Shown here: positions 1-40,687 of the stretch, piece after piece
Layout: each line of letters opens with the position of its first letter
Numbering within the stretch: position 1 is the stretch's first letter
The notes under the pieces: generated by a model
Database searches by the model: none
What the model was told of the DNA's origin: nothing
Seen by the model: the letters and a program-made list of their open reading frames with translations, nothing else
Position numbers and translations under genes: made by a program
From: Candidatus Aminicenantes bacterium
GTDB taxonomy: Bacteria; Acidobacteriota; Aminicenantia; Aminicenantales; UBA4085
DNA length: 40,687 bases
Assembly (NCBI GenBank): GCA_026393855.1
Contig: JAPKZJ010000071.1
Span: forward strand, 76,567-117,253
Direction of reading: 5' to 3'

Positions 1-1672
1 TGTTCTGGTGCCAGTAGTAATAGGACTTGCCGGCCATCAGCCGAAAGGGAAAGGCCTCATCGGCCGGGGCGGGAGCCGCGATCGGTTCGTTGAGCGGCAC
101 GGCCCGCGGCCCGGCGCCCGCGAGCGGAGCGGATTCGACGGGCCAGGTCAAGCCGCCGAGGTTCACCCCCAGGCCGGCGTAGCTCGCGCCGGAGTAGGCG
201 GGAACCAGGCGGGCGATGTCGGCGAAAATGTCCGCGGGGGCCGTGTAGCCCCAAGCCCCGCCCAGGCGCCCCGCCAGATCGGTCAGGATCCGCCAGGCCG
301 GCCGGGCTTCGAAGCGGGGCTCGATCTTGCGGCGGTTCAACTGAATCCGCCGATCGGTGTTGGTGTAAGTGCCGTCGGTCTCGGCATAAGTTGCGGTCGG
401 GAGGACGACATGGGCCAGGTCCATGAAGGGGTTGCTGAAAGCGCCCAGATAGAGGACGAAATCGAGCCGCCGGATCGCCTCGGCCTGCAGGATGATCTCC
501 TCGTCATGATCCATAACCACAAGGGCTTTCAGGGGAGATCCCGAAACGCGGAGGAGATCGCCGACCCGCCCGCCCGCGGAAGCGTTCGCCGCTCCGCCCC
601 AGGCCGAACGGAGGACGGCTTCGGCGGCCGGGTCCGGCAGAGCGCGCCAGCCGGGCAGACGATCAGGTGCCGCACCCATGTCGTTGGCCCCGGCCAGGTT
701 GCTGATGCCGACGATCGGGATGACGCCGCAGCCCGGCCGGCCGATTTTACCGGCGGCCAGGAACAGATCGTAGACGAGGGCCACGGTATCGCGGCCGAGC
801 CCCGTCGTCCCCGTCGAGAAGAAGCCCATGGCCCGTTTGGCCTGGGCCAGGCGGCCCGCCAGGTCTCGGAGTGCATCAACGGACAGGCCGGAGGACTTGG
901 CCGCGCCGGCGAGATCGAATTCCACTAGCGATCGCCGTAGAGCCGCGGCTCCGGGCGTACGGCCCGCGAGAAAGTCCGGATCGGCCAAGCCCTCGTCCAG
1001 GAGGATTTTGAGCAGGGCGGCCAGAACCATCTTCTTGGTCCCCGGCGCCGGCCGCAAATGGGTTCGGCTGAGCCGCGCCAATTGGGTCGTCCGGCTGCCG
1101 ATAGTGACCAGATCGGCTCCGGCCCGGGCGCCGAAATGCAGCTCCGAGGCCACGATCGGATTCTGGCGGGCCAGGTCCGTGCCGACGACGAGCAGAAAAT
1201 CGGCGGACCGCACGTCGGTCAGGAAGCCGAGAGCGCCGGGCTGGTCCGTCCCTTCCCGCAGGACGCCGGCCGTGGAGGAATACCAGCCGTCGGAGAGAAG
1301 ATCGATATGAGGGGTGCCGAGCACGCCCCGCGCCAGCCGGACGAGGGTGAAAACGTCTTCGTTCGAAGCCCGGGGAGAAGCCCACAGACCGACTTCGCCG
1401 GGCCGGAAGCGTCCCAGTTCGGCCGCGGCCCGGTCGAGAGCCGCGTTCCAGGTCACGGGCTCAAGCCCGGCCGCACCGCGCGTCAGGGGCCTCGGGATGC
1501 GCTCCTCGGTCGCCATCAGCTCGTGGATGTGCCAGCCCCGGACGCAGAGGCGTCCGCGGCTGACGGGATGGCCGGGCGAGGGAAAAACGCCGCGAACGGC
1601 GCCGTTCTCCACCTGGAGCAGGTGGCCGCATCCCGTCCCGCAGAAGTTGCAGACGCCCGAATGATAGCTCAT
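1..1672 (-). CDS. Formate-dehydrogenase-like molybdopterin oxidoreductase (partial, 3' end outside window)
   Basis: About 557 residues are readable from ATG at 1672 to the window edge with no stop, so the C-terminal part is missing. An N-terminal [4Fe-4S] motif is seen (Cys8, Cys11, Cys15, Cys43; CNFCGTGC then GRLCVRGW), followed by a Mo/W-bis-MGD domain. Segments SPRASNEDVF, GTDLARQNPIVASELHFGA and ISNLAGANDMG align with FdhA-type formate dehydrogenases. At the position of the metal-ligating Sec/Cys (around residue 130, segment DLLSDGWYSSTAGVL) there is Trp-Tyr, and the Lys of the usual LCxKG is Arg45. Redox catalysis at a Cys/Sec-ligated metal is therefore doubtful; a NuoG-like electron-relay or structural role is an alternative. 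GAGGAG lies 8 nt before the ATG. An unknown helical protein and a response regulator lie upstream on the same strand. The family call is firm; the substrate is unknown. Confidence 0.85.
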   Translation of the reverse strand, partial: MSYHSGVCNFCGTGCGHLLQVENGAVRGVFPSPGHPVSRGRLCVRGWHIHELMATEERIPRPLTRGAAGLEPVTWNAALDRAAAELGRFRPGEVGLWASPRASNEDVFTLVRLARGVLGTPHIDLLSDGWYSSTAGVLREGTDQPGALGFLTDVRSADFLLVVGTDLARQNPIVASELHFGARAGADLVTIGSRTTQLARLSRTHLRPAPGTKKMVLAALLKILLDEGLADPDFLAGRTPGAAALRRSLVEFDLAGAAKSSGLSVDALRDLAGRLAQAKRAMGFFSTGTTGLGRDTVALVYDLFLAAGKIGRPGCGVIPIVGISNLAGANDMGAAPDRLPGWRALPDPAAEAVLRSAWGGAANASAGGRVGDLLRVSGSPLKALVVMDHDEEIILQAEAIRRLDFVLYLGAFSNPFMDLAHVVLPTATYAETDGTYTNTDRRIQLNRRKIEPRFEARPAWRILTDLAGRLGGAWGYTAPADIFADIARLVPAYSGASYAGLGVNLGGLTWPVESAPLAGAGPRAVPLNEPIAAPAPADEAFPFRLMAGKSYYYWHQN

Positions 1673-1896
1673 GCCCACGGCTCCTCGGTCTCCCCGCGCG
1701 GGGAGTGTTTTCCCCCTCCCCTCACTTGTCCGCCGCGTCCGCGCAGACACCCCGGGGCGATCTTCGGTGAAAGTTCTCCGCCCGAAGCGACGCGGGAGCC
1801 GAAAAGGCACGGGAGAGGATGGAAATTAGAATCGAATTTACCACGAACACGGATGGAAGTAAAGACGGCCGTGCGGCCGTCGCCAGCCGATCCGAA
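1673..1896 (-). promoter_or_regulatory. Promoter and structured leader of the molybdopterin oxidoreductase gene
   Basis: On the minus strand TTTACT (1863-1858), a 17-nt spacer and TAAATT (1840-1835) form a sigma70-type promoter, predicting a start near 1828 and a leader of about 155 nt. The leader holds a perfect 16-nt palindrome CTCCCCGCGCGGGGAG (1690-1705) just upstream of the GAGGAG ribosome site. A G-rich run just upstream on the RNA (GGGGAGGGGG) could pair with the same CTCCCC, giving two exclusive folds. No known riboswitch consensus was recognised. Confidence 0.4.
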
Positions 1897-2418
1897 TCAT
1901 CCCCCGCCTCCGAGTGGTCCGGTCCGCCGTAAGTAGGTCTGAACCAAATAAAGACCATTAGTTAAAAGGCTTATGCCGCCGACAAAACGCTCCTTGATCA
2001 TCCCTTTCGGGATGGCCTCGATCTCGGCCCGGATCACATCCAAGGCTTCGCCTACGGCCGCCAGCTCGGCCTGCAGGCGCTCGGCCGCCCCGGCGTCGCC
2101 GGAACCGAGCCGAGCGGCAATCAGCTCGCGGACTCGAGCCGGCTGGGCGAAGACCGCATGGTAGAAATCCCGTCCCACGGGATTCAAAGCGCGCACCGCC
2201 CGCTCGACGGCGCAGATCCGCACGATCGCGTAGCCGATGCGGACGGCCTCCAGGTCGCGCCCGCCGGCGGAATCGGGATGGGCTTCAAAATAGGCCTTGC
2301 CCAGGTCCGTCATGGCGGCCGTATCGAAAGGGAAGTCCCCCTCCAAGCGCCGGACGGCCCGGGCGAAGTCCTCCGGAGCCGGGAAGCGCCGGAAGAGGTC
2401 CGCCGGGGTCGGCGTCAT
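1897..2418 (-). CDS. Hypothetical helical protein, 173 aa
   Basis: Not recognised. The product appears mostly alpha-helical and soluble, has no signal peptide or transmembrane segment, is rich in Ala, Arg and Glu, and ends in a Gly-rich tail (GPLGGGG). It starts with ATG at 2418, 22 nt after the stop of the response-regulator gene on the same strand, so the two are probably co-transcribed. There is no clear Shine-Dalgarno sequence, which fits translational dependence on the upstream gene. The tail is followed by about 220 bp of non-coding DNA before the molybdopterin oxidoreductase gene. Function is unknown. Confidence 0.7.
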   Translation of the reverse strand: MTPTPADLFRRFPAPEDFARAVRRLEGDFPFDTAAMTDLGKAYFEAHPDSAGGRDLEAVRIGYAIVRICAVERAVRALNPVGRDFYHAVFAQPARVRELIAARLGSGDAGAAERLQAELAAVGEALDVIRAEIEAIPKGMIKERFVGGISLLTNGLYLVQTYLRRTGPLGGGG

Positions 2419-2440
2419 CGGAGCCGGGAGAGGCTCGGGC

Positions 2441-2812
2441 TCAGGACTTGCCCAGCCGCCGCATCACGGCCAGCAGCATGTCAAAGTTGACCGGCTTCTG
2501 GAAGACGCCGCTGAAGCCTAGGCTGCCGAAGCCAATATTATCGGTCGTGGCGTCGCCGATCGAGCTGAGCAGAAAGATGGGGACGTCGGGACGATCATGG
2601 CGCATGATGCCGGCCGCCTTGGCCCCGGCGTCGAGGTCTTCCATCATCATGTCGCAGAGGACGATGTCGGGCTTCCAGGCCCGAAAGACCGTGACCCCGT
2701 CCTTGCCGCTCAAGGCGGCCGCGGTCTGGAAGCCTTCCGCGTCGAGGATGGCCTGGACGGATTCGCAGATGGCCGGGTCGTCGTCTATGATGAGGATTTT
2801 CTTGACGGGCAT
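2441..2812 (-). CDS. Single-domain response regulator (CheY-like receiver)
   Basis: The 123-aa product is a lone receiver domain. It has the acidic triad Asp10-Asp11-Asp12 after KKILII, phospho-acceptor Asp54 in VLCDMMM, Ser83 in FLLSS at the switch Thr/Ser position, and Lys106 in FQKPV. No output domain follows, so it would act by protein contact, as CheY or Spo0F do; its kinase is not in the window. ATG at 2812 is preceded by GGAGG (CGGAGGTCATC). A TATAAT box lies upstream at 2848-2843. The next gene is 22 nt downstream and encodes an unknown helical protein that may be its partner (inference). Confidence 0.93.
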   Translation of the reverse strand: MPVKKILIIDDDPAICESVQAILDAEGFQTAAALSGKDGVTVFRAWKPDIVLCDMMMEDLDAGAKAAGIMRHDRPDVPIFLLSSIGDATTDNIGFGSLGFSGVFQKPVNFDMLLAVMRRLGKS

Positions 2813-2842
2813 GATGACCTCCGAGGATGATGAAGCCAGGTT

Positions 2843-2848
2843 ATTATA
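2843..2848 (-). promoter_or_regulatory. -10 box of the response-regulator gene
   Basis: The minus strand reads TATAAT at 2848-2843. The predicted start is near 2836, giving a leader of about 24 nt that contains the GGAGG ribosome site. No good -35 box was found (best candidates are TGGCGA-like), so the call rests on the -10 hexamer in otherwise GC-rich DNA. Confidence 0.45.
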
Positions 2849-2886
2849 ACCCAGGTCCGGCCCTTTCGCCAGAGAGCGCGAGCGGA

Positions 2887-2915
2887 TTGCCGGGCCTGCG
2901 GCTCTATGCTAGGAT
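2887..2915 (+). promoter_or_regulatory. Putative promoter of the SDR / CDP-alcohol transferase pair
   Basis: TTGCCG (2887-2892), a 17-nt spacer and TAGGAT (2910-2915) lie 30 nt before the SDR start codon. GGAGAG (2933-2938) is the ribosome site. Hexamer matches are moderate. Confidence 0.35.
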
Positions 2916-2944
2916 GAGTCCTATCCCAACCCGGAGAGCATCCC

Positions 2945-3781
2945 ATGGCCAAAGACCTCAAAGACAAAATCGTCATCATCACGGGCGCGGCCGGCGGCAT
3001 CGGTTCGGCCACGGCCCGCCTCCTGGCCGGCCAAGGCGCTGTCCTCGTCCTGACCGATATTAAAAAGGATGAGCTCGAGGCTCTCAGCCGGGAGCTCCAG
3101 GCCTCGGGTGCCAAGACCCTTGTCCACGTCCACGATGTCCGCGACCCGGCTTCCTGGCAGACGCTGACCGACCGGGTCGTGGCCGAGCTGGGGGCGATCG
3201 ACATCCTGATCAACAACGCCGGCGTCGTCCATCCCGGCGCGGCCGAGGAGCTGCCCTTCGAAAAGCTTCAGCAGCAGATCCAAGTCAACCTGATGGGGAC
3301 GATCAACGGCTGCCGGGCCGCCCTGCGGGTCATGAAGCCCCAGGGCCGGGGCAAGATCGTCAACGTCGCCTCGCTCGGCGGCATCATCCCGATGTCGGGC
3401 GAGGCGATTTACAGCGCCACCAAGGCCGCCATCCGATACTACACCCTGTCGCTGGCGGCGGAGCTGCACGGTTCGCCGGTGGACATAGCGGTCGTCTGCC
3501 CAGACTCGGTCGAGACGCCCCAATTAGCCTACGAACTGCAGCACGATGACGCCGTGCTGTCGTTCATCGGCACGGCGATGAAGCCGGAGAAGGTCGCCAA
3601 GGGCATCCACAGGGCCATCCGCAAGAAAAAGCCCGAGATCCTCGTCCCCGGCGGATTCGGCTCGATCTACCGCCTGGCCATGGCCTTCCCCCGCCTCTAC
3701 TACATGATCTATCCCTCGCTGAAAAAAATGGGCGGCAAAAACATCCAAAAGAAACGGCAGAAAGCCGCCAAAAAGGACTGA
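2945..3781 (+). CDS. Short-chain dehydrogenase/reductase (SDR)
   Basis: This 278-aa protein has the classical SDR motifs: TGAAGGIG (13-20) for dinucleotide binding, Asp38 at the end of beta-2 (favouring NAD(H), inferred), NNAG (90-93), catalytic Ser143, and YSATK with Tyr156 and Lys160. The C-terminal part after residue 215 has a membrane-associating look (segment around FGSIYRLAMAFPRLYYMIYP) followed by a very Lys-rich tail, seen in SDRs that act on lipid-like substrates at the membrane. The substrate cannot be named. ATG at 2945 has GGAGAG upstream. A CDP-alcohol phosphatidyltransferase gene starts 6 nt after the stop, so the two form an operon and a role in lipid metabolism is plausible. 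Confidence 0.9.
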   Translation: MAKDLKDKIVIITGAAGGIGSATARLLAGQGAVLVLTDIKKDELEALSRELQASGAKTLVHVHDVRDPASWQTLTDRVVAELGAIDILINNAGVVHPGAAEELPFEKLQQQIQVNLMGTINGCRAALRVMKPQGRGKIVNVASLGGIIPMSGEAIYSATKAAIRYYTLSLAAELHGSPVDIAVVCPDSVETPQLAYELQHDDAVLSFIGTAMKPEKVAKGIHRAIRKKKPEILVPGGFGSIYRLAMAFPRLYYMIYPSLKKMGGKNIQKKRQKAAKKD

Positions 3782-3787
3782 AGCCGG

Positions 3788-4417
3788 ATGGCGGATCGCT
3801 CTGGCTTGCGCATCGTCCCCCGCTTCATCGACCGGGGTGCTGTCGGGCTGGTCGACGCGCTGGCCGGGGCCTTCATCAAGCTGGGGTTGACGCCCAATGC
3901 CGTCACCCTGCTGGGCCTGTTCGTTTCCTGGAGTGCTGCCTATTTTCTATGGCAAGCCCGGCCGCTTCCGGCCCTCCTCCTAGGCGCGGCCTGCGGCGGC
4001 CTGGATATGCTGGACGGCAAGATCGCCGTCCGGACCGATCGCCAGACGCGCTTCGGGGCCCTGCTCGATTCCAGCCTGGACCGTTACGCCGAATTCGCGT
4101 TCTATCTGGCCTTGGCCGCCCATTTCCGGGACCGCTGGCCGCTCTGGGCGGCGTTTGCCGCCTTCCTGGGCTCGACCATGGTCAGTTACGTCCGGGCCCG
4201 GGCCGAGGGGCTCGGGTTCAAGTGCACCGCGGGCCTGATGCAGCGGGCCGACCGGTTCCTGGTCCTGGGGCTGGCCTGCCTGGCCGCGACCTTTTTTCCG
4301 GTCTTCGATCCGGCCATGACAACGGCCCTCGTCCTGATCGCGGCCGTCTCCAACGCCACCGCGATCCAGCGCATCCTTCTCATCCGCCGCCTCGACCGCA
4401 AGATTTCCCCGCATTGA
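3788..4417 (+). CDS. CDP-alcohol phosphatidyltransferase family protein
   Basis: The 209-aa integral membrane protein carries the CDP-alcohol transferase signature: Asp73, Asp76-Gly77, Ala80, Gly90, Asp94, Asp98 (segment LDMLDGKIAV, then FGALLDSSLDRY). It would transfer a phosphatidyl or phospho-alcohol group from a CDP-activated donor at the inner membrane. The usual pattern DGxxAR reads DGKIAV-R here, so the Arg is replaced by Val81 with an Arg one residue later. Several hydrophobic helices follow (roughly 101-115, 118-135, 155-175, 178-195). It starts 6 nt after the SDR stop with no strong ribosome site, suggesting coupling. Its TGA abuts the first copy of the 180-bp repeat. The specific product (PG-P, PI-P or other) is not determinable. 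Confidence 0.9.
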   Translation: MADRSGLRIVPRFIDRGAVGLVDALAGAFIKLGLTPNAVTLLGLFVSWSAAYFLWQARPLPALLLGAACGGLDMLDGKIAVRTDRQTRFGALLDSSLDRYAEFAFYLALAAHFRDRWPLWAAFAAFLGSTMVSYVRARAEGLGFKCTAGLMQRADRFLVLGLACLAATFFPVFDPAMTTALVLIAAVSNATAIQRILLIRRLDRKISPH

Positions 4418-4596
4418 TACGTTCGCGGCGCCAAACCCCGATTTTCAAATCGGGGTCATAGCGCCGCTCAGTATTAACCCTTCAAATACCCCTGGGCTTC
4501 AGCCCGCCCTCATCCGCTTCGCGGCTGAGGACTGCAACCCCGTCGTCGAACCGCCGGGGCGGAAGACGAGCCCGGGGGTATCGAGCGGGTTTATTC
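4417..4596 (+). repeat. 180-bp structured dispersed repeat, copy 1
   Basis: This non-coding element matches the reverse complement of 19946-20125 with about 11 differences in 180 positions. It has three predicted stem-loops: (i) outer stem GCGGCGC/GCGCCGC (4425-4431 / 4461-4467) enclosing CCCCGATTT/AAATCGGGG (4436-4444 / 4447-4455); (ii) CCTCA-T-CCGC-TTC-GCGG-C-TGAGG (4508-4530); (iii) CCCCG, TCGTC, CCGC pairing with GCGG, GACGA, CGGGG (4538-4577). It begins at the stop codon of the CDP-alcohol transferase gene, in the same orientation. No ORF or transposase is seen. Confidence 0.85.
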
Positions 4597-4674
4597 GGAA
4601 TCGATTGATCTCGCGTTAATCATTATCAGGCCTCGATCCCAGCACGGCATTTTTCCCTCAAATTAAGCCGAGGG

Positions 4675-6642
4675 TCAATCGAAGACTCCCTTGGCATAAG
4701 GGACCCAGGCCGGGTAGCCGATCGTCAGCGTAGCCAGGATCGTCCGCCAAGAGGGGGGCTTTCCCGAAGTCAGCTTCAGCCGTTCCGCCCGCCGGGCGTG
4801 GGCCCGCAGGGAGAACGGCAGCTCGGCGATGTGGATCGCCTCGATGAGGCCGAAAACGAAGAGCCAAATCGCCGGCGAAAGCCAAATCCCGATCCCGGCT
4901 GCGCCGAGGGCCGCCAGCACCAAGGGCGCGGCCGTGACGGCCAGCCCGGCCGCCGCTTGAGCCCGCCAAAGAAACCGGTCCTTGAGGCGGGCCACAAGCA
5001 CACCGCGCAGCGAGGCGATCGCCGCGTCGTCCTCGAAGTCCCGCAGCTTTTTTTTCTCCCGGCGGTCGACGACCGGCGATTGCGGCCAGGCGATCCAATC
5101 GACGTCTTTTTCCGCTTCCGTCAGCGGCCGGGGCTCCACGATTCCCGCATCCAACTGAAAAGGCACATCCAGCCTCTCGCCTTTGCCGATCAGCCGAGAT
5201 CGAATCCTTCGTATCTTGACGGTGGCCGCCAAGACGGGCAGAAGGTTCTTGTTCCGGACCGAAAGGACGCTGCAGAACGTCCCGGTCATCGAATGAAGGA
5301 TGGCGTGAGGCGAATTGGCCAGGGGCATGCACCCGGCGGCGTAATAATTCACGGCTCCGGCCAGCTCGCCGCCGCAGGACCCGATCAGGGCCTTCTTGCC
5401 GGGCAGGGCCCGGATCGCGGCCTCATCGTAAGCGCGGCCGGATTCGTCGTACCAGTACCGGATCCCGTCCCGGAGCACACCCCGGCCGATGACGACGGCC
5501 CCTTCGGATTTGGAGGTATTGAATCCCTCGGCCGCGATCATGGCCAGCCCGAAACGGGTGGACGCCAGGCATCCGCCCGGACAGGCGGACTGTAGGCGAT
5601 AGGCGATGTCCGGTCCGGGCGCCGCGTCCGCTCCCGGCCGGGTGACGCCGAACAGGAAGCGCAGGCCCGGGAAGCTCTTTTTGACCCGGTCCGAAAACAG
5701 GGAGCGATCGGCCGGCCGGAACGGCACGGGGCGAAGATCCCCCAGGACCCGGGCCTTGGCCGGCTCGCCGAAGCCCAATTCGTCGGCGACGCGCATCAGC
5801 TCGATTTCGGCCGGGTCAAAGCCCATCAACCAGATCGCTGCGCGGTCGGTCTCGACGGCCTGGTCCCCGGCCACGATCAGGCGGCTGTCCACCGGGTCAA
5901 CCGGGGCCGGACATTCGCCCTCGCCGCCGACCACACCGTCGATGACCGTCAGGGCGGGCTTGAAAAGGTAAAGCATTTCGACCAGCTTACGGTCGATCGA
6001 GAAATGATGGTTGCGCTGGCGCAGGTTGTAGGGAATGACTCCCATGGCGTTCTTGAAGCCCAGGGTGACGCCGGTATAGAGATTGGTTTTGAGCTTGGGG
6101 ACAGAGACGTAGACCGCTTCGCCGCGCACAACGGGCGAGAACACGCGGGGGATGAGGATCTCCCGCTGAACCCTGGCCTTGGGGAGGATGTAGCGGTCCA
6201 CGGGCTGCTCCTCCAGGGCCAGGAGTCCGCAGCCCCGCCGGCGGGCCAGGCGATCGATGCCCGCAGCCTTAAATGAGGCCCGGGTCGGAAAACCGCGCCC
6301 GGACGATTCCACGATGGTGATCGAAGCCGCCCGCCCGGCCAACCAGAGCACGACGGCGTCAAGGACGCGGGGATCGGTTGTTTCCGGGTAAAAATCGCGG
6401 ATCATGCCAAGGTGGTTGTAGACGATGACCAGATTGGGCTTGATCAGGACGGGGCGGCCGGCGATCCGGGCCCCGATGCCGCCTTCCGCGTCCAACTTGT
6501 CCAGGGCGGCGAAGACGGCGGCTCGAATGGCCGCCGTTTCCGGCCGAGCTTCCCAGGCGGGCGAGCCGTAATCCTTGGCCAGGGCGACGCACTCCTCCGC
6601 GTATTTTCCCTCGGGCAATCTTTCCACTACGACAACGGACAC
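4675..6642 (-). CDS. DUF362 protein with C-terminal membrane anchor
   Basis: The 655-aa product begins with a DUF362 domain (about 60-290) shown by VLIKPNLV, VYVSVPKLKTN, GVTLGFKNAMGVIPY and VIDGVVGGEGECP. A less familiar middle region (about 340-500) carries Cys354, Cys358, Cys423, Cys438 and Cys457 (SACPGGC, IGSCGG, AAGCMP). The C-terminus has two hydrophobic helices (about 563-582 and 586-607) and a basic loop, so the protein is probably membrane-anchored. DUF362 domains are often fused to a ferredoxin; here a 2[4Fe-4S] ferredoxin is encoded 1 nt upstream instead. It is the last gene of the moaD-AOR-ferredoxin operon, so a role in electron transfer from the AOR to the membrane is inferred. 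Total length well exceeds the basic DUF362 domain, and no biochemical function can be assigned. Confidence 0.85.
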   Translation of the reverse strand: MSVVVVERLPEGKYAEECVALAKDYGSPAWEARPETAAIRAAVFAALDKLDAEGGIGARIAGRPVLIKPNLVIVYNHLGMIRDFYPETTDPRVLDAVVLWLAGRAASITIVESSGRGFPTRASFKAAGIDRLARRRGCGLLALEEQPVDRYILPKARVQREILIPRVFSPVVRGEAVYVSVPKLKTNLYTGVTLGFKNAMGVIPYNLRQRNHHFSIDRKLVEMLYLFKPALTVIDGVVGGEGECPAPVDPVDSRLIVAGDQAVETDRAAIWLMGFDPAEIELMRVADELGFGEPAKARVLGDLRPVPFRPADRSLFSDRVKKSFPGLRFLFGVTRPGADAAPGPDIAYRLQSACPGGCLASTRFGLAMIAAEGFNTSKSEGAVVIGRGVLRDGIRYWYDESGRAYDEAAIRALPGKKALIGSCGGELAGAVNYYAAGCMPLANSPHAILHSMTGTFCSVLSVRNKNLLPVLAATVKIRRIRSRLIGKGERLDVPFQLDAGIVEPRPLTEAEKDVDWIAWPQSPVVDRREKKKLRDFEDDAAIASLRGVLVARLKDRFLWRAQAAAGLAVTAAPLVLAALGAAGIGIWLSPAIWLFVFGLIEAIHIAELPFSLRAHARRAERLKLTSGKPPSWRTILATLTIGYPAWVPYAKGVFD

Positions 6643-6643
6643 G

Positions 6644-6862
6644 TCAGCTCCTTTCGGCCATAGCCACGCAATCGATCGGACAGGCCTTGGCGCAGAGGGT
6701 ACAGCCCGTACACGTCTCCGGCCGGGCCAGCTCGGGAAAGACCTTGCCGTAGCGGTCGCGGCCGCCGGCCGTCAGGTCGAGCGAGCTGAACGGGCAGGCC
6801 GCGACACAGACGCCGCAGGCCATGCACAGAGCGTAATCAATGATGGGGCGCTTTTTATCCAT
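6644..6862 (-). CDS. 2[4Fe-4S] ferredoxin
   Basis: The 72-aa product has two clusters of the form CxxCxxCxxxCP: Cys13, 16, 19, 23 (CMACGVCVAACP) and Cys51, 54, 57, 61 (CTGCTLCAKACP). This is a bacterial-type low-potential ferredoxin with a loop of about 27 residues between motifs. It starts 3 nt after the AOR stop and ends 1 nt before the DUF362 start, so it is almost certainly the electron acceptor of the AOR and is translated with its neighbours. Confidence 0.95.
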   Translation of the reverse strand: MDKKRPIIDYALCMACGVCVAACPFSSLDLTAGGRDRYGKVFPELARPETCTGCTLCAKACPIDCVAMAERS

Positions 6863-6865
6863 GGC

Positions 6866-8824
6866 TTATAGGCCCAGCGCCGCCCGGGATTCGGGCGTGG
6901 GCGCGCCGGTTTCCCCGTCCCAGCCGAGGGCCTTCCAGTAGTTGCGGATCATAGCCTCGAGCGGTACGGTCCGGCCGGCCAGCGGCCCTTTTTCGAGCGG
7001 CGGGTCGCCCTTCAGGCGGGAAGGGATGATGAAGCTCCGCGGTTCCAGGCCATGCTTGATGTTGAAAAGCTGGCGGAGGGTTTGGATCCGCCGCCCGGCC
7101 TCCATATAGTCCACGGGCGTGCGGTTCCAGCCCGTGGCCAGGTTCAGGTAGTCGAAGAGGCGCCAGTGCTGAAGGCCGTTGACCATGGCAAATAGGCACC
7201 CGCCGGCGGCGTCGGCCAATTGTTTGAAACAGACGTAGGCAGCGGACTTGGCCGCCTCCTCATCGCTCGGCAAGTATTCGCGGGATTTGGGGTATGGCTT
7301 AGTCACGCGGGGAGCCCAGGGGACGAACTCCCAGAGGTGCGAAGGATAGTAGTAGGAGCCGGACGCGATGGTGTGACGGCCCGGCGTCGGGTCGGCTCCG
7401 TAAGCCACCCCCATCATCGGATCCATGCGCGAATCGTGCATGGCCGGCTCCTGCCCCCCGACATGGATGGCGAACCGCTCGGCTCCGCGCCCGATCCGCG
7501 CGGCCGCCCGCTTGACGCCGTCGGCCAGGACGTCCCCGAAGCCCTCGCGAACCGCCATCATCTCCAGGAGGCGGACGATCTCCCGGGTACGGCCCCAGCC
7601 CAGCTCGAGCCCGCCGGTATCCTCCTTGGTCAGGATGCCGTTCTCGAAGCACTCGATGGCGAAGGCGATGGTCATCCCGGCCGAGATCGTGTCCAGCCCG
7701 CAACGGTTGCAGATGTCGTTGCAGACATAGATCGAATCCAGATCGGCGTTGCCGAGGAGGCCGGCAAAGGCCGCCACGGTCTCGTACTCGGGCTTGTGGG
7801 AATGGCCGGGCCCGTTCGGACCGTCCAGGCGGCTGATGCCGCCGCAGCCGACAACGCACGAATAGCAGTGGTATTTACGGATCTCGCGCCGGAGCATTCG
7901 ATCGGGATTAAGCTTGCGGTAGCGGCGGCGGCCGAAATCGGCAACGCTGCCGCCCCAGTTCCGGATCGGGGAATCGCCGTTGACGGCGCCGGCGGTGTTG
8001 TTGTAGTCGGTGCCCCATTTCTTCAGGATGGCGGCCAGGATCAGACCGTCTACCGGCACGACGAGCTTGAGCCCGAGCGCCCGGCCGAACGTCGGCAAGA
8101 GGCGCCCTGTGAAGATCCGGGGCAGATTCAGGCGGCGGACCTTGGCCGCGTACTTCTTCGAGATCGCCTTGACGCCGGCCGGATCGGCGCAGGGGATGGC
8201 CCGGGCGCCGGACAAAACGACCGCCTTCAGACGCTTGGACCCCATCACCGCTCCGACTCCAGACCGGGCGGCATAGCGGCCGCCGTCGTTGGAAATTCCA
8301 GAGATGAGGGCCAGCTTCTCGGCGGCCGGGCCGATCGCGGCAACGGCGGGCCGCTTCGTGCCGCGGTATTCCTTCATCAATCGCTCTTCGGTTTCAACGG
8401 CGTCCAAGCCCCAGAGAGGGCCGGCGTCTTGGAGGCGGGGGCCTTTGACGTCGAGCACGAAGACGACCGGGCGCGGCGAGACACCCTTGAAGAGGATGCC
8501 GTCGAATCCCGTCTGCTTGATGGCCGGCGCCAGGGTGCCGCCGCAGTTGGCGTCCCCCCAGCCGCCCGTCAGGGGCGACTTGCAGACGGCCATCCAACGA
8601 CCGGTCATCACCGAACCGGTCCCGGTCAGCAGGCCGCTCATGAAGCCGAGGATGTTTTGCGGGCCCAGCGGGTCCGCCCCGGCCGGGATCTCGTCATAGA
8701 GAAGGCGGGCCGCTAAGCCGACCCCGCCGAGATAGCGCTCGTAAATGTCCTCGCCGATCTTGCGCTCTTCGAATGTCCCCGCCGAGAGATCGACGAAGAG
8801 GACCTTGCCCATGCATCCTTTCAC
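6866..8824 (-). CDS. Aldehyde:ferredoxin oxidoreductase family protein (tungstopterin)
   Basis: The 652-aa product has the AOR N-terminal signature (GKVLFVDLS, then YLGGVGLAARLL), RWMAVCKSPLTGGWGDANCGG, and a [4Fe-4S] motif Cys320-x2-Cys323-x3-Cys327 with a fourth Cys at 543 (AGGCLFA). CNRCGLDTISAG (372-383) is the usual pterin-side signature. The family oxidises aldehydes or related acids with ferredoxin, using tungsten bound by two pterins in the cytoplasm. It starts with GTG at 8824 (GAGGAG 8 nt upstream) rather than ATG at 8812, because only the GTG has a ribosome site. A MoaD-like gene precedes it and a ferredoxin gene follows by 3 nt. The substrate cannot be told from sequence; the protein is somewhat longer than the 605-aa Pyrococcus AOR. 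Confidence 0.94.
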   Translation of the reverse strand: MKGCMGKVLFVDLSAGTFEERKIGEDIYERYLGGVGLAARLLYDEIPAGADPLGPQNILGFMSGLLTGTGSVMTGRWMAVCKSPLTGGWGDANCGGTLAPAIKQTGFDGILFKGVSPRPVVFVLDVKGPRLQDAGPLWGLDAVETEERLMKEYRGTKRPAVAAIGPAAEKLALISGISNDGGRYAARSGVGAVMGSKRLKAVVLSGARAIPCADPAGVKAISKKYAAKVRRLNLPRIFTGRLLPTFGRALGLKLVVPVDGLILAAILKKWGTDYNNTAGAVNGDSPIRNWGGSVADFGRRRYRKLNPDRMLRREIRKYHCYSCVVGCGGISRLDGPNGPGHSHKPEYETVAAFAGLLGNADLDSIYVCNDICNRCGLDTISAGMTIAFAIECFENGILTKEDTGGLELGWGRTREIVRLLEMMAVREGFGDVLADGVKRAAARIGRGAERFAIHVGGQEPAMHDSRMDPMMGVAYGADPTPGRHTIASGSYYYPSHLWEFVPWAPRVTKPYPKSREYLPSDEEAAKSAAYVCFKQLADAAGGCLFAMVNGLQHWRLFDYLNLATGWNRTPVDYMEAGRRIQTLRQLFNIKHGLEPRSFIIPSRLKGDPPLEKGPLAGRTVPLEAMIRNYWKALGWDGETGAPTPESRAALGL

Positions 8825-8869
8825 GCTTCGTTCTCCTCTCCCGGGCGAGTCGGGCCGGTCATGGGCTCG

Positions 8870-9124
8870 TCATCCGCCCGAAACCAGGGCCAGAAAGCCC
8901 ACGGTATCGCCGTCCTCAAGCACCCGGGATAAAGACGCCTTTTCATAGTTGACCAGGCAGAAGAGAACGGTCGCGAATCGGAGCGGCATCCGAAGGGTTT
9001 TGAGAAGATCGTTCAGGGTGGCGCCGTCGGGCATCGTCACGAAGCCGGCGTCGTCGATCTTGGTGTGATCGGCGAACCGGGGTGCGTAAACGCGGATACG
9101 CATGGACATATTCGCGGTCATCAT
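8870..9124 (-). CDS. MoaD/ThiS-family sulfur carrier protein
   Basis: The product is 84 aa at most, with a beta-grasp ubiquitin-like pattern (MRIRVYAPRFAD, FATVLFCLVNYEKAS, LEDGDTVGFLALVSGG). It ends in Gly-Gly, the site that is adenylated and thiocarboxylated in MoaD and ThiS. Such genes commonly precede AOR-family genes and are thought to supply dithiolene sulfur for the tungsten pterin cofactor. No partner MoaE or adenylating enzyme is in the window. The start is uncertain: ATG 9124, 9109 or 9103 are in frame and none has a good ribosome site; the fold starts at MRIRV (9103). The AOR gene starts 45 nt downstream. Confidence 0.88.
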   Translation of the reverse strand: MMTANMSMRIRVYAPRFADHTKIDDAGFVTMPDGATLNDLLKTLRMPLRFATVLFCLVNYEKASLSRVLEDGDTVGFLALVSGG

Positions 9125-9196
9125 AGCTTTGATAAGGGGGGAAATTCAAGGCGCCAAGCGCTTCGCCGCGGTTGCGGATCGCGGGTGTCCCGACGT

Positions 9197-9202
9197 TATA
9201 AT
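9197..9202 (+). promoter_or_regulatory. -10 box upstream of the propeller gene
   Basis: TATAAT at 9197-9202 in the divergent region between the moaD-like and propeller genes predicts a start near 9209. A -35 candidate TTGCGG has a long 19-nt spacer. An in-frame ATG at 9212 would be almost leaderless; the ATG at 9260 has a ribosome site. Confidence 0.4.
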
Positions 9203-9259
9203 AGGGAGGGAATGGGAGAGGCGGCATCTACGGGCGAGCCGCCGTCCGGGAGGCGGGAC

Positions 9260-10333
9260 ATGCGCAAGCTGGCGAGGTTCGCATGGCTGGCCCTGATGGT
9301 CGGTATCGGGGCTTGGGCGGCGGACCAGGAGAAAGTCTTTCCCCTGCCCGAGATCTCTTCGGCCTATGCCGTCAAGGCCTGGAGCGGGCGACTGTACATC
9401 TCGGACGCCCGGACCAAGGATGTCCTGGTCTATTCCCTCGCCGACGCCAAGCTCCTGGGCCGGATCGGCAAAGCCGGCCAAGGTCCCGGCGAATTCGATT
9501 CGGCCCCCCTGATCGTCCCTTCTGCGGACGGGCTGGCGGCCAAGTCGTTCTCCAAGCTGCTTTTCTTTTCGCCCGAGGGGGTTTTTCGGCGCGAAGCCAA
9601 GGGCTTCGGCATCGATTTAATGGTCTCCGGATTCCCCGTCTTCCCGGTCGAGACGGGCTATATCGGGCTCCCATTCGTCAGGGGCGAAGACGGGCAGATG
9701 AACGAATGCATCGGCCGCGTCTATGATCAGGACTGGAAACCGATCCGGGATTTCGGGGTCCGATTCCCGAGCCCGACGCCGCCGCCCCCTCCCCCGCCGG
9801 GCGCCAAGCGAGGCGGCTCCAAACAGGATGTCCTGTTGATTAAAAACTGCTTCGACGTCGTACTCGCGGGAGGACGCCTCTATCAGGCCGACTCCCGGCT
9901 GGGACTGCATCTGACCGTCTTCGACGCGAGCGGACATCAGACCGGCGAGATCCGGGTCCCGGTCCGGCCTCTCGATGTTCCGCGGGCGGAGAAGCAGCGG
10001 CTCCTGGCCCATTGGCGGGAAGCGATGATAAAAGTGCTGAACGAATATAACCCCATCGTCCCCGATGCCTATCCCGCCTTCCTCGCTTTTCGCGTGGACG
10101 GGAGCGAGATCCATGCCGTCACCCCCGCCAGTAAGAATGGCCGATACGAAATCCTCACTTTCGACGCAGCGGGGAAGATCCTGCGGCGCGGCTTCTTCTT
10201 CCCGCTGGAGCCGTCCTGGGGCTACCTCCCCGAAATGAACGGTCATTTCGACATCCTGGACTGCCGGCTTTACGCGGTCGACTACAACGAAGCGGCCGAG
10301 CGATACGAGCTCCGGGTGACGCCGCTTCGCTGA
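9260..10333 (+). CDS. Six-bladed beta-propeller protein, exported
   Basis: The 357-aa product starts at ATG 9260, chosen because GGGAGG lies 6 nt upstream and a signal peptide follows directly (MRKLARFAWLALMVGIGAWA). An upstream in-frame ATG at 9212 would add 16 residues. Repeated blade-like segments occur (AWSGRLYISDARTKDVLVYS, GKAGQGPGEFD, YEILTFDAAGKIL). The GPGEF motif is typical of the NHL-like six-bladed propeller family abundant in Aminicenantes- and Bacteroidetes-type genomes. A run of eight prolines near 9776-9799 marks a surface loop or linker. It is probably secreted or periplasmic; the ligand is unknown. It is flanked by tRNA-Leu on the opposite strand. Confidence 0.82.
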   Translation: MRKLARFAWLALMVGIGAWAADQEKVFPLPEISSAYAVKAWSGRLYISDARTKDVLVYSLADAKLLGRIGKAGQGPGEFDSAPLIVPSADGLAAKSFSKLLFFSPEGVFRREAKGFGIDLMVSGFPVFPVETGYIGLPFVRGEDGQMNECIGRVYDQDWKPIRDFGVRFPSPTPPPPPPPGAKRGGSKQDVLLIKNCFDVVLAGGRLYQADSRLGLHLTVFDASGHQTGEIRVPVRPLDVPRAEKQRLLAHWREAMIKVLNEYNPIVPDAYPAFLAFRVDGSEIHAVTPASKNGRYEILTFDAAGKILRRGFFFPLEPSWGYLPEMNGHFDILDCRLYAVDYNEAAERYELRVTPLR

Positions 10334-10430
10334 GCCGCGGACCGGTCCACGAAAAATCGCAGATGAGCCATTCCGCTTTTGCGCTTGACGAGGGCTGGAG
10401 CCAGGATTCGGCCGAGTCAAAAGAGGGATT

Positions 10431-10513
10431 TGCCCAGGGCGGGACTTGAACCCGCACGGCCTTACGGCCTCGACATTTTAAGTGTCGTGCGTCTGCCATT
10501 CCGCCACCCGGGC
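10431..10513 (-). tRNA. tRNA-Leu (anticodon TAA)
   Basis: The 83-nt gene folds as a class II tRNA on the minus strand: acceptor GCCCGGG / CCTGGGC (one G-T pair), anticodon arm CGACA-CTTAAAA-TGTCG with anticodon TAA, variable arm GGCC-GTAA-GGCC, and T arm GCGGG-TTCAAGT-CCCGC. Discriminator A is at 10431. CCA is not encoded. Confidence 0.96.
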
Positions 10514-10741
10514 TTTTTTTCGGCTGCGCTGCGCCGGCTACACCCCATGGCCACTCGGGCATAGCATCCTTAGCGAGAATATTATGATACGGCCATCGTA
10601 AAAACAATACTCGTATATTACGTTTACCGTCATATCCCCAAAATTTTTTTCCCCGGGACCGCTTCATTTGAATCCAAAGGCTTGAGATTGACACCGGAAA
10701 GAAGAGGGATAATGATGATGCCGAATAAAGGAGTTGGAAGG
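10514..10741. other. Non-coding region between tRNA-Leu and the ThuA-DUF6807 gene
   Basis: It holds promoters for both flanks. Toward the tRNA (minus) a weak TTGTTT, 17 nt, TAATAT is seen near 10570-10600. Toward the ThuA gene (plus) see 10688-10716. The region is markedly AT-richer than its surroundings. Confidence 0.4.
10688..10716 (+). promoter_or_regulatory. Promoter of the ThuA-DUF6807 / MocA / DUF4185 genes
   Basis: A perfect TTGACA (10688-10693), a 17-nt spacer and AATGAT (10711-10716) predict a start near 10723, followed by AAAGGAG (10727-10733) and the ATG at 10742. Confidence 0.5.
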
Positions 10742-12430
10742 ATGAGACCGGGATACCATCCTCTGATCGGGCCGACCCGGCTGACCCTTTGGGCCCTCTC
10801 GATCGGGCTGGGGATCGCATCCTTCGGGGCTCAGAACCCCCAGCCGATCCGCGTTCTCCTGCTCAGCGGCCAGAACAACCACGATTGGAAATCCACGACT
10901 CCGCGCTTAAAAGACATCCTCGAGACCGAGGGGATCTTTCGTGTGGACATCACGGAAAATCCCGGCCGACTCACGGCCGGAGCACTCGAAACCTACGATG
11001 TCGTCTTGAGCAACTGGAACGCCTTCGGGCTTGACGCCGCCGCCGCGGCCTGGCCGGAGGCGGCGAGGCGCGCCTATCTCGATTTCGTCGAGAAGGGCAA
11101 AGGGCATGTCGTCGTCCACGCCGGCAGCTCATCGTTCCCCGGCTGGGATGAATATAGGCGCCTGACCCTGGCCGCATGGAAGGACGGGCAATCCAGTCAC
11201 GGCCCGCGCCACGAATTTCCCGTCCGCATCGACAATCCAAGGCACCCCGTGACCGAGGGGCTCGAACCGTTCACGATCGGGGACGAGCTTTGGATCCGGC
11301 CGGGAATCGCGGGCGGAGCCGAAGTGCTGGCGTCCTCGTACTCGGCTCCGGACAAGACGGGCCCGGGATCGTGGGAGCCGGCTGTTCTCGCCGGCCGGTT
11401 TGGCCGGGGCCGCAGCCTGACCATCCTGCTGGGCCACGACGCCGAAGCCATGGAGAATCGGGGCTTCCAAGTCCTGCTGCGACGAGCCGTCGAATGGGCG
11501 GCCACCGGACGGGTGGCCCCTCGCCCCGCCGCGCCGGCTTGGCGCTGGGAGAGAGCGGACGGAGAGTCGCTGGCTCTCGCCGGTCCCGCGGGGCCGCTGT
11601 GGCGGTTCCGTTACGGAGCCGGGCTCGATACGCCCTACTTCCACCCCCTAAACACTCCCGACGGCCGGACCCTGACTTGGGACCGGCCGCCCGATCACAT
11701 CTGGCATCACGGACTCTGGTTCGGCTGGAAGTTCATCAACGGCATCAACTTCTGGGAGATCGAGGCCAAGACCGGGCGCCCCGCCGGCCGGACCTCCTGG
11801 TCGAACGTCAAGGTTGAGACGCGTCCCGATTTTTCGGCCCGGATCCGCATGGACCTGGCCTACCGGCCCGCAGGCGTAGAGAAGCCCGTTCTGACCGAAG
11901 CAAGGACGATCGAGGTCCGTCCGCCCGACGCCGCAGGCGTCTATGCCATGGACTGGACCTGCGAATTCCGGGCCGTTCGGGAGGTCGTCCTCGATCGAAC
12001 CCCGATCCCGGGCGAGCCGGGCGGCCAGAGCTGGGGCGGCTACGCCGGGTTGTCGCTCCGTTTGAGCGGCACGCTCGCCGAGCGGCAGGCGGTGACGAAC
12101 GACGGCCCCATCTCCCAAATGACGGAGGACCGCTACCGCGGGCGCCACTCGGCCGTCGATTATTCGGGCCTCCTCGAGGGGAAGCCGGCGGGAGCGGCCA
12201 TCCTCGACCATCCCCTCAACCCCCGGTCCCCCACGCCCTGGTATATCATCCGCTCGACGGAGATGGGCTTTTTCAGCCCGGCCATCCTCTGCTTCGAGCC
12301 GATGCGGCTTCGGCCCGGCCAGGGGCTCGTCCTCCGCTACCGGGTTTTCGTCCACCCCGGCCGTTGGGACGCCGCCCGCCTCAAGGACGAATACGCGAAG
12401 CTCTCCAAACCGACGCCCGAATCCAAGTGA
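10742..12430 (+). CDS. ThuA domain fused to DUF6807 (PmoA family), exported
   Basis: The 562-aa product starts at ATG 10742 (AAAGGAG 8 nt upstream). An N-terminal hydrophobic stretch (LTLWALSIGLGIASFGA) is a signal peptide. Residues about 36-255 form a ThuA domain, a glutamine-amidotransferase-like fold found in sugar-utilisation proteins (IRVLLLSGQNNHDW, GHVVVHAGSSSFPGW, LLGHDAEAMENRGF). Residues about 270-550 are a DUF6807 domain, annotated in databases as PmoA family despite no relation to methane oxidation (HPLNTPDGRTLTWDRPPDH, HHGLWFGWKFINGINFWE, PWYIIRSTEMGFFSP). It is followed at 13 nt by a Gfo/Idh/MocA gene. ThuA, DUF6807 and MocA genes recur together in carbohydrate loci, so a periplasmic role in processing a sugar or glycoside is inferred; the reaction is unknown. 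Confidence 0.88.
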   Translation: MRPGYHPLIGPTRLTLWALSIGLGIASFGAQNPQPIRVLLLSGQNNHDWKSTTPRLKDILETEGIFRVDITENPGRLTAGALETYDVVLSNWNAFGLDAAAAAWPEAARRAYLDFVEKGKGHVVVHAGSSSFPGWDEYRRLTLAAWKDGQSSHGPRHEFPVRIDNPRHPVTEGLEPFTIGDELWIRPGIAGGAEVLASSYSAPDKTGPGSWEPAVLAGRFGRGRSLTILLGHDAEAMENRGFQVLLRRAVEWAATGRVAPRPAAPAWRWERADGESLALAGPAGPLWRFRYGAGLDTPYFHPLNTPDGRTLTWDRPPDHIWHHGLWFGWKFINGINFWEIEAKTGRPAGRTSWSNVKVETRPDFSARIRMDLAYRPAGVEKPVLTEARTIEVRPPDAAGVYAMDWTCEFRAVREVVLDRTPIPGEPGGQSWGGYAGLSLRLSGTLAERQAVTNDGPISQMTEDRYRGRHSAVDYSGLLEGKPAGAAILDHPLNPRSPTPWYIIRSTEMGFFSPAILCFEPMRLRPGQGLVLRYRVFVHPGRWDAARLKDEYAKLSKPTPESK

Positions 12431-12443
12431 AGAGGAGCGAGCC

Positions 12444-13808
12444 ATGAGCGGGACAAAGATCAAGCGAAGGGATTTTCTGAAGTCCGCCGCCGCGATCGCC
12501 GCGGCGCCGTCCATCGTGCCCGCGAGCGTGCTCGGCTGGAACGCGCCCAGCAACCGGGTTAACCTGGCCGCGATCGGCGTCGGCAACCGCGGCGCAAGCA
12601 ACGTTTGGCAGGAATTCGTCGCGACCCAGGCCGACGTGCGCCTCGTGGCCGCCTGCGACTGCTTCGCCGGCCGGAGGGCGGACTTCGCCGCCAAGGCCAA
12701 CGCCTTCTACGGCGGCAAGGTCTGCGAGGCGGTGGCCGATTGGCGGGAGGTCCTGGCCCGCAAAGACATCGACGGCATCGTCGTCAGCACCCCGGACCAC
12801 TGGCACGTCCCCATCGCCTATCACGCCGCCCTGGCCAAGAAGGACATGTACGTCGAAAAGCCGCTCGGTGTCGCCATGGCCTGGGCCTGGAAGCTGCGGC
12901 AAGCCGCGGCCGCCAGCAAGATCGTCTTCCAATACGGCACCCAACAGCGCTCCTCGGGCGAGTTTACCCGGGCCGTCGAGCTGGTGCGCAACGGTTATAT
13001 CGGCAGAATCAAGCACATCGACGCCTGGTGCGCCGGAATGCGCTCCGGCGATGGCTATGCGGAGGTCTTCGCCGAGCGATTCAAGGACACCACCCCCCTG
13101 CCCGTGCCGGAAGGCCTGGACTACGAGATGTGGATCGGCCCCGCACCGATGAGCCCCTACACCAAGACCCGCTGCACGGAATGGGGCGCTTACCACATCT
13201 ACGACTACGCCTTGGGCTTCATCGCCGGCTGGGGCGCTCATCCCCTGGACATTGCCCAATGGGGGCTCGGCCTGGACCACGCCAGCCCGGTCTTCTACGA
13301 GGGCCGGGGCGAGATTCCGCAGGGGGGCCTGTTCGATACCATCGACAACTGGGACGTGCGCTGCCGCTACGCGAACGGCGTGACCATGCGCTTCATGTGC
13401 GACCGGGTGGCCAAGGGCGTCCCGGGCCTGATGGACGATCCCAAGAAGCGCCCGTTCATGGACCACGGCACGACGTTCTGGGGCGAGGGCGGCTGGATCA
13501 GCGTCAGCCGGGGGGCGCTCTATGCCGCCCCCAAAGAGCTCCAGACGAAGAGGATCCGCGACGATGAGATGCCCGTCATCCGGAGCAAGAGCCAGGGGCT
13601 CAACTTCGTCGAGAGCATCCGATCGCGCCGGCCGACGGTCAATCCGCTCGAGTCCGCCATCCGCTCCGATACGATCAGCCATCTCTCCGACATCGCCATC
13701 CGCCTCGGCCGGCCGATCAAGTGGGATCCGGAGAGGGAAAGGATCATCGGCGACGAAGAAGCCGCCCGGCGCCTGGACCGGCCCCTGCGCCGGCCCTGGA
13801 GGATGTGA
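12444..13808 (+). CDS. Gfo/Idh/MocA family oxidoreductase, Tat-exported
   Basis: The 454-aa product begins with a twin-arginine signal (RRDFLK at 8-13, then a short Ala-rich stretch). The Rossmann fold follows (VNLAAIGVGNRG, 39-50), then HWHVPIAYHAALAKKD, YVEKPLG with Glu138-Lys139-Pro140, and the C-terminal alpha/beta domain (GWGAHPLDIAQWGLG). These proteins are NAD(P)-dependent sugar or inositol dehydrogenases. Tat-exported members carry tightly bound cofactor and often catalyse internal redox steps such as glycoside cleavage through 3-keto intermediates (family knowledge). ATG has AGGAG upstream. It lies between the ThuA-DUF6807 gene and the DUF4185 lipoprotein gene, all three exported, which supports a common periplasmic carbohydrate pathway. 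Confidence 0.93.
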   Translation: MSGTKIKRRDFLKSAAAIAAAPSIVPASVLGWNAPSNRVNLAAIGVGNRGASNVWQEFVATQADVRLVAACDCFAGRRADFAAKANAFYGGKVCEAVADWREVLARKDIDGIVVSTPDHWHVPIAYHAALAKKDMYVEKPLGVAMAWAWKLRQAAAASKIVFQYGTQQRSSGEFTRAVELVRNGYIGRIKHIDAWCAGMRSGDGYAEVFAERFKDTTPLPVPEGLDYEMWIGPAPMSPYTKTRCTEWGAYHIYDYALGFIAGWGAHPLDIAQWGLGLDHASPVFYEGRGEIPQGGLFDTIDNWDVRCRYANGVTMRFMCDRVAKGVPGLMDDPKKRPFMDHGTTFWGEGGWISVSRGALYAAPKELQTKRIRDDEMPVIRSKSQGLNFVESIRSRRPTVNPLESAIRSDTISHLSDIAIRLGRPIKWDPERERIIGDEEAARRLDRPLRRPWRM

Positions 13809-13815
13809 GCCGGCT

Positions 13816-14943
13816 TTGAAAAGACCGAGGTGGCTTGGGGCGGGCTGCCTGGCGGCCGTCGCTCTCTCCCTCTGCCTCGGATGCGTGGCACCCGTCCGGC
13901 GGGCTTACGAAGTCGGCGTCGACGACGCCTACGACCGGATGTTCACGAGGTCAGAAGGGTGGACGGGAGGGGACATCGCTTCGACCGTTCCCCTCTCGGA
14001 ATCCCTGACCCTATGGCTGTTCGGCGACTCCTGGGTCGGCCGGGTCTTCGAGGATCGCCATGTTCAGGCGGAGATGATCAACAACGCCGTGGCCCTCCAG
14101 GCTGGAAAAGGCGCCTCTCCGGACGGCCTACGCTTCTTCTATGGGACCCGGAACGGCAAGCCCGCGGCTCTGTTCACTCCTCCCGACGGCCGCGGCTTCT
14201 ACTGGCTTTCCCGCGGCGGGATCAGGACCCGGGATGGGCTGTATCTGATCGTCTCCCAAGTCGTCAAGAAAGAGGGAGATTCTTCGGTCTTCGGATTCGA
14301 AGCCGTCGGCAATTCGCTGCTATTCATCGACAACCCCCTGGATCCCCCCACCCTCTGGCGGCCGGAAATCCTGGAAATCCCCTTTTTCGAGAGGACGGCC
14401 GACGGAGTGGAGATCGACTTCGGGGACCCGCAATTCATCGAAGCCGGCCGGATCTACATCTACGGGGTCGCCTTCGACCGGCCGCGGGGGAATCGCTTCA
14501 TGCTCCTGGCCAGGGCGCCCGAAAGCCGGCTGAGGGATTTCTCGGCCTGGGAATTCTACGGCGGCGGCCGCTGGGGGAGCGATTTCAAAAAAGCCGAACA
14601 GCTCTGCGATCGATTCGGCGCCGAGTTTTCCGTCTCATATGTGCCGGGCATCCGAAAATACGTCGCGATCTATTCGGATCTGGGGATGTCCGACAAGATC
14701 ATGATGAGGATGGCGCCGGCGCCGGAGGGCCCCTGGAGCGAACAGGAGATGGTTTACCAGACGCCGGATCCGGCCAAGGACAAGGATTATTTCTGCTCTG
14801 CGGCAAAGGGCCACGCCGCGCTCTCGGGGCCGGACAACCTGCTCGTCAGCTATGTCTGCAATTCGACCGATTTCTGGAAAATGGCATCCGACGCCCGGAT
14901 CTACCGGCCGCGGTTCATTCGGATCCTATTCGAATCGCCCTGA
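13816..14943 (+). CDS. DUF4185-like lipoprotein
   Basis: The 375-aa product starts at TTG 13816, 7 nt after the MocA stop; no ATG fits the N-terminus and the reading gives a lipoprotein signal (MKRPRWLGAGCLAAVALSL) with Cys23 as the probable lipidated residue (LCLGC). The body matches the DUF4185 pattern, a propeller-like domain related to glycoside hydrolase folds: TLWLFGDSWVG, INNAVALQ, DGLYLIVSQV, PQFIEAGRIYIYGVAFDRP, SVSYVPGIRKYVAIYSD, KIMMRMAPAPEGPWS. It probably sits on the periplasmic face of a membrane. Function is unknown; linkage to ThuA-DUF6807 and MocA suggests glycan handling. The gene ends 40 nt from a convergent CBM9-like gene. Confidence 0.8.
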   Translation: MKRPRWLGAGCLAAVALSLCLGCVAPVRRAYEVGVDDAYDRMFTRSEGWTGGDIASTVPLSESLTLWLFGDSWVGRVFEDRHVQAEMINNAVALQAGKGASPDGLRFFYGTRNGKPAALFTPPDGRGFYWLSRGGIRTRDGLYLIVSQVVKKEGDSSVFGFEAVGNSLLFIDNPLDPPTLWRPEILEIPFFERTADGVEIDFGDPQFIEAGRIYIYGVAFDRPRGNRFMLLARAPESRLRDFSAWEFYGGGRWGSDFKKAEQLCDRFGAEFSVSYVPGIRKYVAIYSDLGMSDKIMMRMAPAPEGPWSEQEMVYQTPDPAKDKDYFCSAAKGHAALSGPDNLLVSYVCNSTDFWKMASDARIYRPRFIRILFESP

Positions 14944-14983
14944 CGGCGGAAGACGGGAGATTTCCGGCGTCTCTCGGAATTGC

Positions 14984-15823
14984 CTATCGGGCCGGCGGCG
15001 CCGGATCGACGGGCCTCTCGGAAAACGTCACTCGAGTGAAGCGCTCGGGGATGTGGTTGTCGCCGTCGCCGATGCGGCCCCAGGAAAAAGCCGGGCTGAC
15101 CACGGCCTCGCCGACGGCCAGCTTCCCGAAGCGGCCGAAGAAGATCCGCCACTCGTCGCCGTCCTTGGGAGGGAGGCTGCGGCCGCCGGCCAGGTGGGCC
15201 ATGCCGGCCCAGGGAAAAGCCAGCTCGACCGTCCAACCCTTGTCCACCGAGCCGTCGTCGTTCAGCCGGCCGTCGACCCGGACCGCCGAGCGCAGGCCGG
15301 GAAAATCCCAATCGGTGAAAGCCCAGCGCAGCCCCCGAGGGTGGGTTCCGCGCCAAAACGTCCGGGCGTCGCGGTCATGATTGCCGCCGAAGGTATAGGC
15401 GTGTCGGGCAAAAACATCGAACTCCGGAGTCCGGAACTTCTTCAGGTAGGCATCCTGCCAAATGAATAAGACTTCGTAGATCGTATTCTTCGCGTTGATC
15501 TCGAACTCGTAATAGCAGTCCCCGCCGTCAATGAACACTTCGACGTCGTTCTCCTGGAAGATAGTCGCGTCGCGCTCCGTCAGCCTGGCTTCGACAAAGG
15601 GCTCCTCGATCCAGAACCCAACGTAGAAGGCTTCGTCGTCCCAGAGCGCTGCGGCCCTGGTCTCCATGAATCCCGGTCGGCCGGTGATCATGTCCACGAA
15701 CCGCGGCGACCGGGGCGCATTCCGCCAGGACGGTTCGTCCAGCTTGCCGTCGACGAGAATGGGGCCGGCGGCGCGGCGGCAGGTGTACCGGGTCATGTCG
15801 GAGTCGGTCCAATCGGCGCTCAT
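14984..15823 (-). CDS. CBM9-like (carbohydrate-binding) domain protein
   Basis: The 279-aa product starts at ATG 15823, chosen because AAGGAGA lies 5 nt upstream; the frame stays open further upstream but only as an antisense-side extension overlapping glmS. The sequence matches carbohydrate-binding family 9-like proteins: ILVDGKLDEPSWRNAP, ALWDDEAFYVGFWIEEP, NDVEVFIDGGDCYYEFEIN, and a C-terminal VELAFPWAGM with FSWGRIGDG. Tandem Trp and Tyr residues would stack on sugar. No signal peptide is visible, so it is either cytoplasmic or exported by an unrecognised route. It is the last gene of the TPR-glmU-glmS run, 47 nt after glmS. Confidence 0.82.
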   Translation of the reverse strand: MSADWTDSDMTRYTCRRAAGPILVDGKLDEPSWRNAPRSPRFVDMITGRPGFMETRAAALWDDEAFYVGFWIEEPFVEARLTERDATIFQENDVEVFIDGGDCYYEFEINAKNTIYEVLFIWQDAYLKKFRTPEFDVFARHAYTFGGNHDRDARTFWRGTHPRGLRWAFTDWDFPGLRSAVRVDGRLNDDGSVDKGWTVELAFPWAGMAHLAGGRSLPPKDGDEWRIFFGRFGKLAVGEAVVSPAFSWGRIGDGDNHIPERFTRVTFSERPVDPAPPAR

Positions 15824-15870
15824 CGATGTCTCCTTCGGCGATGCCGCGAGATTCTTTTCCGACCGGCCCC

Positions 15871-17700
15871 CTACTCCACGGTCACGGACTTGGCCAGGTT
15901 GCGGGGCTGATCCACGTCGGCGCCGCGCTTGGCCGCGATATAGTAGGCGAAGAGCTGGAGGGGCAGCACCGCCAGAAACGGCACGAGCAGCGGATGGACG
16001 GCGGGAATCCGGAGGGTTACGTCGACCAAATCGGCGATCCGTTCGTCGTCCTCGGTGGCCACGGCCAGGACGCAGCCCGAGCGGGCTTTGATCTCGGCGA
16101 TGTTGCTGAGCGTCTTCTCGTAGACGCGATCCTTTGGGACGATGGCCATAGTCGGCATCTTCTCGTCGATCAGGGCAATCGGCCCGTGCTTCATCTCCCC
16201 GCCCGCGTAAGCCTCGGCGTGGATGTAGGAGATCTCCTTGAGCTTGAGAGCCCCCTCCATGGCCACGGGAAAATTGACCCAACGGCCCAGGAAGAGGAAG
16301 TGGCTGAATCCGGCGAAGCGGGCGGCCAAGTCCTCGACTTCGCGGGCCCGGGCCAGAGCGCGCTCCATCTTGTGCGGCAGGCGGTGCAGCTCTTCGATCA
16401 GGGCGACTCGCGACTCCCGGTCCAGGCTGCCGCGGACCTGCCCCAGGTGCAGGGCGATCAGGGCCAAGGCGGTCAGCTGGGCCGTGAACGTCTTGGTCGC
16501 CGCAACCCCGATTTCCGGTCCGGCATGAGTGTAGAGGACGCCGTGGGCTTCGCGGGCGATCGAGGAGCTGACGGCGTTGGTGACGGCCAGGACGGTTGCG
16601 GCCCGGTCCTTGGAGGCCCGCAGAGCGGCCAGGGTGTCCGCCGTCTCCCCCGACTGGGAGATGACGACGACCAGGGTGTCCTTGTCCAGGATGAAATCCC
16701 GATAGCGGTATTCCGAAGCAAACTCGACGTCCGTGGGGACGCGGGCCAGCGACTCCATCAGATACTTGCCGACCAGGCCGGCGTGATAGGACGTGCCGCA
16801 GGCGATGATAACCGCCTTGCGGACGCTCGTCCAGACCGCGGCCGGGATGCCGATCTCATCCAGCTTGACCTCGCCCGCGTCCAGGGAGGTCCGGCCGGCC
16901 AAGGTGTCCCGCACGACTTCGGGCTGTTCGAAGATCTCCTTGAGCATAAAATGCTTGAAGCCCCGTTTCTCGATCATCATCGGGTTCCAGGCCAGGACCT
17001 CGACCTTCTTCTCCAGCGGGCGGCCGGAAAAATCGGTGAACCGGGCCCCGCCGGCGTCGAGCACGGCCATTTCACCGTCCTCCAGAAAGACGATCCGCGG
17101 GGTGTAGGCCAGGATCGGGTTGATGTCCGAGGAGAGGAACGTTTCTCCGTCGCCCAGCCCGACGACGGCCGGCGGACCGATCTTGGCGGCCACGATCCGG
17201 CCGGGGTCCTTGGCCGCGATCGCGGCCACAGCGAAGGCCCCTTCCAGCCGGGCGATGGCGGCGCGGAAGGCTTCCTCCAGGTTTCCCCGGAAGTGCTTTT
17301 CGATCAGATGGACGATGACCTCGGTGTCGGTCTCGGTCTTGAAGACGTGTCCCTCCGCCTTGAGCTCGGCCTTGAGGGCCAGATAGTTCTCGATGATGCC
17401 GTTATGGACGATAACGATCTCGCCCGTGCAGTCGCGATGGGGGTGGGCGTTCTCTTCGCTCGGCCGGCCGTGCGTCGCCCAGCGGGTGTGACCGATGCCG
17501 TAGGCGCCCCGCAGCGGTTCCCGGGCCAGCGATTCCTCCAGGACCGAAATCTTTCCCTGGACGCGCCGGACCTTGATTTCGCCGTCTGCGACGACCGCGA
17601 CGCCGGCCGAGTCATAGCCGCGGTATTCGAGCTTCTTTAACCCCTCGATGATGAGCGGGACGACGTCCCGCGGACCGACGTATCCGATGATCCCGCACAT
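15871..17700 (-). CDS. glmS: Glutamine--fructose-6-phosphate aminotransferase
   Basis: The 609-aa product has normal length. Catalytic Cys2 follows the initiator Met (MCGIIGYVG), and the glutaminase domain includes GHTRWATHG and NGIIEN. Two SIS isomerase domains follow (ACGTSYHAG, VVISQSGETADT), and the C-terminus ends LAKSVTVE as in the family. It makes glucosamine-6-phosphate from fructose-6-phosphate and glutamine, the first step toward UDP-GlcNAc for peptidoglycan and lipid A. It lies 24 nt downstream of glmU with a strong GAGGGGGAG ribosome site. No glmS ribozyme consensus was recognised upstream. Confidence 0.97.
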   Translation of the reverse strand: MCGIIGYVGPRDVVPLIIEGLKKLEYRGYDSAGVAVVADGEIKVRRVQGKISVLEESLAREPLRGAYGIGHTRWATHGRPSEENAHPHRDCTGEIVIVHNGIIENYLALKAELKAEGHVFKTETDTEVIVHLIEKHFRGNLEEAFRAAIARLEGAFAVAAIAAKDPGRIVAAKIGPPAVVGLGDGETFLSSDINPILAYTPRIVFLEDGEMAVLDAGGARFTDFSGRPLEKKVEVLAWNPMMIEKRGFKHFMLKEIFEQPEVVRDTLAGRTSLDAGEVKLDEIGIPAAVWTSVRKAVIIACGTSYHAGLVGKYLMESLARVPTDVEFASEYRYRDFILDKDTLVVVISQSGETADTLAALRASKDRAATVLAVTNAVSSSIAREAHGVLYTHAGPEIGVAATKTFTAQLTALALIALHLGQVRGSLDRESRVALIEELHRLPHKMERALARAREVEDLAARFAGFSHFLFLGRWVNFPVAMEGALKLKEISYIHAEAYAGGEMKHGPIALIDEKMPTMAIVPKDRVYEKTLSNIAEIKARSGCVLAVATEDDERIADLVDVTLRIPAVHPLLVPFLAVLPLQLFAYYIAAKRGADVDQPRNLAKSVTVE

Positions 17701-17724
17701 GCTCCCCCCTCATTTTCGCCGGGT

Positions 17725-19134
17725 TCATTTCCCGGCATCGGTTTTGGCCCGCTCGTTCTGCTCGCGACGCCGCCGGGCCCAGCCGTCCTTGACCGTCTGC
17801 CGGCCGCGGGCGATGGCCAGCGCTTCGGCCGGGACATCCTCGACGATGACCGAGCCTGCCGCCACATAAGCGCCGCGGCCGATCCGGACGGGCGCCACCA
17901 GCTCCGAGCCCGAGCCGATAAAGGCGCCGGCTTCAATGACCGTTCGGTTCTTGCGGACCCCGTCATAATTGCAGGTGATGGTCCCCGCTCCGATGTTGAC
18001 GCCCTCCCCGACCTCGCTGTCGCCCAGGTAGGAGAGATGCCCGGCCTTGGCCCCGGGGCCGAAATCCGACTTCTTCATCTCGACGAAATTCCCGACATGG
18101 GCCCCGGCCCGCAGGACGGTGCCGGCCCGCAGCCGGGCGAACGGCCCGATCGAGACGCGGTCTTCAAGGACGGCGTCGTCGATCACAGTCGAGGCCGAAA
18201 CGGCGACATCGTCGCCGATGACCGCGTTCCGGATATGGCACCCCGGCCCGATCCGGGTCCAGGCGCCGATCGTCGTCGCCCCCTCGAGGACGCAGAACGG
18301 GTTCACGATCGAGTCGGGCCCGATCCGGACGCCGAGGTCGATCCAGGCCGTGGCGGGGTCGATGATCGTGACCCCGGCTTCGGCCAAACGGAGGTTCGTC
18401 CGGTCCCGCAGGGCCGCCCGGATGCGAGCGGCGTCGGCCCTGGTGGCAAGGGGGATGATCTCTTCGGGTCCGGGTGTCGCGAAGGCTTCCACCCGCTCGC
18501 CGCGCTGGGAGAGAGTTTCCGCCGCCGCCTGCCAGTCGCGTTCGCCGGGCGCGCCGCCCCTTCGGCCGGACCGCAAGGCCCCGAACAGAAGGCCGGCCCG
18601 GGCGCAGCCGACCCCGGTGCCGATCTCGGTCACGGCCAGGGCGGCGCCGGCGACCTCGCTTTCGGGCACGATCCGCAGCGCCCCTTCATCACCCCTTAGG
18701 ACGCGCCCAAAACCGCGAGGGTCGGCCACAACGGCGCTGAGGATCGTCAGGGAAGCCCGGCGTTTGCGGTGGAATTTCAACAGCTCGGCCAGCGTTTCGG
18801 GGCGGAGCAGCGGGTAGACCGTCGGGAGGATCAGGAGATCGCTTTCGGTTTCGCCGGCCAAGGCGGCGCGGGCCGCAGCGACGGCACCGGCCGTTCCGTC
18901 CGGATCGGCTTGCACGACGTCCGCGGCTCCCGCCTCCCGGGCCGCCCGAGCCGTGGCCTCGTCGCCGCGGTCGCAGACGACGATCAGGCGGGTCGCGCCG
19001 GCGCCGCGGGCCGCGTCCAGGGCCAGCGCGAGAGGGGTATTCCCGAGCAAGGGATGGAGGGATTTGGGAGTTGCAGATCGGTACCGCGTCCCCTTCCCCC
19101 CGGCTAAAACAATTGCGGTCAGCCGCGTTCTCAT
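17725..19134 (-). CDS. glmU: GlmU homologue with intact acetyltransferase and degenerate uridylyltransferase site
   Basis: The 469-aa product has both GlmU domains. The C-terminal left-handed beta-helix keeps the acetyltransferase residues seen in E. coli (PFARLRAG, GNFVEMKKSD, AGHLSYLGD, ITCNYDG). The N-terminal nucleotidyltransferase keeps LAGGKGTRYRSATPKSLH (Lys24), but key residues differ: the GDVPL motif with metal-binding Asp105 is TVYPL (Val106), the NTG motif (Asn169) is GTG (Gly172), Glu154/Lys156 align with Pro157/Ser159, and the NNR motif (Asn227) is ATR. The expected activity is therefore glucosamine-1-phosphate acetylation, with uridylyl transfer doubtful. The start overlaps the TPR gene stop (ATGA), so translation is coupled. 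glmS follows at 24 nt. Residue equivalences are from manual alignment. Confidence 0.9.
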   Translation of the reverse strand: MRTRLTAIVLAGGKGTRYRSATPKSLHPLLGNTPLALALDAARGAGATRLIVVCDRGDEATARAAREAGAADVVQADPDGTAGAVAAARAALAGETESDLLILPTVYPLLRPETLAELLKFHRKRRASLTILSAVVADPRGFGRVLRGDEGALRIVPESEVAGAALAVTEIGTGVGCARAGLLFGALRSGRRGGAPGERDWQAAAETLSQRGERVEAFATPGPEEIIPLATRADAARIRAALRDRTNLRLAEAGVTIIDPATAWIDLGVRIGPDSIVNPFCVLEGATTIGAWTRIGPGCHIRNAVIGDDVAVSASTVIDDAVLEDRVSIGPFARLRAGTVLRAGAHVGNFVEMKKSDFGPGAKAGHLSYLGDSEVGEGVNIGAGTITCNYDGVRKNRTVIEAGAFIGSGSELVAPVRIGRGAYVAAGSVIVEDVPAEALAIARGRQTVKDGWARRRREQNERAKTDAGK

Positions 19135-19643
19135 GCCATGCGCGTCAGTAGCTTAAAGCGCTTGTCCTCCCACAGAGGCTCGAAATCGTGCTCGTTCTGG
19201 GCCATGATCTTGTAGGCTTTATCCGCCAGGATGGCTTTCTTCAGGAATTCGAGGCCTTCGTCAAGCTTGCCCATGGCGGTCAGGAGGGCCGCGTTCAGAT
19301 AAGGAACGATGGCGGCATCGGGATCGAGCTTGGCCGCCTTATCGAGCATCTTCTGGGCTTCCTCAAACTCGCCCCGATTCATCCGGTAGACGCCGTGGTG
19401 GCAGAAGTCCGAGAAGGTCTTGGGTGTCGGCAATTCCCGGGGCTCCCGCAGCTTCTCCTCGCAGATGGCCAGGTAGGTCCGGGCCCGATCGGCGAACTCG
19501 CGCTCCGAGGCGTGCTTCTCCAAAAGGGAGCGGAGCAGTTCCGCCGCTTTCTCGAAACGGCCCTTGCGGAATTCCTTCAGAGCCTCGGAATAAGCGGCCA
19601 GCGCCTTCTGGTATTCGTCCTTTTTTGTCCGTTCGTCTTTCAC
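19131..19643 (-). CDS. TPR-repeat protein
   Basis: The 170-aa product is all-helical with tetratricopeptide-like repeats (ALAAYSEALKEFRKGRFEKA; FCHHGVYRMNRGEFEEAQKM; YLNAALLTAMGKLDEGLEFL). It starts with GTG at 19643 (GGGAG 7 nt upstream). No signal peptide is seen. It is the first gene of the glmU-glmS run and its TGA overlaps the glmU ATG. TPR proteins mediate protein contacts; a role with GlmU or GlmS is possible but not shown. Confidence 0.85.
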   Translation of the reverse strand: MKDERTKKDEYQKALAAYSEALKEFRKGRFEKAAELLRSLLEKHASEREFADRARTYLAICEEKLREPRELPTPKTFSDFCHHGVYRMNRGEFEEAQKMLDKAAKLDPDAAIVPYLNAALLTAMGKLDEGLEFLKKAILADKAYKIMAQNEHDFEPLWEDKRFKLLTRMA

Positions 19644-19673
19644 TAATGCACTCCCAACACGAAGATGGGTCGT

Positions 19674-19703
19674 ATTTTACACAAGCCGGGGTAATAAGTC
19701 CAA
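19674..19703 (-). promoter_or_regulatory. Promoter of the TPR-glmU-glmS-CBM9 genes
   Basis: The minus strand reads TTGGAC (19703-19698), an 18-nt spacer and TAAAAT (19679-19674). The predicted start is near 19667, about 24 nt before the GTG start codon. Confidence 0.5.
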
Positions 19704-19945
19704 TATAGGGCTCAGGGGATTCCCTTGGAGGTGGACCCTTTATCCGGGTCCCCCTCCAACGTTCCGTCCCGGTCTCCGACCGGGCCGTCTCTGCCTCCCC
19801 CCCAAGGAGCCTTCTCCATTCGGCTTCCATCGTATCGTGAGCAGCGGTCAGAAACAAAGTCGGATCGGGACCCTTCCTGTTTGGCTAAGCGTTCAATTTT
19901 ATGTGTTTGGGAGAGGTTTGCCCCCTTTTGCTCAAGAGGAGTTCG

Positions 19946-20125
19946 GAATAAACCCGCTCGATACCCCGGGCTCGGCTTCCGCCCCGGCGGTTCGACGACG
20001 GGGTTGCAGTCCTCAGCCGCGAAGCGGATGAGGGCGGGCTGAAGCCAGGGGTATTAACAGGGTTAATCCTGAGCGGCGCTTATGACCCCGATTTAAAAAT
20101 CGGGGTTTCAGCGCCGCGAACGTAT
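19946..20125 (-). repeat. 180-bp structured dispersed repeat, copy 2
   Basis: This is the inverted counterpart of 4417-4596, same length, about 94% identical by eye. The first stem-loop is kept with GCGGCGCT/AGCGCCGC (20073-20080 / 20110-20117) around CCCCGATTT/AAATCGGGG (20086-20094 / 20097-20105). Read on the minus strand it begins 17 nt after the lpxC stop codon and runs in the lpxC sense direction, as copy 1 does for its upstream gene. Confidence 0.85.
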
Positions 20126-20142
20126 GAATCCGAAAAATTCAA

Positions 20143-20991
20143 TTATTCAAACGGTTCCCAGCAGTCCGGTCGATTTAGAAGCGCTTTGACGGCTTCAAGG
20201 TGGAGCCGGTGGCCGGCCCGGAAGGCGGACGCTCGGCCGAGGAACGGGCGGCCGAGCAGGGCCAGATCGCCCGCAAGATCCAGCAGCTTGTGGCGGACGA
20301 ACTCGTCCGGAAACCGCAGCGGCGGGTTGACGACGCCCGCTTCATCCAGGGCCACGGTGTTGGCCAGCGAAGCGCCCAGAGCCAAGCCCCGGGCGTGCAG
20401 CGATTCGACATCTTTCAGAAAGCCGAAAGTCCTGGCAGGCGCGATCTCGGCCGCAAAGGCCTCCGGCGTCAGAGGCCGCTCCAGGCGGGACGTCCCGATC
20501 GCGGGATGCTCGTATACGATCGTATAGTCGAGGACGGCTGGGCCGTCCCCGGGGATCGGGTCCAACCGAACCCAGGCCCCGCTGTCTTCCAGGACCAGAG
20601 GCCTGACGATCCGCATCCCGGCGGCGGGGCGATCCAGCTCCCGCAGGCCGGCCTCTTCGATCGCCCGAACAAAAGGCAGGGCGCTGCCGTCCATGATCGG
20701 CATCTCGTCGGCGTCCACGGCCAGAATCACGCTGAACACCCCATAGGATTGCAAGGCGGCCAGGAGATGCTCCACGGTCCTGACCGTGAACCGCTCGCCG
20801 ACCAGGGCCGTGCTGTTGCGGGATTCGACGCGGTCCAAAGCCAGCCCCATCTCCGCGCCGCCCAGGTCGGGCCGGCGGAAGATGATCGTCCCCCCATCCG
20901 AAGGGAGGATCCGAAGGCTGACCGGTTTCCCGGAGTGGACGCCCAGGCCGGAGACATCGGCCGGGCGGCGGAGGGTTCTCTGGGCGGGCAT
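20143..20991 (-). CDS. lpxC: UDP-3-O-acyl-N-acetylglucosamine deacetylase
   Basis: The 282-aa product deacetylates UDP-3-O-acyl-GlcNAc, the committed step of lipid A synthesis, in the cytoplasm. Zinc ligands are visible: His75 in VEHLLAAL, His234 and Asp238 in HKLLDLAGDLAL; His261 in AGHRLH matches the catalytic His. The N-terminal TLRRP..VSGLGVHSG matches the family start and length is slightly below the usual 300-310. It starts at ATG 20991, which is the predicted transcription start itself. The gene is divergent from larB and followed by the second 180-bp repeat. It is direct evidence for an LPS-bearing outer membrane. Confidence 0.96.
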   Translation of the reverse strand: MPAQRTLRRPADVSGLGVHSGKPVSLRILPSDGGTIIFRRPDLGGAEMGLALDRVESRNSTALVGERFTVRTVEHLLAALQSYGVFSVILAVDADEMPIMDGSALPFVRAIEEAGLRELDRPAAGMRIVRPLVLEDSGAWVRLDPIPGDGPAVLDYTIVYEHPAIGTSRLERPLTPEAFAAEIAPARTFGFLKDVESLHARGLALGASLANTVALDEAGVVNPPLRFPDEFVRHKLLDLAGDLALLGRPFLGRASAFRAGHRLHLEAVKALLNRPDCWEPFE

Positions 20992-20997
20992 GCGGCT

Positions 20998-21026
20998 ATT
21001 CTATGGGGACGGAGCGTTCCGGTCAA
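20998..21026 (-). promoter_or_regulatory. lpxC promoter placing +1 on the start codon
   Basis: The minus strand reads TTGACC (21026-21021), a 17-nt spacer, TAGAAT (21003-20998), six nucleotides (AGCCGC) and ATG. Standard spacing puts +1 on the A of the ATG at 20991, and there is no Shine-Dalgarno sequence. This predicts a leaderless mRNA. Confidence 0.6.
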
Positions 21027-21060
21027 ATCCGCGGCGGGTTTCGGCCGTATGGGCCTCTCG

Positions 21061-21069
21061 TGGTAGAAT
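21061..21069 (+). promoter_or_regulatory. larB extended -10 promoter placing +1 on the start codon
   Basis: TGG-TAGAAT (21061-21069), six nucleotides (CCCGAC) and ATG at 21076. Standard spacing puts +1 on the A of the ATG; the TGn extension compensates for a poor -35 region. No ribosome site is present. Confidence 0.55.
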
Positions 21070-21075
21070 CCCGAC

Positions 21076-21819
21076 ATGAAGAGCCAGCTCGAAGCCATCC
21101 TGGAACGGGTCCGCAAAGGGACCCTCACGCCCCACGACGCCATGGGCGTCCTGAAGGACTACCCCTACGAGGATTTGGATTTCGCCAAGATCGACCACCA
21201 CCGGGAGCTCCGCAAGGGCTTTCCCGAGGTCATCTATGGTCTGGGCAAGACGGACAATCAGATCGTGCGCATCGCCAAGGCCATCTTGGCCAAAGGGTGC
21301 AGCCTCCTCGTCACCCGGATCGAAGCCGCCTCCTTCGCCAAGCTGAAACGGGCCGTTCCCAAGGCCGCCTACAACGCCGACGGGAAGATCGCGTTTCTCC
21401 GCCAAAGGCCGCCGCTTCCCGGCAAGGGCCGGGTCTTCATCCTGACCGCCGGAACTTCGGACATGGCCGTAGCCGAAGAAGCCCGCGTCACCTGTGAGAT
21501 GCTCGGCAACAAGGTCGAACGGGCCTACGATGTCGGCGTCGCCGGCCTCCACCGCCTTCTGGGCGAATACAAGCGGATTAAGGAAGCCCGGGTCATCATC
21601 ACCTGCGCCGGGATGGAAGGGGCGCTGCCCAGCGTCGTCGCGGGGCTTTTCTCCGTCCCCATCATCGCCGTCCCGACGAGCGTCGGCTACGGGGCCAGCT
21701 TCAAGGGCGTCGCCGCCCTGCTGGCCATGCTCAACTCCTGCCCGGGCGGAGTGGGGGTCGTCAATATCGACAACGGCTTCGGAGCGGCCTACTTGGCCAG
21801 TTTGATCAATCACCTCTGA
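21076..21819 (+). CDS. larB: Nickel pincer cofactor biosynthesis protein LarB (AIR carboxylase-like)
   Basis: The 247-aa product matches LarB: N-terminal helical part (LRKGFPEVIYGLGKTDNQIV) and a C-terminal AIR-carboxylase-like domain (ILTAGTSDMAVAEEARVT, YDVGVAGLHRLL, CAGMEGALPSVVAGL, PTSVGYGASFKGVAALLAML, DNGFGAAYLA). LarB carboxylates and hydrolyses nicotinic acid adenine dinucleotide to start synthesis of the nickel-pincer cofactor used by lactate racemase and related enzymes. LarC, LarE and LarA are not in the window. It has no ribosome site and sits on a predicted leaderless promoter, divergent from lpxC. Confidence 0.93.
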   Translation: MKSQLEAILERVRKGTLTPHDAMGVLKDYPYEDLDFAKIDHHRELRKGFPEVIYGLGKTDNQIVRIAKAILAKGCSLLVTRIEAASFAKLKRAVPKAAYNADGKIAFLRQRPPLPGKGRVFILTAGTSDMAVAEEARVTCEMLGNKVERAYDVGVAGLHRLLGEYKRIKEARVIITCAGMEGALPSVVAGLFSVPIIAVPTSVGYGASFKGVAALLAMLNSCPGGVGVVNIDNGFGAAYLASLINHL

Positions 21820-21916
21820 AACGGGATCGATCCCAGTCAAGGATTCAGAACACACTGGTAATTTATTCCATATCAATAACTTAACAATTTTCGACAGAAA
21901 AGGACCGATCCGCAGG

Positions 21917-21991
21917 CCTGAAATAGGGTCAATTTATCCGCCTAAGCCGATGTTTTTCTTGACTTTGAGTGGATCGGACCCTATATTGAGG
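21917..21991 (+). promoter_or_regulatory. dnaG-rpoD promoter with overlapping inverted repeat
   Basis: TTGACT (21959-21964), a 17-nt spacer and TATATT (21982-21987) form the best promoter in the window; +1 is near 21994, giving a 27-nt leader without a clear ribosome site. An imperfect inverted repeat (CCTGAAATAGGGTC at 21917-21930 and GACCCTATATTGAGG at 21977-21991) covers the -10 box, and a second near-inverted pair (GGACCGATCC 21902-21911, GGATCGGACC 21971-21980) lies in the spacer. These could be a regulator site. Downstream of larB there is also a perfect palindrome GGGATCGATCCC (21823-21834). Confidence 0.6.
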
Positions 21992-22020
21992 TAAATTTTT
22001 CGCCTGACCCCGGCCATTCC

Positions 22021-23783
22021 ATGGAAATCGTCGAACAAGTCCGCCAAGCCGCCAACATCATCGAGATCGCCTCGCAATATACGACTTTGCGCGCCCGCGG
22101 CCACAAGCATGTCGGGCTCTGCCCCTTTCATAACGAGAAATCGCCTTCCTTCACCGTTGACGCGGACAAACAGCTCTACCACTGCTTCGGCTGCGGTGTG
22201 GGCGGCGACGTCTTCTCCCTGGTCATGGAGAAGGAAAATCTGACCTTTCCCGAGGCCCTGCGGGCCATGGCCGAGCGCTATCACGTCCCCATCCCCGATC
22301 AGCGCAAGCTCAGCCCCCAGGCCCTTAAACTCGAGGAACAGCTGGTCAAGCTGAACGAGTCAGCCCTGGCCTTCTTCCGCAAAAGCCTCACCTCGACGCA
22401 GGAAGGCCGCAAGGCCCTCGAGTACTTGAAGAAGCGCGGCGTCTCGGACGAGATCATCGAGGAATTCCGGATCGGCTATGCGCCCAATTCCTGGGACGCC
22501 CAGACTTCCTATTTCAAGGCCAAGGGCGTCTCCCTGGCCCTCTTGGAGCAGGCCGGCCTGGCCCTGCCCGGCAAGAAGCCCGGGGAATACTATGATCGCT
22601 TCCGCGGCCGGGTCATCTTCCCGATCGCTAACTTGACCGGCAAGATCGTCGGATTCGGAGGCCGGACGCTTTTCAACGTCGAGCCCAAGTATCTCAACTC
22701 CCCGGACACGCCGCTCTACACCAAAGGCCATCTCCTCTACGGCCTGAACACCAGCAAGGATGCCATCCGCCAAGCCGGCGAGTCGATCCTGGTCGAGGGG
22801 TACACCGATTACCTGTCCCTCTACCAGGCCGGGTTCCGTAACGTCGTCGCCTCGCTGGGAACGGCCCTGACCCCCAATCAGCTGGCCTTGGTCAGCCGGT
22901 TCGCCCCGCGGATCCTCCTGGCCTACGACGGCGACGCGGCCGGGCAGACGGCTTCGTTCCGGGCCTTGCCGCTTCTTTTCGAGAAGGGGCTGGAGGGCCG
23001 GGTCCTCGTCTTGCCGGAGAATCTCGACCCGGATTCGTTCCTCAAAAAGTACGGAGCCGCCGACTTCCGGGAACGCTGCGACAGGGCTTCGACCGGCATC
23101 CAGTTCTTCCTCGAACAGTCGATCCGGGGCCAGCGCATGGCGGTCCCCGAGGTCAAGACCCGGGTGCTCAAGGGCGTTCTGGCCGCCTTGGACGCCATTC
23201 CCGACGCGGTCATCCGGAGCGAATACCTCCGGGAAACGGCCGAGACTCTCAAGATCGACGAGGCGGTCCTGCGCCGCGTGGCCCAGCCCCGGCCGCAGGA
23301 AAAGGGGCCGGAGGCGGACGGGGAGCTCTTCCCGGCCGAGCGCCGCCTGATCCAGATCCTGATCGAACGGCAGGACTTGTGGCCTGCGATCCTGCCCGGC
23401 TGCCCGGTCGGAGAATTTGAGAGCTTGAAAAGCGGGCCGTTTTTTAGGATAATACAGGACCGTTTCCGCACGGAGAAGAATCTCATTCTTCACGAGTTAC
23501 AGAAGGAGCTCGACTCCTCTCTTTCCCGGCAGGTCGGCCGGGCCCTGCTTGAGAAGGGCTGCGAGCCCAGCCTGGCGGAAGCCCTGGAATGCCTGGCGGC
23601 CCTGCGCCGGACGGCCAAGGAAACAGAAGTGAAGCGAATCCAGGCGGAGATAGGCAAGGCCGACAAGGCCGGCGACAAGGACCGCGTCGTCGAGCTCCTA
23701 CGCCGCAAGCAGGACTTGACCCGTGAGCTCGTCCAGGCGGCCAGCCCCTGGCAACCGAACGAAGGAATGGAGCGTAATCATAG

Positions 23784-23787
<4 letters not shown>
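22021..23787 (+). CDS. dnaG: DNA primase
   Basis: The 588-aa product has the CHC2 zinc finger (Cys34, His37, Cys55, Cys58; CPFH ... YHCFGCG), the RNA polymerase core ([12 protein letters not shown]), and the Toprim motifs ILVEGYTDY (Glu259) and AYDGDAAG (Asp303, Asp305). The C-terminal third is helical and would bind the DnaB helicase. It synthesises RNA primers at the replication fork. ATG 22021 is used; no Shine-Dalgarno is obvious. Its TGA overlaps the rpoD ATG by ATGA, so the two are translationally coupled, a macromolecular-synthesis operon without rpsU. Confidence 0.97.
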
Positions 23788-25437
<1,650 letters not shown>

Positions 25438-25439
<2 letters not shown>

Positions 25440-25491
25440 GCCTCCAGGGCGAAAGACTTCCGCCGAAGACGGACCCGTCCGTTGGAGGCTT
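25438..25491 (+). terminator. Branched stem-loop overlapping the rpoD stop codon
   Basis: AAGCCTCCA (25438-25446) pairs with TGGAGGCTT (25483-25491). Within it are a short stem GGCG/CGCC around 25447-25464 and a 5-bp stem ACGGA-CCCG-TCCGT near 25469-25482, so the RNA could form a three-way junction. No U-tract follows directly. It may terminate or stabilise the dnaG-rpoD transcript. Confidence 0.4.
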
Positions 25492-25526
25492 GGCCCCGGG
25501 GGCGGGGATATTTTCTTCTCGATTTT

Positions 25527-25570
25527 GGGGTTGCGGTCCCCGCGAAGGGGCTAAGCCTACCCCGGTATTT
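25527..25570 (-). repeat. Possible degenerate partial copy of the 180-bp repeat
   Basis: GGGGTTGCGGTC, then CCGCGAAG, then GGCTAAGCC and GGTATT follow the same order as in the repeat at 19998-20056 (GGGGTTGCAGTC, CCGCGAAG, GGGCTGAAGCC, GGGTATT), with internal deletions that shorten the second stem-loop to CCCC-GCGAA-GGGG. Similarity is partial. Confidence 0.3.
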
Positions 25571-25573
25571 CGG

Positions 25574-25603
25574 TTGTGCCCCAACCGCGATCTATGGTAT
25601 AAG
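25574..25603 (+). promoter_or_regulatory. Promoter of tRNA(CAT)
   Basis: TTGTGC (25574-25579), an 18-nt spacer and TATAAG (25598-25603) lie 10 nt before the tRNA 5' end. Confidence 0.45.
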
Positions 25604-25613
25604 AGGCCGGTTA

Positions 25614-25685
25614 GGGCCTATAGCTCAGCGGTAGAGCTCCCGGCTCATAACCGGTTGGTCCCAGGTTCGAATCCTGGTAGGCCCA
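25614..25685 (+). tRNA. tRNA with CAT anticodon (Ile2 or elongator Met)
   Basis: The 72-nt cloverleaf has acceptor GGGCCTA/TAGGCCC, D arm GCTC/GAGC, anticodon loop CTCATAA (CAT), T arm CCAGG-TTCGAAT-CCTGG and discriminator A; CCA is not encoded. The outermost anticodon-stem pair is a C-T mismatch. G1-C72 pairing excludes initiator tRNA. The GGCTCATAACCGG arm resembles bacterial tRNA-Ile2, whose C34 is modified to lysidine, more than elongator Met. Confidence 0.9.
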
Positions 25686-25705
25686 TCTGAAATGAGGGAC
25701 AAATT

Positions 25706-26482
25706 GTGGATATCGCTTTCGACCGACTGATCCAGCTTCAGAATGTGGACTCCGAAATAGCCCGGCTCGTCGCCCTTCTCGACGCCGTTCCCGCCCGCCT
25801 TGACGCCATCGACAAGCAGATCCATGCCACCGCGGATGTCGTCGTCCAGGCCAAGGACAAGCTGGCCGCCAACCAGAAGAAGCGGCGCGACCTGGAGGGC
25901 GAGATCAAGACGCTCCGGGAGACCGTGGCCAAGTACAAGCGCCAGCAGAACGACGTCAAGTCGAACAAGGAATACGAGGCCATCAAGAAGGAGATCGCCG
26001 AGAACCAGGACAAGATCGACTCCATTGAGGAGACCATCCTCAACGAAATGATCGCGGCCGACGACGTCGAAAAGGAAATCAAGGCCGCCCAGGCCGCCCA
26101 AGCCTCCCAGGAAGTCACGCTGAAGTCGGAGAAGATCGCCGTGGCCGACGAGCAAGCTGATCTTATGGGCCGCAAGGCCGCCGCTGAAGCCGAACGGGCC
26201 GCCGTCCTGCCCGGGATTCCGGCCGAGCAGGTCAAGCTTTACAATCGCATCCACATCAAGAAGGGCGGCACCGCCCTGTCCAAAGTCACGGACGACTTCT
26301 GCTCGCTCTGCCAGATGAGGGTCCGGCCCCAGCTGCTGGACGAGCTGATCGGGCGCAAGGCCATCATCATGTGCGAAGCCTGCGGCCGCATCCTATACTG
26401 GACGAAGGACTACGGCGACGAATCGCTGCCGCCGTCCGAATCCAACGCCCCGGCCGATGATCCCGGCCGCCGCGACGGCTGA
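25706..26482 (+). CDS. Zinc-ribbon coiled-coil protein (DUF164 / C4-type)
   Basis: The 258-aa product has a long antiparallel coiled coil (residues about 5-165) and a C-terminal zinc ribbon with Cys199-x2-Cys202 and Cys223-x2-Cys226 (CSLC, CEAC). The MRVRPQ and GRILYW segments are typical of this widespread family, some members of which have been linked to nucleic-acid binding or secretion chaperoning; its role here is unknown. GTG at 25706 has GAGGGA 6 nt upstream. It lies 20 nt after the tRNA and may share its transcript. Confidence 0.9.
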   Translation: MDIAFDRLIQLQNVDSEIARLVALLDAVPARLDAIDKQIHATADVVVQAKDKLAANQKKRRDLEGEIKTLRETVAKYKRQQNDVKSNKEYEAIKKEIAENQDKIDSIEETILNEMIAADDVEKEIKAAQAAQASQEVTLKSEKIAVADEQADLMGRKAAAEAERAAVLPGIPAEQVKLYNRIHIKKGGTALSKVTDDFCSLCQMRVRPQLLDELIGRKAIIMCEACGRILYWTKDYGDESLPPSESNAPADDPGRRDG

Positions 26483-26492
26483 GCCGGCCGCC

Positions 26493-26506
26493 GCCCCCGA
26501 GGGGGC
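26493..26506. terminator. Hairpin between convergent genes
   Basis: GCCCCC-GA-GGGGGC (26493-26506) lies between the stops of the zinc-ribbon gene (26482) and the acyl-CoA synthetase gene (26519). It could serve both strands; no T-tract follows. Confidence 0.35.
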
Positions 26507-26518
26507 AGCCTCCCCCGC

Positions 26519-28294
26519 TTACTCCCGATAAAGCCCGTCGAGAAGGTCCTTGTACTTGCCCTCGACGATGTTGCGCTTGACCTTGAGGGACGGCGTGATT
26601 TCGCCCTGCTCGATCTCGAAATCGCGGTCCAGGACGACGACCTTCTTGATCTTTTCATAGGGCGCCAGGTGGGGCGTCGAGCGGTCGATCTCGGCCATCA
26701 GGAAATTCACGATTTGCACGTTGCGAACAAGGGCCGTCCGGTCGTCGAAGGGGATGCGGGAGAACTTGGCATAGTCCTCCAGCTTCTCGAAGTTCGGGAC
26801 GATCAGGGCGCTGATGAAGCGGCGGCGGTCGCCGATGACCACGGCGTTGGCGATATAGGGATTCGTCTTGAGGATGTTCTCGATCGGCTGGGGGGCCACG
26901 TTCTTGCCCCCGGCCGTGATGATCAGGTCCTTCTTGCGGTCGGTGATGGTCAGCATCCCCTCCCCGTCCAGGTTGCCGATGTCGCCGGTCTTAAACCAGC
27001 CGTCCGCGGTGAAAACGTCGCGCGTCTCGGCCGGTTTTTTGTAATAGCCCTTCATGACGTTGGGCCCCTTGACCAGGATTTCGCCGTCCGCCGCGATCCT
27101 GACCTCGACGCCGGGCGCGACCGGGCCGACGCTGCCGAAGCGGAGCTTCTCGAAGGTGTTGATGGAGATGAGAGGCGAAGTCTCGGTCAGCCCGTAGCCT
27201 TCCAGGATGAACAATCCGATGGCGTGGAAGAACTCGGCGATGTCCTTGGAAAGCGGGGCGCCGCCGGAGACGAAGAAGCGGACCCGACCGCCCGTCTTAG
27301 CCACGATCTTGGAGAAGACGAGCTTTTGGGCCAGGTGGAGCTTGAGGCCGCCTACGGGCTTGCCCGCCAGCTTGCGGGCGCTGGCCGCCTTGCCGACCTT
27401 GATCCCCCAGAAGAAGATCTTGCGGCGCAGGCCGGGGCTGGCCAGGACGGTGTCCATGACCTTGGCGTAGATCTTCTCGAAGACCCGCGGTGCGCTGACC
27501 ATGATGTGCGGCCGGACCTCGATGAGGTTCTCGGCCACCGTTTCAATGCTCTCGGCGTAAGCCACGGAACAGCCCTTGTAGAGATAGGTGAAGGTGACCA
27601 TCCGTTCCAAGATGTGGGACAGCGGCAGGAAGGAGAGCACGGTGTCCTTGTCCGAGAAGAAGATCATAGTCGAGGCGGCAATGATGTTGGTGACCAGGTT
27701 GGCGTGGGTCAGGATGACGCCTTTGGGCAAGCCGGTGGTCCCCGAGGTGTAGATGATCGAGGCCTCGTCCTCCGGCTTGACGGCCCGGGCCAGCGTCTCG
27801 AACTCGTCCGGGGCGGACGCAGCGGCCTGGCGGCCCTTGGCCAGGACTTCGGCAAACGTCAGCACGCCGGGCGCGGGGGCCTCGGCGGCCATGGTGATGA
27901 AATGCCGGACGCCGGGCAGGTCCTCCCGGATCGCCTCAATCTTTTTCCATTGCAGGGCGTTGCTGACCACCACGACCGTGGCATCCGAGTCGTTGATGAG
28001 ATACCTGACCTGGTCGGGCACCAAGGTCGTGTAAACCGGGACGGTGATGGCGCCCAGGCACTGGTCGGCGAAGTCAGTCATGACCCATTCGGGCCGGTTT
28101 TCCGAGAGAATGATGAGCTTGTCGCCGCGGTTGTGGCCGAGGGCGTGGAGGCCCAAGGCGAAATGCTTGACGGTATCGCCGAATTCCCGGGTCGAGATGG
28201 GGGTATAGCGTCCTTCCTTCTTGGCCAACATGAGATCGGGCTTGGGATAGCTCTTCAGGGTGTTGAGAAAAAGCTCGGCCAGAGTCGTGACCAT
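26519..28294 (-). CDS. Long-chain acyl-CoA synthetase (AMP-forming)
   Basis: The 591-aa product belongs to the AMP-binding family: P-loop IIYTSGTTGLPKG (180-192), GYGLTETSP, WFKTGDIG, DRKKDLIITAGGKNVAPQ. Length and motifs match bacterial long-chain-fatty-acid--CoA ligases of the FAA1 type, which activate fatty acids via acyl-AMP at the cytoplasmic membrane for degradation or phospholipid synthesis. ATG at 28294 has AAGGAGG upstream. It has its own strong promoter and is transcribed alone, convergent with the zinc-ribbon gene. Chain-length preference is not determinable. Confidence 0.95.
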   Translation of the reverse strand: MVTTLAELFLNTLKSYPKPDLMLAKKEGRYTPISTREFGDTVKHFALGLHALGHNRGDKLIILSENRPEWVMTDFADQCLGAITVPVYTTLVPDQVRYLINDSDATVVVVSNALQWKKIEAIREDLPGVRHFITMAAEAPAPGVLTFAEVLAKGRQAAASAPDEFETLARAVKPEDEASIIYTSGTTGLPKGVILTHANLVTNIIAASTMIFFSDKDTVLSFLPLSHILERMVTFTYLYKGCSVAYAESIETVAENLIEVRPHIMVSAPRVFEKIYAKVMDTVLASPGLRRKIFFWGIKVGKAASARKLAGKPVGGLKLHLAQKLVFSKIVAKTGGRVRFFVSGGAPLSKDIAEFFHAIGLFILEGYGLTETSPLISINTFEKLRFGSVGPVAPGVEVRIAADGEILVKGPNVMKGYYKKPAETRDVFTADGWFKTGDIGNLDGEGMLTITDRKKDLIITAGGKNVAPQPIENILKTNPYIANAVVIGDRRRFISALIVPNFEKLEDYAKFSRIPFDDRTALVRNVQIVNFLMAEIDRSTPHLAPYEKIKKVVVLDRDFEIEQGEITPSLKVKRNIVEGKYKDLLDGLYRE

Positions 28295-28330
28295 GGGCGC
28301 CTCCTTGGCGGCTGCTGTTAAGGTGGGGCA

Positions 28331-28359
28331 ATTCTATGGATTCGGGAGAGTCGTGTCAA
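28331..28359 (-). promoter_or_regulatory. Promoter of the acyl-CoA synthetase gene
   Basis: The minus strand reads a perfect TTGACA (28359-28354), a 17-nt spacer and TAGAAT (28336-28331). The predicted start near 28324 leaves a 30-nt leader with AAGGAGG. Confidence 0.65.
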
Positions 28360-28414
28360 CGGAAAGCACCGTCCAAGTTATATCGGGATCCTCTGAAGGG
28401 GGCCTTAAACTCTC

Positions 28415-28453
28415 TTCCCTCATGGAGTAGAGAACCGGGACGGGTGACGCGGA
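28415..28453 (+). repeat. Diverged direct repeat unit A
   Basis: The 39-nt unit matches 28675-28713 at about 28 of 39 positions, including CTC-NNN-GAG, CCGG and GGGTGACGCG blocks. In both units the CTC/GAG arms flank a 3-nt loop. Confidence 0.4.
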
Positions 28454-28674
28454 CTTCCCCTCAAGGTAGCCTTTGCCGTTTGAATGCGATTTTATCGTTC
28501 GAGATACGGATCGGAAAGGGCGGGCTTGAACGATAAGCATCGCGCATTCCGGAAAACGCAACTTAGGGCGAGGGATGATGGGGGCCGAAACCCACGAGCT
28601 TTGTAGCCCTATGCTTCAGCATAGGGTCGGCGAGGAAGCGGGTAAGGTTCCTAAAATGGATTTCTTTTACCCTT

Positions 28675-28713
28675 TCTCCTCAAAGAGTGAAGAGCCGGAA
28701 GGGGTGACGCGAC
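28675..28713 (+). repeat. Diverged direct repeat unit B
   Basis: This is the partner of unit A at 28415-28453. Its GAAGAGCCGGAAGGGGT block is also the left arm of the inverted repeat with the gyrA stop region. Confidence 0.4.
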
Positions 28714-28810
28714 GGATGCTCCGGCCGCGCGCAGCGGAAGGGCCCCACTGGGGGATGGGTGGCGCGAGCACGGACGGGGCGCCGGAGCGGTCAGGACCCC
28801 TTCCGGCTCT

Positions 28811-28813
<3 letters not shown>
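28688..28813 (-). terminator. 18-bp inverted repeat starting at the gyrA stop codon
   Basis: TGAAGAGCCGGAAGGGGT at 28688-28705 is the exact reverse complement of 28796-28813, which includes the gyrA TGA. The arms enclose about 90 nt with an inner GCTCCGG/CCGGAGC pair, giving a long extended hairpin in the gyrA 3' UTR. It may act as a terminator or RNA stabiliser; no U-tract follows. Confidence 0.5.
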
Positions 28814-31369
<2,556 letters not shown>

Positions 31370-31400
31370 AATCTATATCTCTCGGGATTCGGTTCGGAGG

Positions 31401-33794
<2,394 letters not shown>

Positions 33795-33865
33795 CTAACT
33801 TGTTTATTTAAAGCAATATAAACTTAGCCGGTAGGGGGCTCTAAAAACCCCTGATTCAATCGGAA

Positions 33866-33895
33866 ATTATACTCCAATCCGGCTCAACGAGTAAA
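33866..33895 (-). promoter_or_regulatory. gyrB-gyrA promoter
   Basis: The minus strand reads TTTACT (33895-33890), an 18-nt spacer and TATAAT (33871-33866). The start is predicted near 33859, giving a leader of about 70 nt. Confidence 0.55.
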
Positions 33896-34017
33896 GGAAA
33901 AAAACGAGTCAAATCCACTAGATTTTGTGGCCGAAACCCATCTCCGGCCCCAGGGTTGGGGGAAGGGGCCCCGATTCGCCGGCCGATCAGCCGGGGGGTC
34001 GCGCCGGGCCCGTTTTT

Positions 34018-34026
34018 TGGTATAAT
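34018..34026 (+). promoter_or_regulatory. Extended -10 promoter placing +1 on the GTPase start codon
   Basis: TGG-TATAAT (34018-34026), six nucleotides (CCGGTT) and ATG at 34033. The predicted +1 is the A of the ATG. No Shine-Dalgarno and no -35 box are present, as expected for a TGn-type promoter and a leaderless mRNA. Confidence 0.6.
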
Positions 34027-34032
34027 CCGGTT

Positions 34033-35028
34033 ATGGCGGCCAACCTGACCCCGCAATATTTGGAGGCGGAGAAGAAGCTCCGGACAGCCGTCACCCCGGC
34101 TGAGAAGATCGAGATCTACGAGGAGCTTCTACGTCTCATCCCCAAGCACAAGGGCACCGAGAAGATGGTGGCCCAGCACCGTTCCAAGATCGCCAAGCTG
34201 AAGGAAGAGGCGCAGAAAGCCACGGCCTCGGCCAAGCACGGCGTTTCGTATATCATCGACAAGCAAGGCGCCGGGCAGGTCATCCTGGTCGGGCCTCCCA
34301 ACGCGGGCAAGTCGCTCTTGGTTAAAACGCTGACCGGGGCCGAGGTCGAAGTGGGCGACTATCCCTTCACCACCCGCGTGCCGGCTCCGTATATGATGAA
34401 GTTCGAAAACGTCAAGGTTCAGCTCATCGACCTCCCTCCTATCACGGCCGAGTACCTCGAGAGCTGGCAGGTCGAGCTGATCAAGGTCGCCGACGCCGCA
34501 GTGGTGGTCGCCGATGCGTCGGCGCCGGAGACTCCCGGCCTGCTGGAAACGCTTTTCGCCAAGCTGAAGGACAAGAAGGTCGAGTTCGTTCCGGAATCGT
34601 TCGAGCCGCCGGCGGAGGATGCCTCGCGGATCTACCGTAAGCGCTCCTTCCTCATCGCCAACAAAACCGATCTCGATCCAGCGGGCGAGAACCTCGAGGC
34701 CCTCAAGTTTTTCTTCGAGGGCCAGATCCCCATCCTGGCCGTGTCCGCCGCCACCGAAGACGGTCTCGAGGCTCTGCGCCGGCGGATCTTCGACATGCTC
34801 CGGGTCATTCGCGTCTATAGCAAGCCCCCGGGCAAGAAAGTCGAGCACAACGACCCCCATGTCTTGAAACGGGGCGCCCACGTCGTGGACATCGCCCGCT
34901 CGGTGCACAAGGACTTCGCCGAGAAGCTGGCTTATGCCCGCCTCTGGCGCGAGGGATCGTACAGCGGCCAAATGATCACCCGCGACGAGATCCTGCAGGA
35001 CCAGGACGTCGTCGAGCTGCATATCTAG
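34033..35028 (+). CDS. TGS-domain GTPase (DRG/Obg-like)
   Basis: The 331-aa product starts at ATG 34033, fixed by the -10 box 6 nt upstream. A helical N-terminal part (about 1-70) precedes a G domain with P-loop GPPNAGKS (87-94), the G2 region DYPFTTRVPAP, G4 NKTD and G5 VSA. G3 reads DLPPI (133-137) instead of DxxG. The C-terminus is a TGS domain (RVYSKPPGKKV ... RGAHVVDIARSVHKDF ... QDQDVVELHI) like that of DRG proteins. Family members bind ribosomes; this one lacks the usual Obg N-terminal glycine-rich domain. The missing G3 glycine resembles HAS-type GTPases and may alter hydrolysis. Confidence 0.9.
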   Translation: MAANLTPQYLEAEKKLRTAVTPAEKIEIYEELLRLIPKHKGTEKMVAQHRSKIAKLKEEAQKATASAKHGVSYIIDKQGAGQVILVGPPNAGKSLLVKTLTGAEVEVGDYPFTTRVPAPYMMKFENVKVQLIDLPPITAEYLESWQVELIKVADAAVVVADASAPETPGLLETLFAKLKDKKVEFVPESFEPPAEDASRIYRKRSFLIANKTDLDPAGENLEALKFFFEGQIPILAVSAATEDGLEALRRRIFDMLRVIRVYSKPPGKKVEHNDPHVLKRGAHVVDIARSVHKDFAEKLAYARLWREGSYSGQMITRDEILQDQDVVELHI

Positions 35029-35124
35029 TCGGCTGATCGAATCCGGTATTCCCGGCGTCTACGACGCCTGGCGCTCGCGCACGGATCTTCTGACGATCAA
35101 CGCCGGCCTGACGCTGGCCTTCTA
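35029..35124 (+). pseudogene. Possible remnant of an outer-membrane protein C-terminus
   Basis: Directly after the GTPase stop, the frame beginning at 35027 reads about 30 codons (including GVYDAWRSRTDLLTINAG) and ends LTLAF then TAA. Alternating hydrophobic residues and a terminal Phe are the C-terminal signature of beta-barrel proteins. No start codon or upstream part exists, so if real it is a remnant. A chance reading is possible. Confidence 0.3.
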
Positions 35125-35152
35125 ATCCGATTCGGGGAACCCGGACTGCGCC

Positions 35153-35202
35153 CGGCAGGACATCTGTCCTGCCGTGAGGACGGGAGGCCGGCCTCCATTT
35201 TC
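35153..35202 (+). terminator. Tandem hairpins after the GTPase gene
   Basis: CGGCAGGACA-TC-TGTCCTGCCG (35153-35174) is a perfect 10-bp inverted repeat. GGAGG-CCGG-CCTCC (35183-35196) is followed by ATTTTC. The second has the shape of an intrinsic terminator for the upstream GTPase gene. Confidence 0.5.
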
Positions 35203-35296
35203 AATAACCCCTCTGAATTCAGCCCTCCTCTTGGCATATTATTTGCTGATATAACTAAGAATAAGGCAGGTCCTTTTTTGCGGAAGGAGGGTGCCT

Positions 35297-37246
35297 ATGA
35301 AGCGCACGCTTTGCCTGAGCGGGTTACTTGTTGCGGTTGGGTTAGTGGTCCCTGCAGGCCAAGAACAAAAACCTATCCAACATGAAGTCTCTGTCAGCTT
35401 GAAGTTGATTCAGGTCTATGTCTCTGGCAAGGATGGAAAGCCGGCCATGACCCTGGGGAAATCGGATTTTCGCATTTACGACAACGGTCAGGAGCAGACA
35501 ATCACGGAATTCGAGAAGCATGCGGCTTCGGGAACGAAGCCCGCGCCCCAGCCGCCGGTGGGCGAAACGCTCCTGCCGACGCCCCTCCCCGAGACGCGCT
35601 TGAACCGAAAATTCTTTATCTTCATCGACCAGGACGCCAACGACCTCGAGGGAATCGCCAAGGCCCGGGCGGCCGCCCTTCATTTTCTGGATACCCAGGT
35701 CTTGCCGACGGACGAAGTCGGTGTGTTTTCCTATTCCACCATGAAGGGTGTCGTTCTCCACGCTTTTTTGACGACGGACCACGCCCTTGTTCGGGAAGCG
35801 CTGAGGCGCGTGAGGGATGCGCCCGGCCGCACAGTTAACACCGGCGGCGCCGATACCGCCGGAAACGTTATGACCAGCGCGAACGGAATCGTCGTCATGG
35901 CGGCTCCGCGAGCCGGTCTGTCATCCCTCCGGATGTTTACCGATCGGATGAGCGATTTGGCCAAGGCGCTCCGCTTCCTGCCCGGTTATAAAAACATCCT
36001 TTACTTCTCGCAAGGCGCGGTGATCAACGGCAGAGACGGGGACGGTCTTCGCCGCTTGGAGGCCATGAACCGGGAATTCGCGGCCGCCAATGCGCTTTTT
36101 TATGCGATCAATACGGAAACTCCAAATCCTTTCCCTCCCGCGGGCGGGCCGGTGAAAAAATCCGGCGGAGAATTGCTCTCCTTCATGGCCAAGGGGACGG
36201 GCGGAAAGGCTTATGGCGAGATTGGGGCGATCGACGTCTTCCCTGACATCGCGCGCGATGTCCAGGAGATGACCCGCAATTACTATGTCCTCGGATATCC
36301 GGTCAAGGAGACATGGGACGGAAAATATCACAAGATCAAAGTCGAGCTGGTCTCCGGCGATTACAAGATCCAGGCTCAATCGGGATACAACAATCCTAAG
36401 CCCTTTAGCGATTATTCGGACCTGGAAAAAGAGCTGCATTTGTTCGATCTGGCCTTGTCCGAAAAGCCGCGCGGCCAGGCTCCCCTGATCTTCCCGATGG
36501 CCGCCGCGAGCTTTCATCCGCCGGGTGCCGAGATAGGCCGCGTCCTGCTTTTGGCCAAGCTACCAGGCGCGGTGATCGACAAATTCGACGGGCGGAGCGT
36601 CGAGCTCGTGACCCTCATCCTGGACGAACAGGACCATACCATCGATCGAATTCGATTGAAGCTCAAGCTGGCGGAATACGCGGGAAAGAGCCTGATTTTC
36701 GCAGCCGACTCGGCGACCCCGCCGGGCTCGTATCGCTGCCGGATCATCATTCGTGATTTGGAAACAGGCGAGTCCGCGATGGCCTATGCCAGGGCAGCGA
36801 TGCCGGCGAAGGCCGCCGCGGGGCTTCGGGTCGGGACGCCGCTGCTCCTAACGGCCGGAGGACAGGCGATCTTCATCGGGGGCATCGACAAAAAGAACTC
36901 CACTTGGAAGAATTTCTATTCCTTCGATCAGTCGGCCTACAGCCTGTTGTCGGGCGAGATCCCGAGCGGGACGCCGAAGCTGGCCGCCATTATTCCCTGC
37001 GAAATACCGGAAGGTATGAAGGCAAGTCTCATCTGGAGGGCTTCCCTCATCGATTCCGGGAGCGGCTCCAGCCGATCTTTGCCGGTAACCGTGATGAAGA
37101 AGAGCCGGGGCGCCGGAAGCGAGACCACGCTCGCCGAGCTGGGGCTGGAGGGAATTCCTTCGGGGTCTTATCGGCTCTATCTCCAAGCCGAAGAGGAAAC
37201 GACGAAGGCGGCCGCTTACTGCCAGATGCCGTTGTTGATCCGTTGA
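35297..37246 (+). CDS. VWFA-related domain protein, exported
   Basis: The 649-aa product starts at ATG 35297 with a strong GGAAGGAGG 6 nt upstream (an in-frame GTG at 35291 is less likely). A signal peptide is present (LCLSGLLVAVGLVVPAGQ). An N-terminal segment (VSVSLKLIQVYVSGKDGKP, LGKSDFRIYDNGQEQTI) and a VWA-like domain (RKFFIFIDQDAND, LRFLPGYKNILYFSQGA) match the VWFA-related family common in Acidobacteriota. The metal site DxSxS reads DQDAN, so canonical MIDAS ligation is doubtful. A C-terminal part of about 300 residues is beta-rich. It is probably periplasmic or on the cell surface. Its end lies 20 bp from the convergent rhomboid gene. Confidence 0.85.
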   Translation: MKRTLCLSGLLVAVGLVVPAGQEQKPIQHEVSVSLKLIQVYVSGKDGKPAMTLGKSDFRIYDNGQEQTITEFEKHAASGTKPAPQPPVGETLLPTPLPETRLNRKFFIFIDQDANDLEGIAKARAAALHFLDTQVLPTDEVGVFSYSTMKGVVLHAFLTTDHALVREALRRVRDAPGRTVNTGGADTAGNVMTSANGIVVMAAPRAGLSSLRMFTDRMSDLAKALRFLPGYKNILYFSQGAVINGRDGDGLRRLEAMNREFAAANALFYAINTETPNPFPPAGGPVKKSGGELLSFMAKGTGGKAYGEIGAIDVFPDIARDVQEMTRNYYVLGYPVKETWDGKYHKIKVELVSGDYKIQAQSGYNNPKPFSDYSDLEKELHLFDLALSEKPRGQAPLIFPMAAASFHPPGAEIGRVLLLAKLPGAVIDKFDGRSVELVTLILDEQDHTIDRIRLKLKLAEYAGKSLIFAADSATPPGSYRCRIIIRDLETGESAMAYARAAMPAKAAAGLRVGTPLLLTAGGQAIFIGGIDKKNSTWKNFYSFDQSAYSLLSGEIPSGTPKLAAIIPCEIPEGMKASLIWRASLIDSGSGSSRSLPVTVMKKSRGAGSETTLAELGLEGIPSGSYRLYLQAEEETTKAAAYCQMPLLIR

Positions 37247-37266
37247 TCCGAATCGTCCGGGATTAT

Positions 37267-38208
37267 CTATCGGAAGATGATCGGCGGCGCCTTGATCAGA
37301 AGCACGAAGCTAATGACTAGAACGGCGAAAAACAACCCGGCCAGGATCTTCCAGGCCGGCGCCCGCTTCCGCATCTCATCCGCCCGGAATTCCATGATCG
37401 AGCCGAGAAGGAAGCCGGTCACGAAGCCCCCGGCATGGGCGAGGTTGTCCGCCCGCACCATCAGCCCGAAGACGAAGCCGTAGATCGCCCAGCGGAGCAT
37501 GAAGCTCTGGATCGCCTGGGCCCTCGCTCCCCCCTGCCGGCGGAAATAGGCGATCGAGAAACCGATCAGGCCGAAGAGGGCTCCCGACGCGCCGGCCATC
37601 ACGACTTCCGTCCGGAGCGCATAGGAGGCGGCGGATCCCCCGATTCCGGCCAGTAGGAATAGCGCCAGGTACCGGGCCGATCCGATTTCCCGCTCCAGGA
37701 AATGCGAGACGCTGACGAGCGCGTACAGGTTGAAGAGCAGATGGATGACGCCGATATGGACGAACACGCTCGTCAACAGCCGCCACCATTGTCCCGAAGC
37801 CACCAGCTGGGATTCCAGGGCGCCCGCCCGCAGCAGGGACTCGAGGCTCGGCCGCAGAAGCGCGCTCCCTCCCGTAAGGATCATCTGGAAGAGGAAATCG
37901 ACGGCGATGAGAGTGATGAGGCCGGCCGTGACCGGGGAAACCCCGGGCAGGATGAGCCCGAAGACCTTGGCCAGATAGTTGGCGGCCGCCGATGGGAGCT
38001 TGGCGCCGCAGACGCCGCAGGTCCGATCCCCCGCGCCCGCCAAGGCGCCGCAGCGGCAGATCCTTTGCCGGGACCGGAGATGGCGGGCGGTGTTCGTGTC
38101 CGTCGAGAAGGAGCTTTTCAGCCGCTGCTTGAAGCGAAGCCATCGCCAATGCCACCAGACATAGTTCAAGCCCAGGGCCTTGCTTAGCTTTTCGAAAAAA
38201 CGGCTCAT
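37267..38208 (-). CDS. Rhomboid family intramembrane serine protease with N-terminal zinc-ribbon-like motif
   Basis: The 313-aa product has the rhomboid core: WWRLLTSVFVHIGVIHLLFN (141-160) with His151 and Asn160, GASGALFG with catalytic Ser208, and NLAHAGGFVTG with catalytic His258. At least six membrane helices are seen. A cytoplasmic N-terminal part carries Cys51, Cys53, Cys64 and Cys67 (CRC, CGVC), a likely zinc-binding knuckle. Such proteases cleave membrane proteins within the bilayer; the substrate is unknown. ATG at 38208 is 9 nt after TATAAT (38223-38218). It follows the M28 peptidase gene by 43 nt on the same strand. Confidence 0.92.
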   Translation of the reverse strand: MSRFFEKLSKALGLNYVWWHWRWLRFKQRLKSSFSTDTNTARHLRSRQRICRCGALAGAGDRTCGVCGAKLPSAAANYLAKVFGLILPGVSPVTAGLITLIAVDFLFQMILTGGSALLRPSLESLLRAGALESQLVASGQWWRLLTSVFVHIGVIHLLFNLYALVSVSHFLEREIGSARYLALFLLAGIGGSAASYALRTEVVMAGASGALFGLIGFSIAYFRRQGGARAQAIQSFMLRWAIYGFVFGLMVRADNLAHAGGFVTGFLLGSIMEFRADEMRKRAPAWKILAGLFFAVLVISFVLLIKAPPIIFR

Positions 38209-38217
38209 GGAATACTG

Positions 38218-38223
38218 ATTATA
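38218..38223 (-). promoter_or_regulatory. -10 box immediately upstream of the rhomboid gene
   Basis: The minus strand reads TATAAT at 38223-38218, placing +1 near 38211 and the ATG at +4. No ribosome site is present. A near-leaderless mRNA is predicted; the -35 region is poor. Confidence 0.4.
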
Positions 38224-38251
38224 CCCGAGGCGGCGGCAAGCCGTCCGGTCT

Positions 38252-39799
38252 TTAATTGACCCGAAAATTCAACACCGGCTCGTCGGCCATGTCCATGACG
38301 GCCATGAAGAAGAGCTGGGCCATGTCCTCCATGATCTCGGGGGTGACCAGATTCAAGGCGTCCCGGGTGTTGTGGTAGGTCGGATACGGGACCGGCTTGC
38401 CGCCGTCGGCTCCGAACGTCAGCGCCGGCACGCCCGCCCAGTAGAACCAGGCCGAGTCCTGGCGCGGCCGGCCGGGATAGCCCGTCCCACCGCCCGAGAC
38501 GATCCGATGGATATAAGACGCGTTGGCTTTCTCGATAAACGCCCAAAAAGCCGGATAAGTCGTGGCGCCGGACGCCCCGATCTTCTCCCCCGCGCCGGGC
38601 CCTTCCATGTTGATCAAAACAAGGGTTTTGTCGAGCGGATACAGGGGATGCTCGACATAGTACTTGGACCCCCGCACTCCCTGCTCTTCCGAACCGAAGA
38701 AATTGAAGACGATCGTCCGCTTGGGCTTGATCTCGCAATTCCCGATGGCCTCGGCCACGCCCAGCCCGACGGCCACTGCCGTGGCGTTGTCGTTGGCCCC
38801 GGGCATCAACTCCCACAGCCGACCGAGGTGGTCGAGATGGGCACCCAGCATAATGACTTCATCCTTGAGCTTGGGGTCGGTCCCCGGGATGACGCCGACG
38901 ACGTTGAACCCGATCCCGTCCGGATGGTGGACGGTGACGTTCTTGAGCGACATCGTCTTGCCCGTGGCGAACGAGCGGGGCTTGAGGTCCTTGCGGATCG
39001 CGGCCATGGTCTCGCCGTATTTCCGGCCCGTCCCGGCGAAGACGTCGGCCGTGACGGCGGCCCCGACGTGATGATAGACGAACCCTTCGTGGTAGGCGTT
39101 GTTGGGGTTGCCGATCGGTCCGTAGTTGTAGATCATGCCCTTGGCGCCGTGGGCCACCGCGTTCTCCAGCTTGTATTGATGGAACGAGTAAGGCCGCCAC
39201 TTCTTGAAGGCCGCGGAATCGTCCGCCCGCAGGGGGACTTCGGGATCCATCAGGACGATTTTGCCCTTGACGTCGATCCCGGCGTAATCGTCATAACCCA
39301 GCTCGGGGGCCGTGACGCCAAAGCCGACGAAGATCACCTCGGCCGTAACCTCGCCCGAGCCGGAGGTCCCGCCGGGGATGAACTCGTCCTCATATTTGTA
39401 GGACTTCTTGATCACCCCGTCCCTGACCGGGACGTCCATCGTCAGATATCCGCCGGGAGAGACGATGGTGTAGGGATTGGCGAAAGTCTGATAGAACGTC
39501 CCGTTGTCCCCGCCCGGTTGGACGCCCCAGGATTTAAGCAACGAGACGATCCATTCGGCGCAGGCTCTGTACTCCGGCGTCCCGGTCAGGCGGCCGCCGT
39601 ACTTCTCGGAGACCATTTCCTTGACGTAATCGTAGAGCGTTCCGCTCTGGATGAGATGCATGGCCTCCAGGAGCTTCTGCTCGTCGGTCTTGGGGCTTGC
39701 GGACGGATTGGCTCTCTGGGCCAGGGCCGGGCCGGCGGCCGTCAAACCGAAGGACAGGGCCAGGATCAGGGCTAAAACAGGAGTGCGAAAGCGGCGCAT
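38252..39799 (-). CDS. M28 family zinc aminopeptidase with PA domain, exported
   Basis: The 515-aa product has a signal peptide ending ALA-Q (position 27), a PA-type insert (about 145-255), and the M28 catalytic core: LGAHLDHLG with His321 and Asp323, GANDNAT with Asp337, FGSEEQG with Glu371/Glu372, and YHNTRDAL with a late His ligand. It would remove N-terminal residues from peptides outside the cytoplasm. ATG 39799 has GGAGGAG 5 nt upstream. The rhomboid gene follows by 43 nt. A weak TTGCCA, 17 nt, TACATA promoter is upstream near 39839-39867. Confidence 0.94.
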   Translation of the reverse strand: MRRFRTPVLALILALSFGLTAAGPALAQRANPSASPKTDEQKLLEAMHLIQSGTLYDYVKEMVSEKYGGRLTGTPEYRACAEWIVSLLKSWGVQPGGDNGTFYQTFANPYTIVSPGGYLTMDVPVRDGVIKKSYKYEDEFIPGGTSGSGEVTAEVIFVGFGVTAPELGYDDYAGIDVKGKIVLMDPEVPLRADDSAAFKKWRPYSFHQYKLENAVAHGAKGMIYNYGPIGNPNNAYHEGFVYHHVGAAVTADVFAGTGRKYGETMAAIRKDLKPRSFATGKTMSLKNVTVHHPDGIGFNVVGVIPGTDPKLKDEVIMLGAHLDHLGRLWELMPGANDNATAVAVGLGVAEAIGNCEIKPKRTIVFNFFGSEEQGVRGSKYYVEHPLYPLDKTLVLINMEGPGAGEKIGASGATTYPAFWAFIEKANASYIHRIVSGGGTGYPGRPRQDSAWFYWAGVPALTFGADGGKPVPYPTYHNTRDALNLVTPEIMEDMAQLFFMAVMDMADEPVLNFRVN

Positions 39800-39854
39800 G
39801 GAGTCTCCTCCCGGAGGGAATATCGCGGAAGGATCTATGTATTACAAACGCCCC

Positions 39855-39871
39855 GCCCTGGCAAGCAGGGC
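39855..39871 (-). terminator. Terminator-like hairpin after the beta-barrel gene
   Basis: GCCCTG-CTTGC-CAGGGC on the minus strand directly follows the stop codon (39874-39872) and is followed by GGGGCGTTTG. Confidence 0.45.
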
Positions 39872-40687
39872 TTAAAGCCGGATGGCCAGGCCCCCGCGCA
39901 AAACGAAGCCGTCCAGGACACCGAAATCGACCATCAGGTGGGCGAACTTGGCCAGCTTGGCCTTAAGCCCGAAATGGAGCTGGACAAAGGGGAAGAACTT
40001 GATCGGATAATCGAACGGCTCCTCGCCCTTGCCCTTCTCGAGCTTCCGCTGGGCGTCCTCCGCCTTGAGCTCGAGCAGAGTTTTGCTCCCGGTTTCGGCG
40101 ATCGTCTGCGCCGGCTTGCCGGGGAAATCCACCGTCCCGCTGATATCGTAGGCCATGATTGTTTCGTCCAAGGCGCTCACCCCGGCCGCCCCGAAGCCAA
40201 ACGTGAAGTAGGGGTGGATGACCCCGCGGGGGAAGATGTCCCAGCGGAAATTCAGCAGGAAGACCATCGGAGTGGATTTAACCTCGCCGGAGGCGGCGCC
40301 GTCGAAATGGATGATCTTGCCGGTATTCATGTCCTCGATGGTCATGGCCGTTGTGGAGCTCGGGATCCCGATCTTCATGGTCATCTTCTCAACCGCCAAG
40401 CCGATCGAAAACGAGCCGGTCTCTCCCGCGGGGTACCATCGGATATCGAACCCGAAGTCCTTGCCGCTGGAGTCGAAAACGGAGGTAGTCTGGAAGTCGA
40501 GCTCCCGCAAGTTGGCGTCGGGATTGTCGGCCTGAATCTTGTCGAACTGCTGGTTCTTGAATTGCTCGGCGATGCTTTCGGCCAAGCCTTCGAAGGTCGA
40601 CTTGAGGAGGTTGAGACTCCAGGAGCCGTAATGGAAGCCGAATTCGAAGTGGCCCTGCCCCCGGGCGGGGACGGCCGAGACGAGCAG
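39872..40687 (-). CDS. Outer-membrane beta-barrel-like protein (partial, 5' end outside window)
   Basis: About 271 residues are readable from the window edge to the stop at 39872. The frame stays open to the edge, and the first residues (LLVSAVPARGQG) look like the end of a signal peptide, so the true start lies just beyond the window. Alternating amphipathic strands with aromatic ends are frequent (GHFEFGFHYGSW, KDFGFDIRWYPAGE, TPMVFLLNFRWDIFP, PYFTFGFGAAG, FFPFVQLHFGLKAKL), and the protein ends FVLRGGLAIRL. This pattern fits a small outer-membrane barrel of unknown cargo. A TTG at 40585 is not a credible start given the upstream residues. Confidence 0.75.
   Translation of the reverse strand: MLVSAVPARGQGHFEFGFHYGSWSLNLLKSTFEGLAESIAEQFKNQQFDKIQADNPDANLRELDFQTTSVFDSSGKDFGFDIRWYPAGETGSFSIGLAVEKMTMKIGIPSSTTAMTIEDMNTGKIIHFDGAASGEVKSTPMVFLLNFRWDIFPRGVIHPYFTFGFGAAGVSALDETIMAYDISGTVDFPGKPAQTIAETGSKTLLELKAEDAQRKLEKGKGEEPFDYPIKFFPFVQLHFGLKAKLAKFAHLMVDFGVLDGFVLRGGLAIRL

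Follow-up and report, generated by a model that had tools for sequence, protein, structure and literature searches.

A putative PATE-like element of the Aminicenantes with guides that covary with its flanking targets

In the IS200/IS605 family, guide-directed target choice has so far been established from structures together with engineered guide changes. The guides of IS608 lie 5' of each hairpin foot, with the pairs A+16:T-3 and A+17:T-4 formed with the target (PMC5934647), and ISDra2 inserts 3' of TTGAT (PMC2806898). Two kinds of short repeat without a transposase gene have been linked to such systems. Palindrome-associated transposable elements (PATEs), known for example from Haloquadratum walsbyi, form one (PMC3119063); the REP, BIME and REPIN sequences associated with RAYTs form the other. 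TIRYTs have been described in Acidobacteria (PMC3733652).

The window analyzed here is a 40,687-nt stretch of a Candidatus Aminicenantes genome, which carries two copies of a short structured repeat. We consider it probable, at roughly 85%, that these belong to a family of non-autonomous, PATE-like mobile DNA of the IS200/IS605 mechanistic type, in which guides set the cut sites. Like the published PATEs, the element has no terminal inverted repeats, carries near-terminal palindromes, makes no target duplication and has no coding capacity; it is likewise multicopy, and active in a genome that lacks an obvious intact IS200-type tnpA (PMC3119063). It differs from PATEs in that covariation shows guides at both ends, which vary by copy and match their own targets, and in that no parent IS sharing its hairpins was found. 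It encodes no TnpA and is therefore not an autonomous IS200/IS605 member. We assign it as a PATE-like element, found in a few Aminicenantes lineages, with apparent natural re-targeting through its guide.

Anatomy of the element

The first-pass annotation had reported a 180-bp repeat present twice in the window, about 94% identical and 15.5 kb apart. Aligned to the reverse complement of 19946-20125, positions 4417-4596 show 94.0% identity over 182 columns (171 matches); each copy is 180 nt long, and the two have opposite orientations and the spacing given. Repeat seeds confined to the window found no further copies. Conservation over 71 copies places the family boundaries at ATAC (4417; 20125 on the minus strand) and TTTAT(T) (4594/4595; 19948/19947), a placement that is ambiguous by the AT found at either end. 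Copy 1 (ATAC...TTTATT) thus spans 4417..4595 on the plus strand, its boundary type being confirmed by empty sites in relatives, and copy 2 spans 19947..20125 on the minus strand. The 180-bp length represents one of three size classes, of 110, 148 and 178-180 nt, built on a core of about 107-110 nt that comprises two hairpins with CCCC...GGGG feet; in the larger classes, the tip of hairpin 2 is extended by 37 or 69 nt, and the two window copies, both of the 180-nt class, have about 69. Over all copies, lengths range from about 86 to 180 nt, without coding capacity and too short for a transposase. In the smallest forms, a structural role can be assigned to most bases.

Hairpin 1 is laid out as ATAC-GTTC-GCGGCGC-guide-CCCCGATTT..AAATCGGGG-loop-GCGCCGC-TCA-GTAT. 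In copy 1, its outermost stem pairs ATAC (4417-4420) with GTAT (4471-4474), and its lower stem (4425..4467) pairs GCGGCGC (4425-4431) with GCGCCGC (4461-4467); both are supported by the fold and by compensatory changes across genomes. Inside lies an inner hairpin, CCCCGATTTTCAAATCGGGG (4436..4455), which shows two-sided changes in its helix and is, from its position by analogy with IS608 (PMC5934647), the predicted transposase-binding hairpin of the left end. The corresponding sequence of copy 2 is CCCCGATTTTTAAATCGGGG (20086..20105, minus strand). Hairpin 2 has the layout TAACCC-loop-ATACCCCGGGCT..AGCCCGGGGTAT-CGAGC-GGGTTTA, and from the fold and the comparison of copies it occupies 4489..4578 in copy 1, with arms at about 4489-4498 and 4569-4578 on either side of the tip insert, which is in forward orientation. 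The two ends are not inverted repeats, since ATACGTTCGC.. is unrelated to the complement of the right end AATAAACCCGC...

The nested hairpin noted at first pass, GCGGCGC around CCCCGATTT, is present in both window copies and is predicted for DNA as well as RNA; copy 1 folds far better than its shuffles (z = -6.2 as RNA, -5.1 as DNA). Over 70 distinct copies from nine genomes, standard pairs fill 93% of paired cells and two-sided changes occur at 21 of 38 pairs, a level reached by none of 500 shuffles, with slid controls giving 8-14 pairs; the alignment was fitted to the structure model, so that the count leans towards structure. Some of these changes are directly visible, for instance ATAC/GTAT to ACCC/GGGT and CCCCGATTT to CCCCGCCTT, with the partners changing too. 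An Rfam search of the window returned two tRNAs only and no family above gathering score for either copy.

Guides, targets and empty sites

When copies are sorted by their flanks, the target beside each group is reverse-complementary to the bases that immediately precede the inner hairpin of hairpin 1: CAA with TTG, GAA with TTC and CGA with TCG. TTGAT goes with CAAA, TTCAT with GAAA and TCGAT with CGAA; targets include TTGAT, TTCAT, TCGAT and TTGAC, and left guides include CAAA, GAAA, CGAA and TAAG. The two window copies themselves differ in guide and target. Copy 1 has the left guide CAAA (4432..4435; GL role), which pairs with TGAT of its target TTGAT (4414..4418; CL, the cleavage-site role), whereas copy 2 has GAAA (20106..20109, minus strand), which matches its own target TTCAT (20124..20128, minus strand).

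At the left end, target base -3 and guide base 1 form G:C in 42 and C:G in 14 of 67 copies. The three-base score in these copies is 143 against 118.2 expected, which none of 20,000 within-genome shuffles reached, and only this register is enriched. When 71 copies are registered by structure, -3 pairs with guide base X in 52 Watson-Crick cases plus 13 G:T (0 of 10,000 within-genome shuffles), -4 with Y in 43 of 71, and -1 with N in 69 of 71 (an A-T pair in copies of the ATAC type and a G-C pair in those of the ACCC type), while -2 and Z are nearly always A.A. Such counts are inflated by the common ancestry of copies, but the combination of guide GAA with target xTC arises in different sequence backgrounds, namely TGAAA (G000, G002), GAAA (G002, G022) and GAAG (G018).

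Analogously, the right end terminates in TT[T/A/G]A[T/C], and position 3 of this motif pairs with base 1 of the guide located 5' of hairpin 2 (T:A 45, G:C 32 and A:T 10, n = 105; 0 of 20,000 within-genome shuffles). In copy 1, covariation assigns this role to the right guide AATA (4485..4488; GR), paired with TTTAT at the 3' end (4590..4594; CR); the corresponding TTTAT of copy 2 lies at 19948..19952 on the minus strand.

As in IS608 and ISDra2, each guide lies directly 5' of its hairpin, the same positions pair with the target or the right cleavage site, and insertion is 3' of a short fixed target, TTGAT being common to ISDra2 and the element, although the side of AT on which the cut falls is ambiguous. 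The element differs from both in having neither tnpA nor tnpB, in a whole length of about 107 nt, and in that its left guide is enclosed by the additional GCGGCGC/GCGCCGC stem, a feature without counterpart in the IS608 paper (PMC5934647) and one that counts against our reading. Autonomous IS200 copies of the same order share the CCCC/GGGG foot, the guide position and TTNA-type cleavage sites, but their hairpin sequences (CCCCGCGGCTTGCCGCGGGG) are unlike those of the element. Four of these copies fit the code (TTGAC/CATG, TTTAC/AATG, TTTAT/AATA and TTTAG/AATC), when the left boundary of each is placed, by inference, at the same distance of 18 nt from the hairpin.

For three insertions in genome G022, relatives supply the empty site, with flank identities of 90-98%: L206 in G090 and G016 (90-95%), L208 in G016 (97%) and L211 in G016 (97-98%). 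For L208, the empty GTCTGAT|TCCCCCC corresponds to the occupied GTCTGAT|ACGTTCGC...GGGTTGAT|TCCCCCC, which begins GTCTGAT|ACGTT and ends GGGTTGAT|TCCCCCC. Insertion is clean: no target duplication was found at the three sites beyond the ambiguous 2-nt AT common to both ends. Relative to this AT, the cut could lie before or after, the IS608 convention placing it after. At L211, the empty site and the right-hand side both have AC, and the left-hand side has AT; this suggests a cut two bases earlier than by the IS608 convention, i.e., before AT, which does not favor our reading. AT flanks the element on each side and occurs a single time in the empty site, as would be the case for an ordinary DDE-type MITE that duplicates 2 bp of its target. 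Such an element is very improbable here: terminal inverted repeats are absent, the dinucleotide hardly varies within a subfamily (AT in some, AC in others) and does not follow the target, and two separate guide/cleavage-site correlations would be left unexplained.

The PATE-like reading implies the following mechanism, modeled on IS608. The substrate would be single-stranded DNA, on which a Y1 HUH transposase acting in trans would bind the left hairpin CCCCGATTT..AAATCGGGG and the right hairpin CCCCGGGCT..AGCCCGGGG. The four bases 5' of each hairpin would serve as guides, the left one base-pairing with TTGAT, TTCAT, TCGAT or TTGAC in the flank and the right one with the last five bases of the element (TTTAT, TTAAT, TTGAT or TTGAC), and the cut sites would be set by this pairing. 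The element would then excise, a step we infer by analogy, and insert, as the empty sites show, beside a matching target without duplicating it. Mutation of the left guide would re-target later insertions, so that copies with different guides would come to lie at correspondingly different targets. The occurrence of different guides beside matching targets within one genome has the appearance of a mobile element being re-targeted in nature through a DNA guide; no earlier report of this was found in the literature searched, the coverage of which was incomplete.

Distribution and gene context

Additional copies are numerous. A blastn-type search of the host genome returned 66 pieces, and a covariance model (R1), built from 16 short copies, gave about 39 distinct matches, i.e., about 40 copies including deletion derivatives. 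The same-genus genome G002, which is about 80% identical, holds about 36 copies located elsewhere: no convincing insertion site is common to the two genomes, and the G002 regions aligned to the copy 1 and copy 2 loci lack the element. Nor did the R1 model find a counterpart of either copy in the corresponding stretches of other family members. Within a 99-genome set, carriers are the host genome and eight relatives of the same order, with a patchy distribution, and in a draw of 247 genomes across the phylum the element occurs in this order only. All genomes compared are metagenome assemblies; the named carrier records are Aminicenantes or "Acidobacteriota" metagenome-assembled genomes, two truncated relatives aside.

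At its left end, copy 1 overlaps with the stop of a gene for a CDP-alcohol phosphatidyltransferase (PF01066); copy 2 starts 17 nt past lpxC (PF03331), just as first described. From these positions it had been proposed that the repeat follows a rule, lying in sense orientation in 3' UTRs, and that it therefore acts as an RNA (terminator, stabilizer or processed RNA) or is a mobile element that targets gene ends. To place copies relative to genes, a simple codon-based finder whose output had been checked against the window was applied to 71 copies, comprising 34 from the host genome and 37 extractions from G002, one or two of which look spurious. The copies are intergenic and occur in either orientation. 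At gene 3' ends facing the element, 30 are sense and 27 antisense, and gene 5' ends facing it (78) outnumber 3' ends (57); the positional rule is thus contradicted as a general one. Random orientation relative to genes had been named at first pass as an outcome that would refute the proposal, whereas the further copies and the stem covariation expected there were both observed. In 11 of the 30 cases of a gene running into the left end, a TGA stop lies exactly at the junction, because the target TTGAT contains TGA. The apparent start of copy 1 at a stop codon has the same origin, TGA at 4415-4417 being both part of its target and the stop of the upstream gene. Siting near genes is, in our opinion, largely a by-product of compact intergenic space and this TGA-containing target. 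Fourfold-site GC skew was too weak to orient contigs, so no replication-linked orientation bias could be shown.

These data bear directly on an RNA element in 3' UTRs. The strong predicted RNA fold, the covarying stems and the sense position of both window copies downstream of a gene are what such an element would display. The balance of orientations, the excess of 5' neighbors, the lack of convincing sites common with the same-genus genome and the absence of a T-run after the hairpins all speak against it. Above all, the most telling covariation links the element to the target DNA at its flank, and no such link would be expected from a role as RNA only. We therefore regard this explanation as highly improbable, although a secondary transcriptional effect at single copies is conceivable. 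Of the two roles proposed initially, mobility is the one that agrees with a multicopy, lineage-specific family with exact empty sites.

Several copies (right-end junctions of L017, L024 and L040) directly follow -10-like boxes, as in TATAAT|AAACCC and TTGACA..TACAAT|TAACCC, and from these sequences some copies may sit at transcription starts.

Candidate mobilizers and variant copies

Searches with PF01797 found no IS200-type TnpA in the host genome, G002, G016, G022 or G090, all of which carry copies; this is a difficulty for the PATE-like reading. The IS200 TnpA of G009 and G018 was considered as a partner and set aside, the hairpin stem being different. The host genome has three Y1 genes, which are RAYT-like and match NF047646, all below cut-off; they are flanked by terminal repeats of their own, and PF01797 returned no other candidate for an autonomous partner in this genome.

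The alternative that a host RAYT (TnpA_REP), rather than an IS200 TnpA, mobilizes a REP/REPIN-type element is one that we think unlikely. REP, BIME and REPIN sequences are likewise short intergenic hairpin repeats in tens of copies, with presumed Y1 mobilization in trans (PMC3116915, PMC8266576, PMC3733652), and in the RAYT/REP system, too, use is made of a tetranucleotide that lies 5' of the foot of the hairpin (PMC6006769, PMC8266576). The Y1 proteins of the host genome are RAYT-like only, and in G002 two of the three RAYT-like Y1 genes have the element in their 5' region (L269 1998-2107, L279 1168-1313), which is unlikely to be chance and is suggestive only; in the host genome, however, none of the three has the element nearby. 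Moreover, the GTAG or CGTC tag is absent from the hairpin foot, and the element consists of two different hairpins with separate guides, not of inverted identical REPs, its guide being variable and matched to the flanking target. The terminal inverted repeats of the Y1 genes resemble those of TIRYTs in having motifs that start with GGGG (PMC3733652), and G022 and G090 have copies but no Y1 match. A bolder version, somewhat less probable again, is a swarm of single-strand transposons of about 107 nt, self-re-targeting through a DNA guide of 3-4 bases and moved by a host TIR-type RAYT or an unrecognized enzyme, not by an IS200 TnpA. Because the family is short, multicopy and cleanly bounded, it makes the mobilizer of transposase-less PATE and REP-type repeats directly testable.

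Returning to the PATE-like reading, it does not readily accommodate a 96-nt subfamily of G002 with about 10 copies (L175, L177-L179, L181, L182, L184 and related loci), which has multiplied despite losing the 5' arm of hairpin 2. Other variants are deletion derivatives (L041 1534-1590, L042 1536-1598, L043 1499-1540), which apparently arose via short direct or inverted repeats within the hairpins. The tip insert of hairpin 2, of 37 or 69 nt, is found both ways round in copies that are otherwise collinear (L010, L013, L014, L022 and L034 versus L001-L004), as if the tip of the palindrome inverts.

Two truncated relatives lie outside the Aminicenantes, in contigs labeled Omnitrophota (L124 ~3500-3560, TTTAT|ACTTCG...GGGTTTAT) and Proteobacteria (L121 ~4930-5050, TTGAT|ACTTCGACGG...). 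Both have element-like ends around the palindrome GCTCAG-TATTAACC-CTGAGC and are possibly part of a wider repeat superfamily; a literature search for the wider TTCGAC..GCTCAG palindrome gave no match. A second high-copy repeat family, unrelated, adjoins the element at L205 735-990 and has many matches in G016 and G090. Finally, L217 (G022) and L240 (G090) occupy one insertion site and have nearly identical hairpin 2 sequences but different hairpin 1 sequences, which suggests gene conversion or recombination between copies.
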